In this document: piece by piece, positions 1 to 64,000 of the stretch | How positions within the stretch are numbered: position 1 is the first letter of the stretch | Layout of the letters: the number at the start of each line of letters is the position of its first letter | IMG/VR virus record: IMGVR_UViG_3300031673_000006 | Coordinates: 38,758-102,757 of that record | Length of the DNA stretch: 64,000 nt | From: a virus | Strand: one strand, 5' to 3' | The notes under the pieces: generated by a model | Seen by the model: the letters and a program-made list of their open reading frames with translations, nothing else | What the model was told of the DNA's origin: nothing | Databases searched by the model: none | Program-made: the position numbers and the translations under genes

Positions 1-2
1 AA

Positions 3-3000
3 CTTGAAGGGCGCACGCTGCCTTCACTGGATGCGGGATACGGAGCGGGCCGGTACGACCCCGAGAAGATGAAGCTCGCGACCAAGATCACCATCGAGAT
101 GTCCGACGAAGACGAGGATGCGTGGCATAAGAGCGTGCGACGCGAGAACAAGGGCGACCGCCGCAAACAGGCCGCGTACTCCAAGGAGTTTTTGGACTCT
201 GTGCAGGGGCAGCGGTTCCGCAACCCCGACACAGGCAACAAGGTCGTTTTCAAGTCGCTCTCCGAAGCAGAGCAACGGAAGATCCACGAGCGATGGGAGG
301 CCCGTCATCGTAGCCAAGACGCGTCGGGGCCCACGGTGACAGAGCGCGGCCGTACCTTCGAGACAGGCAAGCCCGTTGCGTTTGAGTTCCTCCGCAACAC
401 TGAGAAGGCTCCCAAGGCCCCTTCGGATTCGGACCCGTACCAGCAGAAGATCGAGCCCGCAGGGTTCTATGTGACCCACAAGGACACGGACGGGGACCCA
501 CTCCCGGGCTACGACACGGGCACCATCAGTTTTCAGAACCCGCTCGTGCTCGCGGTCAACACCAACCCTGATGGCCCGATCTACGACGAGAACTCTTGGA
601 AGGCGCAACTCGAGCGTCAGTACGGCAAGCGTGGAAAGGCCCTCACCAAGGCCCTCCAAGCTGACGGATACGACGGCATCGTGACCGTCACCCAAGTTCG
701 TGGAAAGCCCTACACGTCCGAGATTGTTGTGCTCGACTCCGAAAAGTCTGTGCAGAAGGGCGACGACCGTAAGCGCAGGGCACAAGAGATCGCGGGCATG
801 GGGTACGAGGCGGCGGCGCAGCTCGACAACGATGAACTTGATAGTGTGGCGTTTGGCGTGAAGCAGGGGGTCCAAGACCTTCGCATCGACCAGCTCAAGG
901 TCAAGTACGACGCGGATCTTGAGCAGGCTGAGCATGCGGTGTCTCGAGAGCCCGACCGCTGGAAGGAACACCTTGATGAGCCTATTGAGGTCCGTTTCAA
1001 GGATGGGGAGTTCCACATCGAGGACGGCCACCATCGGTACGTGACGGCCCAGCGCATGGGCCGCGACAGCGTGAAGGTGGACCTGACTATCGATGACAAC
1101 CCTGTGAAGAAGATCTTTGAAATGGCCGGCAAGAAAATGGCTTCCTTCCATCGTGAAGCGTGCATCATCGCCGGCCGTCGGTTCGGAGACAGTCTGTGTC
1201 TCATCAAGAACCGCGACCGTGCCTACGACGCAGAGCTCGAGATCGTGCACCTGGAGAAGGACGGCACCGAGATGGCTGTCATCCTCGATACCGTGACCGG
1301 GTACATGGAGGGCGTCAACGAGCACGGGATCGCGGTCGTCAACACAACTCTGATGGTTGTGCGCGACGAAGCCGAGGGCAAGAAGAAGTCCCCCAACGGA
1401 GACAAGGGCAAGAAGCCCCTCACGTCCAAGGACGGCCCCAAGATCTACCGCGCCCTGGCGTGTGACAACATTGAGGATGCCCTTGAGTCCTTGCGCACGG
1501 ACGACAACGGTATTCGGGGCCATACCTTCGTGGCCGACGGCAACAAGTTGTTCTCCATTGAGTGCAGCAAGACGCACCCAGCTCGCGTAACGGAACTCGA
1601 CCCAGACCGCGTCAACACTCGAACGAACCACGGCGTCTCGTACCCCGATGCCGGGTACACGCACGGCGAGGACTACGTTAGTTCCGTCGTGCGTCGGTGG
1701 GAGGCACAGAAACGTCTGCAGGACATCAAGCGTCCTGAGGCGGCAGCCGTGGCCCTCATTGAGGCGATCGATGAGGCTGACAGCCCGTTCAATCCGGTCC
1801 GCACCACGGACAAGATGCGAACGACGAGCCAGCTTACCATCGACACGACCAACCCGAGGTTGCTGCTCTATCTGATCCCTGGCCACGCCAAGGTCGTCAA
1901 GCGTCGCAACACGCTGCCGGATGGGCGCAAGCCCAAGATCCCTGTCCGTGTCTTCAAATACCGCAACAAGATGGAAGACCGGAAGAAGCCGGTCAACAAA
2001 GACGCCGCCTTGATCGAACGCGTCGCAGCCCGATCATTGGACAAGCTCCCCGGTGGGTTGGCCGATGAGAAGAAGCCTGAGGATTTCGATCCCGAACAGA
2101 TCGCCAAGGGCACTAAGGTCGAGCTTGAGCATACGGATGACCGTGCAGTGGCCCGTGAAGTGGCGATGGATCATCTCACTGAGGACCCGAAGTACTACGA
2201 CAAGCTTGAGACCATCGAGAAGCACGGCGCCCGCTACAAGTCCAAGAAGAAGGTCAAGACCAAGGACGGCGACGAGATGACGGTCTACGAGTACAGCGAC
2301 CGTCAAATCGCTGATCGGAACCGGGGCAAAGCAGAACGCATCGAGAAACTGCGCAAGCAGATGAAGAAGCTCCAGACCAAGGTCCGCAAGGACGTGAACT
2401 CCAAGGACGAGAAGACTCGTGACCTCGCGCTGGCAGTCGGCTTGATGGACGAGACCTTTGAGCGTGTTGGCAACGACGGGAGCGCCAAGGAAGGCCACTT
2501 CGGCGTCACCACCTGGCGGGTGAAGCACATGACCTTCGGTAAGGGCGGCGTCACGATCACGTACGTCGGCAAGTCGGGGGTTGACCAGAAGAAGAAGGTC
2601 ACGAACCCGCGCATCGTTTCGGGTCTCAAGGACGCCTGCAAAGACAAGGAGCCCAACGCTTGCGTCCTGAGCGTCACGGCTTCCGAAGTCAACGAATACC
2701 TCAAGCCGCTCGACATCACCGCCAAGGACATCCGAGGGTTCCACGCGAACCAGAAGATGAAAGAGGAACTCCGAAAGGTCCGCAAGGGGAAGCTCCCCGA
2801 AGACCCCAAGGAGAAAGAGAAGAAGCTCAAGGACGAGTTCAAGAGTGCCCTCGAGGCCACTGCTGACGCGGTAGGCCACGAGGCATCAACCTTGCGCAGC
2901 CAATACCTCGTCCCAGGCCTGGAGGATGACTACATGAGAGACGGGACCGTCAATGAGAGTCACACCAAAAAGGGCTCTACCCTCCACACCGCGGCGTTGG

Positions 3001-6000
3001 ACGGAACCCCAACAGAGCGCCACATCCTTGCCCATGCCCAACTCGCTCCGGTCCTGGTAACCGCCAACCGACGTTGGTGGATTCAAAAAGCTCCGAACCT
3101 GTACCGAATCGCGCGTGAAGACGAGAGGCCGCGCCCCCATATCGAGGGTGTTCGTTTCCCGCCAGAGGTCTTCACAGTGCTCTGGTACGAGGACGACGAC
3201 GGCAATCGCTATGAGATGCCCGAGGATGGTCCCGAGCATCCCGAAGGCGCCAAGTACCAACTCAGCCAGTTCCCGAACTACCTGCACGACAGCATGTTGC
3301 AGCTCAACGAGGATGGCACCTCTACGGAGATCATGAGCGGTCAGCGAGGGTTCCCTGAGGACCTTGTGACCTCCATGGTGCGCAGCGGCGAGTGGGACGT
3401 GGGCGACGCCATCATGGTCGGCGGCACGAGCTGCGAGCGCTGCATGAACGTCTTGTGCAATCGCTACTTGGGCCCGGAGGAAGGCTACCCCTACGACTCG
3501 GAAGAGTATTGGCAGTGCGGGACCCGATGCGCCATGTGTGGGCACGTCGACAACACCAACGAGCGGGTGGTCCGACAGCCCCGCTATGCGTCTCCGAGCT
3601 ACGACAGTTACGTCCAGCGCAAGCGCAGAGAAGGCGGCCCTGTGCTGTCCCGTGATGAATGGGAAGCCAAGGTCATGGGCGTCGAAGATGACGCTGACGA
3701 GACCCCTGAGGCTACCCGTGAAGACTGGGAGGCCCGTCGCAATGCTCTCATGGAGGAGCACGGCCTCGACAAGTTCCATTCGTCGTACCGTCCTGACGAG
3801 AAGCACATGACGATTGACCTCATCTCCGTTCCCAAGGAGAACAAGGGTCAAGGCAGTGCTTCAAAGGCCATGAAAGAGACGCTGGCGTGGGCTGACTCCA
3901 ACGGCGTCACGGTCACGTTGTCGCCAACTTCTGAGTTCGGTGCCTCCAAGAAGCGCCTTGAGAAGTGGTATCGCAGCATGGGCTTCGTGCCGAACAAGGG
4001 GCGCAACAAAGACTTCCGGTTCACAGACGCGATGCTCCGCGAGCCGCAGGCCAAAACGGCCACGAAATCCGATGCGGAGAACGAAGATGAGGCGGTGGCG
4101 AAGATGCTCCGCAAGGAGCCCAAACTCAAGCCTCCGCGCTACGACCTTCGTGACAACCGTACTCTCGACGACGACGACCCTGAGGACGATCTTGGCGGTG
4201 GCGATGACGGCGACCGCGACATGTCCATGAAGTGGAACAAGGTGGCGAGCCGCGTGGCTTTCCGTTGGACAGCGATTGGGCCTCGAGTCCCACGACCTGA
4301 ACGCGTTGCTCGACTGTTCTTGGCGGAGGCGCCCCCAAAGGACAAAGCCCAGCCCAAGAGCGGTCCGAGCTTCGAGGAGTGGGTCAAGAACCAGAAATTC
4401 AAGCACCCTGAGACCAGCAACGATGTTGGGTTCTCATCGCTCCCCTCTGACGAGCAGGCCAAGATCCGCGAGAAGTGGAAGGGTCAGCAACAGCCTGAGG
4501 ATGAGAGCGGCAAGGACAAGGGGAAGGGTGATGAGGATGCGAAGCGCACCAAAGAAGACGTGCAGGTCGACCTCAATAACGCGCGCGACGAGATGCGGGA
4601 CCTAGAGTCCCAGATGGGCGACATCGAGAACGAGATCAAAGACCTCGAGGCCAAACTTAAAGGGTTCAAGCAGTACGAAAATCTCTCAGGCGATGCCAAG
4701 AAGCAGATAGACGAGCATGTTCGGGACACCCAACGTGCCATTGGCCGCAAGAAGGATGAACTTGAGGACAAGAAGGAAGAGTTCGACGAAGCGAAGGAGA
4801 AGGTCAAAGAGCTCAGGGCTGAGCGAAAGGACCCCGGCTTCGCTCAAGCCAAGCGCAAGGAGCAGGCTCGCAAGCAGCGAGCCGAACGGGTGAGCCGTGC
4901 TGTCCTCAAGGCGCAAGGAGACATGCAGAAACTCCTCGGTAACGAGGATACCCAGATCCCAGGGGTCCTTGCCAAGCAGATTGCCAAGGCACTCAACAAC
5001 CTCGATGAGTCTGAGGTGGAGTCCTTTTCGATTGATTTTCAGGACACGCTCCAAAAGTTGATGGGGATGGACTCGAGTTCGGATGAGGCACTTGAGTTGG
5101 CGTCTCAAGCCGCCAAGTTTGGTGACCTCCATGGCCTTACTGATCCGGGGGAGTTGGCCGTGCGAATGGCTCAGCTCAGCTATGCGCAGAACGTCGTCGC
5201 CAATCCGATGAACATCGGGGGAAAGCCGGTCGGCGTCACGGAGATGGACAGTGACAAGTACGCCGAACGTGCTCGCGCATCCTACGACCAGTTTCAGAAC
5301 CTGCCGTCCTCTTTGCGTACGCAGGCTGCGAGGCAAGTGACGGAGGCGCTCGAGGGTCTGGACCCTGAGACGCACCGCTCACAGGAACTCAATGCCATTT
5401 TGACGGGCATGAACCTTGCTCAGGTGGCGGCGACGGGGGACTCCCTCCCAGGGCGCCCTCAACCGAGCAAAGGGATGGCGTCAGTCATCCAAGCGATGGC
5501 TGAAAAGGGCGATGTTGATGCCCTCTTCACTACTTCGGAGGACTACTTTGCAGAGCAAGCTCGCGGGAAGATGGAGAAGAGTCTTGATGACATGACGCCA
5601 CTTGAGGTGGCTCAGTTGGCCACACAAGGGGATTCCAATCACGGCTACGCGGGGATGGTCAAATTGATTGAGGAGGAGTCTACGCCTGATGTCATGAGAG
5701 CCATGATGAAAGACTATCTTATCCAAGACATCCTCAACGATCAGTGGGGCGACCGAGCCATCCGCGACACGATGCAGGCTGCGGGTCTTGTGGATGCTGA
5801 TGACCCCGAGGTACGCGCAGGAGTGGTGGGTGAAGCTAACGAGCGCATGAAGCCTCGGATGGAGCAGATGCTTGAGGCGCGGGAGCGTATTGCTCAAGCC
5901 GAGAAAGAAGGCAAAAAACCGGATCCCGAAGACGAGGCCATTGTTGCAGGCGTCTTGGACAAGGAAAAGGGTACCGGTCTACGTGAGAAGGCGAAGGCTG

Positions 6001-7997
6001 TTCTCGATACGATCAAGGACAAGTTCAAGAAGGTCGTCATCTCCCCGGCGAGCGCGGTGCTCCAGCACTTCGTCAACACGGGTGACCGAAAAGTGCTCGA
6101 GCAAGAGACGCTGCCACATCCTGATGAGAAGGCCAAAGCACCTCGTCCCAAGGAAGAGCGTGATGAGGCTCGTGGAGGCGAGAGCACGGCACCGAAGTCG
6201 AAGCGCGAGCGCATGATCGAACGTGTGCGTCTCAAGGCTGAGAGGGTCAAGCTCAAGGCACAGCGCGACAAGGTGAAGGGCGACGAGAAGGGCAAGTACG
6301 ACGAGAAGATCAAGGACCTCGATGGGAAGATCGAGGGCCTGTCGAAAGAGCCTGAGAGCGACGAGTCCGAGAGCGAGCAGCCCAAATCCCGCGAGGATTA
6401 CCGAGCGAAGTTCGATGGCTCGACGTGGGGTGACGACGACGCGGGCACCGAGTACCACGTCGGGGATCTCATCCATAAGGCTGAGTCCAAGGAGGTCGAA
6501 GAGGTTCCGATCGCGGACATCGAGGAGAGCCTCAAGAATATCTCGGCAGACGAGCCGGTGGGTTCGCCCGAGTTCAAAGAGCGAGCTGACAAGGCCGACC
6601 TCAAGTATCCCGTCGTTCTCATGCGACAGGAAGACGGCTCCCTCGAGATCGTGGATGGCTCCCATCGAGCTTGGAAGGCACGCGAGACGAAGCAGCCGTT
6701 GAAGGCTCGGATTCTGGAGCCCGCCGATCTTGAAGATCTTGAGCAGGTCTCCGACGCTGATCGTGAAAAGTGGGACGAAAACGTCGAGTCTCAGGACGAC
6801 GAGGAGCACGGCCCCGGCGACGTTTGGGAGACCGAGCAGGGCAACTGGCGCGCCAAGAACCCGGACGGCGTCCCCAAATCATTCAAGGACAAGGACAAGG
6901 CTGAGATCTACGCCAAGGGCCCAGACGAGAAGGAGTCCGAGGGGAGCGCTGAGAAGCCCAAGGGAGCGCCCGACGAGGCTGAGGGGAAAGGCCAAGCCGA
7001 GAAGGACGAAACGGCTGAGGGAGCGTCTGAGGGAGCGTCTGAGGGCGCCTCTGAGAAGCCCAAACAGCAGCGCCGGGCCGTCAAGGACGAGCACTTCGAC
7101 CGCACGCAGGATGCTGTGGACTCCGTAGGAGCACCCATCCAGGAGAGCTTTACGAAGCTGGCGGACGACCCTGCTTTCCTCAAGATGAGCCCGCAAGAGC
7201 GATACACGCGTCTCGGAGAGACGCTCAAGGAGGCCATTCCTGGTGCTCGAGCGATCCAAGTGCCTGGGGCCGGTTCTAACGCTCCCATCAGCATCACGGT
7301 GCCCGAGGAACACCGAGCTCCCGGCGTGACCTCCCGGCAGAAGATTCGCTTGCAGCCCAACAGCACGGGTGGCGAGGCGTCGGGTAAGGGCGGCCATCTG
7401 GGGCTCGGTGTGAAGGACCTGCTTGAGGCCAAGACGCCCGAGGAGATCAAGAATGCGACTGCGCGGGTCATGGGCACGATGGTGCATGAGATGACCCACA
7501 TTTACGGGCATCATGGGACCAACCCCGATGAGTTTGACGATGAGGACAAGAAGGTGCGCCACATCCGATACATCTCGGACCCGGGGGAGATGCGGGCCCA
7601 CGCGAAGGAATTCGCGTGGCGTTACGCTCAGGACCACCCCGATGAGGGGGAGGTCGACATCGACAAATTAGAAGAGGCTCACAAGGGAGTGGGTAAGGAT
7701 TGGAAGATCCGGCAGTACTTCCAACAGCTCGGTGACAAGGAAGTCCAAGCCAAGTACGACCCTGAGGTCCAGAAGCTCATGCAGGACACGCATGAGGAGA
7801 TGGGCGACTTGGTGCAGCACTACGTCGACGAGTACCGGAAGCGCAATGGCCAACAGCGCAAGATGGGGAGCCGCGTGGCCCAAGCGTGGCTCGAGAAGGA
7901 ACGTCCCGTTCGCATGGCGAATGACTGGTTGGCACACGTCCGTTCGTTCCATCCAGACGACCCAAAACGTCCGATTGTCGTGCTCGACGCGGCTTGA
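3..7997 (+). CDS. Giant polyvalent protein, 5'-partial (ART, ParB-like, Ntn hydrolase, topoisomerase IB, GNAT, zincin)
   Basis: The frame is open from the first complete codon with no stop before the ATG at 69, so the true start probably lies left of the window. Numbered from that ATG, the modules are: an NPDTGNKV motif (46-77); a polyvalent-type ADP-ribosyltransferase-like domain (about 100-230); a ParB-like domain (265-345, GHHR near 320); a C45/penicillin-acylase-like Ntn hydrolase (360-650, Cys365 then NRD); DUF5661 (670-725, EHTDD); a topoisomerase IB core (750-960); a zinc ribbon (1121-1160); a GNAT acetyltransferase (1230-1340); a second NPET motif (1443-1470); a coiled coil and a long helical region; a second ParB-like domain (DGSHR near 2200); and a zincin (HEMTH near 2473, likely third ligand in GEMRAHA). 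Such strings are known from phage polyvalent proteins, thought to be packaged and injected. Function of the whole is inferred. Confidence 0.9.
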   Translation, partial: LEGRTLPSLDAGYGAGRYDPEKMKLATKITIEMSDEDEDAWHKSVRRENKGDRRKQAAYSKEFLDSVQGQRFRNPDTGNKVVFKSLSEAEQRKIHERWEARHRSQDASGPTVTERGRTFETGKPVAFEFLRNTEKAPKAPSDSDPYQQKIEPAGFYVTHKDTDGDPLPGYDTGTISFQNPLVLAVNTNPDGPIYDENSWKAQLERQYGKRGKALTKALQADGYDGIVTVTQVRGKPYTSEIVVLDSEKSVQKGDDRKRRAQEIAGMGYEAAAQLDNDELDSVAFGVKQGVQDLRIDQLKVKYDADLEQAEHAVSREPDRWKEHLDEPIEVRFKDGEFHIEDGHHRYVTAQRMGRDSVKVDLTIDDNPVKKIFEMAGKKMASFHREACIIAGRRFGDSLCLIKNRDRAYDAELEIVHLEKDGTEMAVILDTVTGYMEGVNEHGIAVVNTTLMVVRDEAEGKKKSPNGDKGKKPLTSKDGPKIYRALACDNIEDALESLRTDDNGIRGHTFVADGNKLFSIECSKTHPARVTELDPDRVNTRTNHGVSYPDAGYTHGEDYVSSVVRRWEAQKRLQDIKRPEAAAVALIEAIDEADSPFNPVRTTDKMRTTSQLTIDTTNPRLLLYLIPGHAKVVKRRNTLPDGRKPKIPVRVFKYRNKMEDRKKPVNKDAALIERVAARSLDKLPGGLADEKKPEDFDPEQIAKGTKVELEHTDDRAVAREVAMDHLTEDPKYYDKLETIEKHGARYKSKKKVKTKDGDEMTVYEYSDRQIADRNRGKAERIEKLRKQMKKLQTKVRKDVNSKDEKTRDLALAVGLMDETFERVGNDGSAKEGHFGVTTWRVKHMTFGKGGVTITYVGKSGVDQKKKVTNPRIVSGLKDACKDKEPNACVLSVTASEVNEYLKPLDITAKDIRGFHANQKMKEELRKVRKGKLPEDPKEKEKKLKDEFKSALEATADAVGHEASTLRSQYLVPGLEDDYMRDGTVNESHTKKGSTLHTAALDGTPTERHILAHAQLAPVLVTANRRWWIQKAPNLYRIAREDERPRPHIEGVRFPPEVFTVLWYEDDDGNRYEMPEDGPEHPEGAKYQLSQFPNYLHDSMLQLNEDGTSTEIMSGQRGFPEDLVTSMVRSGEWDVGDAIMVGGTSCERCMNVLCNRYLGPEEGYPYDSEEYWQCGTRCAMCGHVDNTNERVVRQPRYASPSYDSYVQRKRREGGPVLSRDEWEAKVMGVEDDADETPEATREDWEARRNALMEEHGLDKFHSSYRPDEKHMTIDLISVPKENKGQGSASKAMKETLAWADSNGVTVTLSPTSEFGASKKRLEKWYRSMGFVPNKGRNKDFRFTDAMLREPQAKTATKSDAENEDEAVAKMLRKEPKLKPPRYDLRDNRTLDDDDPEDDLGGGDDGDRDMSMKWNKVASRVAFRWTAIGPRVPRPERVARLFLAEAPPKDKAQPKSGPSFEEWVKNQKFKHPETSNDVGFSSLPSDEQAKIREKWKGQQQPEDESGKDKGKGDEDAKRTKEDVQVDLNNARDEMRDLESQMGDIENEIKDLEAKLKGFKQYENLSGDAKKQIDEHVRDTQRAIGRKKDELEDKKEEFDEAKEKVKELRAERKDPGFAQAKRKEQARKQRAERVSRAVLKAQGDMQKLLGNEDTQIPGVLAKQIAKALNNLDESEVESFSIDFQDTLQKLMGMDSSSDEALELASQAAKFGDLHGLTDPGELAVRMAQLSYAQNVVANPMNIGGKPVGVTEMDSDKYAERARASYDQFQNLPSSLRTQAARQVTEALEGLDPETHRSQELNAILTGMNLAQVAATGDSLPGRPQPSKGMASVIQAMAEKGDVDALFTTSEDYFAEQARGKMEKSLDDMTPLEVAQLATQGDSNHGYAGMVKLIEEESTPDVMRAMMKDYLIQDILNDQWGDRAIRDTMQAAGLVDADDPEVRAGVVGEANERMKPRMEQMLEARERIAQAEKEGKKPDPEDEAIVAGVLDKEKGTGLREKAKAVLDTIKDKFKKVVISPASAVLQHFVNTGDRKVLEQETLPHPDEKAKAPRPKEERDEARGGESTAPKSKRERMIERVRLKAERVKLKAQRDKVKGDEKGKYDEKIKDLDGKIEGLSKEPESDESESEQPKSREDYRAKFDGSTWGDDDAGTEYHVGDLIHKAESKEVEEVPIADIEESLKNISADEPVGSPEFKERADKADLKYPVVLMRQEDGSLEIVDGSHRAWKARETKQPLKARILEPADLEDLEQVSDADREKWDENVESQDDEEHGPGDVWETEQGNWRAKNPDGVPKSFKDKDKAEIYAKGPDEKESEGSAEKPKGAPDEAEGKGQAEKDETAEGASEGASEGASEKPKQQRRAVKDEHFDRTQDAVDSVGAPIQESFTKLADDPAFLKMSPQERYTRLGETLKEAIPGARAIQVPGAGSNAPISITVPEEHRAPGVTSRQKIRLQPNSTGGEASGKGGHLGLGVKDLLEAKTPEEIKNATARVMGTMVHEMTHIYGHHGTNPDEFDDEDKKVRHIRYISDPGEMRAHAKEFAWRYAQDHPDEGEVDIDKLEEAHKGVGKDWKIRQYFQQLGDKEVQAKYDPEVQKLMQDTHEEMGDLVQHYVDEYRKRNGQQRKMGSRVAQAWLEKERPVRMANDWLAHVRSFHPDDPKRPIVVLDAA

Positions 7998-8009
7998 AGG
8001 TCGAAAAAC

Positions 8010-8056
8010 CTTCCTTAGAAACCTCCTTTGGCCCTCGGTCAAGGTTTCTAAGGAAG
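8010..8056 (+). terminator. Perfect 15-bp inverted repeat after the giant gene
   Basis: Arms at 8010-8024 and 8042-8056 are perfectly complementary (CTTCCTTAGAAACCT and its complement) around a 17-nt loop, 13 nt after the stop codon. No U-tract follows, so it may be a factor-assisted terminator or an mRNA 3'-end stabiliser rather than a classic intrinsic terminator. Confidence 0.6.
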
Positions 8057-8311
8057 CAAACCATCCCTAGCAGGCCCTAAGTAGGTTTTCCGTCCTCAGA
8101 AGGTGCGGTTGAACTTCCTTGGAGGGGTCTAGGTGCTCAGACCTTCCCTGAGAACCTTGGTCGAGGTCTGACCGAGGGTGTCGGGGAAGGTTTGTGAACT
8201 GAAAAGTGCGGATTATTCCGTTTTTCACCTTATAGCGCGACCCAAATAGACGAAGGGCTGCCCCTCCTCTCGGAGGGTCTCTGTGCGCCCATTTTCGCCA
8301 GGAGAAATTCA
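8057..8311 (+). other. Non-coding region with nested inverted repeats
   Basis: No convincing gene lies between 7998 and 8311. Beyond the 8010-8056 hairpin it holds TCAGACCT/AGGTCTGA (8137-8144 and 8164-8171) and ACCTTCCC/GGGAAGGT (8141-8148 and 8184-8191). These arms overlap, so they would be alternative folds. A CGGA-TTAT-TCCG mini-hairpin followed by five Ts ends at 8225. The region separates the giant gene from the head module and probably holds a terminator followed by a promoter; a structured leader RNA is possible. Confidence 0.5.
8218..8235 (+). promoter_or_regulatory. Putative late-type promoter element
   Basis: CCGTTTTTCACCTTATAG resembles elements upstream of other structural units (27114, 40606, 61842). 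TTATAG could serve as a -10 hexamer. It lies about 75 nt before the first head-module gene. Confidence 0.35.
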
Positions 8312-8821
8312 ATGCCGGATCAGCTCACGAAACAAGGCGCCTTGCAGGTCTCGAGCGACCTCGACCGCCTCGCCACCCTCTTCCAATCTGAAACCGACAC
8401 TCTTGGGGTAACCGAGAAGATCGCCAAGGACTTCGCCCTTCGTTGCGACATCCTGGCCGATCATGTCGAGAAGAAGGCTGGAGTCGAGCGCGACGAGGAC
8501 GGCACCATCAAGGACCCCGACCTCAACAAGTACGCCTCTGCACTCTCCAAGCGGGCCCAGATGGACCCCACGAAGAACATCTCCATCGACCACGGCAGCG
8601 GTTTCAACCCCGCCGAGATCGGTGAGGAGCAGTCCAAGGCCCTTCTGCGCAATCAAGACGAGCCCTACATGGACGTCTTCAAGCAGGACGAGTTCGACCA
8701 GCTTCGTGAAGTTCAGCAGAACGGCATGTTCTCGAACGCGAAGTCGGCAGCCGCCGTCATCGCCAAAATGGCCAAGCTGCTCAGCGACAACAACATCAAG
8801 TTCCCTGTCGCCGTCGGCTAA
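8312..8821 (+). CDS. Putative virion-associated protein, family unknown
   Basis: 169 residues with a clear ribosome binding site (AGGAGA, 8300-8305) before the ATG. No family is recognised. The N-terminal half is predicted helical (a heptad-like stretch around LDRLATLF), the middle is acidic and the C-terminus is an amphipathic helix (AAAVIAKMAKLLSDN). It is the first gene of the head module and is followed by another helical gene, the zinc-ribbon gene and the prohead protease. Position suggests a minor head or scaffold component. No membrane segment or signal peptide is visible. Existence of the gene is well supported; function is open. Confidence 0.75.
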   Translation: MPDQLTKQGALQVSSDLDRLATLFQSETDTLGVTEKIAKDFALRCDILADHVEKKAGVERDEDGTIKDPDLNKYASALSKRAQMDPTKNISIDHGSGFNPAEIGEEQSKALLRNQDEPYMDVFKQDEFDQLREVQQNGMFSNAKSAAAVIAKMAKLLSDNNIKFPVAVG

Positions 8822-8887
8822 CACCCCTGGCGGCTTTTCACGTTCCGGTTCTCGGAGCGTCGTCAAGCCGCCTTCATGGGACGCCTC

Positions 8888-9886
8888 ATGCCCAGTCTCT
8901 CCCTACAGCAGACCAGAACGTACATCGACAGGCTCGGTGATCTCGAAAACGAGCTCACCCGATCCTGTCGTGTCGCAGAGGTCATGTCCAAAGGCGCCGA
9001 CAAAGATCAGGCGGCCGCGGGCGGTCGTCTGAAAGACGCCTGCGACTCGGCGCGGGAGCACCTCAAGTACGTCGCGGAGGCGAAGACACGCCTGCTCGAG
9101 TTCGATGGGTTCCTGCATGCGCAAAGCCAGACCATCCGTGAGTCGCTCGATCGACCACACATGGTCTCGTTCATGAACGAGGTGGGCTCCAAACTGGGGC
9201 GCTCCATGGAAAGTCACGTCGAAGCCATCGTCAGCGGTGCCATCGACGCCCTTCGCAGAGTCGCCGGCTCCATCAAGGACATGCGCGATGCGAAGGCTGG
9301 TACCGAGGGCGACGCGTCCGCCAAGGGGAGTGCCAAAGCACTCGACAAGATCTGTGACGCTGCTGAGAAGGCCATTCGAGAAGGGGTCAAGGAGCGCAAA
9401 GCTGCTCCGGCACCTGCTCCTGAGGTCGAAGTTGAAGTCGAAGTCGAACTCGACGAGGAGACCGAAAAAATGGCAGCACATGGTTACAACCTGACAGCAG
9501 GCCTTCCTCCCGAGTTCTTGGAGAATATCCAGAAGAAAAAGGATGAAGCCAAGGGCAAGAAGGACGACGACAAAGAGGACGAGAAAGACGCGGGCAAGAA
9601 AGCCTACGTCCAAGTCCAATACCTGACGGCGGGCCTTCCTCCTGAGTTCCTGGAGAACATCCAGAAGAAAAAGGACGAAGCCAAGGGCAAGAAGGACGAC
9701 GACAAAGAGGACGAGAAAGACGCGGGCAAGAAAGCCCACGGCTACACCCTCACCGCCGACTCCTTGACCCCCGGCAATGAATCCAAAGGCCCCAAGGACG
9801 AGGGCGAAGAAGACGAGGGTTGGGTTCCGGGTCATCGCACCGATGGCAAGGACAAGAAGGCCCACGGCTACACGCTTACTGCGTAG
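8888..9886 (+). CDS. Putative virion protein with internal duplication and HGY(T/N)LTA motifs
   Basis: 332 residues from the ATG at 8888. An in-frame ATG at 8876 would add four residues. The second is preferred because the sequence before it (TGGGACGCCTC) nearly matches that before the unambiguous start at 40648. The N-terminal 170 residues look like long helices. A run of Glu/Val (VEVEVEVEVELDEE) leads to a lysine/acid-rich tail holding two near-identical copies of a 38-residue block that starts LTAGLPPEFLENIQKKK. HGYNLTA or HGYTLTA occurs three times and a variant (VQYLTA) once, at block boundaries and the C-terminus. The highly charged tail fits a scaffold-like or protease-processed head protein. 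Family unknown. Confidence 0.75.
   Translation: MPSLSLQQTRTYIDRLGDLENELTRSCRVAEVMSKGADKDQAAAGGRLKDACDSAREHLKYVAEAKTRLLEFDGFLHAQSQTIRESLDRPHMVSFMNEVGSKLGRSMESHVEAIVSGAIDALRRVAGSIKDMRDAKAGTEGDASAKGSAKALDKICDAAEKAIREGVKERKAAPAPAPEVEVEVEVELDEETEKMAAHGYNLTAGLPPEFLENIQKKKDEAKGKKDDDKEDEKDAGKKAYVQVQYLTAGLPPEFLENIQKKKDEAKGKKDDDKEDEKDAGKKAHGYTLTADSLTPGNESKGPKDEGEEDEGWVPGHRTDGKDKKAHGYTLTA
9491..9736 (+). repeat. Two-copy tandem repeat, period 132 bp, 114-bp units
   Basis: Units 9491-9604 and 9623-9736 differ at only a few, mostly synonymous, positions and encode the same LTAGLPPEF...GKK block. The near identity at DNA level implies a recent duplication inside the gene. Confidence 0.9.
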
Positions 9887-9896
9887 GAGGATCTTG

Positions 9897-10520
9897 ATGG
9901 AGCGACGAGCAGACGAAGGTAACTGGCAAGCCCGTGGACAAGAGTTCCGCGTGGGTCAGACCGTGCAGCTCGTCAACGGGGGCGAGACGGATGTGGGGCG
10001 CGTCGTTGCGGTCTGGCCGGGCATCGGCATGTGTGACGTGCAGTTCCCACACACGAGCTACCGCTTCCCCGTCGAAGACCTCCAGATCATCAATCAAGGG
10101 GACGACCCCTTCATCGCTCCCATGCACGAGGACGTTCCGGGTGGCCCCGGCTCCGAAGGCGACGTGTCCGAAGGCGCTCCTGCCACCAACGTCATCGAGG
10201 GCGAAGTGCCCCGCATCGAACTCGTCCACGAGGTCGGCAAGACCGCCGAGGAAATGACGAGCCGCGTTGCTCAAGCTTTTGTGAAGAAGTCGCTCTACTG
10301 GCACGCCACCGATCGCAAATATCGGGTGAGCCGTGAAGAGCACGCGAACGGTCACTACAAGTGCCCGGCCAAGTCCTGCACAGGCCACCTGCGTCGCGCG
10401 AACTACAAGATGGAGGACGGCCGCATGGTCAAACTCCACGCCTGCCCCGAGTGCCTGTTCATGATCCGAGCTTCGGACATCATGGACGACCATTGCGCTT
10501 CGTCGAAGGGAGCTGCCTGA
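9897..10520 (+). CDS. Zinc-ribbon head-module protein
   Basis: 207 residues. The ATG at 9897 is chosen because AGGAGG sits 6 nt upstream; the frame stays open further left but overlaps the previous gene. Residues 15-65 form a probable SH3-like barrel (VGQTVQLVNGG...VGRVVAVWPG). The C-terminal third has a two-CxxC-like zinc site (YKCPAKSC and HACPEC) around a basic segment. An RVAQAF segment (near residue 122) resembles the RVA motifs of the polyvalent proteins. It lies one base upstream of the prohead protease gene and is presumably co-translated. Exact role unknown; a head-assembly or processing partner is an inference from position. Confidence 0.75.
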   Translation: MERRADEGNWQARGQEFRVGQTVQLVNGGETDVGRVVAVWPGIGMCDVQFPHTSYRFPVEDLQIINQGDDPFIAPMHEDVPGGPGSEGDVSEGAPATNVIEGEVPRIELVHEVGKTAEEMTSRVAQAFVKKSLYWHATDRKYRVSREEHANGHYKCPAKSCTGHLRRANYKMEDGRMVKLHACPECLFMIRASDIMDDHCASSKGAA

Positions 10521-10521
10521 T

Positions 10522-12030
10522 ATGGCGTTCTCTAAGACCGCTCGAGCAGACGTGACGCAGCCTTCGTGGTCGATGGACCATTGGGGCAACTTCGTGCAGC
10601 AAGCGCGTGGGCGCGTTCGTACTGCTTCAGGTTCCCCGAACCTGGTGTCCCAGGCATCGGAGATCCTCCAAGAGAACTTCTCTCCCGAGAAGTACCTCCT
10701 GACGCACGCGACCATCGTGGCGTCGGTGGATACCGATGACGTGCAGAACGTCAAGCTCGGGAACATCAACGAGCTCGGTCGCAAGGTGAATCGCCGGTGG
10801 GCGAACTACCGCATCAAGCCGGGCTGCGACATCTACATCAACAACAACCACGACGCGTGGGACCGACCGGTGCTCCTCAAGAGCTACCGAACCTTCGTCG
10901 GCGCCCACAACTTCGTGGAGCACGTTCAGATCGAGGACCAGTCGAAGGGCCGCATCATCGATGCTGCTGCCCGCGACATCGGCGACTCGGTCTACGTGGA
11001 CATCCTCATCGCGACCAACCGCCGTCACTCGAGCCTGATTCGGGACATCGAAGCTGGCCGCATGAACACGATGAGCATGGGCTGCTCCGTCACGGAAACG
11101 ATCTGCACGAAGTGCGGGAACGTGGCCGCCGACGAGACGGAGATGTGCGAGCACGTCAAGTACGCCAAGGGGCAGTACGAGTACGACTCGTTGGGACGCA
11201 AGTACCGAGTGGCCGAACTCTGCGGCCATAGTGACATCGACCCCACAGGCGGCGTGACGTTCATCGAAGCGTCATGGGTCGCGGTCCCTGCTTTCCAGGG
11301 TGCCGTGATGCGCAACATCCTTGCGCCAGGCTCCATCAACTTGGATACGCGGAGTCAGATGCAGAAGGTGCTCTCAGAGCCCCCTTCGCAGTGGACTGCC
11401 GACGATGATCAAATGGCCAAGGCCGCTCGCACACTCGAAGTGACGTTCGATGAGAACTCCCTCGATGCTGTGCAGCTCGCCGAGCGCCGTCGCCTCCAGC
11501 GTATTGCTGAGATGCCCGCCATGCCTGAGATGCCCCCAATGGGTGCTCCGGGCGAAGGTGGCGCACCAGGCGGTGAAGAAGCTGACCCGATGAAGGATCT
11601 CGAGGACGAGATCGAGAAGTACGTCCTCGACAAGATCAAGAAGAAGATTCGGGACAAGATGGTTTCGGAGGAGGACGAGGACCAGGTTTCCGAAGAGGAA
11701 CTTGCCACGTCGTCCAACGAGAACATCAACCACCAAGCAGCCAAAGTCGCTGCACTGACGAACGGTACGAAGACCCTTCTTCGCATCGCTCGCTCTGACG
11801 TGGAGTTGCTCGACGGGATGGCCCGTCTCCAGCAAAGCCACGGCATCAAAGTTTCGAGAGAACTGTACAGGACCGCCCTCCGGGTCGGGTCTACCGACGG
11901 GCACCCCTCTCTCGAAAAGTACCTCGTGCAATGTGCCGAGGTGCTTGGTCACAACCCAAACACGGGAGAATCCAAGACCTTGGTGCGTCTTGGGCGAATC
12001 CTTTCAATGCGAAAGAAGACCCGGTTCTAG
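10522..12030 (+). CDS. Prohead maturation protease fused to scaffold-like tail
   Basis: 502 residues. The N-terminal 290 residues match the head-maturation protease pattern of large phages: the NNNHDAWDRPVLLKSY segment, FVEH with a probable catalytic His near 133, the SMGCSV segment with a probable Ser near 183, an inserted Cys cluster (CTKCGNVA...CEH), and EASWVAVPA. The C-terminal part is Pro/Gly then strongly acidic and helical, ending in a helical basic tail, as in protease-scaffold fusions. It would cleave scaffold and propeptides in the prohead. The start is 1 nt after the previous stop. A further acidic protein and the capsid gene follow downstream. The protease call is strong; the exact catalytic residues are by pattern only. 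Confidence 0.85.
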   Translation: MAFSKTARADVTQPSWSMDHWGNFVQQARGRVRTASGSPNLVSQASEILQENFSPEKYLLTHATIVASVDTDDVQNVKLGNINELGRKVNRRWANYRIKPGCDIYINNNHDAWDRPVLLKSYRTFVGAHNFVEHVQIEDQSKGRIIDAAARDIGDSVYVDILIATNRRHSSLIRDIEAGRMNTMSMGCSVTETICTKCGNVAADETEMCEHVKYAKGQYEYDSLGRKYRVAELCGHSDIDPTGGVTFIEASWVAVPAFQGAVMRNILAPGSINLDTRSQMQKVLSEPPSQWTADDDQMAKAARTLEVTFDENSLDAVQLAERRRLQRIAEMPAMPEMPPMGAPGEGGAPGGEEADPMKDLEDEIEKYVLDKIKKKIRDKMVSEEDEDQVSEEELATSSNENINHQAAKVAALTNGTKTLLRIARSDVELLDGMARLQQSHGIKVSRELYRTALRVGSTDGHPSLEKYLVQCAEVLGHNPNTGESKTLVRLGRILSMRKKTRF

Positions 12031-12061
12031 CCAGAACACCAAGTCTCAGGAGAAAAAAATC

Positions 12062-13507
12062 ATGGCACGTCAACGACTCACCCGTAAGCTGGCCGAGCAA
12101 AGCAAAAAGGCCTCCCCTCCCCCACAGATCCCCGCGGTCGATCGCACTGAGGGCCCGAGCAATCCGGCCTACTACCCCGATCCCGACGCGGACAAGTATC
12201 AGAACGGCGACACCAGCTCGTGGGCAGAAGATCCCCACAAGCCGATGGAGCCCGAGAGCCCGCCCCCGGCCATGCCCGGTAACCTGACCACGGAGAAGCT
12301 GGATCACCCCGGCACCTCCGAGTTCAGCAAGAAGCCCGAAACCCCGGAGCAAGCTGCTGCCGAAGGTGGCGGCGGTGGCAAGTCGGCGTCCCTCAAGGAG
12401 CTCGCCGAGCAGCGCGCTACCCTGTGCGTCCGTCTCGCTTCTGCAATGCTGCCCAAGTCCTCGGCCCTCGAGATCGAGGAGCGCGCTGTCAGGCTCATGG
12501 ACCTTGACGACGCAAAGCTCAAGGCCGCAATGGAGACCTTCAACGTCCTCGCCGGCGAAGAGCCCGACGAGTTCGAAGAGGGCGAAGAGTCCGAAGGGAC
12601 CAAGGAGTTCGACGAAGAGAAGGAAGGCGGCAAGAAGGCTGCTCACGAACTCACCGCGCACTCGGCACGCATCGCGAAGATTGAGGGTGCGCTTGGTCGC
12701 ATCGTCAAGGCCATGGGCCACTTCTTCGGGATGGAAGAGGGCGACGAGGGCATGAGCGACAAGGAGCTCATGGCCTACCTCATGGCCGAGGACATGGACG
12801 GCGACGGCGTCGACCAGAACGAGCCCGACTACGGCTACGGCGGTGGCGGCGAGAAGTCCTCCATGGAAGAGGAAGTGGAAGAGGAAGAGGCCATGCTTCG
12901 CGCCATGCTCGAGGAGATGGACGAGGAAATGGCTGTCATGGCTTCGGCCGCGACCGAGACCACCGAGCCTCTCGCCAAGGGTGCGGACATCCAATCGGGT
13001 GAGGGCGGCAACGTCAATCCCGATCCCGCTCCCCACACTCCCGTCGTCGCTCAGAGCGACGGTGCCGAGAAGAAGGCCAACGAGGACCCCACCGACAACG
13101 ACATCGAGATCAGCGCCTCTGGTGCTGACCCGATGGGTCTGATGGACCTCACCGCTTCGGCCGACGACGAGCTGCTTGCTCTCTACGCCGATCTCGACCT
13201 GCCCAAGACGGCCGGTGAGGAAATGGAAGAGGCCGAGGAAGCCCCGGTCGACGACGAAGCCGGAACCGATGAGAAGGCCGAAGAGGACGACATCGAGTTC
13301 GGTGCCGACGACGAGAAGAAGGGTGGCAAGAAGGCCGCACCCGTCAAGCAACGTCCGCAGCCCAAGGCGGCTTCGGCCGGCGCTCGCACGCTCGGCAATG
13401 TTGCCGGGATGCCCAAGGCTGCACACGACGAGATCGCCGAGCTCGGCAAGATCTGGGACACCGCTCCCGACGTTGCGTCTGTGTTCGGACTCCCCAGCGG
13501 AAGCTGA
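12062..13507 (+). CDS. Acidic scaffold-like head protein
   Basis: 481 residues. The ATG at 12062 follows AGGAGAAAAAAATC; the longer open frame overlaps the protease gene and is not used. The N-terminus has a Pro-rich, Tyr-containing segment (NPAYYPDPDADKYQN). A helical middle (residues about 105-165) includes a LASAML segment and RAVRLMDLDDAKLKAAMETF, followed by long Glu/Asp-rich stretches and a basic Ala-rich tail ending VFGLPSGS. Low complexity, extreme acidity and position between protease and capsid genes are typical of internal scaffold proteins. No homologous family is recognised, so the role is inferred from position. Confidence 0.75.
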   Translation: MARQRLTRKLAEQSKKASPPPQIPAVDRTEGPSNPAYYPDPDADKYQNGDTSSWAEDPHKPMEPESPPPAMPGNLTTEKLDHPGTSEFSKKPETPEQAAAEGGGGGKSASLKELAEQRATLCVRLASAMLPKSSALEIEERAVRLMDLDDAKLKAAMETFNVLAGEEPDEFEEGEESEGTKEFDEEKEGGKKAAHELTAHSARIAKIEGALGRIVKAMGHFFGMEEGDEGMSDKELMAYLMAEDMDGDGVDQNEPDYGYGGGGEKSSMEEEVEEEEAMLRAMLEEMDEEMAVMASAATETTEPLAKGADIQSGEGGNVNPDPAPHTPVVAQSDGAEKKANEDPTDNDIEISASGADPMGLMDLTASADDELLALYADLDLPKTAGEEMEEAEEAPVDDEAGTDEKAEEDDIEFGADDEKKGGKKAAPVKQRPQPKAASAGARTLGNVAGMPKAAHDEIAELGKIWDTAPDVASVFGLPSGS

Positions 13508-13521
13508 TCAGAGAGTTCTCC

Positions 13522-13564
13522 AGGTCGAAGGGGCTTTTAGTTTCCCTATAAGCCCTTTCGACCT
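13522..13564 (+). terminator. 15-bp hairpin between scaffold and capsid transcription units
   Basis: Arms 13522-13536 and 13550-13564 pair over 15 positions with one mismatch. The loop TTAGTTTCCCTAT contains a promoter-like CCCTATAAG word at its edge. It follows the stop codon by 14 nt. No U-tract is present. Confidence 0.55.
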
Positions 13565-13628
13565 CGGTAAAGCCCCTATCTGGGGACCATATATGTGAAT
13601 GACGAGGTTTCGGGTCGGTAGCGTGAAT

Positions 13629-13647
13629 TGATCTTATTCCGAGATCA
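13629..13647 (+). promoter_or_regulatory. Dyad TGATCT/AGATCA in the capsid operon leader
   Basis: TGATCT (13629-13634) and AGATCA (13642-13647) flank a 7-nt spacer about 50 nt before the decoration-protein start. It could be an operator or leader hairpin. The rest of 13565-13697 also holds CCCC/GGGG arms (around 13574-13586) and a good ribosome binding site (AGGAG at 13683). Confidence 0.3.
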
Positions 13648-13697
13648 GCCGACACGAACCCCATCACACTCAGCCAGTAAACAAGGAGCACAGCGAT

Positions 13698-14357
13698 ATG
13701 CCAATGCTTGGACAGGCGAGTGGCGGGTTCACGGAGAGCTCTGCAGCCCTACGGCTTTTGCACGTAGGAATTAGGAACGCAACGGGCGTTCTGACCGCAG
13801 ATGGCTTCACCCAGACCAACCCTCCCATCGTCACTACAGCGGGCACGATTTCCACTCAGACCAACACCGGCGTTGCCGGCGTCCTGAGCGGTTCCGTGGC
13901 CTTCACCCGACCCGATCAAGGGTCGAACTTCATCGGAGGTCCGGTTGAACCCGGCGCCCCCGACAACATTCTCATCCGCCCCCTCGGCGTGTTCGTGAAC
14001 ACGGCCGTCGGCAATGCGTTTGAGAACCAACCCGGACCTGCATCCGGCAAGAACACCTACGTGTCTGCACAAGGAACCTACGGGAACCAACTGTTCGAGA
14101 CGCAGGCCCTTGCCACGGTCGGTGCCGTCACCGTCGGTGACGACCTGATCTACCAGGCCGGCCAAGAGCTCGTCGCTTCTCGCAACGGGTACCTCATGAT
14201 GCGCGTCACCACGCAGACTGGTGCGGCGATTTCCCTGGACGTGGCTTCCACCACTTCCGAGGTCGCCAACGGCAATACTGCCTCAACCCTGCTGGGCGTC
14301 CTCAAGATGCCGCCCGACAGCGAGCAATTCGAGCTCGTCTACGACCAGCGCGTCTAG
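13698..14357 (+). CDS. Putative capsid decoration or head-fibre protein
   Basis: 219 residues, preceded by AAGGAG. The composition is rich in Gly, Thr, Val and Ala with predicted beta structure throughout and no charged low-complexity regions, unlike the genes upstream. The segments GAVTVGDDLIYQAGQELVAS and NGYLMMRVTTQTGAAISLDV read like a beta-barrel decoration domain, although no named family is certain. It sits 15 nt upstream of the major capsid gene in the same operon, the usual place of decoration genes. No signal peptide or membrane segment. Confidence 0.7.
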   Translation: MPMLGQASGGFTESSAALRLLHVGIRNATGVLTADGFTQTNPPIVTTAGTISTQTNTGVAGVLSGSVAFTRPDQGSNFIGGPVEPGAPDNILIRPLGVFVNTAVGNAFENQPGPASGKNTYVSAQGTYGNQLFETQALATVGAVTVGDDLIYQAGQELVASRNGYLMMRVTTQTGAAISLDVASTTSEVANGNTASTLLGVLKMPPDSEQFELVYDQRV

Positions 14358-14372
14358 GAAAGGAGAGAGAAA

Positions 14373-15248
14373 ATGACCGGTGTATCCAACGCTGTGAAGC
14401 AAAAACTCATCTCCGAGTACATCAAGACCCCCGCGGGTCGTGCCAAGCTCGCTGCCTCTCTGACGCAGCCGCTCCGTACTCGGCGAGACTACACCTCGGT
14501 AGGCCGCAAGACCTTTTTGGTCGAGCAGCTCCCCGATGGTGCCCTGCCCATCTACGACAAAGACCCGGACGTGACAGCGTACGTGGTCGGCGAGGAAGGC
14601 GAGAACATCATCGCCGTCACCAAGCCACGTCGTGTGATTTTTCCGTTGTTCGAGATCGCCTCGAACCCGGAGATTCCACTCACCCAAATCAAGGAGCGTC
14701 GTTTCGATCTGATCGAGCGTGCTCAGGATCTTGCGCGTGCGCAGATCCAGGCTGCCGAAGACGAGCGCGTCTTCGCTGTCCTTGATGCCATCGCCACCAA
14801 CGGGTTCGACTCGATCCCCGGTGGTACCAACCCCGACATTCCAGTGGTCGCTCCGATCTCTGGTGCGGTGCTGGCCGACGCCTTCGCTCTCATCGAGCGC
14901 CACGACCTCCGGGTCGCGCGCGTGTACATGAACGCGCGGGACTACGCCGACATCAGGAAGTTTGGCCGCGATATTCTCGACATCGAGAGTCAGGCCACGC
15001 TGCTCAAGACCGGCCTCCAGGCTACCCTTTGGGGTGCCCAGGTCATCACGAGTCGCATCGTTCCTGCTGGCACCGTCTATGTATGTTGCGAACCTGAAAT
15101 GTTCGGTAGGATTCCGGTCCGCACCGAGCTGACCGTCCTCTCTGCGGACGATCCCAAGGCTCGGACCATTGGCTTCAGTGTGTTCGAAAACTTGGGTATT
15201 GGTGCGTATAACCCGCGTGGGTTGACTCGCCTCACCGTGACCCGCTAG
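14373..15248 (+). CDS. Major capsid protein (HK97-type fold)
   Basis: 291 residues with a strong ribosome binding site (AAGGAGAGAG). The pattern is that of short HK97-fold capsid proteins: a helical N-arm, RRDYTSVGRKTFLVEQL, a YVVGEEG E-loop-like strand, FEIASNPEIPLTQIKERR, a long spine helix (FDLIERAQDLARAQIQAAED), a P-domain region and the closing TELTVLSAD...GFSVFENLGIGAYNPRG. There is no obvious N-terminal delta domain, so scaffolding probably depends on the separate acidic proteins upstream. It is the last gene before a strong terminator. The fold call is by sequence pattern and operon position. Confidence 0.85.
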   Translation: MTGVSNAVKQKLISEYIKTPAGRAKLAASLTQPLRTRRDYTSVGRKTFLVEQLPDGALPIYDKDPDVTAYVVGEEGENIIAVTKPRRVIFPLFEIASNPEIPLTQIKERRFDLIERAQDLARAQIQAAEDERVFAVLDAIATNGFDSIPGGTNPDIPVVAPISGAVLADAFALIERHDLRVARVYMNARDYADIRKFGRDILDIESQATLLKTGLQATLWGAQVITSRIVPAGTVYVCCEPEMFGRIPVRTELTVLSADDPKARTIGFSVFENLGIGAYNPRGLTRLTVTR

Positions 15249-15270
15249 TAGCGGCAGAACGGCCAAACAA

Positions 15271-15306
15271 GGGAAGCCCTCACTCTTCGGAGTGGGGGCT
15301 TTTCCT
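15271..15306 (+). terminator. Intrinsic terminator of the capsid operon (UUCG tetraloop)
   Basis: AAGCCCTCACTC (15274-15285) pairs with GAGTGGGGGCTT (15290-15301) around a C(UUCG)G tetraloop, with one G-U wobble, and is followed by TTTCCTTT. This is the clearest rho-independent terminator in the window. Confidence 0.85.
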
Positions 15307-15351
15307 TTGGTTGCGGAGCATACTGGAGCGTAGTAAAAGACCTTAGTACCT

Positions 15352-16326
15352 ATGCGTGCCATCCCGTGTCCCATCACCAAAGCCGAACTCGAGCAGCTCT
15401 ATCTCGGCGAGAAACTCACCGACGACGAGGTCGCAGTCCGTATCGGCAAGGAGGCGACAGCCAAGCGTGTGCGCTCATGGAGGAAGCGTCTGGGCATTCG
15501 CACGCTCCAGCGGTGGGAACGGTACGACGTGCCTCCGATCGAGGGGCGTCTCAAGTCGCTGCTCGTGGGATCGATGCTCGGTGACGGGAGGCTCGTCCAC
15601 AGGACGCACGCGACCCACTACACGGAGAACCACGAGGACGACCAGAAACCCTATCTTGAGTGGAAAATGGCTCAGTGGGGCTCCTGGGTCCGCGTGGAGC
15701 CCAAGCACGTAGACAAGACGAAGGACGGCAAGACATACCGGTCTTGGCGGTTCCACACGGTCGCCCATGAGGCCCTGAACGACTGGCAAGCGTTGTTCTA
15801 CGAGAACCGTGATCGAGGGTGGAAGATCCTTGTGCCCGAACTCGTGGATCACGTCGATGAATTCGCGCTCGCCATCTGGTACCTCGATGACGGCTACGCG
15901 GGGTGGTGGCCCGAGTACCTTTTCGGTTCGACAGCCGAGAGCCGCAAAGTGGCATGGGCGATCTTTGAGAAGTTCGGGCTCAAACCTCGGTGGCAATTCG
16001 TCAAAGAGATGGAGGGACGTGAAACTGGCAAGTTCCACATGGAGCGCGAGGACACAGCCGAGCGTTTTCTTGAGATCGTGCGCCCGCACGTCCCGGCCTG
16101 CATGGCCTACAAGGTCAAGAGCTTCGGTTACAACAGCGGGCGCAACAACATCATCAAGGGCAAGCTCGACCCCGAGGTCTTGCGCGAGCTGGCGGCCGAG
16201 GGGATTCCGATCCGACGCATGGCCAAGTTGTTCGGGGTCGGGGGCGCGACCATCGACCGACATCTCAAGAAGCATGGCATCGAGCACGCGAGAACCAAAG
16301 GGAACCCGCGCCACAGGACCCCATGA
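15352..16326 (+). CDS. LAGLIDADG homing endonuclease with flanking HTH modules
   Basis: 324 residues. Two LAGLIDADG-like helices are visible, LLVGSMLGDGRL (about 66-77) and FALAIWYLDDGYAG (about 171-184), each with the acidic residue near the end that binds the catalytic metal. An N-terminal helix-turn-helix-like segment (LTDDEVAVRIG) and a C-terminal one (IPIRRMAKLFGVGGATIDRHL) probably help bind the target. The gene sits just after the capsid terminator, in intergenic DNA, as free-standing homing endonucleases often do. Its last codons (encoding ARTKGNPRHR) lie in a 30-bp direct repeat that recurs at 23876. The stop overlaps the next start (ATGA). Confidence 0.88.
   Translation: MRAIPCPITKAELEQLYLGEKLTDDEVAVRIGKEATAKRVRSWRKRLGIRTLQRWERYDVPPIEGRLKSLLVGSMLGDGRLVHRTHATHYTENHEDDQKPYLEWKMAQWGSWVRVEPKHVDKTKDGKTYRSWRFHTVAHEALNDWQALFYENRDRGWKILVPELVDHVDEFALAIWYLDDGYAGWWPEYLFGSTAESRKVAWAIFEKFGLKPRWQFVKEMEGRETGKFHMEREDTAERFLEIVRPHVPACMAYKVKSFGYNSGRNNIIKGKLDPEVLRELAAEGIPIRRMAKLFGVGGATIDRHLKKHGIEHARTKGNPRHRTP
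16288..16317 (+). repeat. Direct repeat A, left copy
   Basis: This 30-bp segment at the 3' end of the LAGLIDADG gene matches 23876-23905 at 27 of 30 positions. Together the copies bracket the repeat-protein/helicase island. Confidence 0.85.
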
Positions 16327-16814
16327 GCAACAAAGACTTCCCACTGTTTCCGGTCCCGGATGAGGGGCTGCCTTTGTTCGACGGGGTTGAGTACCGGCTG
16401 GATGGTCTGGAGCGGGAAGTTCGTGAAATTCTGTGGTCTCTTGCGGACCGTCTTGGTGAGTTGAAAGAGTGGGCCTGGCTGGTGGGCGGCACGCTGGAGA
16501 AGGGAGGTCTGCGAACGATTGTGCGGATGGCCGCTGTGGAGCTGAACCGTTGTGGGGTCCTTGCGGATGGGGTGTCCCCTGTAGACCTTCAAGAGGACAT
16601 GGTGACGTGTTTCGTGCCGGAGGACTGCGCAGGGTTGTGGCGTAAGACGGTGGTGTGGCATGCCGTGGTGGTGGCGGTCACGACGTTGTCGGAGAAGGGG
16701 TCGAATCCAGTTTCCGATCGTCTTTGGTCACAGATTCGGCCTCGGCTGTTTGAAGCCTGGACCGAGCTTGCCGACAAGTTAGGCGTTGATGCGCCGGTTC
16801 TGGATGTGTGGTGA
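16323..16814 (+). CDS. Uncharacterised island protein
   Basis: 163 residues, starting with an ATGA overlap with the homing endonuclease stop, so probably co-translated. The protein looks soluble and helical, with conserved-looking Trp and Cys residues (ELKEWAWLVGG, CFVPEDCAGLW) and no recognisable family. A region with local similarity to sequence after the far direct repeat follows it (16829-16860 versus 23925-23953), so the gene may have been inserted between two formerly adjacent segments. It could be an accessory or immunity-type gene of the island; nothing in the sequence proves a function. Confidence 0.6.
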   Translation: MSNKDFPLFPVPDEGLPLFDGVEYRLDGLEREVREILWSLADRLGELKEWAWLVGGTLEKGGLRTIVRMAAVELNRCGVLADGVSPVDLQEDMVTCFVPEDCAGLWRKTVVWHAVVVAVTTLSEKGSNPVSDRLWSQIRPRLFEAWTELADKLGVDAPVLDVW

Positions 16815-16828
16815 GGGATCATCAGCGG

Positions 16829-16860
16829 GAGCCTGTCCTGGTGTTCCGCAAGCCGTAGGG
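16829..16860 (+). repeat. Direct repeat B, left copy
   Basis: GAGCCTGTCCTGGTGTTCCG and the following CAAGCCG resemble 23925-23953. Both copies read EP(V/I)L(V/I)FRKP and then a stop in one frame. They lie outside the A repeats in the same order and support an island-edge duplication. Confidence 0.5.
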
Positions 16861-16895
16861 GCGCCCTCCGCAGGAGAAGGGGTAGAAGGAGAGAC

Positions 16896-16922
16896 ATGGG
16901 CGTCCGCGACGAAACGACTTGA
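16896..16922 (+). CDS. Possible 8-codon leader peptide
   Basis: An ATG at 16896, preceded by GGTAGAAGGAGAGAC (a promoter-like box overlapping a Shine-Dalgarno sequence), opens MGVRDETT followed by TGA. Its last bases overlap the -35 of the promoter at 16919. It may be a leader peptide or chance. Confidence 0.25.
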   Translation: MGVRDETT

Positions 16923-16947
16923 CTTTTGTTCTGCGTTCTCCTAGAAC
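16919..16947 (+). promoter_or_regulatory. Sigma70-like promoter of the repeat/helicase operon
   Basis: TTGACT (16919-16924), a 17-nt spacer and TAGAAC (16942-16947) form a near-consensus promoter. Transcription would start about 16953-16955, leaving almost no 5' UTR before the ATG at 16957. Confidence 0.6.
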
Positions 16948-16956
16948 GGGAGAGAC

Positions 16957-17565
16957 ATGCCACAGCATTCTCTAAAAGAGATTCAACGCAGCATCCGGGA
17001 GTTCTACAAGGAGCATGGAAAACGCCCGACGAGTCGGAGCTCCGGGGAGGGCCTGAACTGGAATGGGGTGGATCAGTGGCTCCGCAAAAACGACTACGGG
17101 TCTGTTGCTCAGGTCTCTCAGGATCTGGGGATCTCAGGGCCCCATGCCGATCATGGCCTTGCAAAGATCAAGAAGGGCATTCGGAAGTTCAAGGCGGAGC
17201 ACGGGAAAATCCCTAGTGTTTTGACGGGAGACGCCACGGAGGACGTGGGGTACAGGACGAGCTGGGTGAACGTGAACAACTGGCTCCGTACACACGGGCA
17301 CGGCTCTCTCGCTCAGCTATGTCAGAGGATGGGGGTTGCGTCTTCGGTGAGCCATTCGCTGGAGGCTATCCGTGTTGGCGTCGCACTTTTTGAGAAGGAG
17401 CACGGGCGCCCTCCTCGTCAACGTGACGGGGACGCGACCTCTTATGTGACCTACAGGACTACGTGGCGAGCGGTGGATGCGTGGTTGCGCCGGAACGGAA
17501 CTTCTCTTGGGGCATCGAGCACCGACAGGAAAAAGCACACGACTGACAAGGACAAAAAATCATGA
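16957..17565 (+). CDS. Three-copy repeat protein paired with the SF2 helicase
   Basis: 202 residues with three copies of a helical module of about 60-65 residues: IREFYKEHGKRP...VDQWLRKNDYGSVAQVSQDLG, then two variants carrying an insertion with GDAT...YRTSWV or YRTTWR before the NNWLR or DAWLR helix. The same long variant (GDATPYVGYEATW then VNAYLRG) ends the helicase encoded next, and a shorter version forms the arrays of three further genes. The module resembles the helicase-associated domain in length and helical pattern, but that link is an inference. The tail is basic (DRKKHTTDKDKKS). The stop overlaps the helicase start (ATGA), so the two are probably made together. Confidence 0.8.
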   Translation: MPQHSLKEIQRSIREFYKEHGKRPTSRSSGEGLNWNGVDQWLRKNDYGSVAQVSQDLGISGPHADHGLAKIKKGIRKFKAEHGKIPSVLTGDATEDVGYRTSWVNVNNWLRTHGHGSLAQLCQRMGVASSVSHSLEAIRVGVALFEKEHGRPPRQRDGDATSYVTYRTTWRAVDAWLRRNGTSLGASSTDRKKHTTDKDKKS

Positions 17566-19586
17566 AATTCCGCAAGCTCCGCAAGTACCAAGCCAAGCAC
17601 AAGCGCGCGATCCTCCAGGCCCTCCACGAGGACCGGGATGTGCTCTACAACGCCCCGACAGGTGCGGGGAAGGGCACGGTGGGAACCTCGGTCATCGACG
17701 ATCTCAGCCGGGGGGACTGGAACGGTGTCGTGGTGGTCGTTCCGATGCACACCATCCGGGACAGTTTCATGTACAACGGCGCGGGTTCGCCTGACTTGTT
17801 CGATCTCGAGATCTACAACGGCGAACCGAGCACGAAACGGAGGTTCGCGAAGTGGATGCGCAAGCACTGGCAGGACCGGTCGTTCGCCTCGGTGATCTGC
17901 CGGCAGTCCTTCGTGCACGTTTCGTTGCCTCAAGATCTCACCGGTTGGACCCTCGTCATTGACGAGGCCCACGGCAGCACGATCGAGACGGGAGATGATG
18001 CGCCGCTCATGGGGATGAAGCGCAAAGAGTGGACCGATCGAGGGGGGCGCCTCGTCGTGATCTCGGCGACGCCCTACCGCGGCGACGGTCTCCAAGTCTA
18101 CGACGACACCTTTGTCCAAGTGCGTCGCTCCATCGCGGAGCATTCGCTGCCTGACGAGGACGGCAAGCGGTACGCGCCGAAACATTTCGAGATTCGCGCG
18201 GTGGGTCTCACGGGCTACCAGGTCCGAACGAAGGACGAGCTCTACGGGGAAAAGGCGCCGCGCCACATCACCCCCACTGCCATCAGAAAGATGGTCCGGG
18301 AGTGGAAGGGTGCGGGGTGTCCCAAGACCGTTATCATCGTCCCGGCCGGGGAGTCTGGCTCGTGGAGTTATCAAGTAGTCGAGGCGTTCGAGCGTGAGAA
18401 GGTTCCGTACCGAGGCGGTACCGCGGCGCAGGTCCACAACGCAGTCGGTACTGGTAAGGAGTGCCAAGACAAGCTCCTGGCACTCCTCGCCCGTGAGCGC
18501 GAAGTGACGCACATCGACCAGTCCCAGGCGGATGTGATCGTCGCCTGCGCGCGTTTCGATGAAGGGACCGACTGGCCCTTGTGCAGTCACATCTACCACG
18601 TCGGGTTTCCGAAGACGATCCGGCGCACCAATCAGCGGTGGGGTCGTTCTTTCCGTAGCAAGGCCGGGATCAAGGGACATCCGCACCCGGATGTGGCGCA
18701 GATCTGTTTCTTCGTGCCGGAGTTGACGAAGGAGATGCGCGACCAGATGGCGGTGCCCGCGTTTGAGCGGCTCCACCTTCGTATGGCGCTTCTGATGGCC
18801 GGCCACCTCGAGGACCACGAGGCTGGCCAGATGCTCGTGTCTGTGATCCGGGACGTGGTCAAGATGAACACGCCCTCGGTCCCAGTCAACGTGGACCTCG
18901 ACGAGATCGAGGCGCGGCTGCAGCCCACGGATGAGGAGATGCAGGCCGTCTCTGTCGCGTTCAAGTATCTGCGACCCGCCGAGAAGGGGCTCAGCCTTGC
19001 GGAAGTGGACCGTGTCGCCGAGCGCCATGGGTTCGACGACCGGTGCAAGATGCTGCTGCGGCTCCGGGTAGCTGCGGCGGTCAAGGACCCGAAGACGCGC
19101 GCGGCGATGTTCGAGGCGCTTCACCATGCGTGCCGCAAGATGTTCAAGAAAGCCAAGAGTACGAAGGGTGACAAACGCAAGTCCTCGGTGTCGAGCCCCA
19201 TCGATCTGTTGCCGGGAGTTTTCAATGAGCTGTTCGACGAGTACGTCGTGCGAGAGCACAGGGGACTCATCAAATTCGACCCGCCGATGACGAAGAAGAA
19301 CTGGCGGATGCTTTCGCGCCTGACTGGTCGGGACCCCAAGGAGATCGATCAGAGCATGCGGAAGGTCATCGGCATCTTGCACCGCACCGACGACATCATG
19401 GCCGGCACCGTGAAGTACATCGAGGAGCATAGTAAGCCCCCCACGGACTCATCGGGGGATGCCACGCCCTACGTTGGGTACGAAGCGACTTGGAAGTCCG
19501 TCAACGCTTACCTCCGGGGTCACCCGCTATCCAAGGGCGCCGTCGAGGCGTGGCGCCAGAGGAACATGGAGGCGCCGGGGCGGTGA
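17562..19586 (+). CDS. SF2 DEAH-type helicase/ATPase with C-terminal repeat module
   Basis: 674 residues. Visible motifs are QxxH-like RKYQAKH (Q-motif region), Walker A NAPTGAGKGT (about 30-39), DEAH (VIDEAHG near 135), SATPYRGDG (near 167), a RecA2 segment with FDEGTDWPL, and an arginine-finger motif VI, RRTNQRWGRSFR (near 355). This is the architecture of DNA or RNA unwinding/translocating SF2 enzymes such as the restriction-helicase-like group. The region after 400 is helical. Residues about 600-655 form a copy of the long repeat variant (GDATPYVGYEATW, VNAYLRG) found in the gene before it. ATGA overlap upstream and GTGA overlap downstream place it in one operon with the repeat proteins. 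Substrate unknown. Confidence 0.85.
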   Translation: MKFRKLRKYQAKHKRAILQALHEDRDVLYNAPTGAGKGTVGTSVIDDLSRGDWNGVVVVVPMHTIRDSFMYNGAGSPDLFDLEIYNGEPSTKRRFAKWMRKHWQDRSFASVICRQSFVHVSLPQDLTGWTLVIDEAHGSTIETGDDAPLMGMKRKEWTDRGGRLVVISATPYRGDGLQVYDDTFVQVRRSIAEHSLPDEDGKRYAPKHFEIRAVGLTGYQVRTKDELYGEKAPRHITPTAIRKMVREWKGAGCPKTVIIVPAGESGSWSYQVVEAFEREKVPYRGGTAAQVHNAVGTGKECQDKLLALLAREREVTHIDQSQADVIVACARFDEGTDWPLCSHIYHVGFPKTIRRTNQRWGRSFRSKAGIKGHPHPDVAQICFFVPELTKEMRDQMAVPAFERLHLRMALLMAGHLEDHEAGQMLVSVIRDVVKMNTPSVPVNVDLDEIEARLQPTDEEMQAVSVAFKYLRPAEKGLSLAEVDRVAERHGFDDRCKMLLRLRVAAAVKDPKTRAAMFEALHHACRKMFKKAKSTKGDKRKSSVSSPIDLLPGVFNELFDEYVVREHRGLIKFDPPMTKKNWRMLSRLTGRDPKEIDQSMRKVIGILHRTDDIMAGTVKYIEEHSKPPTDSSGDATPYVGYEATWKSVNAYLRGHPLSKGAVEAWRQRNMEAPGR

Positions 19587-21211
19587 GGCAAGAGGCTCAC
19601 AACTGCTACCAGCTTGCTTGTCTCATCGGGGTCGTGGAGCCTCGTACATCTCGCAAAAAGAGCGTGAACAGAACGATGAAGGGGGTGGAGGGCGAGATCC
19701 TCGCTTTCTTCAAGAAGCACGGGCGACGCCCAAGAGACAAAGATGGGTTCCGCAACGTGGACGCGTGGTTGATGCGGCGTGGGAGTTCGATCCACAAGAT
19801 CTGCGAGAAGCTGGGTCTTCCTGGTGGCCGGGATTTTGGGCGCACGAAGGGAAGCATCGAACGAAAAATCAGGAAGTTCTACGACCGGGAGGGTAGGCGG
19901 CCCAAGAACAGGGAGATGGTGGACGAAAGCCGGTGGCTTGCCTACCACCACAAGATGTCTCTCCATGATCTATGTGACGAAATGGGGCTTCCCACAGAGA
20001 AGGTCCTTCGCACGATTACACGAGTCCGCAAAGAGATCCGGGAGTTCTATGCCCGTGAAGGGCGTCGTCCGACCAATAAGGAGCTGCTTGGGTGGCTCAA
20101 TTTCTTGAGAAGAAAAAACACGACTCTATCCAAACTCTGCGACAAGATGGGGCTTCCCGAAGGCCACAGAAAGCGTCGTTCAATGGCACGGCTCCGCGAG
20201 GTGCTTCAAGCATTTTTCGACGAGCACGGACGGCGCCCCACTACTGAAGAGATGGGGGCTTGGTGCGGTTGGCTTCGAGCACACCACAAAGGCAATACGC
20301 TCTACGGCGTCTGCAATGAGATGGGACTGCCTTCTCGGAGCGGGCAATCCGGGAAAGCCAGTGTGAGGTACTCCAAGAAGGAGGTGCTCCAAGAGGTCCA
20401 AAAGTTTTACGACCGTGAGAAACGGCGCCCGATGAGCAAGGAGGTACGGAAATGTGCTGGCTGGCTCAAGCGACGTGGCAGCAGTCTTCGAGAGCTGTGC
20501 GATGAGATGGGACTCCCCGCAGACGGGTACACCATGGAGATTGCTCGACAGGAACTCGGGAAATTTAACGAGACCCACGGGCATCGGCCGAGACACCAGG
20601 ATCTCCCCAAACTCGCGCGGTGGCTGCGGTCGCAGGGCATTTCGTTGCCTCGGCTCGGTGAAAAAATGGGGCTCCCTGCGAAACGCCAAGAGGTCTCTGG
20701 CAGGACGATGAACTCCGTCCGGGCCGAGATCCGTAAATTCGTCAAGGCACATGGCCGTCGACCGGGCGTCCATGACATGCAGAAGATCGACAGTTGGCTG
20801 CGGGTCCGGGGTACGGGGCTGCCTGCGGTGTGCGACGAGATGGGGTACGCACCGCTCATGCGAAGGGATCGCACTGAGGAAGAAGCACGGCAGGTGGTGC
20901 TCCGTTTCTACAAGGAGAACGGAAACCGCCCGCGCAAGGTTGACCTGCCGGTGTGGCAGGGATGGTTTGAGCATCGAGGATCTTCATTGCGCAAGTTTTG
21001 TGATGCACTTGGTCTGCCGAAGGAGTGTGAGTACGACAGGACCCTCAAGAAGGCACGCATCGCGATGAAGGCATTTTTCAAGGAGCACGGGCACCGTCCC
21101 GTACAGTCGGACCTTTGGGCTTGGGACGGTTGGCTACGGAACAACCACGGTCTGTCCGTCTCGAAACTCTGCGACGAACTTGGGTTTCCCAAGAAGGGAC
21201 GCCGGCCATGA
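19583..21211 (+). CDS. Modular repeat protein, nine HGRRP-WLR-LCDEMGLP repeats
   Basis: 542 residues. GTG 19583 is chosen because it overlaps the helicase TGA and because it gives an N-terminal module (NCYQLACLIGVVEP) matching those of the next two genes (SCIEVAALLGLHERP and NCTEIAAILGLHELP). After it come nine repeats of about 50-63 residues, each with helix 1 (EIRKFYDREG), the HGRRP turn, a variable stretch, helix 2 (xxWLRxxG) and helix 3 (SSLRELCDEMGLP), then a linker often reading RTxxx. The repeats are basic in helix 1 and the turn and acidic in helix 3. No catalytic motif is seen. Modular nucleic-acid or protein binding is inferred. Ends with an ATGA overlap. Confidence 0.85.
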   Translation: MRQEAHNCYQLACLIGVVEPRTSRKKSVNRTMKGVEGEILAFFKKHGRRPRDKDGFRNVDAWLMRRGSSIHKICEKLGLPGGRDFGRTKGSIERKIRKFYDREGRRPKNREMVDESRWLAYHHKMSLHDLCDEMGLPTEKVLRTITRVRKEIREFYAREGRRPTNKELLGWLNFLRRKNTTLSKLCDKMGLPEGHRKRRSMARLREVLQAFFDEHGRRPTTEEMGAWCGWLRAHHKGNTLYGVCNEMGLPSRSGQSGKASVRYSKKEVLQEVQKFYDREKRRPMSKEVRKCAGWLKRRGSSLRELCDEMGLPADGYTMEIARQELGKFNETHGHRPRHQDLPKLARWLRSQGISLPRLGEKMGLPAKRQEVSGRTMNSVRAEIRKFVKAHGRRPGVHDMQKIDSWLRVRGTGLPAVCDEMGYAPLMRRDRTEEEARQVVLRFYKENGNRPRKVDLPVWQGWFEHRGSSLRKFCDALGLPKECEYDRTLKKARIAMKAFFKEHGHRPVQSDLWAWDGWLRNNHGLSVSKLCDELGFPKKGRRP

Positions 21212-22095
21212 GCACCCAAGAACTCCGCGCTCGAAGTTGCATTGAGGTTGCGGCACTCCTCGGGCTCCACGAGCGACCGATACGCTCGAGGACGCTGGAG
21301 AGCGCGCGTGCGGAGGTTTTAGCCTCTTATGAGAAGCACGGGAGACGCCCTTCGGAGCAGCGTTTGAGTGCCACGGGTCAGTGGCTTCGGTATCGCGGAT
21401 CATCTCTCCGGCGTGTCTGCGACGAGCTGGGCTTGCCTGGTGGGACCAACCTAGGCCGAACGAAGGAGGGAGCGAAAACGGTAACTCAAGGTTTTTTTGA
21501 CAAGCATGGACGCCGCCCTGTGGCACAAGATCTTCGTGCGTGGGATTCGTGGCTGCGCGGGCGGGGGTCTTCGCTTGTCGTCCTCTGTGACGAGATGGGG
21601 CTTCCTGAGCGCACCAGAATCATCCGAAGGAAAAGCAGCGCAACAAGGATGATCCGAGCTTTCTACCAGGAACAGGGCCGGTGCCCCGAGCCAGGAGAGA
21701 TTCCTGTGCTGGATCGTTGGCTACATAAGCACGCGTTGGTGTTGTCTCTTCTTTGCGACGAGTTAAGCCTCCCCTCTGATTGGGGCGACGCGAAAAAAAC
21801 CATTCAAGAGTTCTTCAACAAGCACGGGAGACGCCCGAAGTCCACGGAGCTACCGCAGTGGGCCCGCTGGCTGCGTGCGCAGGGGTCTTCCCTCTCCCGC
21901 CTCTGTGACGAGCTGGAATTTCCCGGTCCCGGGGTGCCCAGAACCAAGCAAATGGCGCAGCATGTAATTCGAGCTTTCGTTCAGAAAAACGGGCACCGAC
22001 CGTCCGAAGCGAGCCTTCCTGATTGGTACGAATGGTTGCGGCATGTGCCTGGGGTTTCGCTTCAGCAACTCTGCAATGAGATGGGGGTGCCTTGA
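21208..22095 (+). CDS. Modular repeat protein, five repeats
   Basis: 295 residues. The ATG overlaps the preceding TGA (ATGA). The N-terminal module contains SCIEVAALLGLHERP. Five repeats follow, with signature segments KHGRRPSEQRL, KHGRRPVAQDL, EQGRCPEPGEI, KHGRRPKSTEL and KNGHRPSEASL, each followed by WLR or WLH and an LCDE(L/M)-type helix. The third repeat is the most divergent (GRCP, LSLLCDELSLP). The protein is a shorter paralogue of its two neighbours, and the operon order suggests that all three act with the helicase. It ends with a TTGA overlap with the next gene. Function unknown. Confidence 0.82.
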   Translation: MSTQELRARSCIEVAALLGLHERPIRSRTLESARAEVLASYEKHGRRPSEQRLSATGQWLRYRGSSLRRVCDELGLPGGTNLGRTKEGAKTVTQGFFDKHGRRPVAQDLRAWDSWLRGRGSSLVVLCDEMGLPERTRIIRRKSSATRMIRAFYQEQGRCPEPGEIPVLDRWLHKHALVLSLLCDELSLPSDWGDAKKTIQEFFNKHGRRPKSTELPQWARWLRAQGSSLSRLCDELEFPGPGVPRTKQMAQHVIRAFVQKNGHRPSEASLPDWYEWLRHVPGVSLQQLCNEMGVP

Positions 22096-23858
22096 GCTCT
22101 TTGGATGGACACGCGAGTAACTGCACTGAGATCGCGGCCATCCTCGGCCTCCACGAGCTTCCGAAGCGCAGGACGATGGAGGGGGCGCGGGTGGAGGTCC
22201 GGGAGTTCTACGAGAAGCATGGTCGTCGTCCTTGGTGCACAGACCTCATGAATTTGGACGCGTGGCTGCGCAAGAAAAGGACGAATTTGCCTGACCTGTG
22301 CGATGAGCTGGGACTCCCTGGGGGGAAGAACCTGCGTCGCACGATGGAAGAGGTCCGCCAAGAGGTCCAAGCGTTTTTCGATGAACACGGTCGTCGCCCG
22401 AGTTGTCACGAAATGGCTTCTACCGACCGCTGGCTCCGAGTGCAGGGCACCGCTCTTCGCAAGTTATGCGACGAGATGGGGCTCCCCGGCGGTGCGGTGT
22501 TCGGTCGCACGATGGAAGGGGCCCGCCAAGAGATTCAGGCGTTCTTCGAGGAGCATGGCCGCCGCCCCTACGAGGCTGATTTGAATGGCGCCAGTCTTTG
22601 GCTGCGGAAGGAAGGAACAAGTTTACAAAAACTGTGCGACGAGATGGGCCTCCCGAAGCATCGGGACAGTTGGTCAGCAGAAAGAGCACGCCAAGAAGTC
22701 CAGGCTTTTTTTGACGAGCACGGTCGGCGCCCTTTGGTAAAAGAGAACACAGCACTGGGGCACTGGCTGACCAGACGTGGCACGAGCTTGTCCAAGTTGT
22801 GCGACGAGATGGGGTTGCCTTGGCCTTCCCGCTCCAAGTACACGAGGGAGAAGATACGCCCGAAAATCCAAGCATTTTTCGATGAGCACGGACGCCGCCC
22901 GATAGATAAGGAGGTGAATGGCATCAGCCTCTGGTTGCGGAGGGTCGGGGCGACCCTTCGAGATGTCTGCAATGAGATGGAACTCCCCGGAGGTCTGGTG
23001 CTCGATCGGACGATGGAAGGGGCCCGCCAAGAGATTCAGGCGTTCTTCGAGGAGCATGGCACACGTCCTAGAGTGGTTGACAAGAAGGCGCTGGCATCTT
23101 GGTTACGGGGACAAGGAACAAATTTACGAAAACTGTGCGACGAGATGGGCCTCCCGAAGATCATTCGGGCTCGGAACGCGTCCACGGAAGAAGTAGTCAA
23201 CGAAGCGACCAAAGAGATCCAAGCGTTTTTTGATGAGCATGGCCGCCGCCCTTCGGTGAGAGAGAGAGCGGCACTCGCCGCGACTCTTCGATCGCGTGCT
23301 TCCTCCATCCCCCAAATTTGCGAAGCGATGGGGCTTCCAAAACGATCGCGCTCAAAACGTACGCTGGAAGGGGCCCGCCAAGAGATTCAGGCGTTCTTCG
23401 AGGAGCATGGCCGCCGCCCTGCCTGCGCCGAGATGGGTGGCCTGTCGAACTGGTCGGCTACGCAGGGCACGACTTTGCGCAAGCTGTGCGATGAGTTGGA
23501 ACTCCCTGGCAATCGCCGTTATGACCGGACGATAGAGGGTGTTCGACGAGAGATTCAGGCGTTCTTCGAGGAGCATGGCCGCCGCCCAAAGCAGAAAGAG
23601 GGCCATTTCAACACCCTCGATCAGTGGCTTTTTCGTCACGGAAGTTCTATCCCCAAACTCTGCAATGAGATGGGGCTCCCCGGAGGTCTGGTGCTCGATC
23701 GGACGATGGAGGGGGCGCGCCAAGAGATTCAAGCATTTTTCGACGAGCACGGCCGGCGCCCCATGGCGAAGGAGCTGCGGCCACTCAATAAGTGGCTCTT
23801 GGTCCAGACCCCGCGCTCGACCGTGGCGAAACTGTGCCATGAGATGGGACTGCCTTGA
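22092..23858 (+). CDS. Modular repeat protein, ten repeats
   Basis: 588 residues, starting at TTG 22092, which overlaps the previous TGA (TTGA). The N-terminus (NCTEIAAILGLHELP) aligns with the two upstream paralogues, which supports this rare start. Ten repeats of 50-60 residues follow, most with the form ARQEIQAFFxEHGRRP, a variable 9-11 residue stretch, WLRxxGT, LxKLCDEMGLP and a linker ending RTMEG. Residues just after GRRP differ in every repeat (WCTD, SCHE, YEAD, LVKE, IDKE and so on), while the framework is nearly constant. Several repeats are almost identical at DNA level, indicating recent duplication or gene conversion. No enzymatic motif is seen. Confidence 0.85.
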   Translation: MSSLDGHASNCTEIAAILGLHELPKRRTMEGARVEVREFYEKHGRRPWCTDLMNLDAWLRKKRTNLPDLCDELGLPGGKNLRRTMEEVRQEVQAFFDEHGRRPSCHEMASTDRWLRVQGTALRKLCDEMGLPGGAVFGRTMEGARQEIQAFFEEHGRRPYEADLNGASLWLRKEGTSLQKLCDEMGLPKHRDSWSAERARQEVQAFFDEHGRRPLVKENTALGHWLTRRGTSLSKLCDEMGLPWPSRSKYTREKIRPKIQAFFDEHGRRPIDKEVNGISLWLRRVGATLRDVCNEMELPGGLVLDRTMEGARQEIQAFFEEHGTRPRVVDKKALASWLRGQGTNLRKLCDEMGLPKIIRARNASTEEVVNEATKEIQAFFDEHGRRPSVRERAALAATLRSRASSIPQICEAMGLPKRSRSKRTLEGARQEIQAFFEEHGRRPACAEMGGLSNWSATQGTTLRKLCDELELPGNRRYDRTIEGVRREIQAFFEEHGRRPKQKEGHFNTLDQWLFRHGSSIPKLCNEMGLPGGLVLDRTMEGARQEIQAFFDEHGRRPMAKELRPLNKWLLVQTPRSTVAKLCHEMGLP

Positions 23859-23914
23859 GTTCTTTGATTGGGTACGCGAGGATCAAGGGGAACCCGCGCC
23901 ACAGGGGCGCCTGA
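23855..23914 (+). pseudogene. Truncated start of a fourth repeat-protein paralogue fused to HEG tail sequence
   Basis: TTG 23855 overlaps the stop of the ten-repeat gene exactly as TTG 22092 does upstream, and the first 27 bases closely match 22092-22118. After seven codons the reading (ARIKGNPRHRGA then stop) switches to a copy of the LAGLIDADG gene's 3' end. It looks like a gene start destroyed by recombination with direct repeat A. Confidence 0.6.
23876..23905 (+). repeat. Direct repeat A, right copy
   Basis: Matches 16288-16317 at 27 of 30 positions, encoding ARIKGNPRHR in the same frame sense as ARTKGNPRHR at the end of the homing endonuclease. It marks the right end of the island. Confidence 0.85.
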
Positions 23915-23924
23915 GTCCGCCACC

Positions 23925-23953
23925 GAGCCCATCCTCATCTTCCGCAAGCCGAG
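23925..23953 (+). repeat. Direct repeat B, right copy
   Basis: GAGCCCATCCTCATCTTCCG followed by CAAGCCGAGG resembles 16829-16860. Here it lies only 19 nt after repeat A, against 511 nt in the left copy, where the 163-residue gene intervenes. Confidence 0.5.
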
Positions 23954-23960
23954 GTAGAGT
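23953..23960 (+). promoter_or_regulatory. GGTANNNT box, gap 6 nt to start
   Basis: GGTAGAGT precedes the ATG at 23967 by 6 nt; a member of the leaderless-type promoter set described in the findings. Confidence 0.5.
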
Positions 23961-23966
23961 GACGGC

Positions 23967-24050
23967 ATGAAGATCTGGGCATTCGTTCTCGGCGTTGTCG
24001 CGCTCCTGCTCCTCCTGAGCGTATGGCCCGCCCTCGGGTCCTTGGCCTGA
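23967..24050 (+). CDS. Small membrane or signal peptide; possible frameshifted Pro-rich lipoprotein
   Basis: 27 codons: MKIWAFVLGVVALLLLL is a classic hydrophobic segment after a Lys, and the frame stops at 24050. The +1 frame is open from 24019 to 24270 and reads as protein-like, Pro-rich sequence (ELGSCPCCGQPWSPP, then ELKKPEPSPFLVEEE). If a +1 shift joins them, the product would have a signal peptide, an LGSC lipobox and a Pro-rich tail, as in Rz1-type outer spanins. Its end would overlap the convergent HAD gene. Whether this is a real shift, a sequencing error or chance cannot be settled here. Confidence 0.35.
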   Translation: MKIWAFVLGVVALLLLLSVWPALGSLA

Positions 24051-24219
24051 ACTTGGGTCGTGCCCGTGCTGTGGCCAGCCTTGGTCGCCACCTCACTATC
24101 CTCCGATTGGCCCCTCTCCGTTTGAACCATGGGAAGTTCCTGCGTATCCCGAGCTCAAGAAGCCCGAGCCGAGTCCGTTCCTGGTCGAGGAAGAGCCTGA
24201 GGAGCCGACGCTCTCGGTG

Positions 24220-24765
24220 TCAGGCGTCAGCTTGAGGCTCTTGTTGTTCGTCGCCGGTGAGGATAGCTAGAGTTCGCGCCACGTCCTCTGGTTGGATGCC
24301 TCGAGCCCAGCTCGTGCGCACGAGATAGGGCGCCATGTGGGCGAAAGCACCGTCTCCCATGTCATCGAGGATGACGAAGTTCTCGACGTTGAGGTGCTTG
24401 TTCTTTACGAGCCAGACTTCGATTTCGAGTCCACGGAGCCCACGGTTCGCCAGGCCTGGCGGCATCTCATTGGAGAGTGGTGTGCGTCCGATGACTTCGC
24501 CGGTGAAGCCTCGGGAACTGAGGTAGCGCTGCATGTCTTCGGGAGTGCAGTGGTAGCGCCACGAGGATGAGATGACGACCTTCGCGTCACCGAGGGCCAC
24601 GATGGCGTTGAGGCGCTCCACGGAGGTGGGGTTGATCATGCGGGTCCACCAGTAGTCGTCTTTGGGGTCCGGTGCTGTGGACGTGTCCGCGTCCAGGTCT
24701 GGATTGGACCCGAAGTACTCGGCGCTGTTGAGCACCCCGTCCATGTCTAGGAACACGACGCGCAT
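24220..24765 (-). CDS. HAD-superfamily phosphatase of the Swiss Army Knife RNA-repair type
   Basis: 181 residues. The N-terminus FLDMDGVLNSAEYF carries the HAD DxDG nucleophile motif, VVISSSWR is motif II, and FVILDDM holds the acidic motif. The order and spacing, with NPTSVERLNAIVALGDAKVV before SSSWR and GRTP and RGLEIEVWL in between, match the HAD domain of SAK RNA-repair proteins, which remove phosphates from RNA ends or nucleotides. Here it stands alone. It is translated with a small membrane protein upstream (TGATG overlap). With KptA at 38.1 kb it suggests phage interest in RNA-end healing. Substrate unproven. Confidence 0.8.
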   Translation of the reverse strand: MRVVFLDMDGVLNSAEYFGSNPDLDADTSTAPDPKDDYWWTRMINPTSVERLNAIVALGDAKVVISSSWRYHCTPEDMQRYLSSRGFTGEVIGRTPLSNEMPPGLANRGLRGLEIEVWLVKNKHLNVENFVILDDMGDGAFAHMAPYLVRTSWARGIQPEDVARTLAILTGDEQQEPQADA

Positions 24766-24872
24766 CAGAGAGCCTGTAGCACGATGAGAGTCCCGATGAC
24801 CACCGACTGTAAGACCACGATCCGAAGGAGATTCACGATAGTTCCCTCGGTGAGCTGGGAGGTCTGACCCAT
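24765..24872 (-). CDS. Small single-pass membrane protein
   Basis: 35 residues (MGQTSQLTEG then a hydrophobic helix with LLRIVVLQSVVIGTLIVL). Its TGA overlaps the ATG of the HAD gene (TGATG), which supports it as the first gene of a two-gene minus-strand operon. There is no clear Shine-Dalgarno sequence; on the minus strand TTGACC lies about 20 nt before the ATG. Type I topology cannot be decided from sequence. No family is recognised; small size limits confidence. Confidence 0.6.
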   Translation of the reverse strand: MGQTSQLTEGTIVNLLRIVVLQSVVIGTLIVLQAL

Positions 24873-24944
24873 GCCTGTTTTGTGGTCAAATACGACGAGG
24901 GGCTTGGAATCCATGAGCCACTTTACCCGACCGTGATCTGGTGG

Positions 24945-24961
24945 GGTAGAAGAGGTAGAGG
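24945..24961 (+). promoter_or_regulatory. Double GGTAGA box before 24968
   Basis: GGTAGAAG (24945-24952) and GGTAGAGG (24954-24961) lie in tandem; the second ends 6 nt before the ATG at 24968. It belongs to the recurrent start-proximal box. Confidence 0.5.
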
Positions 24962-24967
24962 TTCACG

Positions 24968-25387
24968 ATGGTTTGCCGACATCAACCCGGAGATCCCAAC
25001 TGCTCTTCCTCCCCTCAGGGCCGCGCTCGAGCTGAGGCAGAGGCCCACCACTACCGGGAGAAGAAGGCGAAGGAGCGGATGGAGGAGCTGCTTTCTCGCA
25101 CCCCCAACCCCGACGACTACGAGCTCGTGGAACTTGAGCAAGTGGGGCCGCACCTTGTCGTGATGGCGCAGTACTCGTCGTGTACGAAGTGCTCGTTCGA
25201 CGCGAAGAAGGTCATGGTGTTTTTCAACCGCACTGTGAAGGACGCGGCGTTCTGGAATCACATTGACCCCCACTTCAACGAGCCCGGAAACGTCATGCGC
25301 AGGATAGCGCCCCCTCCCCGTGCGAGGTTTCCGGCTGACGACCAAGGCTGGAACGACGCGCTGGAGTTTGCGAGGAGTAAGGTCTGA
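24968..25387 (+). CDS. Conserved-type uncharacterised protein with N-terminal Cys pair
   Basis: 139 residues. The first residues (CRHQPGDPNCSSSP) carry two Cys, and the middle has a CTKC-FDAKKVMVFFN pattern, suggesting a small metal- or disulfide-stabilised fold. A helical linker (HYREKKAKERMEELL) joins them. The acidic C-terminal segment ends in ALEFARSKV. No family name is recognised. The start follows a GGTAGAGG box with no Shine-Dalgarno sequence. The stop overlaps the next start (TGATG), so the next gene is probably co-translated. Confidence 0.7.
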   Translation: MVCRHQPGDPNCSSSPQGRARAEAEAHHYREKKAKERMEELLSRTPNPDDYELVELEQVGPHLVVMAQYSSCTKCSFDAKKVMVFFNRTVKDAAFWNHIDPHFNEPGNVMRRIAPPPRARFPADDQGWNDALEFARSKV

Positions 25388-25707
25388 TGGCTGAGGAGTT
25401 GGAGCGCGTCGTCGCCATGCGGAACGCGGATGGTAAAAAGAAAATCGCCTACGTCTACGGAGAGGGCGTGATGCTCGGAAGCCTGCATCCTCCCCACGGA
25501 ACGATGACGATGCTCGGGCCTGTGGACGACAGTTTCCCGGCGGATTGGACGAACCCCTGCATCATGCTCAACGGGGGTGGGATCATCTGGGGATGCCAAT
25601 GTTGGTGGGGTCCTGTTGAGAAAATGCAGAAACGGTTCGGGGACTACACCTGGGAGACCGTTGACGTGGCCGAACTTGAGAACCCTCCCTTACCGTCAGA
25701 CGGGTAG
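25387..25707 (+). CDS. Uncharacterised small protein
   Basis: 106 residues, starting with a TGATG overlap. The sequence is beta-rich (IAYVYGEGVMLGS, TMTMLGPVDD) with a Gly/Cys/Trp cluster (GGGIIWGCQCWWG) that could form a compact core or metal site. It ends in a short acidic/Pro tail. Its coupling to the preceding gene suggests a shared function. No domain family is recognised. It is soluble, with no signal peptide. Confidence 0.65.
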   Translation: MAEELERVVAMRNADGKKKIAYVYGEGVMLGSLHPPHGTMTMLGPVDDSFPADWTNPCIMLNGGGIIWGCQCWWGPVEKMQKRFGDYTWETVDVAELENPPLPSDG

Positions 25708-25730
25708 GGTTGAGGGGTAAAAGGAGTGCC

Positions 25731-26417
25731 ATGACAGACGTGACCCCCGCCACCCCCGCCAACGATCTCACCGAGGTCGCCATCATTCTCGATCGCAGTG
25801 GTTCCATGTCCTCCATCAAAGACGACATGGAAGGCGGCTTGTGGACCACCATCACCGAACAGAACGGGCTTCCTGGCCGGTGCCGGGTGAGTCTCTACCA
25901 GTTCGATGACAAATGGGAGACGGTCTTCGAGGCCAAGCCCTCGGGTGAGATCTGCCAAGACGACTGTCGCCTCGTACCTCGTGGTCAGACCGCGCTCCTT
26001 GACGGAGCCGTGAAGTCCCTGTCCGCGCTCGAGGCACGGATTCTTGCTGAGGCCGAAGACGAGCGTCCGGGCAACGTGATCGTCGTGATGATCACGGACG
26101 GCCGTGAGAACGCGTCACGCGAGAACACTCGGGAGGACGCCAACAAGATCATCGATCGCGTGACGGACAAGTACAACTGGGAGTTCCTGTTCCTCGCTGC
26201 GGACAAGCAAGGGTTTGAGGACGGGGCGTCCATGATGAAGGGCACGAAGGGCAAGCGCCTCATGTACGACAAGTCCAACACGCGCGGCATGTCTCAGGCG
26301 TACAGCTCCGCCATCGGCAGCATGCGAGGCGGCGGCAAGATGGACATCGGCGTCAGCGATGTCCCCGACTCCGACGACAGTTCCGACAGTTCCGACAGCG
26401 GACCTAAGGTGCACTGA
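25731..26417 (+). CDS. von Willebrand factor A (vWA) domain protein
   Basis: 228 residues. The ATG at 25731 is used; a TTG at 25710 is in frame, but AAAAGGAG sits just before the ATG. EVAIILDRSGSMSS is a perfect MIDAS DxSxS motif, TALLDG gives the MIDAS threonine and VIVVMITDGREN the conserved Asp-Gly. The fold would bind a divalent metal and a protein partner. A Ser/Asp repeat tail (DSDDSSDSSDS) ends the protein. Phages and toxic-conflict systems use vWA proteins with chaperones or in tellurium-resistance-like operons; none is seen here. The next gene starts 1 nt after the stop. Confidence 0.85.
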   Translation: MTDVTPATPANDLTEVAIILDRSGSMSSIKDDMEGGLWTTITEQNGLPGRCRVSLYQFDDKWETVFEAKPSGEICQDDCRLVPRGQTALLDGAVKSLSALEARILAEAEDERPGNVIVVMITDGRENASRENTREDANKIIDRVTDKYNWEFLFLAADKQGFEDGASMMKGTKGKRLMYDKSNTRGMSQAYSSAIGSMRGGGKMDIGVSDVPDSDDSSDSSDSGPKVH

Positions 26418-26418
26418 G

Positions 26419-26778
26419 ATGAGTGAATACGAAATACCCCCCCTAGCAGCCGAAGTGGAGATCAGCGCCCTCGATGGTGTTGACCTCCGTGTTGGCAAAG
26501 TCACCGCTTGTGAGCTCGTGGAAGGAGCCGACAAGCTCTTGAAACTCGAAGTGGACCTCGGCCCTCTGGGCAAGCGCACCATCCTCAGTGGGCTCAGGAA
26601 GACGTACGAGCCCGACGATTTGGTGAGCAAGCATGTCGTCGTGTTTGCCAATCTCAAGCCCCGCATGATGCGAGGCATCGAGAGTCAGGGGATGGTCCTG
26701 GCCGCGGGGGACTCTGACGATGAACTCGTCGTGGTCGAGCTTCATCGCAGCAGTGTCCCGGGTGAAAAGGTCGCTTGA
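26419..26778 (+). CDS. tRNA-binding domain protein (Trbp111/MetRS C-terminal type)
   Basis: 119 residues. VDLRVGKVTACELVEGADKL is the typical first strand pair of the OB-fold tRNA-binding domain, followed by ILSGLRKTYEPDDLVSKHVVV and FANLKPRMMRGIESQGMVLA, which match the family in order. Stand-alone forms dimerise and hold the tRNA elbow, and CsaA-like forms act as chaperones. The start at 26419 lies inside the small gap after the vWA gene and the stop overlaps the next ATG (TGATG). A phage copy could deliver or shield tRNA. The family call is firm; the role is open. Confidence 0.85.
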   Translation: MSEYEIPPLAAEVEISALDGVDLRVGKVTACELVEGADKLLKLEVDLGPLGKRTILSGLRKTYEPDDLVSKHVVVFANLKPRMMRGIESQGMVLAAGDSDDELVVVELHRSSVPGEKVA

Positions 26779-27095
26779 TGCTTGGGGGTGTCCCCGTCAT
26801 CCGACTCAACGGTGAGCCGGTTTCGTGGCGCCCTTTCACGGAGGATGAACTCGCTCCACTGCGCAAGCACAAAGACGCCGCGTTTCGTTCGTTCGAGAAG
26901 CGCAAGGCTGAGGGGAAGTCAAATGCGGGCATGTGGCTCAACCTCAAGAAGCAGTTCCACGCATTTCTGCTCGTCGAGCCAGCGCCGGGCGACAACATCA
27001 CGGCCGACGGTCTCCCGGAGGACTACGAGGAAGTGTGGGTTCGGTTCCGGGTCAAAGGGACGACGATGCACGGCAACATGAGGATCGCGCCATGA
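26778..27095 (+). CDS. Uncharacterised small protein
   Basis: 105 residues; the ATG overlaps the preceding TGA. The sequence is basic and helical in the first two thirds (LRKHKDAAFRSFEKRKAEGKSNAGMWLNLKK is the core of this part, with many Lys/Arg), then beta-like (EEVWVRFRVKGTTMHGNMRI). The charge pattern would allow nucleic-acid binding, and coupling to the tRNA-binding gene makes that an interesting possibility. No family recognised. Confidence 0.65.
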   Translation: MLGGVPVIRLNGEPVSWRPFTEDELAPLRKHKDAAFRSFEKRKAEGKSNAGMWLNLKKQFHAFLLVEPAPGDNITADGLPEDYEEVWVRFRVKGTTMHGNMRIAP

Positions 27096-27113
27096 TCGGA
27101 ATCGTAGACTAGG

Positions 27114-27132
27114 CCGGTTCTGAGCCTATAGG
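27114..27132 (+). promoter_or_regulatory. Putative late-type promoter element
   Basis: CCGGTTCTGAGCCTATAGG resembles the elements at 40606 and 61842 (CGGTTTTC...TATAGG). It lies 12 nt before the GTG start of a gene whose product carries the virion-associated NPETGN motif. Confidence 0.4.
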
Positions 27133-27143
27133 AGGCCATTCGT

Positions 27144-28406
27144 GTGCAGCGCGTTGCGGCCCAGCTCCTGAGGTTTGCCCTCGAGAACCCTGCGTTTGCA
27201 CGGGTGCTCGTTGCCGAGCTCAAGACGCGCCCTGAGTTTCGTGAATATGTGGACGGAAAACGGTTCCACAATCCCGAAACGGGCAACAAGGTTCTCTTCG
27301 AGAGCCTGCCCGAACCGGACCAGCGGCGCGTGTACTTGGAATGGTGGCGCGCTCAGCGACGGGACAAAGAGCCCAAGGCCGATCCCAAGAAGCTCGAGGA
27401 GCGCCGCGAGACCATCGAGAGCGGCAACCCGTGGGCGATCCCTTTGTGGGAGTACTACACTCGCGTCCAAGAAGGGTCGGGCAAGAAGCACCACGCCCCT
27501 GGCGACATCAAGACGCAAACCGTCGAGAGTCTTGAGTGGATGGGGGAACCCAAAGAGAGCGATGTCAAAATCGGAGAGCGAGAGTTTGGCGACACGACGG
27601 TGAGTTTCTATCGCAGCACCGAGCGCAACAAGTACACGAGGAAGGACGAGAACGATGAGATCGTTCGCGATCCAGAGACAGGTCTGGCCACGTATCTGAG
27701 CGACGAAGAGATGCTCGACCGTGGGCTCCCCGCGTTCGGGACCACTGTCCGTGCGTATGATGGAGACACACCGATCGGCTCCGTAGCGGACGAGTGGGGC
27801 GCGAGCTTGGTGCAGGTTGCCGAGGAGCATCAGAAGAAAGGCATCGGCAGGTTCCTGAGTAAACTCTGGCGCAAGGCGTTCCCGTTCAAAAGCTCGGGTG
27901 GTTTCAGCGACCAGGGACTCTCCACCTTCAAACGTGTCTACCAGGACTTTGTGCGCGAGGCTCTTGAAAGCGGGGAGTACGACCGGGCGATGAAGGAGGG
28001 GTGGATGTCACCCCGTCGGTTCAAAGACATCCTCGACAGCGCAGGTTTGGACCCTCAAGGCAAGGAAGTGCGAAAGCCTCGGATTGACGCGCCCGATGCG
28101 GGGGGTTCCGATGAGTTGCACAAGGTTCGCGGAGAGCTGGCCGAAGCGGGCAAGCTGATGCGCGAGATGGATTGGGAAGAGACCGATTACACGGACGCTC
28201 AGAAGGCCGAGCATCGCAAGAAGTACCACGCACTTCTGAGCCAGGCCATGCGTCTCGAGGAGGAAGAGAAGGACAAGGACGACGACGAAGGGCGCCAGAG
28301 GGATCAAAAGATGAGCGACCTCGCAGGCGCCTATTGGAAGGCCAAGCAGCGCGGAGATGCCGAAGAGGCTAAGCGCCTCTGGGACCAGATGGGCGCGATG
28401 GCGTAG
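27144..28406 (+). CDS. NPETGN-motif protein with GNAT acetyltransferase domain
   Basis: 420 residues from GTG 27144, with AGGAGG 8 nt upstream. The N-terminus (RVAAQLLRFALENPAFARVLVAEL) matches a helical motif that ends other polyvalent proteins here. It is followed by KRFHNPETGNKVLFESLP and DQRRVYLEW, the shared NPETGN motif (residues about 38-68). Residues about 145-270 hold a GNAT-like fold: TTVRAYDGDTPIGSV is strand 4 and VAEEHQKKGIGRFL the acetyl-CoA loop. The C-terminal half is charged and helical. It is probably a small relative of the polyvalent proteins, acetylating an unknown host or virion target. Confidence 0.75.
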   Translation: MQRVAAQLLRFALENPAFARVLVAELKTRPEFREYVDGKRFHNPETGNKVLFESLPEPDQRRVYLEWWRAQRRDKEPKADPKKLEERRETIESGNPWAIPLWEYYTRVQEGSGKKHHAPGDIKTQTVESLEWMGEPKESDVKIGEREFGDTTVSFYRSTERNKYTRKDENDEIVRDPETGLATYLSDEEMLDRGLPAFGTTVRAYDGDTPIGSVADEWGASLVQVAEEHQKKGIGRFLSKLWRKAFPFKSSGGFSDQGLSTFKRVYQDFVREALESGEYDRAMKEGWMSPRRFKDILDSAGLDPQGKEVRKPRIDAPDAGGSDELHKVRGELAEAGKLMREMDWEETDYTDAQKAEHRKKYHALLSQAMRLEEEEKDKDDDEGRQRDQKMSDLAGAYWKAKQRGDAEEAKRLWDQMGAMA

Positions 28407-28409
28407 AAG
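28402..28409 (+). promoter_or_regulatory. Start-proximal box CGTAGAAG
   Basis: It lies 6 nt before the ATG at 28416, overlaps the stop of the previous gene, and fits the recurrent (G/C)GTANNN(T/G) box. Confidence 0.4.
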
Positions 28410-28415
28410 AGATAG

Positions 28416-28931
28416 ATGGCCGCCACTTCGCTTGAAATCCTTGAGTACCCCGACCCTCGGTTGACCGCCCCTTGTGTTCCTGTTGGCGTCGCGCAGCTCG
28501 AGACGATGCAGGGGTTCATCGACGATCTCATCTACACGATGTTCTTCTCAGGGGGTGTGGGGCTTGCGGCCCCGCAGGTCGGCAACAACGTACGCATCTT
28601 CACGATTGACCAGAAGCCCATCAACGGGAGCCAGGGCGATCCATGGGTCTTCGTGAACCCCAAGGTCGAGGTTCTCGGCGAGGACATTGAGCGCCGCCGT
28701 GAGGGCTGCTTGAGTTTCCCCGGCGTGTTCATCTTCGCCAAGCGTCCCAAGTGGGTGAGGGTCACGGCCCTTGACCGCCATGGTGTGGAGTTCACGATGG
28801 ACACGACGGGAACGGACCTGCTTTCCTTGGCAGTCCAGCATGAGAACGACCATCTCGATGGCGTCTTGATGTCCGAGTACGCCGACAAGCGCGGTTTGAA
28901 GTCCATCAAGGCCTGGGCGGCTCAGCGGTAG
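28416..28931 (+). CDS. def: Peptide deformylase
   Basis: 171 residues. All three signatures are present in order: GVGLAAPQVG (about 47-56), EGCLSFPG (about 96-103, Cys is a metal ligand) and QHENDHLDG (about 141-149; HExxH with the catalytic Glu written here as HENDH). The enzyme removes the N-formyl group from new proteins. Length is standard. Viral deformylases are known from marine and giant phages and may sustain processing of phage proteins late in infection. It follows the GNAT gene directly and has a start-proximal promoter-like box instead of a Shine-Dalgarno sequence. Confidence 0.95.
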   Translation: MAATSLEILEYPDPRLTAPCVPVGVAQLETMQGFIDDLIYTMFFSGGVGLAAPQVGNNVRIFTIDQKPINGSQGDPWVFVNPKVEVLGEDIERRREGCLSFPGVFIFAKRPKWVRVTALDRHGVEFTMDTTGTDLLSLAVQHENDHLDGVLMSEYADKRGLKSIKAWAAQR

Positions 28932-28954
28932 CGCTCCTATGCGACCACCTCCGT

Positions 28955-29500
28955 GTGGTCATCGTAGTTCTCAACGGGTTTCTTGGTGCCCGACGTACAC
29001 GGCTCGATGTCACCGAGATCGTGGACAAGGCCGTGGCCGATTTGAAGGTTCGGCCCGAAGGCGTCATCCGCGGTCGAGGAGGGGCCGGCCCGGTGAAGTT
29101 CAACAAGCTCGCCAAACGCGTTGGAGGGTTGGCCTCGCAGGATCGTGTGCTCTTGCTGGTGGGCAAGAGTTTCGGGGCCCATTGGATCGTAAAAATGCTC
29201 TGGGATATGGCCGAGCGCGAGCAACTCGAGAAGTTCAAAGCAGTCGGGGCACTTACGGTGGACCCTGCCAATGCGCTTCACAAGCTGCAGCGGAAGACGA
29301 AGTCCATCCCCACGATCGACCGCATCGTGAATCTTCATCAGTACGGGTTCCGGTCTGGGTATCGCATCGGGCCGCCGGCCACGAACTTGGCGCTCGCGGC
29401 CACCCACAAAGGCATCGAGACCCACGCTCGAGTGGACTACGAGGTCCGTGAACTCCTCCAGTGGGGGTGCGCGTACCAGAGGGCTTCTCAGGCGTTCTGA
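28955..29500 (+). CDS. Putative alpha/beta-hydrolase-like protein
   Basis: 181 residues from GTG 28955; no better in-frame start exists. VIVVLNGFLGARRTRLD resembles an oxyanion-hole strand-loop and LLLVGKSFGAHWIVKML a nucleophile elbow (GxSxG as GKSFG). A Cys-containing end (LLQWGCAYQRASQ) closes the protein, and a conserved-looking His lies within KGIETHARVD. It is shorter than classic hydrolases, so a minimal lipase/esterase-like fold or a degenerate member is possible. No signal peptide. Substrate unknown. A competing frame with an ATG at 28939 has the composition of a shadow and is rejected. Confidence 0.65.
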   Translation: MVIVVLNGFLGARRTRLDVTEIVDKAVADLKVRPEGVIRGRGGAGPVKFNKLAKRVGGLASQDRVLLLVGKSFGAHWIVKMLWDMAEREQLEKFKAVGALTVDPANALHKLQRKTKSIPTIDRIVNLHQYGFRSGYRIGPPATNLALAATHKGIETHARVDYEVRELLQWGCAYQRASQAF

Positions 29501-29586
29501 GGGGCCCGGGAGGTGGGCCGGGGATCAGGGCCCGAGCTTCTCACGGAGGCGCACAGGGCTTCTGGGAATGGATTTCGGGGTGCCTC

Positions 29587-29594
29587 GGTAGTAT
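29587..29594 (+). promoter_or_regulatory. GGTANNNT box before the SPFH lipoprotein gene
   Basis: GGTAGTAT lies exactly 5 nt before an in-frame GTG at 29600. A GTGGGT/ACCCAC dyad (29600-29605 and 29613-29618) overlaps the predicted transcription start and could be an operator. Confidence 0.5.
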
Positions 29595-29638
29595 CCCCCG
29601 TGGGTGCGTATAACCCACCCGCCCTCCAAGGAATCCTG

Positions 29639-30532
29639 ATGAAAAAGAGCCCCCTCGTCTTGCTAGCCCTCAGCGCCCTCCTCACCGCCGCTTGCGGTCA
29701 ACGTGTCACTGTGGAAACCGGAGAAGTCGGGAAGGTCCTCGGCACTAGCGGTCTTGCAGATCGGGTACAGCAGCCGAGCAGCTTTCGCATGGAGACCTGT
29801 TGGGTCAGTGCGTGTCCGAAGCTCGTCCGTCTCCAGGTCAGCAAGAGCACGACGGTTCTCACCATCGACAGCCTCTACCTCCCGAAGTCCAACGTGGACA
29901 TCAGGAACGTGCAGGTGGGCATCGTCTACGAGGTCAAGTCCGACGAGGAAAGCATCGCGCAGATCTACGAAGAAGTGCGCCCTGAGTCTGTCGAGTCACA
30001 GATCATGTTGATCTCGGCTGAGAAGGTCTACGAGACATACCTTGCTCGCAAAGCTCCCGACGCCATCGTCACCGAGCTGCGCAAGCACACCGTCGAGGAC
30101 GTGCTCAGCAACGTGCCCGAGATTGCACAGGCCACCAAGGCGGCCATCGAAGAGATGCTGGGCGACGCCCCCATCCAAGTCACTGAACTCGGGTTCCCGA
30201 ACGGCATCGGTGAGGTGCCCCGCGAAGTCATCCAAGCCAAGCGCCGTCTCTACGCGGTGGATGAGGAGAAGGCCCGCACCGTTCGTGCGCTCGCGGCGGA
30301 ACTTGAGGTCGAGGCACAACGCCAAGCGGTGCAGAAGGTTCGTGCCGAGAACGATGTGCTCAACGCCAAGATCGCCGGTGTCCCCTACGACGTGTACGAG
30401 CATCTCAAGGTTCAGGAGCGTTTCGCGGACGCCGCCGACGCGATGGCAGAGGCGATCTCCGAAGGCAACCATGACGTGATCGTTCAAGCTCCCGCACCGC
30501 AGCTTCCGGCTGTGAAAGAAGAAGGCAAGTAG
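29639..30532 (+). CDS. SPFH/band-7 domain lipoprotein
   Basis: 297 residues from ATG 29639, with AAGGAA upstream. The N-terminus is a lipoprotein signal (MKKSPLVLLALSALLTAAC, lipobox LTAAC), so the mature protein would be lipid-anchored outside the cytoplasm. The body follows the band-7/prohibitin pattern: VETGEVGKVLG, a TIDSLYLPKSNVDIRNVQVG strand set, EKVYETYLARK, then a long charged coiled coil (VDEEKARTVRALAAELEVEAQRQA) and a C-terminal helix. A GTG at 29600 in frame would add 13 residues and sits 5 nt after a GGTAGTAT box, so two starts are possible. Two small membrane proteins follow. It might remodel the envelope or exclude superinfection; inference only. Confidence 0.8.
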   Translation: MKKSPLVLLALSALLTAACGQRVTVETGEVGKVLGTSGLADRVQQPSSFRMETCWVSACPKLVRLQVSKSTTVLTIDSLYLPKSNVDIRNVQVGIVYEVKSDEESIAQIYEEVRPESVESQIMLISAEKVYETYLARKAPDAIVTELRKHTVEDVLSNVPEIAQATKAAIEEMLGDAPIQVTELGFPNGIGEVPREVIQAKRRLYAVDEEKARTVRALAAELEVEAQRQAVQKVRAENDVLNAKIAGVPYDVYEHLKVQERFADAADAMAEAISEGNHDVIVQAPAPQLPAVKEEGK

Positions 30533-30534
30533 TC

Positions 30535-30903
30535 ATGGGCATCGTCAGTGTTCTGGGAATGTTCGGGGGCCTCGCGCTCTTGGTCGTCATCGCCCTCAAG
30601 ATCAACGCGCTTCGGAAGGAGGAGCCGGACGAGGACATCGCATGGGGGCTCAAACTCGGTGTGGCCGGGTGTCTCTTCGCCGTCGTGCTTGGCGTCACAG
30701 GGATCGTCAACAACTACTTCGTGAAAATCGAGACACCATTCGATCCCCCTGCTGCGGAACTCCCCGCCAAAGAGGGGCCGAAGGAGCCCATCGAAGTCCC
30801 TGAGGTCAAGTCCGTTGCCAAGCCTGATCCGATGAAGGACGCGAAGGACGACCATCACAAGGCGCTTGACGAATTCGGCAAGCAGCCCGAAGCCGACAAG
30901 TAG
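30535..30903 (+). CDS. Two-helix membrane protein
   Basis: 122 residues, starting 2 nt after the SPFH stop. Two transmembrane segments are visible, VLGMFGGLALLVVIALKI and LGVAGCLFAVVLGVTGIV, joined by a short charged loop (LRKEEPDEDI). A Pro/Lys/acid-rich soluble tail of about 50 residues follows. Tight spacing with the SPFH lipoprotein and another membrane gene suggests one envelope complex. Family unknown. Confidence 0.75.
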   Translation: MGIVSVLGMFGGLALLVVIALKINALRKEEPDEDIAWGLKLGVAGCLFAVVLGVTGIVNNYFVKIETPFDPPAAELPAKEGPKEPIEVPEVKSVAKPDPMKDAKDDHHKALDEFGKQPEADK

Positions 30904-31095
30904 ATGGACCAGTTCGTCAAGGTCGCAGGGTACGCCCTTCTTTTCGTCATGTTCGGGGCGGCAGTGCTGTTGCTCCTGCACTACGCCGGGATCATCGTGG
31001 CCACGAGTGTTGCAGGGCTGTGGGCGTTTGTATGGGCCCCCGTGGCGGTGACTGTCACGGGCATTTTTGTCATCTGGATCTTCGACCAGATCTGA
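30904..31095 (+). CDS. Small two-helix membrane protein
   Basis: 63 residues whose ATG directly follows the stop of the preceding gene. Nearly the whole protein is hydrophobic: VAGYALLFVMFGAAVLLLL and a second segment ending VAVTVTGIFVIWIF. It has a holin-like or membrane-anchor size and shape. Because it ends an operon with an SPFH lipoprotein, a structural role in the membrane is as likely as lysis. No family name is supported. Confidence 0.7.
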   Translation: MDQFVKVAGYALLFVMFGAAVLLLLHYAGIIVATSVAGLWAFVWAPVAVTVTGIFVIWIFDQI

Positions 31096-31110
31096 CCATT
31101 TCCCCTGAGG

Positions 31111-31118
31111 GGTAGAAT
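31111..31118 (+). promoter_or_regulatory. GGTAGAAT box, gap 5 nt to start
   Basis: GGTAGAAT precedes the ATG at 31124 by 5 nt. A CCCCT-G-AGGGG palindrome directly upstream overlaps the box and may be an operator. Confidence 0.6.
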
Positions 31119-31123
31119 GATGG

Positions 31124-32233
31124 ATGGCAGACAAGGCACTGGTTCCTGGTGACCTCGAGCTTCTGAGTGGTGTCGAACACATCAGAAAGCGCCCGGGCAT
31201 GTACGTCGGGGATCTCGGACAGACCGGGGTTCACCACATGCTCTACTGGGCACTCGACGACATCCTCGCTAACGCGCGCGCCGGTCGAGGGAGTTTCGTT
31301 CAGGTCAAGCACTCGCACGACGGCTCCCTGACGATCTCTGATGATGGTAACACTATGCCGTCTCCTGACGAGAGGGGTGCAGGCATCACAGACCGCTTGG
31401 ACAATCTCGTGACTGAGATGCACGCGGGACATGACACTCGAGGCACGGCGCCCAAAGTCCAGCTCCGCGATTGGCTCGTCGTCATCCGAGCTCTGTCCGA
31501 GATGTTCACCATCACCGCGCGTGTGGGGGCTGAGTACTACACGCGAACCTATGCCGCAGGCGTCCCCATGACGGAATGGGAGACGACGGAGGTTCGCAGT
31601 CTCCTCAATCCGAACATGGTGGTCCGGTTCAAACCCGACCCGGAGATCTTCGAGCGTACCGACTTCGTATGGGACCGTATCCGAACTCGGCTCCGACACA
31701 TGGCGGCGACGTACCCCAAGTTGCTGACGGACTTCGTCTACGAGCCCAGTAACAACGAACCCCTGGAGTACGAGCACATCAGGATGCCGAATGGCATGGC
31801 CGATATGCTCAAGGTCATCACCAAGGACGACAGGTTTTACGGCCAGAGGCCCAAGGAACCTTTGCGTCTGTGTGTACAGCAAGATGGGCTTGCGTTCGAC
31901 GTAGCCCTCCAGTGGGGATCGGTTCCCCCTCCTGCGGAGAGCGCGTCCCGACGCATTCATTCGTGGGCCAACACCGTCGAAACGCGCGATGGGTCCCACG
32001 TCCTTGGGCTCAAAGACGCGTTGCGGGAAACGGGGCTTGAGGACGTGCCCTACTACGTTTGCATTTCTGTGTTCGTCCCGCAGCCCAAGTTCGTAACGCC
32101 TACGAAAAACGAGCTCCGCAACCCCGAGATCCGCAGGCTCATTCGGGAGCACTTGACGCCAGCACTGCGGAGGCTTCAAGAGAACGACGGGTTCGCACTC
32201 GACCTTGAGCACATCAGGGGGCGCCGGTTGTGA
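31124..32233 (+). CDS. GyrB/ParE-like ATPase-transducer protein, catalytically degenerate
   Basis: 369 residues, only the N-terminal half of a type II topoisomerase B subunit: no Toprim or tail. LSGVEHIRKRPGMYVGD is a clear GyrB start, and the transducer is recognisable (ALQW, WANTVETRDGSHVLGLKDAL, VFVPQPKF and TPTKNELRN, with the ATP-sensing Lys retained). In the ATP site the helix that normally reads FEVVDNAIDEA reads YWALDDILANA, so the general-base Glu is Trp and the Mg-binding Asn is Asp. The usual glycine-rich lid motif is replaced by HDTRGTAPKVQ. It may bind gyrase or DNA without hydrolysing ATP, perhaps as a dominant-negative modulator of host gyrase. That role is inference. Confidence 0.85.
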   Translation: MADKALVPGDLELLSGVEHIRKRPGMYVGDLGQTGVHHMLYWALDDILANARAGRGSFVQVKHSHDGSLTISDDGNTMPSPDERGAGITDRLDNLVTEMHAGHDTRGTAPKVQLRDWLVVIRALSEMFTITARVGAEYYTRTYAAGVPMTEWETTEVRSLLNPNMVVRFKPDPEIFERTDFVWDRIRTRLRHMAATYPKLLTDFVYEPSNNEPLEYEHIRMPNGMADMLKVITKDDRFYGQRPKEPLRLCVQQDGLAFDVALQWGSVPPPAESASRRIHSWANTVETRDGSHVLGLKDALRETGLEDVPYYVCISVFVPQPKFVTPTKNELRNPEIRRLIREHLTPALRRLQENDGFALDLEHIRGRRL

Positions 32234-32547
32234 TGGAGCACTACGAACAGGTCCAAGACCTTCTGCGCAAGATCCACAAGGACACCATGTTCCGGTCGGA
32301 CCCTGCGCTCGACCACCCTTGCTATGCCGAACTCGTGGGCATGGGCCCCGAGATCGTTCCGGCGCTCCTACGTCAGCTCGAGGAGTTCCACGACCCCGGC
32401 GACTTGTCGATCTGGCACGCCATTTCAGCCCTGTACGCGTTGACCAAGGCCAGCCCAATTCCGCAGGAACACGCCGGCAGGCTGAGGCTCATCATCGAAG
32501 ACTGGCTTGAGTGGGGACGGAAGGAAGGCATCGAATGGGGTTCGTAA
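32233..32547 (+). CDS. Small HEAT-like helical protein
   Basis: 104 residues; the ATG at 32233 overlaps the previous TGA (TGATG). The helical pairs YAELVGMGPEIVPALLRQL and LSIWHAISALYALTKASPI resemble HEAT-type repeats seen in small bacterial proteins of unknown function, ending WLEWGRKEGI. It is probably a protein-protein binding module. Its start coupling to the GyrB-like gene suggests a joint role. The 3' end overlaps the RNase HII start by 13 nt. Confidence 0.7.
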   Translation: MEHYEQVQDLLRKIHKDTMFRSDPALDHPCYAELVGMGPEIVPALLRQLEEFHDPGDLSIWHAISALYALTKASPIPQEHAGRLRLIIEDWLEWGRKEGIEWGS

Positions 32548-33206
32548 TCGGAATCGACGAAGCTGGACGTGGCCCCGTGCTTGGGCCGTTGGTGATGGCG
32601 GCCGTGATGATCACGCCCGAGCAGGAAGCGGAACTTGAGGGATTCGGTATTCAAGACAGCAAGAAGTACGGCAGTGGCAAAAAGGCCAAGCAGGCTCGTC
32701 TCGCAGCTCGTCCTGCGGTGCTCTCCAGGTGCGAGCACAGGATTGTGGTGTTCTCCCCTGAGGAGATCGATCGCTACGTGGAGCAGGGACGCCTTGACGA
32801 TCTTGAGCGCGAAGGGGCCGAACGCCTTCTCGCTGAGATCGGCGCTACGTCCGTGGACAAGATCATCTGCGACGGAGAACCCATCTTCGCTCGACTCCAG
32901 CACCGGTGGCCGAAGCTGGTGGCAGAGAACAAGGCTGACGGTAAGTATGTCTGCGTGTCTGCGGCTTCCATCCTCGCCAAGGTCCGACGTGACGAGCTCA
33001 TGGACGAGATCGTCTGCAAGTACGAAACAGAGTACGGCAAGATTACAGGGGGCGGCTACGTCAACAAGGGGAGTCGAGATTTCCTTGAGGCGTACGAGGC
33101 CAAACACGGAACCCTTCCACCGGAGGCACGCAAATCATGGACGTGGCGGAAGAAGCCAGACTTCGTCGATGGGCCGAGCATCGCCGACATGCTCAACGAC
33201 GCTTGA
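32535..33206 (+). CDS. rnhB: Ribonuclease HII
   Basis: 223 residues from ATG 32535, with GGAAGG upstream. GIDEAGRGPVLGPLVMAAV is the family signature with the first two catalytic acids (Asp-Glu). The third Asp is in IICDGEPI, and SAASILAKVRRDELM holds the conserved Ser and the region of the final acid (Asp-Glu). The C-terminal Trp-Lys-rich part (KSWTWRKKPDF) fits RNase HII. It cuts RNA in RNA-DNA hybrids, removing primers or misincorporated ribonucleotides during replication. Length is standard. It overlaps genes on both sides, so it is embedded in one operon. Confidence 0.95.
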   Translation: MGFVIGIDEAGRGPVLGPLVMAAVMITPEQEAELEGFGIQDSKKYGSGKKAKQARLAARPAVLSRCEHRIVVFSPEEIDRYVEQGRLDDLEREGAERLLAEIGATSVDKIICDGEPIFARLQHRWPKLVAENKADGKYVCVSAASILAKVRRDELMDEIVCKYETEYGKITGGGYVNKGSRDFLEAYEAKHGTLPPEARKSWTWRKKPDFVDGPSIADMLNDA

Positions 33207-33520
33207 AGTCTACCGAGGACCACCTGTTCCACGAGCGCCTCGTGGCTCACTTCGGGGATCGCGTCGCGGAGTTCTCCGTTGACCTGCTCGAGATGTTCCA
33301 CGGCCTCTGGATTGACGGACAACTTCACGGAGCCGGACTCTTGTGCGACCGCTGCGGGGCCACTGAGGGGGTCAAGCTCATCGGGGCCATGACTTCGTAT
33401 ACCGAGACCGAGGACAACCCCGATCCCAATCATCCCACGCCCTACTGTCTCCCCTGCGCCAAAGAGTACGAGGAGCACTGGCAAGAGATGTGGGACGAGT
33501 ACAATGCGGGAAGGCTGTGA
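33203..33520 (+). CDS. Small zinc-binding protein
   Basis: 105 residues from TTG 33203, which overlaps the RNase HII stop (TTGA), the same coupling used elsewhere in this genome; an ATG at 33137 would overlap that gene by 70 nt. The helical N-terminus (FHERLVAHFGDRVAEFSVDLLEMF) is followed by LCDRCG and YCLPCAKEY, two CxxC knuckles that can bind one zinc. It ends acidic. No family recognised. The next gene starts with a GTGA overlap. Confidence 0.65.
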   Translation: MKSTEDHLFHERLVAHFGDRVAEFSVDLLEMFHGLWIDGQLHGAGLLCDRCGATEGVKLIGAMTSYTETEDNPDPNHPTPYCLPCAKEYEEHWQEMWDEYNAGRL

Positions 33521-34035
33521 AACGCGTCTACACCATCGGGCACAGCAACCGCCCCACCGAGCATCTCGTAGCTCGTCTCAAGCGCCATGGGGTCAAGGTT
33601 CTCGCGGACGTGCGCAGCCGACCTTTTAGCCGTCACAACCCGCAGTTCAACCGCTACGAAATCGCAGAGGTTCTGCGCCAAGCGAGCATTCCCTACGTCT
33701 GGATGGGGCACGCGCTTGGGGGGATGCCTGACGATCCGGCGCTCAAGATAGGGGGCCGGGCAGACTACGCGAAGATTCGTCGCTCTCAGCCGTACCAAGA
33801 CGGGCTTGAGGACCTTGTGACAGGGCTGGAGTCCCCGTTGACCCCGGTGGCGCTCATGTGCAGTGAGCAGGACCCATCAGGGTGTCATCGACGACGCCTT
33901 GTTGGTGTCGATCTCGTGAGCCGGGGATACGAGCTCGTGCACATCTTGGGGGATGGTGAGCTGGCGACGGAGCACGACATCCGTGAGGGCACTGGCGAGA
34001 ACCAGCCTTCGGTGCTTGACCTGTTCAGTGATTGA
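33517..34035 (+). CDS. DUF488 family protein
   Basis: 172 residues from GTG 33517 (GTGA overlap). RVYTIGHSNRPTEHLVARL, VLADVRSRPFSRHNPQFN and ALMCSEQDPSGCHRRRL match DUF488 in order, including the Cys-rich ALMCSE..CHR site that is conserved in the family. DUF488 proteins are widespread in bacteria and phages; the reaction is not known, though a nucleic-acid-linked role has been suggested. The C-terminus runs 11 nt into the convergent minus-strand gene. Confidence 0.85.
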   Translation: MKRVYTIGHSNRPTEHLVARLKRHGVKVLADVRSRPFSRHNPQFNRYEIAEVLRQASIPYVWMGHALGGMPDDPALKIGGRADYAKIRRSQPYQDGLEDLVTGLESPLTPVALMCSEQDPSGCHRRRLVGVDLVSRGYELVHILGDGELATEHDIREGTGENQPSVLDLFSD

Positions 34036-34558
34036 GGTCGAGGCCCAGTTCGCGTAGACACCTGAAAGCGATTATCTCGAGGTCTTGGATGGTGCCGTCG
34101 TTGGTGATCGCCGCGTCCACCGGGAGCTTGTGTTTCTCTGCTTCGTGTCCGGTGTCAGGAGCCTCGACGCCGGGGCGCGTGATACGGAGGACCTTGGCTT
34201 TGTGCCCCCGGAAGAAGGGAATCTCGTTGGGGTAGCGCAGGTCATCGACCACAAGAGGGCCATCGGGTCGTGTGTTGTGCCAGGCCATCAGCCAGAGGTC
34301 CGGGTGGATGAGGTCACGCCACTCTTTGCCGAGGGTCTGCATCGCCCACCGAGGAGTCTTCCCGCCAAGAAGGTCCGTGGGCAACTCTTTGAGAGCACCC
34401 TCGATGTGTTCCTCCGTGAGGCCCAGACAGCGCAGCATGTTTTTGAGCGGGGTGGCGATCTTGTGCCTGGTGAACCCGTACTCACGAATGAGGTAGTCGG
34501 CCACGACTCCTTTGCCAGAGTGCGGGAGACCGTTCAGACAGACGATGGGGGCACTCAT
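34025..34558 (-). CDS. Deoxynucleoside monophosphate kinase-like P-loop protein
   Basis: 177 residues. VCLNGLPHSGKGVVADYLI is a Walker A P-loop at the N-terminus. KIATPLKNMLRCLGL is the substrate-binding helix and VVDDLRYPNE, with its Asp and Arg, is the segment characteristic of phage dNMP kinases. The HNTRPDGP segment and the end region AFRCLRELGLDL fit too. The enzyme would phosphorylate dNMPs for DNA synthesis, possibly of a modified base. It overlaps the gene upstream on the same strand by 4 nt (ATGA) and meets DUF488 tail to tail. Confidence 0.75.
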   Translation of the reverse strand: MSAPIVCLNGLPHSGKGVVADYLIREYGFTRHKIATPLKNMLRCLGLTEEHIEGALKELPTDLLGGKTPRWAMQTLGKEWRDLIHPDLWLMAWHNTRPDGPLVVDDLRYPNEIPFFRGHKAKVLRITRPGVEAPDTGHEAEKHKLPVDAAITNDGTIQDLEIIAFRCLRELGLDLNH

Positions 34559-34854
34559 GAGACGTTGAACCCTACGCAGGTGAGGACGCCATTGACAACG
34601 AGATCGCCGCCCACGAATACGTCCCCGTCGAACGTGGCGCCTTGTTCGTAGGTGACGGGCTCCTTGAAAAGATGGACGGTTTCGACCTGGAGGTTTGTGC
34701 CCGATTTCTCAAGTTCGCGGAGTACCCAGTCGAGTTCCCCGATGGCGGCGTCCGCAGCCGTGGAGGCGTCCCAGTCCCGGCGGTCTCCCGCAGAAGCGCT
34801 TTGGTTGCGACGCTCCTCGAGGCGCTTTTTGATGGCTTCTCGCAGCTCTCTCAT
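34555..34854 (-). CDS. Small protein with coiled coil and beta-helix tail
   Basis: 99 residues. The basic-acidic helix LREAIKKRLEERRNQSASAG leads to a helix ELDWVLRELEKSG and then a repetitive beta segment (ATFDGDVFVGGDLVVNGVLT) like bactofilin or polymer-forming repeats, also common in phage fibres. It is the first gene of a two-gene minus-strand operon with the kinase-like gene (ATGA overlap). A GGTATGGT box lies 6 nt before its ATG. Function unknown. Confidence 0.65.
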   Translation of the reverse strand: MRELREAIKKRLEERRNQSASAGDRRDWDASTAADAAIGELDWVLRELEKSGTNLQVETVHLFKEPVTYEQGATFDGDVFVGGDLVVNGVLTCVGFNVS

Positions 34855-34860
34855 GAATCG

Positions 34861-34868
34861 ACCATACC
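34861..34868 (-). promoter_or_regulatory. GGTATGGT box on the minus strand, gap 6 nt
   Basis: On the minus strand this box lies 6 nt before the ATG at 34854 and no Shine-Dalgarno sequence is present; it is a member of the leaderless-type set. Confidence 0.5.
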
Positions 34869-34953
34869 GACTTGACGCGACCGGCTTCGACCCCTACTTT
34901 GGGATCTCGTGCCACTCGCACCACAACTGAATCTGCCTGAGAGGGGACCTCCG

Positions 34954-34980
34954 TGACGTAGCTGCTCTGCAACTACGTCA
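34954..34980 (+). promoter_or_regulatory. Dyad TGACGTAG/CTACGTCA abutting a start codon
   Basis: Eight-base arms (34954-34961 and 34973-34980) around an 11-nt spacer; the last base is the A of the ATG. It could be an operator or a hairpin that controls access to the start codon. No Shine-Dalgarno sequence is visible. Confidence 0.45.
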
Positions 34981-35315
34981 TGTCGAAGTCCAACACTCAC
35001 AAGAGCCAGAACAGCAACCCCAACCCCCGCAAGAAGAACGATCCCCGCTACAAGCGGGTAATCGTTGGCTACCGTCTGGTAGCCATGACGGCGGACCAGG
35101 TGGACCAAATCTCCGAGATGGAGGGTCGTACGGACCCCCGGACCGCTTGGTGGAACGCCATCAGTAAGGGGCCCCGGTGCCGCAAGTGTTTCCTGCGGCT
35201 CCCCGAGGGCCGCAAGACCCACTTCTGTCGGTGGGACATCAAACAGGAGGGGCCACGAGACCCGAAGCCGGCCATGCGCCAGGTGCCCCTTTACCGGTGG
35301 GTGCTCAAGGAGTGA
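34980..35315 (+). CDS. Small basic protein with Cys motif
   Basis: 111 residues. The first 25 are polar and basic (SKSNTHKSQNSNPNPRKKND), followed by a short domain with RVIVGYRLVAMTADQVDQI, a CRKCFLRLPEG motif and HFCRW that together could bind zinc, and a basic end (RQVPLYRWVLKE). Charge and cysteines suggest nucleic-acid binding, but no family is known. The start codon is embedded in an 8-bp dyad, so expression is probably controlled there. It is followed 17 nt later by the Acb2-like gene. Confidence 0.65.
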   Translation: MSKSNTHKSQNSNPNPRKKNDPRYKRVIVGYRLVAMTADQVDQISEMEGRTDPRTAWWNAISKGPRCRKCFLRLPEGRKTHFCRWDIKQEGPRDPKPAMRQVPLYRWVLKE

Positions 35316-35319
35316 GGCG

Positions 35320-35327
35320 GGTACGGT
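35320..35327 (+). promoter_or_regulatory. GGTACGGT box, gap 5 nt to start
   Basis: It lies 5 nt before the ATG of the Acb2-like gene, with GAAGC between; part of the start-proximal promoter set. Confidence 0.55.
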
Positions 35328-35332
35328 GAAGC

Positions 35333-35557
35333 ATGCCCATCACTCCTGAGGAATTGGACAAGCGCTTCACCTACCATCCTCCAACCGGAGACCAGCCCGA
35401 GCGGTACACGAAGATCGGCGCGAAGGTTCGCGAACTTGCGGACCTCATCGTCGAACTCTGTCCCGACTCGCGAGAACAGGCGCTCGCCATGACGCATCTC
35501 GAGGAAGTGCGTATGTGGGCCAACGCGGGCATCGCTCGGAGGTTGACCGGTGGGTAG
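35333..35557 (+). CDS. acb2: Acb2-like anti-CBASS/Thoeris cyclic-nucleotide sponge
   Basis: 74 residues. RFTYHPPTGDQPERYTKIG, AKVRELADLIVELCPDSREQ and ALAMTHLEEVRMWANAGIAR match the Acb2/Tad1 hairpin family in order, including the SRE..LA.T.LE...MWANA.IAR core. Known members form hexamers that sequester cyclic di- and trinucleotides made by CBASS (and some Thoeris) systems, which blocks the suicide response of the host. The N-terminus is short and typical. It has a GGTACGGT box and no Shine-Dalgarno sequence, so early leaderless expression is plausible. It overlaps the next gene by 8 nt. The family call is by motif only. Confidence 0.8.
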   Translation: MPITPEELDKRFTYHPPTGDQPERYTKIGAKVRELADLIVELCPDSREQALAMTHLEEVRMWANAGIARRLTGG

Positions 35558-35762
35558 TTTCGACATCAAAGGCGGTCACGGCGGCGTCTCCATGGGCTGT
35601 CGTTACTGCGGCGAGAGTCTTGTGCGCGACCCTTCAACGGGCAACTACCGGTGTGACACCGCCGGTTGTGGGAAGGGGAGCCTCTCGAGCCCCGATGGGA
35701 TCGAAACCACTGTCGATGAGCACGGGAACGTGAGGCTCACGTCGGGCAAGAAGCCTTCGTGA
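35550..35762 (+). CDS. Small zinc-ribbon protein
   Basis: 70 residues from GTG 35550, overlapping the acb2-like stop by 8 nt. GCRYCGESLVRDPSTGNYRC followed by CGKG gives a CxxC and a CxxxxC pair, a compact zinc ribbon. The C-terminal half is polar. Coupling to the anti-CBASS gene suggests co-expression. The target is unknown. Confidence 0.65.
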   Translation: MGSFDIKGGHGGVSMGCRYCGESLVRDPSTGNYRCDTAGCGKGSLSSPDGIETTVDEHGNVRLTSGKKPS

Positions 35763-35781
35763 ATTTGTCTATTCCCCCACG

Positions 35782-35789
35782 GGTATAAG
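35782..35789 (+). promoter_or_regulatory. GGTATAAG box, gap 5 nt to start
   Basis: GGTATAAG is 5 nt before the ATG of the ClpS gene; TATAAG is close to the sigma70 -10 consensus. Confidence 0.6.
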
Positions 35790-35794
35790 GGAAG

Positions 35795-36124
35795 ATGGCA
35801 GCGGAAGATCGCACCGAAGAACGCAAAGGGGGCGTGGAGCTCAAGGAGCGCGACGAGCAGCGCCTCAAGAAGCCTCGGAAGTACCGGGTGATCATCCTCA
35901 ACGATGACTTCACGCCTATCGAGTTCGTCGTGGGTCTTGTGGTCAACGTGTTCCGCAAGAGCCACGAGGATGCTGCGAGGATTACGCTCGAGGTTCACCA
36001 GAAAGGTGCGGCAGTGGCGGGGATTTACACGCACGAGATTGCCGAAACCAAATGCGCCATCGCACTGTCCTACGCGGCCCAGAACGAGCATCCCCTCCAG
36101 CTCACGATGGAACCCGAGGACTGA
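35795..36124 (+). CDS. clpS: ClpS-like adaptor of the Clp protease
   Basis: 109 residues. After a charged 30-residue N-terminal extension the core KYRVIILNDDFTPIEFVVGL, LEVHQKGAAVAGIYTHEIAE and NEHPLQLTMEPED follows the ClpS fold end to end. The Asn-Asp-Asp of the N-degron pocket and the His of VHQKG that completes it are conserved, so binding of N-degron substrates should be intact. In bacteria ClpS delivers N-end-rule substrates to ClpAP. A phage copy could redirect ClpAP to chosen host proteins or protect phage proteins. A papain-like protease gene follows, which may create new N-termini. Leaderless-type start. Confidence 0.92.
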   Translation: MAAEDRTEERKGGVELKERDEQRLKKPRKYRVIILNDDFTPIEFVVGLVVNVFRKSHEDAARITLEVHQKGAAVAGIYTHEIAETKCAIALSYAAQNEHPLQLTMEPED

Positions 36125-36158
36125 GCTCGTGGTAAGCGCCCTATAGCTCTCCCTGAGC

Positions 36159-36887
36159 ATGGTTACGCTCAGAGACGGTTCCGAAGTCCAAGACACCCGA
36201 CTCGCGCGTCTCGTGCAGTTTGACGAGCGGTCTCGGAACCACCCCATCATGGCCGCTGTGGGCACCAAGAAGAAGCCCCGGAGCTACTCTTGGTCCTGCG
36301 CGCAGCATCTCGACCAAGGCTCTGAGGGGGCTTGTGTTGGCTTCTCGATGACGCACGAGCTGATCGCTCGCCCTGCCGAGGTTCAACATCTCAGCGCCCC
36401 CTTTGCGAGGGAGCAAGTCTACTGGGAGGCGCAGCGGATCGACGAGTGGGAGGGCGGTTCTTATCCTGGAGCGTCTCCGACGTACGAAGGGACTTCGGTT
36501 CTGGCTGGCATCAAAGTGCTCCAGAAAATGGGCTACATCGAGGGGTACAAATGGGCCTTTGGCTTGAACGATCTGGTCATGGCTGTGGGCTACTGCGGAC
36601 CTGCGGTGCTCGGGGTGCCTTGGTACGAAGGCATGTTCGATCCGTGGGCGTGTGGTCATCTTCATGTTCAGGGGGAGTTGATGGGAGGCCACGCCATTCT
36701 CTGCAACGGAGTGAACGTCAAGGATCGCACCTTCACGCTTCACAACTCGTGGGGAGCAGCTTGGGGGAACGGCGGAGACGCCAAGGTCTCGTGGGATGAG
36801 ATGGACCGCCTGCTTCATGAACAAGGTGAGGCGGTGATCCCGATGGGTCGTAAAAAGTCCCTTCTGAGCCGTTTGTTGGGACGTTGA
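36159..36887 (+). CDS. Papain-like (C1A) cysteine protease
   Basis: 242 residues. The catalytic Cys lies in LDQGSEGACVGFSM (about 57), the His in GGHAILCNG (about 176) and the Asn in LHNSWGAAWGNGG (about 195), the C1A order with the oxyanion Gln before the Cys. There is no signal peptide or obvious propeptide, so it would act in the cytoplasm or be packaged. The tail is basic (GRKKSLLSRLLGR). It lies directly after clpS: protease products with destabilising N-termini would be natural ClpS clients, an attractive but unproven link. Confidence 0.85.
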   Translation: MVTLRDGSEVQDTRLARLVQFDERSRNHPIMAAVGTKKKPRSYSWSCAQHLDQGSEGACVGFSMTHELIARPAEVQHLSAPFAREQVYWEAQRIDEWEGGSYPGASPTYEGTSVLAGIKVLQKMGYIEGYKWAFGLNDLVMAVGYCGPAVLGVPWYEGMFDPWACGHLHVQGELMGGHAILCNGVNVKDRTFTLHNSWGAAWGNGGDAKVSWDEMDRLLHEQGEAVIPMGRKKSLLSRLLGR

Positions 36888-36910
36888 GTAGAATACCGGG
36901 AGACCGGTAC

Positions 36911-38092
36911 ATGACCCATCGTCGAATCGTCCTCACTGGAGGCCCCTGCGGGGGCAAGACCACAGCGATGTCCCGCATCGCCGAGCGCCTTGAGAACCTG
37001 GGCTTCCGAGTCTTCATGGTTCCTGAGACTCCGACCATGCTGTTCCAGGGAGGGTTCTCTCTGCACGATGTTACGCCTGCGCAGATCGTCGAACTCGAGA
37101 CGGTCTTGCTGACGACGGTGATGAACACCGAGGACTCGTTCCGACGTATCGCGAGCGTCTACGCCAACCCCGATACCGTGTTCCTTTGCGACCGCGGGAT
37201 GATGGACACGAAGGCATACGTTTCTGCCGAGATGTGGCAGACGATCCTGAGCAACCTCGGACATACTGAGGTGCAGCTCCGCGACCAGCGATACGATGCG
37301 GTCATCCACATGGTCACCGCTGCGATCGGAGCAGAGGAGCACTACACCCTCGCCAACAACACCGCCCGCACAGAGACGCCCGAGCAGGCGCGTGACCTTG
37401 ACCGTAAGACGCAGGATGCTTGGGTTGGGCACCCGCACCTGCGTGTCGTGGACAACAGTTCGGATTTCGATGACAAGGTGCGCGAGGCCATCGCGGCCGT
37501 GTGCAACGTCGTGGGCATCCCGGAGCCGCAAGAGAACGAGCGCAAGTTCCTTGTGACTTCCGTTGATGAGATCCCCGTCAAGAACGTCACCGTCGACATC
37601 GAGCAGGTGTACCTCACCACTGAGGGGAGTCCTCCGGGGCTCCCCCTCGCCGTCGAGGAGCGCGTCCGAAAGAGGGGGCGCGACGGGAGTTTCGTCTACA
37701 CGCACACGACCAAACGGCGCCAAGGTCCCGGCTCTGCCGCGGAACTCGACCGCATGATCACACCGGCCGAGCACCTGATGGCCCTGGAGCGGCGCGACCC
37801 TTTGTGCGCGACCATTCGGAAGAAACGGACGTGTTTCATCTGGGAGGGCCGGTATTTCGAGCTCGACACGTATCTCGACTGGCGCCGAGGCAAGCACGCC
37901 GACGGGGAGCCGCTCTGCGTGTTGGAATTGGAAGTCGATGCCGAGAGTTTGGATGCCACGATCCCGCTTCCCCCGTTCGTGAAAATCGAACGCGAGGTCA
38001 CCGGCGAGAACGGGTTCTCCAACCGAGAACTTGCGCAGAGCCTCGCCAGTTCCCAGCTTTGGGGTTCTCGATTAGGGTTGACGCTACCCTAA
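36911..38092 (+). CDS. AAA ATPase fused to CYTH/triphosphate-tunnel domain
   Basis: 393 residues from ATG 36911 (GGGAGA upstream); a TTG at 36884 overlapping the preceding TGA is an alternative, with an AGTAGAAT box between them. VLTGGPCGGKTTAMSRIAERL is a P-loop at the N-terminus and FLCDRGMMDTKAY gives the kinase-like Walker B/lid pattern of the AAA_28 family. From about residue 209, ENERKFLV is the ExExK start of a CYTH domain, with later acidic and basic tunnel residues (LEVDAESLD and KIEREVT). Fusions of this kind act on triphosphates or as uridine/NadR-like kinases. A role in nucleotide or RNA 5'-triphosphate metabolism is inferred. Confidence 0.82.
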   Translation: MTHRRIVLTGGPCGGKTTAMSRIAERLENLGFRVFMVPETPTMLFQGGFSLHDVTPAQIVELETVLLTTVMNTEDSFRRIASVYANPDTVFLCDRGMMDTKAYVSAEMWQTILSNLGHTEVQLRDQRYDAVIHMVTAAIGAEEHYTLANNTARTETPEQARDLDRKTQDAWVGHPHLRVVDNSSDFDDKVREAIAAVCNVVGIPEPQENERKFLVTSVDEIPVKNVTVDIEQVYLTTEGSPPGLPLAVEERVRKRGRDGSFVYTHTTKRRQGPGSAAELDRMITPAEHLMALERRDPLCATIRKKRTCFIWEGRYFELDTYLDWRRGKHADGEPLCVLELEVDAESLDATIPLPPFVKIEREVTGENGFSNRELAQSLASSQLWGSRLGLTLP

Positions 38093-38113
38093 ATATGGGC
38101 TAACTCACCCTAA
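38072..38113 (+). promoter_or_regulatory. TTAGGGT dyad plus third half-site before kptA
   Basis: TTAGGGT (38072-38078) and ACCCTAA (38086-38092) form an inverted repeat, and a second ACCCTAA lies at 38107-38113. TTGACG (38078-38083) with TAACTC (38101-38106) at 17 nt is a possible promoter inside it. A GGATAGAAC box lies just before the ATG at 38126. Likely an operator-promoter region. Confidence 0.45.
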
Positions 38114-38125
38114 AAGGATAGAACG

Positions 38126-38701
38126 ATGGAAGCGAACAAGTTGAAGCAGTACTCGAAGCTGATGAGCCTCGTGCTGCGACATGACCCGGCGAAGATCGGG
38201 ATTGAATTAGACGACGCTGGGTGGACTGACGTTGCGAAGCTCGTGCGACAGGCGAACTCGGTCGAGGTCAAGAGGGGTCGCGGGCTCACGCTCGAGATCC
38301 TCCACGAGGTTGTCGAGAAGAACGACAAGAAGCGGTTTGAAATCTCCGAGGACGGACGCCGTATCCGAGCACGTCAGGGACACAGTGTCCAGGTCGAGCT
38401 CGGGGACGAGAAGCGGGAGCCTCCCGAGTTTCTCTACCACGGCACCCCTGAGAAGTTCGTCGCTGCGATTCGGTCAGGAGGGTTGCTCAAGATGAGTCGC
38501 CATGCCGTTCACCTGTCGCCCGACACGGTGACCGCCGACCGGGTGGGCTCAAGGCGAGGCAAGCCCGCGATCCTGATGATCCGAGCAAAGCAGATGCACG
38601 ACGATGGCCATGCGTTTTACTTGACCGGCAACAACGTCTGGTACACGGACCACGTCCCGACCGACTACATCGTCTGGCCGGGGCACCGTCCCAATCTCTA
38701 G
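38126..38701 (+). CDS. kptA: RNA 2'-phosphotransferase (Tpt1/KptA family)
   Basis: 191 residues, the family's usual size. KLMSLVLRHDPAKIGIELDD and GWTDVAKLV form the N-terminal winged-helix lobe with the first catalytic Arg-His pair (LRH). RARQGHSVQVE holds the second Arg and RSGGLLKMSRHAVHLS the third; ADRVGSRRGKPAILMI and LYHGTPEKF complete the NAD-binding lobe. The enzyme transfers an internal RNA 2'-phosphate to NAD+, as after ligation of damaged tRNA, and can ADP-ribosylate nucleic-acid ends. In a phage it may complete RNA repair. Convergent with the next gene; both stops share one CTAG. Confidence 0.93.
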   Translation: MEANKLKQYSKLMSLVLRHDPAKIGIELDDAGWTDVAKLVRQANSVEVKRGRGLTLEILHEVVEKNDKKRFEISEDGRRIRARQGHSVQVELGDEKREPPEFLYHGTPEKFVAAIRSGGLLKMSRHAVHLSPDTVTADRVGSRRGKPAILMIRAKQMHDDGHAFYLTGNNVWYTDHVPTDYIVWPGHRPNL

Positions 38702-39159
38702 GCGCCGTAGATCTTGATCGATCCGCCTTGCCCTGAGCCGGAGCCAGTGCCGGAGATAAACGTGATGTCGCCTCCTGACATGCCGTTGCCCGCAGTAAGG
38801 AACACAGACCCATCACTGACTGGCGGCGGTGGCGGCGGCGGCTTCGGCATGTCGGCTTCGGGCACCCGTTCCCATGGTCCCTCCATGACTTCGACGGTCA
38901 TGATCAGCTCCTCAACGCTCTCAACGCCCTGAGGAGAGCCTCCTCGCGAGGTTGCCACCGCAGGGCCATGTACGACTTCGGGGCGCTCTGAGAGCGGCAG
39001 ACGCCATTTCTCGAGGCGAACACGATGGCCGGCTTCGCATTGTCTCCGAGCCCATTTGAGGTCCCGTGTTCCCGGGGCTGCGTGGGCAAGGGAAGGAGCA
39101 GCAACGGCGGCCACAGCTCCGCCGAGACCAAAAGCCGAGAGGAAGTTACGCCTACGCAT
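38698..39159 (-). CDS. Exported protein with twin-arginine signal and Gly-rich tail
   Basis: 153 residues. The N-terminus RRRNFLSAFGLGGAVAAVAA, ending SLAHAAPG, has an RR-x-F-L twin-arginine motif, a hydrophobic core and a signal peptidase-like cut after AHA. The middle is helical/basic, then a run of nine prolines (PKPPPPPPPP) leads to a Gly/Ser-rich end (GMSGGDITFISGTGSGSGQG) like the tail-fibre or beta-helix ends of phage proteins. Export by Tat would place it in the periplasm or outer envelope. Role unknown. A GGTAGAGT box lies 5 nt before its ATG. Confidence 0.7.
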   Translation of the reverse strand: MRRRNFLSAFGLGGAVAAVAAPSLAHAAPGTRDLKWARRQCEAGHRVRLEKWRLPLSERPEVVHGPAVATSRGGSPQGVESVEELIMTVEVMEGPWERVPEADMPKPPPPPPPVSDGSVFLTAGNGMSGGDITFISGTGSGSGQGGSIKIYGA

Positions 39160-39164
39160 CCTTC

Positions 39165-39172
39165 ACTCTACC
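39165..39172 (-). promoter_or_regulatory. GGTAGAGT box on the minus strand, gap 5 nt
   Basis: On the minus strand it lies 5 nt before the ATG at 39159, inside the short gap and the 3' end of the next minus-strand gene. Confidence 0.55.
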
Positions 39173-39788
39173 GATCACGCGGCGTGTAGAGCTTCGAGAA
39201 CTCAGCGCCGAATCGGTCGTTGACGATCTTGAAAGCCTCGGGGGTGTAGTAGCTTCCCCAGGGCTTTTTGTCCTTCGTCTCGTTGTGTCGCTCGAGGGGG
39301 ACCGTGGGTAGCCCGAGAGTACCCATCAGGGCATCGAGGTCGGGCTGGAGGGTCTCGTACCGAATCAGGGTTTGGCAGTCCTGTGCGAGGTAGTAGATGC
39401 GCCCATCCTCGATGTACGGCGACTCGTGGTAGTTGCGAACGAAGTCCACGAAAGTCTTGGAGCCTCCGCGACGGACGAAGCAGCTCACGAGGAAGTCGTA
39501 GGGGTTGCGTACGACTCCGAAGATATGCTCGTCGCCGGTCACGAGTTCGTGCACGATTTCGGGGTTCCATTCGCCCGGTTTGGAGGGTTTCCAGATGCGT
39601 GTGCGAGCCCTACTGATCTGTTCCATGCGGACGGCCCCTGGTGCGCCTTTCACATCGGCGAGGCCCATGTGCTGAGGTCGCAGATCGAACGCCTCGGGGA
39701 AGACATCTTGGAGCGCGAGCACCATCGCGCTTGATCCGGTGTGGGGGTGGGCGAGGAAGAGGAATTTGCCCGGTAGAAGGACGGCCAC
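39168..39788 (-). CDS. Sulfotransferase-like protein
   Basis: 206 residues from GTG 39788. A GTG at 39797 would lie inside the GGTAGTGT box; 39788 restores the 5-nt gap seen at other genes. FLFLAHPHTGSSAMVLAL resembles the PAPS 5'-phosphosulfate loop, GVVRNPYDFLVSCF the 3'-phosphate site (RNPYD), and the end YTPEAFKIVNDRFGAEFSKL the usual C-terminal helix of carbohydrate sulfotransferases. A phage might sulfate or mask a surface sugar or tail protein. A similar fold without catalysis is possible. The family call is by motif. Confidence 0.72.
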   Translation of the reverse strand: MAVLLPGKFLFLAHPHTGSSAMVLALQDVFPEAFDLRPQHMGLADVKGAPGAVRMEQISRARTRIWKPSKPGEWNPEIVHELVTGDEHIFGVVRNPYDFLVSCFVRRGGSKTFVDFVRNYHESPYIEDGRIYYLAQDCQTLIRYETLQPDLDALMGTLGLPTVPLERHNETKDKKPWGSYYTPEAFKIVNDRFGAEFSKLYTPRDR

Positions 39789-39793
39789 GTTGC

Positions 39794-39801
39794 ACACTAC
39801 C
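39794..39801 (-). promoter_or_regulatory. GGTAGTGT box on the minus strand, gap 5 nt
   Basis: It precedes GTG 39788 by 5 nt on the minus strand; a plus-strand GGTATGGT (39811-39818) lies back to back and could drive the divergent gene at 39906. Confidence 0.5.
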
Positions 39802-39876
39802 CTCGAGGTGGGTATGGTCCTGAGGTCGCGCCCTCCGTGGTGCCGCGGCTGCTGAATCTGACAGACCCCTTTTCCG

Positions 39877-39891
39877 CCCTGCGATGCAGGG
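39877..39891 (+). promoter_or_regulatory. Hairpin at the ribosome binding site of 39906
   Basis: CCCTGC-GAT-GCAGGG is a tight hairpin whose right arm runs into the Shine-Dalgarno GGGGAGG before the start at 39906; translational control is possible. Confidence 0.4.
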
Positions 39892-39905
39892 GAGGCGATT
39901 CAGTG

Positions 39906-40592
39906 ATGGAAAACGAACAACAACAAGACGGTGTCGTCCGCATGGGCGACTTCTACGAAGACTGCCGCTACCACCCGATGCTTTGCGTCTGGAGAGACGG
40001 CGATGACTTGACCGGTGTTTCGCTTGTGACCGGGAAGATCGGGTGTTGCAGCGCGAGCCACTGCGGAGTTCAGAAGCTCGACAAATTCGATGCCCTGTAT
40101 CTGCGGATGCACGGACCACTCGATGCGTGGCCGATCGGGGAACGATGCCCGTGGCCGAAGGAACAGCAGTGGTGGAAAGAGGAGGCCGTGAAGCACTCGC
40201 AACATTCACGGTCGATCCCCATCAAGACTCCACCTGGATGGAAGATCTACCCTGGATGGTCACCTGAGGGAGGTGAGTTGTGGGAGAGCTCCGATCAGAT
40301 GCACTGGAACGAGGACATGTGGGGCGCGACTGGCGACGAGTGGGTTCTCGACATCGGGTCCTATGGGAACCACCACGTCTACACCTGCAAAGCCCTTCGA
40401 CGCCGACCGGTGCGGGAGGTGTTCCCCGAGGACTACGAAGAGACGATCAAGTTCTGGAATCTCGACGGGCCTGACGCTTTGGTCGTAAATTGGCAGGAGC
40501 CCGACGTGGAGGTTGATTTTCACGATCCAGAGGAAGCTGCTGCGTGGGCTGCTGCGTGGATGCAGCGGGGCGGTCCGCCAAAGAGCTCCTAA
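39906..40592 (+). CDS. Uncharacterised acidic Trp-rich protein
   Basis: 228 residues from ATG 39906, with GGGGAGG upstream (an open frame further left lacks a Shine-Dalgarno sequence). The sequence has many Trp and Cys residues (ALYLRMHGPLDAWPIGERCP, GWKIYPGWSPEGGELWESS) and an HHVYTCKALRRRPVREVFPE stretch. The end is acidic with an Ala/Trp segment (DPEEAAAWAAAWMQ). No family, signal peptide or membrane segment is recognised. It lies between the accessory block and the polyvalent operon and seems to be an independent unit. Confidence 0.6.
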   Translation: MENEQQQDGVVRMGDFYEDCRYHPMLCVWRDGDDLTGVSLVTGKIGCCSASHCGVQKLDKFDALYLRMHGPLDAWPIGERCPWPKEQQWWKEEAVKHSQHSRSIPIKTPPGWKIYPGWSPEGGELWESSDQMHWNEDMWGATGDEWVLDIGSYGNHHVYTCKALRRRPVREVFPEDYEETIKFWNLDGPDALVVNWQEPDVEVDFHDPEEAAAWAAAWMQRGGPPKSS

Positions 40593-40605
40593 ACGCCTCA
40601 GGTCT

Positions 40606-40623
40606 TGGTTTTTCGTTCTATCG
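40606..40623 (+). promoter_or_regulatory. Putative late-type promoter element
   Basis: TGGTTTTTCGTTCTATCG resembles the elements at 8218 and 61842. It precedes the polyvalent operon by 25 nt. CTATCG may be the -10. Confidence 0.4.
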
Positions 40624-40647
40624 AGGTCCATAGGTGGGACGCCCCTC

Positions 40648-42189
40648 ATGGCTCAGCTTCGATCTGCAACCGACCAGAACCTCGTGCGCCTTTTGCGGGC
40701 CCGCGCGGAAGGTGACACTGCGTTTCGTGAATCTCTTGCGCGCGAGATTCAAGCTGAGCCGAAGTACCAAGAGTACATCCAGCGCAAGCGCCAGGAAGGC
40801 GCCTCGCAATGGCTTTCCGAAGAGGATTGGGAGGCATACGTCTTTGGCAAGGAGCCCGCGAACGAAGCTCCTGCTGAGCAGCCTGTTGAACAGGCTCCGA
40901 CTCAAGAGCAGTCCGAGGAGCAGCGGCCAAGCGAAAAAGCCGACCCAGATGCGAAGGAGGAGAAGCGAAGCGACCGTTTGATGGGTCGGGTTAAACAGTT
41001 CATCAAAAACCGGCGTCGGCAGCGTGGGAAGAAGTTCTGGGAGGCTACCCAAACGACGGGGTCGATGCCCAAGCGGTTGTTCCCGACCCGGGAGACGCGG
41101 CACCTTCCGAAGTGGGCCGCGCAAACGAGCAACAACCCTGAGCGCATCATGGCGCAAGCTCAAGAGTCACAGTCGTTGATGATTGATTGGCTCAACCGAG
41201 GCCGCGGCATCGACAAGGCTATCGGCGCCACGACCGTGCGTCGTGATGAAGACCCGAAAGCTGAGATCGACCTTTCGCAGAAGGGTCCTGTTCTTGTGAT
41301 TGGACCTCCCAAGACGAAGAAGGCGATGGAGGACAAGGTCCGGGAGCGGTACTCGCCGCGAGGAGTGCCGAATTGGAGCGAGGGAGCTGTGGACCTCATC
41401 CGTGCTTCGATCGCTGTGGATCGTTACGATGACTTGGCTGGCGTCGTGGACAAGCTCAAGGAAAGCGGCATCGAACTCGTATCGAAACCCCGAAATCGGT
41501 TTCGCCAGGCCACCGCTTCGGGGTATCGAGATGTTGTGCTCAACGCCCGACTTCCCAACGGCCACATCATGGAGCTTCAACTCCATGTGAAGCCGATGAT
41601 CAAGGCCAAAGACAAGACCCATGGTCTCTACCAAGAGATTCGAGGGCTCGACACGAAGGACAAGGACGAGCTCAACGAGGAGCAGCAAGCTTTGCTCGAC
41701 CGGGTTGCAGCGGTGCAGCGGGCTTCTTTCGATGCCGCTTGGGAGATGTCTTTGGAGGGGGTAGAGCCTGAGTCCATCTTCGATGCTCCTCTCTTCTCGG
41801 AGTCCAAGAAACCCAAGAAGCCCAAGCGACGCAAAAGAGCGGGAGAAGAAGAGGGAGAAGAGACGCTTTACTTTGACGTGGACGGCCTCCCTGTGTCGTG
41901 GGACCGCCCCAAGATCCCGAAGATCCACGGTGGCGGGGAGCCCCGCAAAGTCCAAGATCTCGCTTGGTTCATGGAGCGCGCCGTTCCTATTGCGAAGGAC
42001 GAGTTTGAGATCTTGGTCAACGCCCGCAAAGAGACGCCTCCGAAGGGTAAAGACGACAAGAGCGAGAAGAGCGAGAAGGCGGCGCGAGACCTGCATCTTC
42101 TAGCGGCCATGCGACGCCGTGCCGCAACCGATCCCGAGTTCCGAAGCGCGCTCCAGAAGGCGATGCGGGCACGGAAAGAGAACCCCTGA
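40648..42189 (+). CDS. Polyvalent protein with RelA/SpoT-like domain
   Basis: 513 residues; the ATG at 40648 is the only start before stop codons upstream. The N-terminus (NLVRLLRARAEGDTAFRESLAREI) and the C-terminus (DLHLLAAMRRRAATDPEFRSAL) both carry the helical RLLRxA...FRxxL motif that marks ends and junctions of the polyvalent proteins. Residues about 240-335 look like a RelA/SpoT nucleotidyltransferase-fold domain: DLIRASIAVDRYDDLAGVVDKL, then GYRDVVLNARLPNGHIMELQLHVK (strand-turn-strand with Glu) and KTHGLYQEIR. PESIFDAPLF near 375 resembles the module-start motif of the next two proteins. The stop overlaps the next start (TGATG). It might make or degrade alarmone-like nucleotides; activity unproven. 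Confidence 0.78.
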   Translation: MAQLRSATDQNLVRLLRARAEGDTAFRESLAREIQAEPKYQEYIQRKRQEGASQWLSEEDWEAYVFGKEPANEAPAEQPVEQAPTQEQSEEQRPSEKADPDAKEEKRSDRLMGRVKQFIKNRRRQRGKKFWEATQTTGSMPKRLFPTRETRHLPKWAAQTSNNPERIMAQAQESQSLMIDWLNRGRGIDKAIGATTVRRDEDPKAEIDLSQKGPVLVIGPPKTKKAMEDKVRERYSPRGVPNWSEGAVDLIRASIAVDRYDDLAGVVDKLKESGIELVSKPRNRFRQATASGYRDVVLNARLPNGHIMELQLHVKPMIKAKDKTHGLYQEIRGLDTKDKDELNEEQQALLDRVAAVQRASFDAAWEMSLEGVEPESIFDAPLFSESKKPKKPKRRKRAGEEEGEETLYFDVDGLPVSWDRPKIPKIHGGGEPRKVQDLAWFMERAVPIAKDEFEILVNARKETPPKGKDDKSEKSEKAARDLHLLAAMRRRAATDPEFRSALQKAMRARKENP

Positions 42190-45100
42190 TGGCGGATTTC
42201 GAGTGGCAGAGTTTCTTCCTTGATGTGACGCCCGAGCCCCCGCGCTCGAAGGTGGCGCTGTCTATTTTCGATGCGCCAGATTCAGTGGAATCTGAGCCTC
42301 CTGAGAAGAAGAAAGAGCCCAAGCCCAAAGCTGAGGAGCCCAAGGCAGAGTCCAAACCGGAGGCGCCTGCGAGCATCTTTGAGACTCCGTCTGCGGAGCC
42401 GGCAGCCCCTGCCGAAGAGAAGCCTAAGGAGACGCCCGAAGAAGGGGGCCAACCTTACAGCCCTCCTGCGGGCGCACAGGACTCCGGTAAGTGGGAGGAG
42501 TTTCTCAACCTGTTTTACGAGGGCGGTAAAAAGAAGGTCAAGAACCCGAACGCGGAAACGAAGGACAAGTATCCCGAGGTTCAGCTAAGCACGGCACTCA
42601 AAGACCAAATGTTCGCCCATGGGATTCAGCAAGAGTTCCATGCGTGGCTACAGCAGGGCAAAGAAGACGATCCCGCGTCCGATGCCCCTGCGGTTGAAGA
42701 GAAGCCGAAGTCCGAGCAGAAAAAGAAGCCCAAAGTCGGCACGAAGGTCGAGAGCTTGGACCAGGTTGTCCCAGGCATGTTCATTGAGAACGCATGGGGG
42801 ACGGTCGGCAAGGTCACCTCGATGCTGCCCGATGGCGGTTTTCGCTATCGGCAGTTCGACAAGATCACAAACAAGTGGAAGGGCACGACTAAGATCGACA
42901 AGGCGAAGGCCGAGCAGTACTTCTCAGGGCAGTCGTTTACCGTCACTGAGGATCCGGCCCAAGACATCCCGAAGGGCTCCACGACGGTTCACGGCACTGA
43001 TGTCACGCCAGGGGATACCGTCTGGTTCAACGGTGACCCCCGCAAGGTCAAGAAGGTTGAGGAGGACCCGAACAAGCACGGCTACCGGTATCAGCTAGAG
43101 GACGGCACTTGGGTCAACATGCACGACGTGGAGGGGCCCAAGATGGAGTCCCCACACTCGTACGTCTACCACCAGCCCGGTGATCCCGAACCGGAGCCAG
43201 AGCCCTCGGCCGAAACCCCTAAGCCCAAGAAGAAGGAGAAGGTTGACGTTGGCGATAAGGTTGAGACCTCTTCGCAGCTCACCGAAGGGGATTGGCTTGA
43301 GAGCTTCGACGCCGATGACCCGAGTGAAAAGTATCTCGGCAAGGTCACTGAGGTGGTTGAGGGGGGTCCCTTCGGAGAGAAGGGGGAGTATGGCCCTGGG
43401 GTCATGATCCAAGACTACAGCGCCGTGACCGGGAAGATGTCGGGCAAGCCTTGGTTCCTTTCAGATGAGAAGTTGCCAGAAGGGGACACGACGAAGGTCA
43501 AGCCTCCGAAGGTCAAGAAGGGACTGACGGGCAAAGAGGTCACTGACTCCAAGAAGCTCCAAGAAGGCGACGTTCTTCGTATCCATGAGTACGACGGTGG
43601 CAAGACGTACACGGCCCAGGTCATCAAGAACGATGACGGCTGGATCGTTTACAACATCGTGAACCCCAAGACCGGAAAGGTCTCGGATACTCGCACGGTC
43701 TCACCGCAGACGTTTGCGGACGAGCTCCAGGTTGCACGTTTGCCTGCGTCGAAGGTCCCCAAGAAGCTCAAGCCGATGTCGAAGACGAACGATGACGGCT
43801 CCGTCAACCCGTTCGCGCTCGTCATGGAGCAGCACGCCGAGAAGGAGCTGGCCAAGGCGAAGGCCAAGAGCAAGGAGCAGACCGAAGACCTTCAAGAGGA
43901 CGCGGACCCTCCGGCTGCTGCGCCCAAAAAGGACAAGCCCAAAGGCAAGACCAAGAAGGTCGACAAGGGCAAGTGGAAGCTCCAGACGGAGCAAGTCGGT
44001 TGGGACGACATCAAAGTCGGTGACATGGTCCACACGGCGGACTACGGGCCGCAGCGCGTCGTGGGCCATACGGGAAGCGGCGTACGCCTTGAGAGTGGCG
44101 TTGTCCTTACGAAGAGCCAGCTCAAAAAAGACAAGGGTCAGTTCACCGTTTCCCGAGGAGACAAGCCACAGAAGGCTAAGGCACCTCCGATTCCCGAACG
44201 TCCGCAAGGGAAACTCGTCTCGAAGGCGGATACTGTTCAAGAGGGCGATGTCATCGAGTACGAGCACAACGGCACCACCTACCGTGGTGAGGTTGTCTCG
44301 TGGGACACCCTTGGAGAGAAGTTCCGCGTTCGCATCATCTATCCGCCTGAATACGTCGCCAAGTACGAGACCTACGACGAGGCGACGGGTGAGAAGAAGT
44401 TCAAGACCCCTTCGTTCGACCAAGCCAAGATTGACAAGCGCAAGCCTCGAATCCTCTCGAAGGATGAGATGAAGGCGTACGACGCCAAGGTCAAGGGGTA
44501 CACGCAGAAGATCAAGGACATCGACAAGCAGTATTCCGAAGATGTGGCGGAGTACGAGGCCGCGATGTCGGGTCAGGAAACGGTCACCACGGGGCCGCTT
44601 CAGCACCTTGAACCCCCCAAGGATTGGAACCACGACAGCACCATTGCGCATGACGCTGACCGATTCTTTGAGCAGTACAAGGCGATGCTTGGAGATAAGA
44701 TCGAGTCCATTGTGGGCGGGATGTCCTCGGGCAAGTCCTACTGGTCGGGGACATCTGCCATGTGGGACGAGATGTCCGAAGGAGAGCGTAAGCTCGCGCA
44801 GTCGGCCCACGATGCGGCACCTGAGTTCAGGAAGCTGTTGACTACGGAGGAATGGAGTGCGTGGCAAAGCGCGCTCTCAACTTGGCAGGGCTCGAGCGGA
44901 GGCTCGACCGCACATACGCTGATGGGTGGCCTTGAAAACCTCGGGGTCGAGGGAGGCCCCAAGTATTTTGAGTCCTCAAACGTGCAGCATTACCGGGAAG
45001 AGGGGCGCAAGAACGAGGCGCTCCATCGCGCGATCTCCAAGGCGATGGCGTACAGCCAGCTCGTCTACGACGCTCTTGGCGTGAAGGACGTATCCCTCTA

Positions 45101-47807
45101 CCGCGGTACCAAGACCAAACCGGTTCAAGGGGCCGAGCAGGGCAAGAAGATCACGACTACCACTGCGCGTGAACTTGCATCCTTCTCGATCGATCCTCAA
45201 GTCGCTTACAGTTTTGCGGGCGGAGACAAGCGAGTCGTCAGATATCGCGTGCCTGTTTCTCGCCTGTTCATTTCGCCTATCACGTTCGCCCCGCTTTCTT
45301 CGGCGAAGTCGCCGCACAGCGAGAACGAGTACGTCGTTGCCGGCCAGGATGGCATGGAGGGCAAGGTGATGCCCCAGAGCCTGTCCTCGTTCAGTTCGTC
45401 GAAGATGAAACTCGCAGCCTACGAGCGCCGCCCCTTGTTTGGGCCTGTCCTTGATGATGAGGCGTTGATCATCGAGTTTGAGCCTGAGGATGATGCGTGG
45501 CTGCGGGCGCCGGTCAAAGAGACCTGGTGGCCCAGCTACTGCAACCAGTACGATCAGTGGGCTGAGGAGTACGAGCCTCGAGTCGCCTCCAAGATCCTTC
45601 GATTGGCTCGTCAGCACTCGGGGTTCCGACGTGAACTCCTTGCGGTCCTGCATCCCGTCAAGAAGGCCACGACGGTTTTCGACGCTCCCGACACCAAGAT
45701 GGCGGTTTCGATTTTCGATGCCCCTGACTCGGCCGCTGCCCCAAAGAAGACCAAGCCGCAGGAGCCCCCCAAACAGGGGCCCCCCAAGAAGCACAAGTTC
45801 ATTGTTGACCCCATCGATCCCGACAAGGAGTCGGACATCGAAGGAGACGCCGACGTGATTCGAGATCTCACAGAGAGTCTTGGGTACGGCCAAGTGACCG
45901 ACGTGCACATTGAGGGTGATTACGACGAGGGCACCATCAAGGGCCGCATCGAGGTCGAGGTGGACGCCGACAAGGCACATGATTTCTACACGGCGTTGGG
46001 GGAAAAGGGGTACGCAAGCTGGCCCAAGCCCAAGCCTCCCTCGAACGGAGGCACCTTCGATGAGTGGTTCGCCAAGAAGTACGACGGCGGCAAGAAGAAG
46101 GTTCAGAACCCCAACCCTGAGACCAAGGACAAGTACCCTGAGGTCGCCACGTCAACGGCGATGAAGGACAAGGCGTTCGCGGCCAAGGTCTATGCTGAAT
46201 ACCAGCAAGAGACGGGACAGGAAGCGCAGCCGAAGCCTCAGGCTGCTCCCCCAAAGGCAAAATCCCCGAAGCCCAAGGTTGCCCCTCCAGAGGAGGGACC
46301 CAAAGCGCTCAAGCCTTCCGATCTCAAGACCGGGGACAAGATCCGTTACTCGTACAAGGGCAACGAGTTCGTCGGTGATATCGTCTCCGCAGAAGGCGGG
46401 GAGGTTCGAGCGAATCTCTATCACCCGAAGACGGGCAAGAAGCTGCGCTTCAAGCCGGTCACGATCAACGCGGAGAAGCTCAAAGAGTGGGGCGCAGAAC
46501 GTGCTGACGACTGGCACCGTCCTCCTCCCCCGAAGATCAAGCCTGGTGTGAGGCTCGTCGTGCCCGACGAGGATCTCGATGGCCAGGTGATTGAGGTTGC
46601 CGACAAGTACCAAGACGACGAAGGCAAGTGGATTCTCAAAGACACCGCCGGCGTGGAGTGGAACTGGGAGGGGTCGAGTGGCGGCAAATGGGAGGTGGCT
46701 CCCGAGAAGCCCAAGAAGAAAGAATACGCCGGCGGCCTCACGGAGGATGAGCACAGCTACATCTATTCGTGGCTCGAGACGGTGATGGGCAACGCCGAGG
46801 AGGACGGCAAGCCCGAGAAGAAGAAGCACTATGAGGACCTCCAGGCGAAGCTCTACGAGGGGAAGGAGCTCACTTTCGAGGAGGCCGACGAGCTGCACAG
46901 TATCGCGGACGATAATCAAGACCCGGACCTGGACGAGGACTACGTTCCGTCCGCAGTCGAGAAACTGAAAAAGCTTCGGGATAGCCTTCAGCCAGAGGAG
47001 AAGCCCAAGGCTCAGGAACTGCTCGACATCGACGCGGGGGGTTTCAAGCAGGTCGGCCACCAGACCGGGAGCAACCCCGGTGGCCTTTACGAGGACAAGC
47101 AAGGCGAACGCTACTACGTCAAGACGCCGAAGTCTGAGGACAGGGGACGCAACGAGATCTTGGCCGGCAAGCTCTACGGACTCGCGGACATCGCTATCCC
47201 TGAACTGACTCCTGCAACCCGCGACGGCAAGTTCAGCGTCGCTAGCAAGATCGTCCCAGGCCTCAGCGAGAATGCCCACAAACTTCGCTCTGGCGACGTG
47301 CCGGGGGTGCTCGAGGGCATTGCCGTGGACGCATGGCTCGGCAACTGGGATGTGGTGGGGCTCGAGTACGACAACCTGCTCGTGGACGAGGAAGGCAATG
47401 GTCGCCGCGTGGATACCGGCGGCGCGCTCCGATACCGAGCGATGGGTGCCCCGAAGGGTGATGCGTTCGGTGATGAGGTCACCGAGCTCGACACCTTCAC
47501 GGACCCGGATCGGAAGTCCGGGAGTGTTTTCCACCACGCTACTCCGCAGCAGATCGTGGACAGCATTGACCGCGTGCTCGACATCCCCGAAGACAAGATC
47601 CGGGAGCTGGTGGACCAGTGGGGACCGCAGGGCAAGGAGAGGGACAAGCTGTTCAAGACGCTCCTGGCTCGTCGAGAGAGCCTCAAGAAGCAGCGTGAGA
47701 AGTACGCAGAGAAAGCTGCCGAGAAGAAGGCAGCAGCCAGGGTATTGATGGCCGCACTCCGACGACCTGAGTTCCGTAAGGCGCTGCTGCGTGAGGTTCG
47801 GGGATGA
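42189..47807 (+). CDS. Giant polyvalent protein: SH3-like repeats, R-S-E ADP-ribosyltransferase, PI3K/HipA-like kinase
   Basis: 1,872 residues. It starts with SKVALSIFDAPDS (about 21-32) and a Pro/Glu/Lys-rich linker, then a KVKNPNAETKDKYPEV motif (about 117-150). Several SH3-like barrels follow (VGTKVESLDQVVPGMFIE, VGDKVETSSQLTEGDWLE, TGKEVTDSKKLQEGDVLR). Residues 805-1060 form an arginine-type ADP-ribosyltransferase: SLYRG (Arg), LASFS (Ser-Thr-Ser-like) and SENEYVV (ExE). At 1160-1185 a second VSIFDAPDS start motif precedes another NPNPETKDKYPEV motif, more SH3-like modules and a kinase-like domain (1610-1790) with YYVKTP, WLGNWDVVG and DTGG. The internal start-like motif suggests a fusion or a cleavage junction. 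It is coupled to both neighbours. Packaged host-takeover effectors are inferred. Confidence 0.85.
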   Translation: MADFEWQSFFLDVTPEPPRSKVALSIFDAPDSVESEPPEKKKEPKPKAEEPKAESKPEAPASIFETPSAEPAAPAEEKPKETPEEGGQPYSPPAGAQDSGKWEEFLNLFYEGGKKKVKNPNAETKDKYPEVQLSTALKDQMFAHGIQQEFHAWLQQGKEDDPASDAPAVEEKPKSEQKKKPKVGTKVESLDQVVPGMFIENAWGTVGKVTSMLPDGGFRYRQFDKITNKWKGTTKIDKAKAEQYFSGQSFTVTEDPAQDIPKGSTTVHGTDVTPGDTVWFNGDPRKVKKVEEDPNKHGYRYQLEDGTWVNMHDVEGPKMESPHSYVYHQPGDPEPEPEPSAETPKPKKKEKVDVGDKVETSSQLTEGDWLESFDADDPSEKYLGKVTEVVEGGPFGEKGEYGPGVMIQDYSAVTGKMSGKPWFLSDEKLPEGDTTKVKPPKVKKGLTGKEVTDSKKLQEGDVLRIHEYDGGKTYTAQVIKNDDGWIVYNIVNPKTGKVSDTRTVSPQTFADELQVARLPASKVPKKLKPMSKTNDDGSVNPFALVMEQHAEKELAKAKAKSKEQTEDLQEDADPPAAAPKKDKPKGKTKKVDKGKWKLQTEQVGWDDIKVGDMVHTADYGPQRVVGHTGSGVRLESGVVLTKSQLKKDKGQFTVSRGDKPQKAKAPPIPERPQGKLVSKADTVQEGDVIEYEHNGTTYRGEVVSWDTLGEKFRVRIIYPPEYVAKYETYDEATGEKKFKTPSFDQAKIDKRKPRILSKDEMKAYDAKVKGYTQKIKDIDKQYSEDVAEYEAAMSGQETVTTGPLQHLEPPKDWNHDSTIAHDADRFFEQYKAMLGDKIESIVGGMSSGKSYWSGTSAMWDEMSEGERKLAQSAHDAAPEFRKLLTTEEWSAWQSALSTWQGSSGGSTAHTLMGGLENLGVEGGPKYFESSNVQHYREEGRKNEALHRAISKAMAYSQLVYDALGVKDVSLYRGTKTKPVQGAEQGKKITTTTARELASFSIDPQVAYSFAGGDKRVVRYRVPVSRLFISPITFAPLSSAKSPHSENEYVVAGQDGMEGKVMPQSLSSFSSSKMKLAAYERRPLFGPVLDDEALIIEFEPEDDAWLRAPVKETWWPSYCNQYDQWAEEYEPRVASKILRLARQHSGFRRELLAVLHPVKKATTVFDAPDTKMAVSIFDAPDSAAAPKKTKPQEPPKQGPPKKHKFIVDPIDPDKESDIEGDADVIRDLTESLGYGQVTDVHIEGDYDEGTIKGRIEVEVDADKAHDFYTALGEKGYASWPKPKPPSNGGTFDEWFAKKYDGGKKKVQNPNPETKDKYPEVATSTAMKDKAFAAKVYAEYQQETGQEAQPKPQAAPPKAKSPKPKVAPPEEGPKALKPSDLKTGDKIRYSYKGNEFVGDIVSAEGGEVRANLYHPKTGKKLRFKPVTINAEKLKEWGAERADDWHRPPPPKIKPGVRLVVPDEDLDGQVIEVADKYQDDEGKWILKDTAGVEWNWEGSSGGKWEVAPEKPKKKEYAGGLTEDEHSYIYSWLETVMGNAEEDGKPEKKKHYEDLQAKLYEGKELTFEEADELHSIADDNQDPDLDEDYVPSAVEKLKKLRDSLQPEEKPKAQELLDIDAGGFKQVGHQTGSNPGGLYEDKQGERYYVKTPKSEDRGRNEILAGKLYGLADIAIPELTPATRDGKFSVASKIVPGLSENAHKLRSGDVPGVLEGIAVDAWLGNWDVVGLEYDNLLVDEEGNGRRVDTGGALRYRAMGAPKGDAFGDEVTELDTFTDPDRKSGSVFHHATPQQIVDSIDRVLDIPEDKIRELVDQWGPQGKERDKLFKTLLARRESLKKQREKYAEKAAEKKAAARVLMAALRRPEFRKALLREVRG

Positions 47808-50800
47808 ACGACTGGACCGACTTTTTCTTGCAGAGGGCGCCTCGCCGAGCTGCAACGCAAACGCGGGTCGCACATGCTCGAGTTGCGCTCTCGATTTTTG
47901 ACTCGCCAGATTCGGTTGAGCCTAAGTCTGAGGAAAAACCCGAACCGAAGCCTGAACCTCCGAAGGCAGAGAAGCCCGCGCCCGAACCTCCGAAGGCAGA
48001 GAAGCCCGCGCCTGAGCCTCCGAAGGCAGAGCCTCCCGCGAGTGTCTTCGATGCCCCGAGCCCTGATGCGGCGAAACCCAAAGAGAAGCCTGCCAAACCC
48101 AAGGCAGAGAAGCCGTCAGGGAGCAAGTGGCTTGAGTTTTTGGGCATCTTCTACGAGCAGGGCAAGAAGACGGTCAAAAACCCGAACCCGAAGACCGCCA
48201 AGAAGTACCCGGAGGTCATGTTCACCACGGCCATGAAGTTCAAGCCCTTCTCGGCTCAGGTGGCGAAGGAGTTTCAGGCGTGGCTGCAACAGGGAGGCGA
48301 GAAGCCCGCGAGCAAGCCTACGACTCCCGAACCTGAGGACGATTCGTACACGAACGAACAGTACGATGACGAACTCGGTTCCATCATCGATGAGTGGGAG
48401 AGCACCGACGGGGACTTCAAAGAACTCGAAAGCATTGGCATGAAGTTCTGGGGTGACAAGTGGAACCCCGACATGCACGGGGAGATGCTCACTACGGTTA
48501 AGGAGCATTTCGAGTACGCGCTTGAAGATGCTCAAAGCCAGGGTGACGGCACAGGCTTTTACGAAGAGCAGATCGAGGAGGTTCAGAAGAAGATCGACGG
48601 ACTCAAGAGCAAGTCCGAAGCTGAGGTGAAGAAGCCCGAGCCCAAGAAGGACAAACCCAAGAAACTCCCGAAGAAGCCGATCAAGAAGGTCCAAGGATGG
48701 GGACTCGCTCCGGGCATGACCGTCAAGCAGGACGGCAAGCCGAAGACGGTGAAGAGCGTGTCCTTCAAAGACGGATTGCAGATCGAGTTCGATGACGGTT
48801 CAAAGTGGTCTCCAGGTTTCGATGACAAGATCGAGGTCTTCGCGGAGGACGAGGCTACCCCCCTTGAGCACGGTGACAAGGTGACATCTGGTTCACAGCT
48901 CACGCCGGATCTCATCCTCCGTCGTGGAAGCCAGACGGTCCAGGTAGTGAAGAGGATGCCTGACGGTCGAGTTCGTATCCGTCTCTTCAAGAAAGACGGG
49001 ACTTGGGCGAAGGGCACCAAGTACTGGCCTGCCACTTGGGCCCATATTTCAATGCCCGCGCAGGAGTGGGAAGTCATCGGTGACCCCACCAAAGAGGCAG
49101 AACCGCCTAAGGAGAAATTGAAGGTCGGCGACAAGGTGCCTGACGCTTTTCATTTGTCGCCCGGTGACATCGTGTCCGTCAAGACCTACGGCACCGACTA
49201 CGCCTACAAGATCGAGAAGGTCATGGCTGACGGCTCGTTGCGTATCTACCGACACGGGAGTGGGGACACTTGGTATGGGCCCCATAAGTGGAGCGCACAC
49301 CAGGCAAAAAAACTGTTCAATTCGGACGATTCAAAGATCATCGAGCACCCCGATATCCAGGCGAAGAAGGACAAAGAGGAGGCTGAGGCAAAGGCCAAGA
49401 TTCAGGCCGAGGAGTATGCCAAGGCTAAGGCCAAGAAGGAAAAGGAGAAGGCTGAGAAGGCCAAGAAGATCGAGGCCAACCGCCCGAAGCCGAAAAAGGG
49501 CAAACACGTCACTGCTCTGGACTCCGTGAAACTCGGTGATGCAATCACATGGGAGCACGAAGGCAAAACCTACGTCGGGCGTGTGTCCGACCAAGAGGGC
49601 AAGAACTTCTACGTTGCCACGGTGGACCCCAAGACGGGGGTGCAGGATGGTCTTTTCGCGCTCGGTGAGTACGATCTTCTACGGCTCCCGGTGGCACAGA
49701 TCAGCGAATCTGATTTGCCCCCTTCTGCGAAAGCCAAGCTTGCTCCGAAGCCCACGAAACCGGTGCCCCCCGAAGCACCCAAGCTCCCGAAGGCACCTGA
49801 GCCTCCGAAGTCGAAAAAGATCACAGAACCCTCTGAGGTCAAGGTCGGTGACTACGTCGAGTGGGAGCTCAAGGACAAAACCTACCGCGGGAAGGTCGTC
49901 TCATTTGATGAGGACGGGAAGTTCCGTGCGAAGATCGACTGGCCTGAGGGTACGGGCAGCCTCGGCAAAACTCCGAGTTTCGATGCGAAGAAGATCGTCG
50001 ATCGCGGCACCAGGGTCATCGACCCCGGGGCGATGGCGAAGTACGACGAGGTCAAGACCAAGCACGACAAGGAGGTCTCTGACCTGCAGGGTGCCCATCA
50101 GAAGGCGGTCGCCAAGCAGGACGCCAAGTTCCAGGAAGCGATGTCTGCTTGGCAGACACAGAAGGACCAGATTGAGGGCAAATCGTGGGTGCCCAAGCGT
50201 CCCGTCAAACGCGAGCAGGGCGAGAACATCCCGAGCGCGCCCGAGGCGTGGGACCACGATCATCCCATCATGGAGCAGGCATTCGATCTCGTGGACGAAT
50301 ACTCGACGAAGTACGCGAGCTTCTTCGCTGAGAAGCGCAAGGAACTCGAGAAGAAGGCACAGTCTTCAACCGTCGGAGGCAGTTCTACAGCCGCGAAACA
50401 GATGTGGGATGAGAGGTCGATGGGCGAGAAGATGCTCGCCATCGGTGCTCATGACTTCGGGCACAAGTTCATGGAGGACGTGCTCACTCCTACAGAGCGC
50501 CAAAAGTTCTACGATTACATTGGCAACTGGCAGGGATCTTCGGGCTCCGCCGGGGGCCACAAGCTGATGGGAGCGCTCGAGGCCATGGGAGTTGAGGGCA
50601 AGATGAAGGCCCATGACAAGGGCAAAGAGCCTTACCGTGCGGAGGGCGCCCAAGACAAGGTGCTCCAGACTGCCATCGCCAAGGCCATGGCGTACACGCA
50701 AGCAGTAGGGGATGCGCTTGGTGTGGAAGAGATCACTTTGTATCGGGGAGGGAAATCATCGACCTCTAGCCTGTCATCCGCCAAGGCTGGACAGATGGTG

Positions 50801-51550
50801 GCGCTCCCCAATGCTCGGGAACTGACCAGTTTCAGCGCGAGCCCTTCTACTGCTTACGGGTTCGGAATGTACCAAATGAGGTCCCGTGTCCCGATCAGCC
50901 GTCTTTTCCTCTCCCCCATCACGTACCCCAAATTGGGTGCCGGAAGTGGGTCGGGCTCAGGATACGGCGAGAATGAATTTATCGTTGCCGGCATTGCGGG
51001 AGATGGGGTCCAAAGGATGCCCCCGTCGATGTCGGATTACGACCCGGTTGTCATGAACGCCCCGTCCAAGAAAGCAGCATCAATGAAGACCGCCGCGGAT
51101 GAGGATGAGGATTGGGACGACGACCACGAAGATTGGAGCAAGCACATGGAAGACACCCGTACCAACAAGAAAACCGCTGTGAGGATTTTGCGGCTCGCCA
51201 AGAACAACGACAAGTTCCGTGATGAGCTGCTCGGCGCTATGCGTCGAGTCAATGCCCCTCGAGACTTCGCCGTCGAACAAGAAGCGCAGCAGGTTCTGCT
51301 CGCACACCTGCAAGCTGGCGACGTTGTGCGATTCGCTTTCCGAACCTCCGAGAACGCGCCCGCCGAAGAAGAGACGCGTGTTGCTTTGTTCGACTACGAC
51401 CCCGCCAACCGGGGCGTCGAACTTTCGACTGAGGGCAGTGGTCGTGCGATGCTCGAGGACCGGGGACAAAATGAAGGGGTGGTCTACATCCCGAGCTCAG
51501 GGCCGGCCCGTCCTCTGCTCAAAATCACGCACGTTCGTTCGCGGATCTAG
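47804..51550 (+). CDS. Polyvalent protein with SH3-like repeats and second R-S-E ADP-ribosyltransferase
   Basis: 1,248 residues, ATGA overlap with the gene before. It starts RVALSIFDSPDSVE (about 25-38), then a Pro/Lys linker containing two copies of KPAPEPPKAE, SVFDAPSPDA, and a VKNPNPKTAKKYPEV motif (about 126). SH3-like modules follow (VGDKVPDAFHLSPGDIVSVK, VGDYVEWELKDKTYRGKV). Residues about 815-1075 are an ADP-ribosyltransferase paralogous to that of the preceding protein: TLYRG, LTSFSAS, ENEFIV. The end carries AVRILRLAKNNDKFRDELLG, the recurrent helical motif. It looks like a duplicate of the first half of the 1,872-residue protein with its own C-terminus. Injection into the host to modify host proteins is inferred. 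Confidence 0.85.
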   Translation: MNDWTDFFLQRAPRRAATQTRVAHARVALSIFDSPDSVEPKSEEKPEPKPEPPKAEKPAPEPPKAEKPAPEPPKAEPPASVFDAPSPDAAKPKEKPAKPKAEKPSGSKWLEFLGIFYEQGKKTVKNPNPKTAKKYPEVMFTTAMKFKPFSAQVAKEFQAWLQQGGEKPASKPTTPEPEDDSYTNEQYDDELGSIIDEWESTDGDFKELESIGMKFWGDKWNPDMHGEMLTTVKEHFEYALEDAQSQGDGTGFYEEQIEEVQKKIDGLKSKSEAEVKKPEPKKDKPKKLPKKPIKKVQGWGLAPGMTVKQDGKPKTVKSVSFKDGLQIEFDDGSKWSPGFDDKIEVFAEDEATPLEHGDKVTSGSQLTPDLILRRGSQTVQVVKRMPDGRVRIRLFKKDGTWAKGTKYWPATWAHISMPAQEWEVIGDPTKEAEPPKEKLKVGDKVPDAFHLSPGDIVSVKTYGTDYAYKIEKVMADGSLRIYRHGSGDTWYGPHKWSAHQAKKLFNSDDSKIIEHPDIQAKKDKEEAEAKAKIQAEEYAKAKAKKEKEKAEKAKKIEANRPKPKKGKHVTALDSVKLGDAITWEHEGKTYVGRVSDQEGKNFYVATVDPKTGVQDGLFALGEYDLLRLPVAQISESDLPPSAKAKLAPKPTKPVPPEAPKLPKAPEPPKSKKITEPSEVKVGDYVEWELKDKTYRGKVVSFDEDGKFRAKIDWPEGTGSLGKTPSFDAKKIVDRGTRVIDPGAMAKYDEVKTKHDKEVSDLQGAHQKAVAKQDAKFQEAMSAWQTQKDQIEGKSWVPKRPVKREQGENIPSAPEAWDHDHPIMEQAFDLVDEYSTKYASFFAEKRKELEKKAQSSTVGGSSTAAKQMWDERSMGEKMLAIGAHDFGHKFMEDVLTPTERQKFYDYIGNWQGSSGSAGGHKLMGALEAMGVEGKMKAHDKGKEPYRAEGAQDKVLQTAIAKAMAYTQAVGDALGVEEITLYRGGKSSTSSLSSAKAGQMVALPNARELTSFSASPSTAYGFGMYQMRSRVPISRLFLSPITYPKLGAGSGSGSGYGENEFIVAGIAGDGVQRMPPSMSDYDPVVMNAPSKKAASMKTAADEDEDWDDDHEDWSKHMEDTRTNKKTAVRILRLAKNNDKFRDELLGAMRRVNAPRDFAVEQEAQQVLLAHLQAGDVVRFAFRTSENAPAEEETRVALFDYDPANRGVELSTEGSGRAMLEDRGQNEGVVYIPSSGPARPLLKITHVRSRI

Positions 51551-51723
51551 TCTTCGTCCTTCCAGCTCGCGTCTTTCACCCACGGGTGGTCAGGCCCGGC
51601 GCCACGGCACAGTTCGTGGTCGTCGGGCGTCCATTTTGTGCGCCCCGTACTTCGCTTCCCTCGCTTGAGAGCCATCTCGGCCTTGAAGGCTTCGCTCCTG
51701 TCCTCGTAGGGGCCGTACAAGGC
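51547..51723 (-). pseudogene. 3' fragment of a GIY-YIG nuclease gene
   Basis: On the minus strand 58 codons (ALYGPYEDRSEAFKAEMALK, then WTPDDHELCRG and DHPWVKDASW, stop) align with the C-terminal part of the intact GIY-YIG protein at 52469-52828 (AIYGPYSNRSEALKAEYTLK, RWSPENSPWCRG). It has no start or catalytic half. It ends where the promoter and start of the plus-strand GIY-YIG endonuclease begin. Its TAG stop shares a CTAG with the polyvalent gene stop. Confidence 0.7.
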
Positions 51724-51734
51724 TCAAAAGTCTC

Positions 51735-51742
51735 GGTAGAAT
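51735..51742 (+). promoter_or_regulatory. GGTAGAAT box, gap 5 nt to start
   Basis: It precedes GTG 51748 by 5 nt and decides that start; the open frame reaches further left only through the fragment of another gene. Confidence 0.55.
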
Positions 51743-51747
51743 GTCGT

Positions 51748-52497
51748 GTGAGACGCATCGAACTTCCACCGATTACAGTACAGACACGACGTGGTGGTCT
51801 GTATGTGGTCTGGCTCTCGGACACCCACTATTACGGAGGAAGGGCCGTGTATTTTCGGGCCCGGTGGCGCCGTCACCTGACTCAATTTGAGCAAGGGAAA
51901 CATCCCAACCGATACGCTCAAGCGGTGTTTGACAAGCACGGGAAATTTGTGCCCGAGGTCCTCCAGACGTTGCCTACTAACGAACAAGTGACAGCGGAGA
52001 AGGGGTGGCTCGATTCTCATTTCGGCAAGACAGGGTGTGTGAATCTTAGCCAAAGTCCTGTGAACAACACGCATGTCAGTGAAGCGGCTCGGCGCAAGAT
52101 TTCGAAGGCCCACAAGGGTCGCAAACATACGCCCGAAGCGATTCGAAGGAGCTCCGAGTCGCGGCGCGGAATGAAGGCATCGGAGGAGGCTCGGCACAAC
52201 AATTCTCGCGCGCAGACCGGCAAGAAAATGTCTCTGGAGGCGCGCCAGAACATGTCCCGGTCCAGCGCACGCAAAGGGAGTCCCATCACGGACAGCATGA
52301 GAGAAGCCACCATCGCATCCAACAAAGCTAGACGCGGTGAGACCCGGTCAGAATCTGTACGGCAGCATCTCTCCGAAGTGGTTTCAAAGCTGGTTTGGGT
52401 TTGCAACGAGTCGAGTTCTCGACGTGTGTTGCCGTCAAAAGTCCCTGCTCTTCTGGGACAGGGATGGATTAAGGGTCGGAAATATCGGAATCGTTGA
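51748..52497 (+). CDS. GIY-YIG homing endonuclease with NUMOD3 repeats
   Basis: 249 residues from GTG 51748. GGLYVVWLSDTHYYGG is the GIY-YIG strand pair (here LYVVW and YYGG), YFRARWRRHLTQFEQGKHPN has the conserved Arg helix, and ALxE-like VTAEKGWLDSHFG holds the catalytic Glu region. The C-terminal half is a series of NUMOD3-like segments (SEAARRKISKAHKGRKHTPE, EARHNNSRAQTGKKMSLEAR, DSMREATIASNKARRG), the DNA-contact repeats of phage homing endonucleases. It lies between a GIY-YIG gene fragment and an intact GIY-YIG gene, and its 3' end overlaps the latter by 29 nt. Mobility is inferred. Confidence 0.85.
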   Translation: MRRIELPPITVQTRRGGLYVVWLSDTHYYGGRAVYFRARWRRHLTQFEQGKHPNRYAQAVFDKHGKFVPEVLQTLPTNEQVTAEKGWLDSHFGKTGCVNLSQSPVNNTHVSEAARRKISKAHKGRKHTPEAIRRSSESRRGMKASEEARHNNSRAQTGKKMSLEARQNMSRSSARKGSPITDSMREATIASNKARRGETRSESVRQHLSEVVSKLVWVCNESSSRRVLPSKVPALLGQGWIKGRKYRNR

Positions 52498-52828
52498 TTT
52501 CGGCAACCCGAGGATCGCCGGCCCCTAGCCCGCGACACCATGGGCTGTTCTCGGGGGACCAACGGCAGCGTGCCTCTCCTCGTCTCCCTTTTTTCAAAGT
52601 GTACTCAGCCTTCAGTGCCTCCGAACGGTTGCTGTACGGTCCGTAAATCGCTTTCATTCTCCACGGACGTTTGGTGGAGGTGTAGCGCCCGCCGCCTTTG
52701 ATCTCGCCGTTGTGCTGCCTCAGGCGCCTTGAGGGCTCCGTTGTAGATCCCACGTAGAAGAACCCCGGTGCCGGCTTCCCCTTCGTGAATCTCGGTTGCT
52801 CGCTTTGTATGACGTAGACCCACCACAT
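52469..52828 (-). CDS. Small GIY-YIG nuclease-like protein
   Basis: 119 residues, minus strand, from ATG 52828. WWVYVIQSEQP and GFFYVGSTTEPSRRLRQHNGE are the GIY-YIG strands and Arg helix, RYTSTKRPWRMKAIYGPY follows, and EALKAEYTLKKGRRGE holds the conserved Glu. This matches the small UPF0213-type proteins found in bacteria and phages. The last ten residues (AEINDSDISDP region) are read from DNA antisense to the homing endonuclease, so the original 3' end seems to have been replaced. The paralogous fragment at 51547-51723 preserves another version of the end. Confidence 0.8.
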   Translation of the reverse strand: MWWVYVIQSEQPRFTKGKPAPGFFYVGSTTEPSRRLRQHNGEIKGGGRYTSTKRPWRMKAIYGPYSNRSEALKAEYTLKKGRRGEARCRWSPENSPWCRGLGAGDPRVAEINDSDISDP

Positions 52829-52840
52829 GGCGCTGTTCCC

Positions 52841-52848
52841 CCTATAGG
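52841..52848. promoter_or_regulatory. Palindromic CCTATAGG between divergent genes
   Basis: CCTATAGG lies 12 nt before the minus-strand GIY-YIG ATG and 22 nt before the plus-strand ATG at 52871; it can read as a -10 in either direction. Confidence 0.35.
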
Positions 52849-52870
52849 GAGGGGTTGGATGGAGGCATCC

Positions 52871-53509
52871 ATGAACAAGGTACTCACTTCGCTCACCGTC
52901 ATTCTCATGTTCTTCATGACGGGTTGCCCTCACGGGCTCCCTGACGGGATCGCTGGCCCTCCCTCCTACGAGAACGGCGCTCCGCAAGATCCTCACTACG
53001 AGGAGATGGCGATGCGCACGTCCGAGATGGCGCCCGCGGGGGCCATCCCTTCGGACCCCCATGAGGCGTGGCTCCTGGCGATGCAGGAGATCGAGGACAA
53101 CGGAATTCGTATCGTCCCGAAAGCCGAGGGGATTGAGAAGTGGGACAAGTTCACGACCACGTTCCCGAGCAAGATCTTCGTTTCCAAGGATTGGGACGAG
53201 AAAAGCGAAGCTACCCAGGCGATCGTCCTGTGGCACGAGATCGTTCACCTGCGTGAGTACGACGCACACACGCCGCTCGTGATGGGAGTGATTTACCTCA
53301 GCGTTTCGGAAGCTCGATGGGCACTTGAAGTGCAGGCGTACCGAGAGAGCTTCCGAGTGATGCGTCTCTTCGGGATGGCCGAGGAAGAGATCCAGAAGCA
53401 AATGCGCCCTCGTGCCGAGTCCCTCTACGTGGGTTACGATCTCTCGACGATGCCGAAGGACTACGCGCTCGACAAGGCTGTCGAGATCTGGATGCTCGAC
53501 GCCCCGTAG
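52871..53509 (+). CDS. Lipoprotein with zincin-type metalloprotease motif
   Basis: 212 residues; ATG 52871 is chosen over ATG 52859 because GGAGG ends 5 nt upstream and the product starts as a lipoprotein signal: MNKVLTSLTVILMFFMTGC. Residues about 120-131 read VLWHEIVHLREYD, an HExxH zinc site; the later EARWALEVQAYRE could give the third ligand (Glu). It ends with a helical region. It would be lipid-anchored in the envelope and could act in lysis, cell-wall access or virion release. Family not named with certainty. Confidence 0.75.
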   Translation: MNKVLTSLTVILMFFMTGCPHGLPDGIAGPPSYENGAPQDPHYEEMAMRTSEMAPAGAIPSDPHEAWLLAMQEIEDNGIRIVPKAEGIEKWDKFTTTFPSKIFVSKDWDEKSEATQAIVLWHEIVHLREYDAHTPLVMGVIYLSVSEARWALEVQAYRESFRVMRLFGMAEEEIQKQMRPRAESLYVGYDLSTMPKDYALDKAVEIWMLDAP

Positions 53510-53513
53510 CGTC

Positions 53514-53521
53514 GGTAGTGT
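53514..53521 (+). promoter_or_regulatory. GGTAGTGT box, gap 5 nt to start
   Basis: It precedes GTG 53527 by 5 nt, as at other genes; a GTG at 53518 lies inside the box and is therefore less likely to be the start. Confidence 0.5.
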
Positions 53522-53526
53522 CTACG

Positions 53527-54114
53527 GTGGCTTCGCGCTCCACCATCAGTCGCAAAGCCCTCGAACGTCTGTACCCCGGTGCTGACCTCGAGGGCTTTGT
53601 GCCGACACATTGGGTCGAAGTCCTAGACGGTCGAAGTCGGAAGGTGCTGCACGAAGACGCGGTTGTTCTCGGCGAGCCCGAGGGCCAGCACGGCATCCGT
53701 TACGCACACACACCAAGAGTTGAAGAGCCGAAGTACGCTTGCATCCCTCCTGAGCGTTGGCAGTGTCTTGAGCGACACGGCATGGTGCGTGCTCGAGTGG
53801 TGAAGTACGTCCCCGACTACGTGTTGCCTACCGACCGCATGGGCAACGTCTACTTCGTGCAGAGTTCAGGGCCTGCGGCTCCAATCAAGATCGGTTGGTC
53901 GCAAGATGTTGAGCGCCGTATCGCGGAACTCCAGACTGCAAACGCCCACAAGCTCGTGTTGCTAGGGACCGTGGCCGGGACCATGGAAAGAGAGGCTGCG
54001 CTGCACGCACAGTTCGCTTACTTACGCATGGAAGCTGAATGGTTCCGAAACGCGCCTGAGATTCACGCATTCATCGCGGCGAACGGTAGCGTGCCTATAC
54101 GCGGCCAGGAGTAA
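53527..54114 (+). CDS. T5orf172/MUG113-type GIY-YIG protein
   Basis: 195 residues from GTG 53527 (GTG 53518 is an alternative). The N-terminal 100 residues are uncharacterised (FVPTHWVEVLDGRSRKVLHE). From about residue 100, NVYFVQSSGPAAPIKIGWS, DVERRIAELQTANAHKLVLL and EREAALHAQFAYLRMEAEWF follow the T5orf172 (MUG113) subfamily of GIY-YIG nucleases, with the KIGWS Arg/Lys strand and the AALHAQF helix containing the catalytic-region Glu. Found in many phages as a stand-alone protein. Target unknown. Confidence 0.8.
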   Translation: MASRSTISRKALERLYPGADLEGFVPTHWVEVLDGRSRKVLHEDAVVLGEPEGQHGIRYAHTPRVEEPKYACIPPERWQCLERHGMVRARVVKYVPDYVLPTDRMGNVYFVQSSGPAAPIKIGWSQDVERRIAELQTANAHKLVLLGTVAGTMEREAALHAQFAYLRMEAEWFRNAPEIHAFIAANGSVPIRGQE

Positions 54115-54119
54115 GCGTC

Positions 54120-54485
54120 ATGGGTGTCGAGTCCAAAGTACTGCGGTTGCCCGTCCCACAAGAGAAGGTCACCTGCCATCTGACGGTGCCGCGTTTCGAC
54201 AACGTCATCGCGCTCGAGGAGGATGTGCCCACGGGCCTGTCTGCGATAGCCACACAGATGGAGCGCGTCGCGGAACAGTTCGATGGTCTTGCTCGAGTGT
54301 TCGAGGACTGCCCTGACGCGAGCTACACCCCTGAAACTTGTTTCATCAACGGACAGCTCACCTTCGTTTTCCAGATCCCTCGTAATCGGGTCCAGCGCCT
54401 TCGTGAGTTGGGTTGGAGTGTCGAGGATCTCGACATCAAAGGCGAGGGTACAGTGCCAAGCAGACCTGAGATTTCAGATGCCTAA
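54120..54485 (+). CDS. Uncharacterised protein
   Basis: 121 residues from ATG 54120, with AGGAG upstream. The sequence is mixed alpha/beta: LRLPVPQEKVTCHLTVPRFD, helix SAIATQMERVAEQFDGLARVF, then an extended part ending WSVEDLDIKGEG. Two Cys lie near CPDASYTPETCF. No family recognised. It overlaps the next gene by 8 nt. Confidence 0.6.
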   Translation: MGVESKVLRLPVPQEKVTCHLTVPRFDNVIALEEDVPTGLSAIATQMERVAEQFDGLARVFEDCPDASYTPETCFINGQLTFVFQIPRNRVQRLRELGWSVEDLDIKGEGTVPSRPEISDA

Positions 54486-54771
54486 TCCAGAACACATCGA
54501 CGTGAACGTCGAGGAAGGCGTCAAGTTCGGCGTCTTCGCAAATGCTTTCCGTGTTGTCGAAGAAGCGGGCCCCGACTGCTTTCTCGACTTCATGGTGTAT
54601 TCGGCAGCAGAGCACGAGGCGACCGTGGTAGCCCGAGTACGAGTCCGCAGGGAGTTTTTGGATGGCATCCGGGACAAACTGGGCGATGCGATGGTGACCT
54701 TCTCAGAGGGGGCCCCAGAGGGCATAGGGCCTCAAATTGCTTATCGAAAGGCTAAGGAGCCTGTGCACTGA
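54478..54771 (+). CDS. Uncharacterised small acidic protein
   Basis: 97 residues. ATG 54478 overlaps the previous stop by 8 nt; a longer frame is open to the left but overlaps the neighbour. The sequence is acidic and beta-like (DVNVEEGVKFGVFANAFRVV, CFLDFMVYSAAEHEATVVAR) with a helix REFLDGIRDKLGDA. DUF-type small phage proteins of this shape occur next to structural genes. Its fold and role are unknown. Confidence 0.6.
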   Translation: MPNPEHIDVNVEEGVKFGVFANAFRVVEEAGPDCFLDFMVYSAAEHEATVVARVRVRREFLDGIRDKLGDAMVTFSEGAPEGIGPQIAYRKAKEPVH

Positions 54772-54833
54772 ACCCCGGCGAGGAAGGCCGGTAAGGTGTT
54801 CCAGGCTGGTTTTTACGAACCAGGACGAGGCTC

Positions 54834-56438
54834 ATGTCGGAGATTCCTTTCCAAGTCAACGAATTCCGAACGTACCAAGTGGTGCGTAGCGGCATCTCTT
54901 TCGGGTTCATCGACACCGCGCGTGGTGGATACAACCCCAATCAGGGGGAGAAGTTCCAATACGACGGGACGACTGTGATCCTCCACGATGGACGCGAGTT
55001 CACGGATGCGCCGCAGCTCAGGAGCGCCATCCGAGAAGGATGGATCTCACCAGTCGGCGACAAGGTGACGACCTATCGCCCGAAGGCTGCCGGTATCCAA
55101 GTGCGTCCTGCTGAGTCTCGCGGCCGAGATCTCCCTATCAAGACCACCATCGAAACCGAACGGGCCGAAGAGAGCACGGTGGTTTCAGTGGCAGAGCGCA
55201 AGAGGAATCGAGAGGCCGTCAACGCGGAAGCTACTCGCAAGGTTCCGTTCCAATCGCAAGAGGCACGAACCGCGATGGAGGCCCCGCCGGCAGCCCTGCC
55301 TGGTTGGGACAGCGGAGACGACGAGATCAACGAGCTCGCGGGTCTCTTCGATGAGGAGATGACTGTCTTTGAATCCGAGGACGGCGCGCCCGAGGAGGAG
55401 ATCGAGGAAGACGACTCCGAAGCCGAAGTGCTTGCGCAGGCCGAAGCTGACATCCTCGAGATGCTCAATGCCGTCGAGGACAACGACACCCCCGCGCCAC
55501 GTCAGAGGGGGGCTACGCGGCCCCCGCTTCCTGCCACCCCGCAAGCGGCCGGCCCCTCGGCTCGAGGGATGCCAATTGACAATCAAGATGCGCGCCCCGT
55601 GATGCCTATCGTTCGTGAGAACGTGTCGGAGAACTCCGGGGAAGTCGTTGGCAGGGTCGGCGATCAGAACAAGATCGTCGTTGAACGCGAGAAGGAGTTC
55701 GCGCTTAATGTGGCGAGGGCCACCCCGGAGAACAAGAGCCCGGCCCCTAAGCCGAGGTTCGGAGGGGTGGGCGCGATCGTTCACGATGAGCAGCGCGACA
55801 TGGGGCAGATTTCCCTGTCGAGCAACACCCCTGCGATCAAGCTCGATGAGTCTGCCGCAGTCTCGAGCAGTACCAGCGAGACGATTCGCATGAGCGACAG
55901 CGCTCAGGTGGGGCCTCACAACAAGACTGCGAGGAAGGTGATCCAGACGGATCAGGGCGTTGCGGTGGGTCGCATTTTGACTCCTACGCATCAGAGCTTC
56001 ACGGCGGACTCCCGCAACACGTCTGCCTCAGCGATTCAGCGGACGGCTGAAGGGGGTCGCCCGAAAGTAGAGAAGTACGCCGTCGAGCGCGAGGACGCCC
56101 CCGTTGTCGTAGCCAAGGCCACAGGGGACGTTCAAGAGGTTCGAGCTGGAGATACCCTTGAGGAGTTGCTCCCCGATGCTGCCAAGCCCGCGGCCGAGGT
56201 CTACAGGCGCCCTGAGAACGATCCGGCCTACGAGGCAATCAGGATGCTGATCCCTGATTTCAAGTGGAACAAGGACCGTCCGGTCAAAGAACGGGTCGCA
56301 GATGCCCTCAAGAAGGTCAAGGAGCCCATGTACGTGAAGGGCATTTTGGCGGTCGAGACCGAACTGGCTCGAGAAGAGATCAAGAAGGGGCTATCGGCAC
56401 TTCTTGAAAAGACGAAGGCCAAAAAGGCCCAAGCATAG
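54834..56438 (+). CDS. Putative virion structural protein
   Basis: 534 residues. The N-terminus is a small beta domain (TYQVVRSGISFGFIDTARGG, YDGTTVILHDGREF) ending in the helix APQLRSAIREGW, a shape seen in large-phage structural proteins. The middle is Pro/Ala/Glu-rich, acidic and probably unstructured. Further segments are low-complexity Ser/Thr stretches, and the end is a helical lysine-rich domain (WNKDRPVKERVADALKKVKE, LSALLEKTKAKKAQA). No enzyme motif. The gene follows a GGTAAGGT-containing leader and begins the second virion block. Role inferred from position. Confidence 0.65.
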   Translation: MSEIPFQVNEFRTYQVVRSGISFGFIDTARGGYNPNQGEKFQYDGTTVILHDGREFTDAPQLRSAIREGWISPVGDKVTTYRPKAAGIQVRPAESRGRDLPIKTTIETERAEESTVVSVAERKRNREAVNAEATRKVPFQSQEARTAMEAPPAALPGWDSGDDEINELAGLFDEEMTVFESEDGAPEEEIEEDDSEAEVLAQAEADILEMLNAVEDNDTPAPRQRGATRPPLPATPQAAGPSARGMPIDNQDARPVMPIVRENVSENSGEVVGRVGDQNKIVVEREKEFALNVARATPENKSPAPKPRFGGVGAIVHDEQRDMGQISLSSNTPAIKLDESAAVSSSTSETIRMSDSAQVGPHNKTARKVIQTDQGVAVGRILTPTHQSFTADSRNTSASAIQRTAEGGRPKVEKYAVEREDAPVVVAKATGDVQEVRAGDTLEELLPDAAKPAAEVYRRPENDPAYEAIRMLIPDFKWNKDRPVKERVADALKKVKEPMYVKGILAVETELAREEIKKGLSALLEKTKAKKAQA

Positions 56439-56446
56439 CTGCGGTT

Positions 56447-56464
56447 CGGTTTTCTGCCGATGGG
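56447..56464 (+). promoter_or_regulatory. Possible late-type element, weak copy
   Basis: CGGTTTTCTGCCGATGGG resembles the 61842 element in its first half only. Confidence 0.25.
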
Positions 56465-56486
56465 CCGCCCCCTGTGAAGGCGGTCC
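56462..56486 (+). promoter_or_regulatory. Hairpin abutting the 56487 start
   Basis: GGGCCGCC (56462-56469) pairs with GGCGGTCC (56479-56486) with one wobble around a 9-nt loop, ending directly before the ATG; no Shine-Dalgarno sequence is present. Confidence 0.45.
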
Positions 56487-56903
56487 ATGTCCTTTTCACG
56501 AAATGCCGGTAGCCAAGCAGGCTGGGCTCTCATCACGGGTGGCGTAAACACCGCCCGTGTCGAGGTTCACCGTCTGCATCAGCTCCTCAACAAGGTTCTC
56601 GAGCTCGTGGAGTCGAGTCCTCAAAAGGAGCACCTCTACCAGGTTGCCGGCGATCTTATCGTGAACTTTCCGAAGTGCGTTGAGAAGATCGAGCACCAGC
56701 TTGACGAGACTGGCTACGCGCTTTCGGTGATGGGCAAGGACCATCTCAAAGATCGCCTCCCACTGTCCCGACGCAATATCGTGGATCAGACAGTCGAAGG
56801 AGCGCGGGCGTTCGGAGCTCCGATGCCGCGTACCTCGGCTGAGCGTGTACTCGAGAAGTACCTGGCCCAGAGAGTGGCGAAGCGACACGCCGAGGGGGAG
56901 TAG
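56487..56903 (+). CDS. Putative virion-associated helical protein
   Basis: 138 residues, mostly helical: TARVEVHRLHQLLNKVLELV, LYQVAGDLIVNFPKCVEKIE, then a basic end (ERVLEKYLAQRVAKRHAEGE) with an RVA motif like that of the polyvalent proteins. The start is directly after a hairpin. It lies before a 1,248-residue polyvalent gene, 3 nt apart, suggesting one operon. No family recognised. Confidence 0.7.
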   Translation: MSFSRNAGSQAGWALITGGVNTARVEVHRLHQLLNKVLELVESSPQKEHLYQVAGDLIVNFPKCVEKIEHQLDETGYALSVMGKDHLKDRLPLSRRNIVDQTVEGARAFGAPMPRTSAERVLEKYLAQRVAKRHAEGE

Positions 56904-56906
56904 CCG

Positions 56907-59900
56907 GTGCCTGACTTCGGTATCCGAACGGCTCTGTCGGAGTTCGGCAAGGCCGTCGAGGGCAAGAAGTTTAAGCACCCCGAAACGGGCAATCAAGTGC
57001 TGTACACCTCGTTGCCGATGCCGGAGCAACACCGCATCTACGAGCAGTGGCAGAGTTACCAGACGTTGCTCGACCAAGCCCCGAAAGAAGGGGCCAAGGT
57101 AGAGGACATCAAGCAGCTCAAGAAGGACGACTACATCACGGTCCAGGGGCCGCAGAGTCTGCTGCACGCACGCATCGTAGGGATGCACAACGGGCAGCCC
57201 ACGGCGCAGAAGGTTGACGCCCGCACGGGGAAGCCTACCAAGGACCCTGTATTCTCGATTTCACAGAAGGCTCTGGACGCGTTCGAGGTTCGCAAGCGCG
57301 ATGGAGAGGGTGCCAAAGGCCAAGGCAAGCCCAAAAAGAATCCCTTCAAGAACCGGGACTCGTGGGAATCCGTTGTGCTCGATGATGTGTACGAAGACGA
57401 TGTCATTGCGTACAGCGTCGGCGGCAAGGACCGGATGGGACGGGTCACTCGCACGACCCCAGACGGCAGCCAGTTCTGGATTCAAGAAGTCGATCCGCGA
57501 ACGGGCAAGGTCAAGGACAAGACTGAGCGATCGTTCGACCAATCGAAAATCACGGAGCGTGACGCGAAGCTCGTGGACGAGGATATCTGGGACGAGATCG
57601 GGGTCTCAGAGAGTGACTACTCAAGCGGCGGTGCGTGGCAATCGGGTTGGGGTGGCTGGAGCGGCGGGAAGCCCAAGAAACCCCCGAAGCCCCTGACTCC
57701 TGAGGAAAAGAAGAAGCTCGAGGAAGAGCGCGCAGCCAAGGCTGCTGCACGCAAGAAGGCCGTCGAAGAGATGGGCAAGACGGGCAAGCCCCTCAAGGAA
57801 ACGAAGGACATCAAAGCCGGGGACGTTGTCTCCTACCACTGGGAAGGCGAGGTCTATCACGGGCGCGTCGTTGATGCGCGAGGCCACGAGTTCTTCACGA
57901 TCGACATCGACCCCAAGACAGGTGAACTCAAGGAGCATGGCTTTGAGGAATGGCGCGGCCACTCGCTCAAGGGCAGCGACATGCACAAAGTCGACGAGGA
58001 GCACGTCCCCGAAGACCCTGCTGAAGCCAATGAGCAGGCGCTGTACGAGGGTCTCCCCAAACTCGAAGAAGACGCCAAGAAATACTTCCGGGACGACAAG
58101 GACGCGAAGCTCGTTGACCTTGAAAAAATCACGCCGGCCAAGGTGCGGCTCAAGGGTGTCCTCAACGGCAACGACCTGCTCGCATCAGCGGCAAAAGGCC
58201 ATGGGGGCAAACGTGCTCCTATCAGCCTGATCGAGAACGAGGACGGCACCTACACGGTGCGTGACGGCAACTCGACCTACAAGAACGCCGAGATCTCCGA
58301 CTGGAAACAGATCCCCGCCATCATCAAGACGAAGGCGGAGTGGGACGCTCACGACAAGGCTGAGGAAGAACGCAAGAAGAAGCAGCAATCTTTGTGGCCC
58401 TCTCAAGGTCAGCAGCCGAAGGTGACGAAGGAGAAGCCCCCCAAGGAGAAGCCCGCGACGTTCCAAGGCGAAGTTCTCGAGAGCACCGAGGGGCTCGAGA
58501 AGGGCGACTTGTTCGGATACGAGTTCAAGGGCCATTGGTACGTGGGACGTGTGGACCGTCGCACGAAAGATGGCGGCATCCTTGTTGACTCGGTTCACCC
58601 CGAAAACGGCCGTCTCACTACTCTCAAGTACATCCAGTTTGAGGATGCAGACATGAAGGATGGGAAGGCCATGCGCCTTCCCAAGGACTTCGAGTTCCCC
58701 AAGAAGAAAAAGAAAGCACCCCTGAAGTTGCCCCCCAAAAAGAAGGACAAGGACAAGGGGAAGGGCAAAGGGAAACCCGGTAGCGGGAAGCCTTTCATGT
58801 TCGCCTCAAGGACGGCTGCGGGCGATGACATGCGAAGTGTCCTCGCAGACCTTCGCCAAGCTTATCGCCCACTCTGGCAGGACACCCCCGGCTACAAGAC
58901 CGTCGTTGACATCGATTCTGAGAAGGGCATTTCCCCCTCACAGACCGAGAGCACGGACCTGGACCGCGGCCAGGACAACATGGACTCGTCGTGGCCCGTG
59001 CAGGCCCCGCAGTCGCGTGAGAAGGAGCGCGCCCTTCCCCTGCCCTCGAACCACAGCAAGAACCGTGAAAAACGGATCGGCCCCACGACCATCAACAAGC
59101 CACGTCACGTCCCAGACCGCACCCTGTCTGTTCCTGGCGAAGAGTATGGGCACCCGACCAAGTACGACTACAACTTTCCTACGAGGCGCAACGAGACGCT
59201 CGCAGGAACCGATGATGAGCTCGAGCCGGTTGCCAACGCTGGCCGTCAAGGCCCCTTCCCGGTAGAGCACCAGAGGAACCAAGGAGGAAGCGCGAAGATC
59301 GATTCAAGGGTCAACTATCGCCGTGACCCCTCCAAGCGCATGCGCATGAAGCGTAAGTATCAGATGCGCGACAAAAGACAGCCGAAGGAGAAGCTCAAGG
59401 ACAAGTACTATCGGATGTACCCGCATCGCTTCAAACGGCGTGGCATCGGTTTCACGACCCCCGCAGAGCGTACGAAGGCGTGGCGCGAGGAGAACAAGGC
59501 CGACGACATTCGCAGTGGCGAAAAGGGCCGTAAGGAACGTCAGAAGGCGAAGGAGAAACGCCTCAAGGATCGTTTTGAGCAAAAGCAAGCTGGGCTTGAG
59601 TTTCTTGCGGAAGCGTTCGACCTACTCGGGCTCGATTTCATGGGCGCGAACTGGCCCATTGATTGGAACACCACCACCAAGCAGACAGGACCCCCGGCAC
59701 AGCTCGACCAGAACCACGGGAAAGGTGTTGATCGAGGCACCGGGACGCCGCGCACAGATCCTTCCAAGCAGGAGGGCGGGAGCCTTCGTGCCCCAAACCT
59801 GCCTGCCAAGCATCAGCCCGGGTTGTATACGCAGAATCTGCCCCCGGCTGCGGGAGCGATTGACATACCGACGACCAACAACCCGACCGATGGCTCGGGG

Positions 59901-60653
59901 AAGGTCCTCCCGATGGAGTGGTACTCCGATGCCGTCAACAATACGCAGGCGATTCCCGACGGCCGCCAAGATCGATACGAGCGGAACAACAACTTCGACG
60001 TCAAGCAGGCCACGCGGAAGTTCATCCACGGGCTCTGTCACCCTGAGTTTGGTGTGGGGGTTCGTTCGAGCTTCGGGCCCGAGGGGGGTCATCAGCGCGT
60101 CGCCATGACGGTCGCTGACATCCTCAAGCGGTGTGACAAGAAGATCAAACTGCGGTCGAAGGAGTACACCCCGAAACTCGCCCGCACCGACACCAAGAAT
60201 TGGATCTGGCACTGGAGCGTCGGAGACCACACGGTCCGCGTTCAGGCATTCAAACGAGGCAATGCCTCAAACTTTCCGAAACTCAATCTGAGAGTTTCAT
60301 GTTCGTGCCCCTATTGGCGGTGGTGGGGGCCGGCCCACTGGGCGACCAAGACGGACTATCAGAAGGGGACGGCTCCAGGGACGGCTGCGTACCCTCAGAT
60401 CCGAGACCCGGCGCACTGGAGGCCCGTCTGCAAGCACGCCTACGCCGTCCTTGAGAAGTCGCAAGACTTCTTTGTGAGGCCCAAGAAGAGTCCCCTGAGA
60501 AAGCTCGGTTCCCGGTTTTCAGTCGATAGCCCTGACGCAATTGAAGTCGTGATCGAGGAAGAACACATGGCAGCGCGCGTGGCGCAACGGTCGATGGAGC
60601 GCGACGTCATTCGACGCGTGGCTCACCGGTACGTTGAAGGGGAGGAATCCTGA
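56907..60653 (+). CDS. Polyvalent protein with NPETGN motif, ParB-like and SWIM-like zinc modules
   Basis: 1,248 residues from GTG 56907. The N-terminus carries KKFKHPETGNQVLYTSLPMP (about 20-45), then SH3-like modules (VGGKDRMGRVTRTTPDGSQF, VVSYHWEGEVYHGRVVDARG). Around residue 440, GKRAPISLIENEDGTYTVRDG followed by NSTYKNA resembles a ParB-like fold. A long charged, probably disordered region follows. Near 1130-1190 SCSCPYWRWWGPAHWATK and RPVCKHAYAVLE form a CxC...CxH SWIM-type zinc finger as in other phage virion proteins. The end has AARVAQRSMERDVIRRVAHR. Its stop overlaps the next start (TGATG). It is probably a packaged protein. Confidence 0.78.
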   Translation: MPDFGIRTALSEFGKAVEGKKFKHPETGNQVLYTSLPMPEQHRIYEQWQSYQTLLDQAPKEGAKVEDIKQLKKDDYITVQGPQSLLHARIVGMHNGQPTAQKVDARTGKPTKDPVFSISQKALDAFEVRKRDGEGAKGQGKPKKNPFKNRDSWESVVLDDVYEDDVIAYSVGGKDRMGRVTRTTPDGSQFWIQEVDPRTGKVKDKTERSFDQSKITERDAKLVDEDIWDEIGVSESDYSSGGAWQSGWGGWSGGKPKKPPKPLTPEEKKKLEEERAAKAAARKKAVEEMGKTGKPLKETKDIKAGDVVSYHWEGEVYHGRVVDARGHEFFTIDIDPKTGELKEHGFEEWRGHSLKGSDMHKVDEEHVPEDPAEANEQALYEGLPKLEEDAKKYFRDDKDAKLVDLEKITPAKVRLKGVLNGNDLLASAAKGHGGKRAPISLIENEDGTYTVRDGNSTYKNAEISDWKQIPAIIKTKAEWDAHDKAEEERKKKQQSLWPSQGQQPKVTKEKPPKEKPATFQGEVLESTEGLEKGDLFGYEFKGHWYVGRVDRRTKDGGILVDSVHPENGRLTTLKYIQFEDADMKDGKAMRLPKDFEFPKKKKKAPLKLPPKKKDKDKGKGKGKPGSGKPFMFASRTAAGDDMRSVLADLRQAYRPLWQDTPGYKTVVDIDSEKGISPSQTESTDLDRGQDNMDSSWPVQAPQSREKERALPLPSNHSKNREKRIGPTTINKPRHVPDRTLSVPGEEYGHPTKYDYNFPTRRNETLAGTDDELEPVANAGRQGPFPVEHQRNQGGSAKIDSRVNYRRDPSKRMRMKRKYQMRDKRQPKEKLKDKYYRMYPHRFKRRGIGFTTPAERTKAWREENKADDIRSGEKGRKERQKAKEKRLKDRFEQKQAGLEFLAEAFDLLGLDFMGANWPIDWNTTTKQTGPPAQLDQNHGKGVDRGTGTPRTDPSKQEGGSLRAPNLPAKHQPGLYTQNLPPAAGAIDIPTTNNPTDGSGKVLPMEWYSDAVNNTQAIPDGRQDRYERNNNFDVKQATRKFIHGLCHPEFGVGVRSSFGPEGGHQRVAMTVADILKRCDKKIKLRSKEYTPKLARTDTKNWIWHWSVGDHTVRVQAFKRGNASNFPKLNLRVSCSCPYWRWWGPAHWATKTDYQKGTAPGTAAYPQIRDPAHWRPVCKHAYAVLEKSQDFFVRPKKSPLRKLGSRFSVDSPDAIEVVIEEEHMAARVAQRSMERDVIRRVAHRYVEGEES

Positions 60654-61051
60654 TGCCCACCTACGACTACGAATGCCAGAGCTGCGAGCACCCGTTCGAG
60701 CTCGTGATGAAGATGTCCGAGTACGACACGAAGATGAAACCCCCGTGCCCCGAGTGTGGTGCGGAGGAGAAGTCCATACGCATCTTCACGCCCCCGATGA
60801 TCAACTTCTCAGGGGACGGGTGGGCGTCCAAGAACAACCGTATCGCCGGCCAGATGCGGGCGAAGAACCAGCGTCTTAAAATGAAAGAGCGTGAGCAGAA
60901 GGGAGACGGCATGGTTCCCTCCCTTGCTCCCAATGTCGGAGGGGAGCGCGTCGGTTCGTGGTCCGAAGCGGCCAAGCTCGCCCAGTCCAAGGGCAAGGAC
61001 ACGAGTGGCTATGACTCTCGCGCCCGCAAAGAGAGGCCAGGTAGCTCATGA
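60653..61051 (+). CDS. FmdB-type zinc-ribbon protein
   Basis: 132 residues. MPTYDYECQSCEHPFELVMK and PCPECGAEEKSIRIFTPP are the FmdB zinc ribbon (CxxC...CxxC). The remainder is a Lys/Gln-rich tail with helices (GQMRAKNQRLKMKEREQKGD). Phages often carry such a ribbon near structural genes. It overlaps both neighbours (TGATG and ATGA), so it is probably translated with the polyvalent protein and the structural protein that follows. Possible virion component or regulator. Confidence 0.8.
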   Translation: MPTYDYECQSCEHPFELVMKMSEYDTKMKPPCPECGAEEKSIRIFTPPMINFSGDGWASKNNRIAGQMRAKNQRLKMKEREQKGDGMVPSLAPNVGGERVGSWSEAAKLAQSKGKDTSGYDSRARKERPGSS

Positions 61052-61830
61052 TCGGCATCCCCATCCCCAACATTTTGGATCGTGCGAAGGGACTCGCGCA
61101 GGTCCAGTTCATCAATGACGAGAACATCCTGAGCTACCGCCTCAGGGTCTCCAACAGCCTCGACAACGCCTATGGTGCCTTCAACGGCGTCGGTGGCGTG
61201 GGTACGACTGCATTGTTCGATGTTGGTCGTGGGCGCACTTTCATCTCGAAGACGCTTCGGGGGAAGGGGCTCGGCATTTCGGGAGACATCACTCGAGGTC
61301 AGACCCGTGCGCAGTTCGACCCGAACGAGTACTTCGGTGTCTCGCCGGTGGTACCTCCTGACAGCAATCTTTGGTTCCTGCGTGTGCAGGTTTCGACGGT
61401 TGCCACGGCGGCTGCGGCCGGGAGCATTCCTGCGGGTTTCCCGGGTGGAGTCTTCCCTGGCGTCGCAACTGCAACGAATCAGTCGAAAATCCTCATCATG
61501 CGCGACCCCGACTTCCAGAGCGTCCCCCGGCCGGCTCTGTCGCTGTACGGGACGGCTCCTGATTTGGCAACGGCGGTTCCGGGTCTTCCTGCACCGCCTG
61601 AGGCCCTTGTCTTTGGTGTCCCTGCTTTTGCCGATGCCATCGTCATCACAAATCACGATGCGGCACTTCCGCTGTATTTCGCAGTGGCCGAAGATCAGCC
61701 CCTGATTCAGATCGATCCGCAGACGAGCATTTCTCACGCAAGCGGCATGAAAGACGACCTGGTCATCTGTTCTACGGGTGGCAACCCCAATTTCTCGCTT
61801 CTGATCTCTACCGTGACGGGGCTGCGCTAG
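61048..61830 (+). CDS. Putative virion structural protein
   Basis: 260 residues, ATGA overlap upstream. The composition is rich in Gly, Val, Ala and Pro with many predicted strands and few charges (GRTFISKTLRGKGLGISGDI, YFGVSPVVPPDSNLWFLRVQ, ALPLYFAVAEDQPLIQIDPQ). It reads like a virion surface or tail-associated protein. No family known. A hairpin/promoter element follows before the next transcription unit. Confidence 0.7.
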   Translation: MIGIPIPNILDRAKGLAQVQFINDENILSYRLRVSNSLDNAYGAFNGVGGVGTTALFDVGRGRTFISKTLRGKGLGISGDITRGQTRAQFDPNEYFGVSPVVPPDSNLWFLRVQVSTVATAAAAGSIPAGFPGGVFPGVATATNQSKILIMRDPDFQSVPRPALSLYGTAPDLATAVPGLPAPPEALVFGVPAFADAIVITNHDAALPLYFAVAEDQPLIQIDPQTSISHASGMKDDLVICSTGGNPNFSLLISTVTGLR

Positions 61831-61832
61831 CA

Positions 61833-61862
61833 GCGCCTTATCGGTTTTCGTTTTATAGGCGC
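61833..61862 (+). promoter_or_regulatory. Hairpin containing the late-type element
   Basis: GCGCCT (61833-61838) pairs with AGGCGC (61857-61862), and the loop holds CGGTTTTCGTTTTATAGG (61842-61859), the best copy of the recurrent element. It precedes the tandem structural paralogues by about 50 nt. It could be a terminator, a promoter, or both. Confidence 0.5.
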
Positions 61863-61911
61863 CCCTAATACAGAGAAGGGCCCTCGTACCGGACACCGGA
61901 GGATTTTCACG

Positions 61912-62577
61912 ATGCCGTATATCATCATGCGTCGAGCCGACATCCCCAACGGGGTGCTGCAAGTCGACGATCTCAAGCCAAACGACTCCCAGCGGAACTA
62001 CACGCTCGATCCTCCAGGTCAGAGCGGATACGTCCGTCAAATCCCAACCTCCGACACCGTCATCACGACGGGAGCAGGTCCCATCGTCACTGTGCGTGAT
62101 GCGTGCGGGCTCGGGGCCTACTTCATCGACAACGTGGAAGACAGCTCGGGCACCGCGCTCACGGCTGCCGTCGCGAACGCGGCTGCGACTGCGGTCATCA
62201 GCTTGGCACAGTCAGGTGGGGCGCTCACGCTCGCTGCTGTGGACGCTGAGCTCGTTACCGCCGGTGCCACCGCAGGTACCGGTCTGACCGCGGGTGCTTC
62301 GACGGCCACGCTTGCCGAAGTGCTCGAGATCATGTCCGGGGCCAAGTACCAGCTTCCCGCTGGTGCTCAGGTCGAGGATGGCGGCAACGCTTTCGACCCT
62401 GTGCGAGCTGGCGCATTTGCCACTACGCCGGGGGTCAAGCACATCCAGGCCACGGGTGCCTTCAACGTCAGCAATGGTGCTGGTGACCTGTTCGGCTACA
62501 AGAAGGCCAACTTTGAATACAACGGCGTATTCGCACCGGCTCTCCTCGTCCTCGCCGACGATGGAACCGTCCTGTAG
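61912..62577 (+). CDS. Tandem structural paralogue 1
   Basis: 221 residues with a GGAGGA Shine-Dalgarno sequence. The N-terminus MPYIIMRRADIPNGVLQVDD, followed by KPNDSQRNYTLDPPGQSGY, is repeated in the next two genes. The body is Ala/Gly/Thr-rich and beta-like (VITTGAGPIVTVRDACGLGA), with the shared LEIMSGAKYQLPAGAQVEDG segment, and ends in VFAPALLVLADDGTVL. It is probably a virion surface or fibre-type component. Family unknown. Confidence 0.75.
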   Translation: MPYIIMRRADIPNGVLQVDDLKPNDSQRNYTLDPPGQSGYVRQIPTSDTVITTGAGPIVTVRDACGLGAYFIDNVEDSSGTALTAAVANAAATAVISLAQSGGALTLAAVDAELVTAGATAGTGLTAGASTATLAEVLEIMSGAKYQLPAGAQVEDGGNAFDPVRAGAFATTPGVKHIQATGAFNVSNGAGDLFGYKKANFEYNGVFAPALLVLADDGTVL

Positions 62578-62589
62578 GAGGAACTGACG

Positions 62590-63627
62590 ATGCCCTACAT
62601 CATCATGAAGCGTAGCGACATCCCTGATGGGACCCTCCAAGTCTTGGACATGGAGCCCAACACGTCGCAACGGAACTACACTATCGACGCTCCTGGTCAG
62701 ACCAAGTACGTCAACGCGGCTGTGAACGAGTCTGTCGTGACCACTGGTGCAGGACCCATTGTCATGCACCGGGCCGCTGACGGTCTGGCTGGCTGGATCA
62801 TCACGAACCTCAACGACGGCACCGGCGCCGCCGCTGTTGGTACGTTCACGGTTGTTTTTGCCACCCCGATCATCGCGGGTGACACCGTCACCGTGGGTCC
62901 TCAACTGTTCACTGCCGTTGCGGGTGCTCGAACCCCGGGCTCGAACGATTTCAGTATCGCTTCGGGAACCGACGCGGGCATCGCTACGGATTTGGCGGCG
63001 GCCATCAACGATCCACTCAACAGTGGTGGCGTTCTGCCCCCTCTGGTGACCGCAGCTCCGGCTGCGGCGGTCGTCACGATCACCGCCAACATGGATGGCG
63101 CGGCAGGCAACCTCGTGCTCGCATCGAGCAACGGTGCTGGCTTCTCCCCTGTCGGAATGGCCGGTGGTGTTGACGCAGGTGCCGTCACGGCTGCGGATGC
63201 CAACACGGGTGCGGCTGCGGTCTTGGCTCTCTACGCTTTCGGTGATCTCACCAGCGCGGCGGGAACCTTGGCCATCGGCGACATCAACGGCGCGCTCGTC
63301 GGCGGTGCTGCCGTCACGGCTGCTCAGCTCCCGGTGGTTCTGAATCTGCTCGCGGGTGCCAAGTACGAAGTGCCTCGAGGCGTCCAGATCGAAGACGGCG
63401 GCGGTGTCTGGGACATCCAACCCCCGGTGGGTGCTGCTGGCGGCCCCGGATTCGTTGCGGGTAGCAACCGTGCCCTGTTCCTGAACGACGGACTGCCCCT
63501 CTCCTTTGTGATGGGCGAGCTCGCTGAGTTCACTTCCAACAGCTTCGTCTACGCAGGCGTTGCTGGAAACCCCAACGGTGAGGCCGTGGTCGTTTACAAC
63601 GATGACGGAACCTTCTTCACCCCGTAG
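62590..63627 (+). CDS. Tandem structural paralogue 2 with inserted domain
   Basis: 345 residues, AGGAGGAA Shine-Dalgarno sequence. The N-terminus MPYIIMKRSDIPDGTLQVLD and the shared LAGAKYEVPRGVQIEDGGG segment match paralogue 1. Between them lies an extra domain of about 110 residues (GDTVTVGPQLFTAVAG, then ATDLAAAINDPLNSGG and VVTITANMDGAAGNLVLASS), the pattern of a repeated Ig-like or tail-associated domain seen in many phage proteins. It is therefore a duplicate that gained a domain insertion. Confidence 0.75.
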   Translation: MPYIIMKRSDIPDGTLQVLDMEPNTSQRNYTIDAPGQTKYVNAAVNESVVTTGAGPIVMHRAADGLAGWIITNLNDGTGAAAVGTFTVVFATPIIAGDTVTVGPQLFTAVAGARTPGSNDFSIASGTDAGIATDLAAAINDPLNSGGVLPPLVTAAPAAAVVTITANMDGAAGNLVLASSNGAGFSPVGMAGGVDAGAVTAADANTGAAAVLALYAFGDLTSAAGTLAIGDINGALVGGAAVTAAQLPVVLNLLAGAKYEVPRGVQIEDGGGVWDIQPPVGAAGGPGFVAGSNRALFLNDGLPLSFVMGELAEFTSNSFVYAGVAGNPNGEAVVVYNDDGTFFTP

Positions 63628-63638
63628 GAGATACAACG

Positions 63639-64000
63639 ATGGCTGAAGTTTTCCTCATCATGCGTCGTGCCGACATCCCTGACGGGGTGTTGCAGGTGGT
63701 CGATCTCTGGCCGAACACCTCGAGCAAAAACTACATTTACCAACCTGGCCTCGGCCAGACCGGGTACATTCACAACATTCCGGCACCCGCCATCGCGGCG
63801 AGTGTGGCAGCCGGACCTCCAGTTGCAGCTACGGCTGACCTGACGGGTCTTGCGGCTTACCTGATCGGTAACCTCGACACGACTGCTGGCGTAGGCGGAG
63901 CGGTATACACCGGCGCTCAGGCAGACGCAGCGGCTGCTGCTTTGGTGGCCATCGCTCAAGCGGGCACGGTGCTCGACGCAGCGGCCGTGGATGCTATTTT
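63639..64000 (+). CDS. Tandem structural paralogue 3, 3'-partial
   Basis: The gene runs off the right edge of the window; 120 complete codons are visible from ATG 63639, with TAGGAGA upstream. FLIMRRADIPDGVLQVVDLW and PNTSSKNYIYQPGLGQTGY match the two preceding paralogues. The rest is Ala/Gly-rich beta sequence. The C-terminal half lies outside. Confidence 0.8.
   Translation, partial: MAEVFLIMRRADIPDGVLQVVDLWPNTSSKNYIYQPGLGQTGYIHNIPAPAIAASVAAGPPVAATADLTGLAAYLIGNLDTTAGVGGAVYTGAQADAAAAALVAIAQAGTVLDAAAVDAI

Follow-up and report, generated by a model that had tools for sequence, protein, structure and literature searches.

An operon in which an SF2 helicase gene is flanked by genes of short tandem repeats raises the question of what the repeats do for the helicase. 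The operon lies in a 64,000-nucleotide stretch of DNA (the window) from the 102.7-kb record of a giant bacterial virus. As argued below, we consider it probable that interchangeable arrays of tri-helical, putatively DNA-binding modules direct or anchor the helicase, which would be an accessory SF2 DNA translocase. The features of the locus, in window coordinates, are as follows.

16957-23858 (+): operon of five genes, A, H, B, C and D
16957-17565 (+): gene A, 202 aa, three long-variant (GDAT-type) repeats found with an HMM derived from gene D; basic, pI 10.0
17562-19586 (+): gene H, 674 aa, SF2 helicase (ResIII/DEAH) by PF04851 (1.1e-6), phrog_16 (2e-10) and motifs
About residues 605-655 of gene H (+): C-terminal long-variant repeat, found by long-variant alignment
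19583-21211 (+): gene B, 542 aa, half-repeat cap and nine short-type repeats, net charge about +55
21208-22095 (+): gene C, 295 aa, half-repeat cap and five short-type repeats
22092-23858 (+): gene D, 588 aa, half-repeat cap and ten short-type repeats (PF18780, 7.1e-23)
19583-19666 (B), 21208-21285 (C) and 22092-22163 (D) (+): N-terminal half-repeat caps, helix-3-like
22170-22655 (+): repeats D1-D3, the segment modelled with AlphaFold2

All five frames are open on the plus strand, and the successive junctions are the ATGA, GTGA, ATGA and TTGA overlaps that the earlier note had reported, with H starting inside the ATGA that it shares with A. The HMM built on gene D recovered the arrays as they had been described, giving 28 copies of a module of about 50 residues: three in A, one at the end of the helicase, nine in B, five in C and ten in D. 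Single short-type repeats gave domain E-values of about 1e-20 to 1e-30, which excludes a chance origin. The repeat in H was weak with this HMM (E 0.08) and was recognized through the alignment of the longer variant found in A and H, KPPTxSSGDATPYVGYExTW, which carries a GDATPYVGY insertion; the repeats of A can also be aligned with those fused to a related helicase, L122. Genes B, C and D each open with a half-repeat cap, xCxxxAxLLGLxE, that resembles helix 3 of the module. The arrays are strongly basic, and a search of the whole 102.7-kb record found no repeats outside the operon.

The suggestion that no known family is similar to the module did not survive comparison with Pfam. HNH_repeat (PF18780, homing endonuclease associated repeat) shares the length class and helix-GRxP-helix pattern of the module, and at the whole-protein level D (81.1 bits, 7.1e-23) and B (54.9 bits, 1e-14) exceed its cut-off of 26; A and C fall below it, and no single repeat reaches it, the best copy scoring 19.3 bits. 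In profile-profile comparisons with hhalign, for which the HNH_repeat and HA proteins were taken from plasmids, the module matched its own long variant with a probability of 97% and HNH_repeat with 93-94%, the latter match being confined to the first 31 residues. The C-terminal half of the module, WLRxxGSSLxxLCDEMGLP, replaces FGSWNEALEAAGL of HNH_repeat and aligns poorly with it. The window arrays differ from HNH_repeat also in being coupled to an SF2 helicase and in lacking an HNH or other nuclease domain, none having been found by Pfam search in A-D or H. Stand-alone HNH_repeat arrays occur on Bacillus subtilis plasmids as well, and one of these (L029, NZ_CP061871.1, 1462-3282) has about ten or more units and no nuclease domain in the part examined. 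The HA family (PF03457) scored 20.6 bits (5.5e-4) with gene B only, under its cut-off of 28.4, and gave no match in the window's virus record. No PDB entry was credibly related to the module by sequence, and our searches turned up no experimental structure of the repeat. A tblastn search of INPHARED with gene D returned nothing at 1e-3; the repeat consensus gave two weak matches, from Agrobacterium JP1 and Enterococcus, and the JP1 protein was rejected as a relative since it showed no repeat on inspection.

Gene H is an SF2 (ResIII/DEAH) helicase, scoring 29.1 bits against the PF04851 cut-off of 22.5 and carrying the motifs APTGAGKG (Walker A), DEAH, SATPY, FDEGTD and QRWGR. The strongest evidence is supplied by its relatives. 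Window-type arrays are known from three contigs only. On the 82-kb contig of L004, a helicase (74%) and a B gene (78%) are followed by a gene of 160 aa that carries two repeats of the long variant; genes C and D are absent. In L017, a single 945-aa frame (5319-8156) joins the helicase (34%) to seven window-type repeats. In further loci, obtained by a scan with these three helicases, the helicase is fused to four GDAT-type repeats (L122-124), to five HA repeats (L126; PF03457, 1.3e-42) or to a fourth type of repeat (L130-132), which in the Tunturiibacter phage Tunturi_5 forms the separate genes gp99 and gp98 after the helicase. In L128 the helicase precedes six separate HA-array genes (up to 3.5e-53), the first junctions being coupled by ATGA, and L127 and L129 have helicases with other C-termini. 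A midpoint-rooted tree of the helicase core (15 rows) places a 100/100 branch between the phage proteins and three actinobacterial HA helicases, with the repeat types clustered. From L017, the further loci just listed and this tree, we conclude that helicases of a single lineage have come to be associated with four or more kinds of repeat, either as fusions or as separate genes, so that the association with an SF2 helicase noted in the window proves recurrent.

The architecture itself has precedents. Bacterial HA helicases consist of an SF2 core followed by short tandem domains, an arrangement also found in the window operon and, as a fusion, in L017, and the window's clade includes genuine HA-repeat members (L126, L128); the window repeats, however, are not HA by sequence, and the helicase core lies on a fully supported branch separate from the actinobacterial ones. 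On a Tsukamurella plasmid (L033, NZ_LR134455.1, 2918-9559), an HA helicase is grouped with three HA-array genes and an exonuclease-like gene, RS11125, in which a DxETTG motif was seen by eye. In Tunturi_5, whose head protein is 48% identical, gp100-gp99-gp98 comprise a related SF2 helicase and two tandem-repeat genes, but with a different repeat type (WLxxNGYxGL...FxHI) that has no detectable profile-profile similarity to the module. As both the Tsukamurella plasmid and Tunturi_5 have comparable split arrays, the general combination of a helicase with split arrays is not new. Scans based on short exact patterns found no relatives, either in IMG/VR with D and A as single proteins or in 84,980 species genomes, which were searched twice using the helicase pair plus a subset of repeats; within the limits of such patterns, the close family is therefore known only from viral contigs.

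We used AlphaFold2 to predict the structure of repeats D1-D3 (mean pLDDT 82, pTM 0.41). The model has three helices per unit, at residues 3-17, 27-35 and 40-46 in the first unit, and bears out the expectation of a compact module, while the predicted packing between units is uncertain at this pTM. A model of the 945-aa L017 fusion reached a pLDDT of 39, too low to be used. With the D1-D3 model, a PDB fold search gave no credible match and none at E ≤ 0.001. In a viral fold library, the best or frequent matches came from giant viruses and included SF2 helicases (Pithovirus LCPAC001, Klosneuvirus, Terrestrivirus and others) and a helicase-associated-domain protein; these are suggestive, although their E-values, all above 1e-3, are not significant (top match E 6.5e-3, probability 0.93, with low TM-scores). 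The proposed likeness to helicase-associated domains thus holds for architecture and is favoured by the fold matches, and stands less firmly at the level of sequence, where hhalign gave about 50% against HA. Among 31 short repeats, variation peaks at positions 22-36, the loop after GRRP and helix 2 (mean entropy 2.50 bits versus 1.33 elsewhere; first of 50 circular shifts), and helix 3 (LCDEMGLP) is almost invariant. Estimated from the sequence, the variable face lies 164-171 degrees from the hydrophobic face in each helix, which places the variable positions on the exposed side; the earlier note had suggested testing whether they concentrate on one face. TALE, PPR and mTERF proteins likewise consist of helical modules in tandem, whose exposed residues differ from copy to copy. 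The window module works like these in layout, but differs from them in length, three-helix unit and sequence, and none of them was among the Pfam matches.

Gene B and its L004 orthologue allowed us to ask how far the variable residues are constrained. The two proteins are 78% identical and retain all nine repeats in order, repeat by repeat. At the eight most variable positions, orthologous repeats are 68% identical and non-orthologous ones 13%, and omega (dN/dS) is 0.17 overall, 0.09 in the framework and 0.24 at variable positions. Copies that differ strongly within an array have therefore been held once made. Values of dN/dS between paralogous repeats were saturated (pS about 0.7) and uninformative about positive selection. 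The conserved copy-specific residues are compatible with a TALE-like recognition code, though no proof of one, and would also fit an ordinary constraint on a basic, putative DNA-binding surface. This leads to the first alternative, in which the repeats grip DNA without sequence preference, raising only the processivity or local concentration of the helicase, and helix 2 varies through relaxed constraint. The highly basic arrays, variation on the face away from the core (common to helical repeats in general) and the exchange of repeat families on one helicase clade, which is easiest if affinity alone matters, are all as such a grip would have them. Relaxed constraint, on the other hand, is hard to reconcile with an omega of 0.24 rather than near 1 and with copy identity kept over nine repeats; moreover, helix 3 keeps its exposed polar residues (D/E 45, 46) almost unchanged whereas helix 2 is variable, and four separate array genes are more than a grip needs. 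We regard a purely generic grip as possible, if somewhat doubtful.

A further component came from the relatives. Eight of them carry beside the helicase or the arrays a conserved protein of 230-260 aa, here called gene X, at the following coordinates.

L128:13437-14138: gene X
L126:10697-11413: gene X
L017:8093-8806: gene X
L122:10429-11244: gene X
L129:4842-5558: gene X
L130:9991-10791: gene X
L131:9506-10270: gene X
L132:3803-4549: gene X

It lies at the 3' end of the helicase in L017, L122-124, L126 and L129 and among the array genes in L128; the copies directly after the helicase in L130-132 are remote homologues (E 6e-6 to 1e-4). In our reading, its pattern (IGVNxNxxII..N, WxxGD, GVLVYD, FLLVxN) resembles that of a class I methyltransferase fold. 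The members scanned had no PHROG, PDB or clear Pfam match, a single match at 0.005 linking the L130 copy to DUF5886. A reverse scan with gene X returned only contigs already known from the helicase scan, and is a weak test because its patterns came from those contigs. Within the sequence searched, gene X is absent from the window's record, from G001 and from Tunturi_5. DUF5131/radical SAM proteins follow gene X in two loci of the Tunturi-repeat type (L130:10848-11552, L131:10236-10997). A DNA methylase-like protein (N6_N4_Mtase, weak) is found upstream of the helicase at L017:3199-5175, where it shares a frame with a LAGLIDADG-like part, and at L004:3-794; G001 has a second methylase-like copy. 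An upstream methylase was considered as a conserved partner on the basis of L017 and L004 and was set aside, as the window's record has none.

Gene X probably completes the system in the eight relatives as a methyltransferase-like partner, and the helicase, its different repeat arrays and this frequent extra gene together suggest an undescribed DNA-targeting machine. In its most elaborate form, this would be a sequence-guided system of large phages in which an SF2 translocase and interchangeable DNA-reading arrays, usually with the methyltransferase-like partner, mark or clear chosen host or rival DNA, a proposal that we make tentatively and hold to be rather unlikely as a whole. In the related case of an interference module directed against rival elements or the host, foreign DNA would be marked by the arrays and then modified or cleared by the helicase, together with gene X in the loci that have it. 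The accessory location described below, several different arrays per locus, the methyltransferase-like partner and the methylase-like genes upstream in L017 and L004 speak for interference. It is opposed by the lack of a nuclease in the locus and by PADLOC, which reported no defence system, only weak generic helicase matches (PbeA 4e-7, DpdF 0.004) and nothing beyond noise for the arrays. No sign of interference, or of the host takeover that the earlier note had also suggested, was seen, and interference appears unlikely.

A gene for a Bacillus phage G type major head protein (14373-15248) lies upstream of the operon, and directly 3' of it is a LAGLIDADG endonuclease gene (15352-16326; PF03161, 1e-21) with an HTH-like end. 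In the window, and likewise in L017 and L129, the helicase locus is downstream of the head gene; in L126 it is far away. In the sequence around the head gene, none of the 80 nearest head-gene loci, about 31 of which have at least 10 kb downstream of that gene, matched the helicase or the repeat profiles (window, HNH, HA and Tunturi types). We therefore rejected the idea that the operon is conserved in this phage group, and regard the locus as accessory. It often sits in the variable region after the head gene, a region that also hosts LAGLIDADG endonucleases. The L004 contig has no intact head gene of this type, only pieces of 41, 17 and 14 residues.

G001:C1:65550-65687 (-): head-protein piece
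L004:858-908 (-): head-protein piece
L004:1497-1538 (+): head-protein piece

This neighbourhood bears on a homing-type origin, in which the repeats would be HNH_repeat-like accessories of mobile genes, moving with the LAGLIDADG endonuclease as a selfish module without serving the phage. PF18780 is the closest curated sequence family, the endonuclease gene is just upstream of the operon, L017 has a similar gene, and similar frames come right after the head gene in 32 related loci. Yet A-D and H lack a nuclease domain, members of the helicase family are not regularly accompanied by homing endonucleases, their partners being other repeats and gene X, and the L126 locus, far from the head gene, points to sites without one. 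We consider a homing module very unlikely.

Purifying selection on arrays within the phage's own operon would also be expected of an origin-binding or replication/repair helicase, whose arrays would bind repeats in its own genome and load the helicase, in the manner of UL9, the SF2 origin-binding protein of herpesvirus. SF2 helicases that include a sequence-specific DNA-binding part do exist, according to one report (PMC12543377). Nevertheless, the window, 64 of the 102.7 kb, shows no iteron-like tandem array beyond a few short repeats. An accessory locus is also unexpected for a replication function, although in the 80 closest phages, where it is absent around the head gene, it could lie elsewhere. 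A role at the origin is, in our view, distinctly improbable.

The favoured explanation, an accessory translocase directed or anchored by its arrays, can be put as a mechanism. H would act as an ATP-driven SF2 motor working with the arrays of A, B, C and D and with its own C-terminal repeat. Each module would be a three-helix, helix-turn-helix-like repeat, and we infer its putative DNA binding from fold type, charge and family names. The arrays would lie lengthwise along double-stranded DNA, every repeat supplying an exposed helix-2/loop surface, and once bound would load the motor onto, or anchor it at, particular DNA. More tentatively, binding might be partly sequence-specific and the motor might remodel or displace occupants of the targeted DNA. 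The probabilities given here are not exclusive shares, since the alternatives overlap this explanation and differ from it mainly in specificity and purpose.

Although annotation often records HA and HNH repeats, none of the literature searched dealt with their function. The locus and its relatives offer an experimental handle: a single clade of helicases, repeats of four types in both fused and split form, and a conserved extra gene, to which the orthologous nine-repeat pair of B and L004, with its copy-specific residues kept, can be added. The targets of the arrays, once known, would give function to widespread repeat families, and if the arrays read sequence, a natural modular DNA-binding scaffold would be gained.

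Scans for promoters and terminators gave signals no higher than in shuffled sequences. On the opposite strand, the operon is adjoined by a HAD_SAK_2 phosphatase-like gene (24220-24765, minus strand; 1e-27). A tandem repeat of 132 bp (1.9 copies, 94% matches) lies within a coding region at 9489-9740 of the window.

Follow-up and report, generated by a model that had tools for sequence, protein, structure and literature searches.

A solitary GyrB-like protein of a tailed phage with a probably inactive ATP site and a retained N-terminal scaffold

The 64,000-nt stretch of viral DNA analyzed here (the window; positions 38758–102757 of a linear record of 102,757 bp) encodes what is, on well-supported sequence grounds, a solitary and catalytically dead GyrB N-terminal protein. 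Three findings support this: a second phage has also lost the ATP site, the predicted fold still shows the scaffold, and no match to a partner subunit turned up in records that may be incomplete. In the preferred explanation, given a probability of about 0.4, this phage-borne, stand-alone counterpart of the GyrB 43-kDa fragment has lost its ATPase, has had its scaffold and transducer maintained, and acts on the N-gate of host gyrase. Genes for terminase, portal, UvsX-like recombinase, processivity factor, and primase show that the virus is a tailed phage.

Table 1. Features of the GyrB-like gene and its downstream neighbors (window coordinates)
Feature	Position	Strand	Basis
Stand-alone GyrB-like ORF: GHKL domain and transducer, 369 aa, stops before the start of Toprim	31124..32233	+	Profile matches, predicted model, fold match
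RKRPGMY motif retained, residues 21–27	31184..31204	+	Alignment
WALDD, residues 42–46: Glu42 to Trp, Asn46 to Asp, Asp45 kept	31247..31261	+	Alignment
Asp73 retained	31340..31342	+	Alignment
ATP-lid region, residues 103–119, GLHGVG motif lost	31430..31480	+	Alignment
Transducer site lacking ~19 residues present in E. coli GyrB, common to L013	32027..32050	+	Alignment
PTK in place of the canonical QTK loop; Lys337 kept	32099..32107	+	Alignment
C-terminal transducer helices, best-conserved stretch between both phage proteins	32123..32213	+	Alignment, predicted model
104-aa ORF downstream of the GyrB-like gene	32233..32547	+	ATG overlaps stop of the GyrB-like gene
RNase HII, landmark gene, syntenic in related phages	32535..33206	+	Profile match and synteny

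The ORF was matched by Pfam DNA_gyraseB (E 7.7e-10), by the PHROG family for the topoisomerase II large subunit (E 6.4e-19), and by GyrB in the PDB (E 2.9e-28), values that exclude a chance relation to GyrB. The alignment covers the N-terminal half of GyrB only, and the 369-aa ORF has neither a Toprim nor a tail domain. Against the model for DNA gyrase subunit B (TIGR01059/NF011501), the protein scored 140.4 bits, below the cut-off of 882.4, with E. coli GyrB giving 1042.1 bits as a control. Of the features that define this subunit, it has the GHKL-transducer fold in its predicted model and lacks Glu42/Asn46, the glycine-rich lid, and Toprim plus tail. The start/stop overlap with the 104-aa ORF (Table 1) suggests translational coupling. 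Other genes in the window encode a peptide deformylase (28416–28931; E 5.2e-40) that is syntenic in relatives, an upstream Band 7/SPFH lipoprotein-like protein (29639–30532) also present in the related locus L012, a DUF488 protein (33490–34035) matching the PADLOC candidate model PDC-M45B (E 4.2e-49), and a ClpS adaptor (35795–36124; Pfam E 8.1e-29).

An earlier note, made from the sequence alone, had described a solitary GyrB-like protein with a broken ATP site, and alignment with E. coli GyrB bore this out. The FEVVDN segment of the E. coli protein reads YWALDD (E42W and N46D, with D45 kept), the lid motif GLHGVG aligns with LRDWLV, so that the reported loss of the lid holds, and the RKRPGMY start is kept as the note had stated. 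Asp73, which by the established numbering we take to be the adenine-contacting aspartate, is also present. In GyrB dimers, Tyr5 of the N-terminal arm caps the ATP of the partner subunit; this residue is not conserved in the window protein or in its homologue L013 from a related phage (record G004). The window protein is very unlikely to hydrolyze ATP, because it lacks the lid, the Glu that acts as general base, and most of the phosphate contacts, and it is itself probably unable to bind ATP. With Asp73 and Lys337 still in place, some binding of a ligand is possible, which counts against the preferred explanation.

To compare erosion of the ATP site with that of the rest of the domain, an alignment of 47 canonical rows was used: 44 viral loci (three partial viral rows omitted), E. 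coli GyrB, E. coli ParE, and a Campylobacter protein, L007. Of its 43 columns with conservation of 90% or more, 14 are ATP-contact columns, and both phage proteins keep three of these, versus 17 of the 29 others (Fisher p 0.027; ATP-contact set fixed after the data were seen). The apparent specificity of the erosion for the catalytic site, judged with this post hoc set, is counted in favor of the preferred explanation. The change also stands out among other viral GyrB-like proteins. Glu42, Asn46, and Asp73 are kept in all 47 loci of a first scan (L035–L081). A second scan (L085–L102) returned 18 loci, eight of them on contigs already counted; among the 10 new contigs, Glu42 and Asn46 are kept in nine, and the remaining one (L099) is without that part of the gene. 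Combined, both residues are kept in 56/57 other viral GyrB-like contigs, with the region missing from 1/57, in scans based on short motifs, including one pattern that required Asp45 and E, W, or A at the Glu42 position.

The AlphaFold model of the window protein (mean pLDDT 87.6, pTM 0.85) was built from a 37-sequence alignment composed mostly of canonical GyrB, which biases it towards the canonical fold. An earlier model from three sequences was set aside (pLDDT 39.5). The model matches GyrB 43-kDa fragments, the best being E. coli GyrB43 (4prx; Z 34.5 over 343 residues, VIA), and its confident parts indicate that the predicted protein keeps the 43-kDa fold. Confidence is low for the N-terminal arm and at the site of the lost lid, where residues 102–109 have pLDDT <50. 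The claim that the transducer is kept stands in part: the domain is retained, but ~19 residues are missing relative to E. coli GyrB (positions 291–308 and 316–317). Between the window and L013 proteins, identity reaches 67% over residues 332–361.

L013 is an intact, full-length homologue with 41% identity (361 aa from the ATG used, where this start codon and the stop codon of a NADAR gene at 5000–5560 of L013 overlap). Its Glu42 is replaced by Ala and its lid is lost, and it keeps Asn46 and Asp73. Replacement of both Glu and Asn, as put forward in the earlier note, is therefore correct for the window protein but not for the pair; the shared features are the losses of Glu42 and the lid, together with the transducer deletion. 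The recurrence of the Glu42 and lid losses in L013 implies that loss of the ATP site was inherited. Pairwise dN/dS (Nei-Gojobori) was ~0.30 between the window gene and L013, at a dS of 2.1 that is near saturation, and 0.29 against a C-terminal piece in another relative, L011. The neighboring RNase HII gene, used as a control, gave ~0.10 against L011 and 0.17 against L013, and the GyrB-like gene thus evolves faster. A dN/dS of ~0.3 argues for purifying selection and a functional gene.

The L011 piece (record G002, 9331–9684) lies beside RNase HII, comprises only the C-terminal third of the gene at 54% identity, and showed no good start codon. No copy of the gene was found in L012, a syntenic locus in a 618,736-bp relative (record G003) whose terminase is 73% identical to that of the window phage and whose synteny with the window spans the block from peptide deformylase to RNase HII. 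Given the size of this relative, the genome of the window phage may be much larger than the record. The remnant in G002 and the absence from G003 mark the gene as accessory and not essential to the lineage; the dN/dS values indicate that it is nonetheless under selection. Scans with the single protein confirmed no close relative among viral contigs and gave one Campylobacter match (26% identity) among genome contigs, and further, broader motif scans added no member beyond G004 and G002; scans of this type, which start from short conserved peptides, can miss relatives. In a phage database, 97 records match the window protein, with a best identity of 28.0% among the 40 matches listed, and megablast of 24 kb of the window returned no match.

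No gyrase partner of the gene was found. The earlier note had seen no GyrA, Toprim, or tail nearby, and the observation extends to the whole 102,757-bp record, which has no GyrA family match; the only Toprim trace, below the cut-off, falls within a DnaG-like primase. A full gyrase gene set elsewhere in the genome, raised by that note as evidence that would speak against its reading, was not seen either, but this result has to be read with the completeness of the records in mind: no GyrA match was found in the four related records, including the 618,736-bp one, and all five records may be fragments. The GyrB-domain matches in the five records are these same GyrB-like proteins, in three of them. 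It is highly improbable that the protein is the B-subunit piece of a split topoisomerase with its other parts in unsequenced phage DNA. The linear record and the 618,736-bp relative do suggest that much of the genome may be missing, and phage phiXF1 provides a precedent in which gyrB and gyrA are separate, non-adjacent genes. Nevertheless, no GyrA match was found in any of the five records, the largest included, and the ATP site is dead.

The protein would act by protein-protein contact rather than catalysis: in the infected cell, it would most likely dock on the N-gate of the host's gyrase or topoisomerase IV. What is left in the phage protein is the scaffold through which canonical GyrB pairs at its N-gate. 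Pairing with one GyrB N-terminal domain would give a non-productive N-gate, which would slow or retune supercoiling. One study reports that gyrase with one ATP-dead domain still works and supercoils ~10 times more slowly (PMC5983639). By pairing with GyrB, a dead N-terminal domain supplied as a separate protein could thus weaken the activity of the enzyme. Several observations count against docking at the N-gate: Tyr5 is not conserved, closure of the N-gate normally requires ATP binding (PMC5983639), the gene is dispensable, and Asn46 is kept in L013. The suggestion made from the sequence, that the protein inhibits host gyrase or serves as a decoy by dimerizing with GyrB, is plausible. A more specific version, in which the ATP-dead mimic plugs the N-gate as a pseudo-subunit, dimerizing with GyrB or ParE of the host and thereby retuning host DNA topology, is rather unlikely; full-text searches listed no account of such a strategy.

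Nearly as likely as the N-gate mechanism is that a GyrB N-terminal fold, captured by the phage or by a host element, has been reused as a non-catalytic binding module whose task has nothing to do with gyrase. A cellular protein, 3CWV, shows the same pattern and may itself be such a case; the C-terminal helices are the best-conserved part of the phage proteins; and other phage proteins, annotated as RIIA, also have GHKL-type folds (BFVD matches). The canonical residues kept around RPGMY and in the transducer argue in the other direction, suggesting that GyrB-fold surfaces still matter, and no alternative partner was identified. A different role, considered unlikely, is that of a GyrB mimic sequestering a factor of the host or of a rival phage that attacks or protects GyrB, such as a toxin, a modifying enzyme, or a pentapeptide-repeat protein. 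According to the title of PDB 6zt5, MfpA binds an N-terminal fragment of GyrB, and neighbors of the ADP-ribose/RNA-repair type, KptA in the window and NADAR adjoining the L013 homologue, fit such a role. However, the position of Tyr109, presumably the FicT target in GyrB, is Pro in the window protein, and the GyrB-like protein matched no PADLOC family. That the gene is merely a decaying remnant of a former full gyrB is very doubtful: the C-terminal third in L011, the absence from G003, and the faster evolution relative to RNase HII would fit decay, but two full-length ORFs remain intact at 41% identity with dN/dS ~0.3, and their start/stop junctions overlap neighboring genes. Independently of these alternatives, the region of the GyrB-like gene also holds genes of the RNA-repair/ADP-ribose type: a KptA/Tpt1 RNA 2'-phosphotransferase (window 38126–38701), an RNA-repair HAD domain (HAD_SAK_2; window 24220–24765, minus strand), and the NADAR gene of the relative.

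The closest known counterpart is 3CWV from Myxococcus xanthus, titled "DNA gyrase, B subunit, truncated" in the PDB. Like the phage protein, it is a stand-alone N-terminal half of ~370 aa without Toprim in which Glu42 (E42 to F) and the lid are lost and Asn46 is replaced (N46 to V); in the alignment from a chimeric-query match, it reads YFLLDV for FEVVDN and CTS for DDG, and the lid is missing. It has the highest identity among the 50 matches listed (29% over 327 residues; Z 33.2, VIA) and is the best solved-structure match of residues 101–361 of the L013 homologue. Unlike the phage proteins, 3CWV is cellular and has also lost Asp73, and the spacing to its PTK loop suggests that it is without the phage transducer deletion. 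In a 34-protein tree from which L077 was dropped for its long branch, the phage proteins and 3CWV fall on one side of a branch with support of 76/90, on long branches; branching in the 35-protein tree with all rows did not settle the relation. Common ancestry of the phage proteins and 3CWV is therefore weakly supported. Streptomyces plasmid proteins, annotated "ATP-binding protein" or "DNA gyrase subunit B", are likewise stand-alone GyrB N-terminal proteins without Toprim (387–396 aa). Asn46 is replaced in all five examined (R, Y, Y, Y, and W in L005 and L030–L033), but Glu42 is kept in four of the five, the lid is mostly just partly changed, and they form a separate branch from the phage proteins. 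A single clade of phage, 3CWV, and Streptomyces proteins was neither shown nor rejected (p-AU 0.204).

The canonical GyrB/ParE 43-kDa ATPase-transducer fragment shares its fold with the phage protein as modeled, whereas canonical GyrB keeps the catalytic Glu, the Mg-binding Asn, the lid, and Toprim/tail, all of which the phage protein lacks. Another stand-alone GyrB-type domain in a virus is the 392-aa "GyrB-like ATPase domain protein" (Q070G5) of Nile crocodilepox virus, a fold match with just 12% identity. No description of a comparable phage or stand-alone GyrB appeared among the papers listed by full-text searches. Proteins of this type are already known from 3CWV; what is new is a phage lineage with conserved loss of the site and no gyrase partner found. 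That phages make gyrase inhibitors, Gip (Cg1978) and Igy (LUZ24 gp9), speaks for the preferred explanation, with host gyrase a possible target in common; unlike the window protein, these are ~50-aa peptides without GyrB homology (PMC10886550). Binding of the window protein to gyrase, if it occurs, would make it a naturally occurring dominant-negative GyrB and, unlike the small peptides Gip and Igy, a protein route through the N-gate to inhibition of an essential drug target. In that case, a purpose could also be suggested for 3CWV and the Streptomyces plasmid proteins, whose annotations read gyrase B or ATP-binding protein even though key residues of the site are changed.
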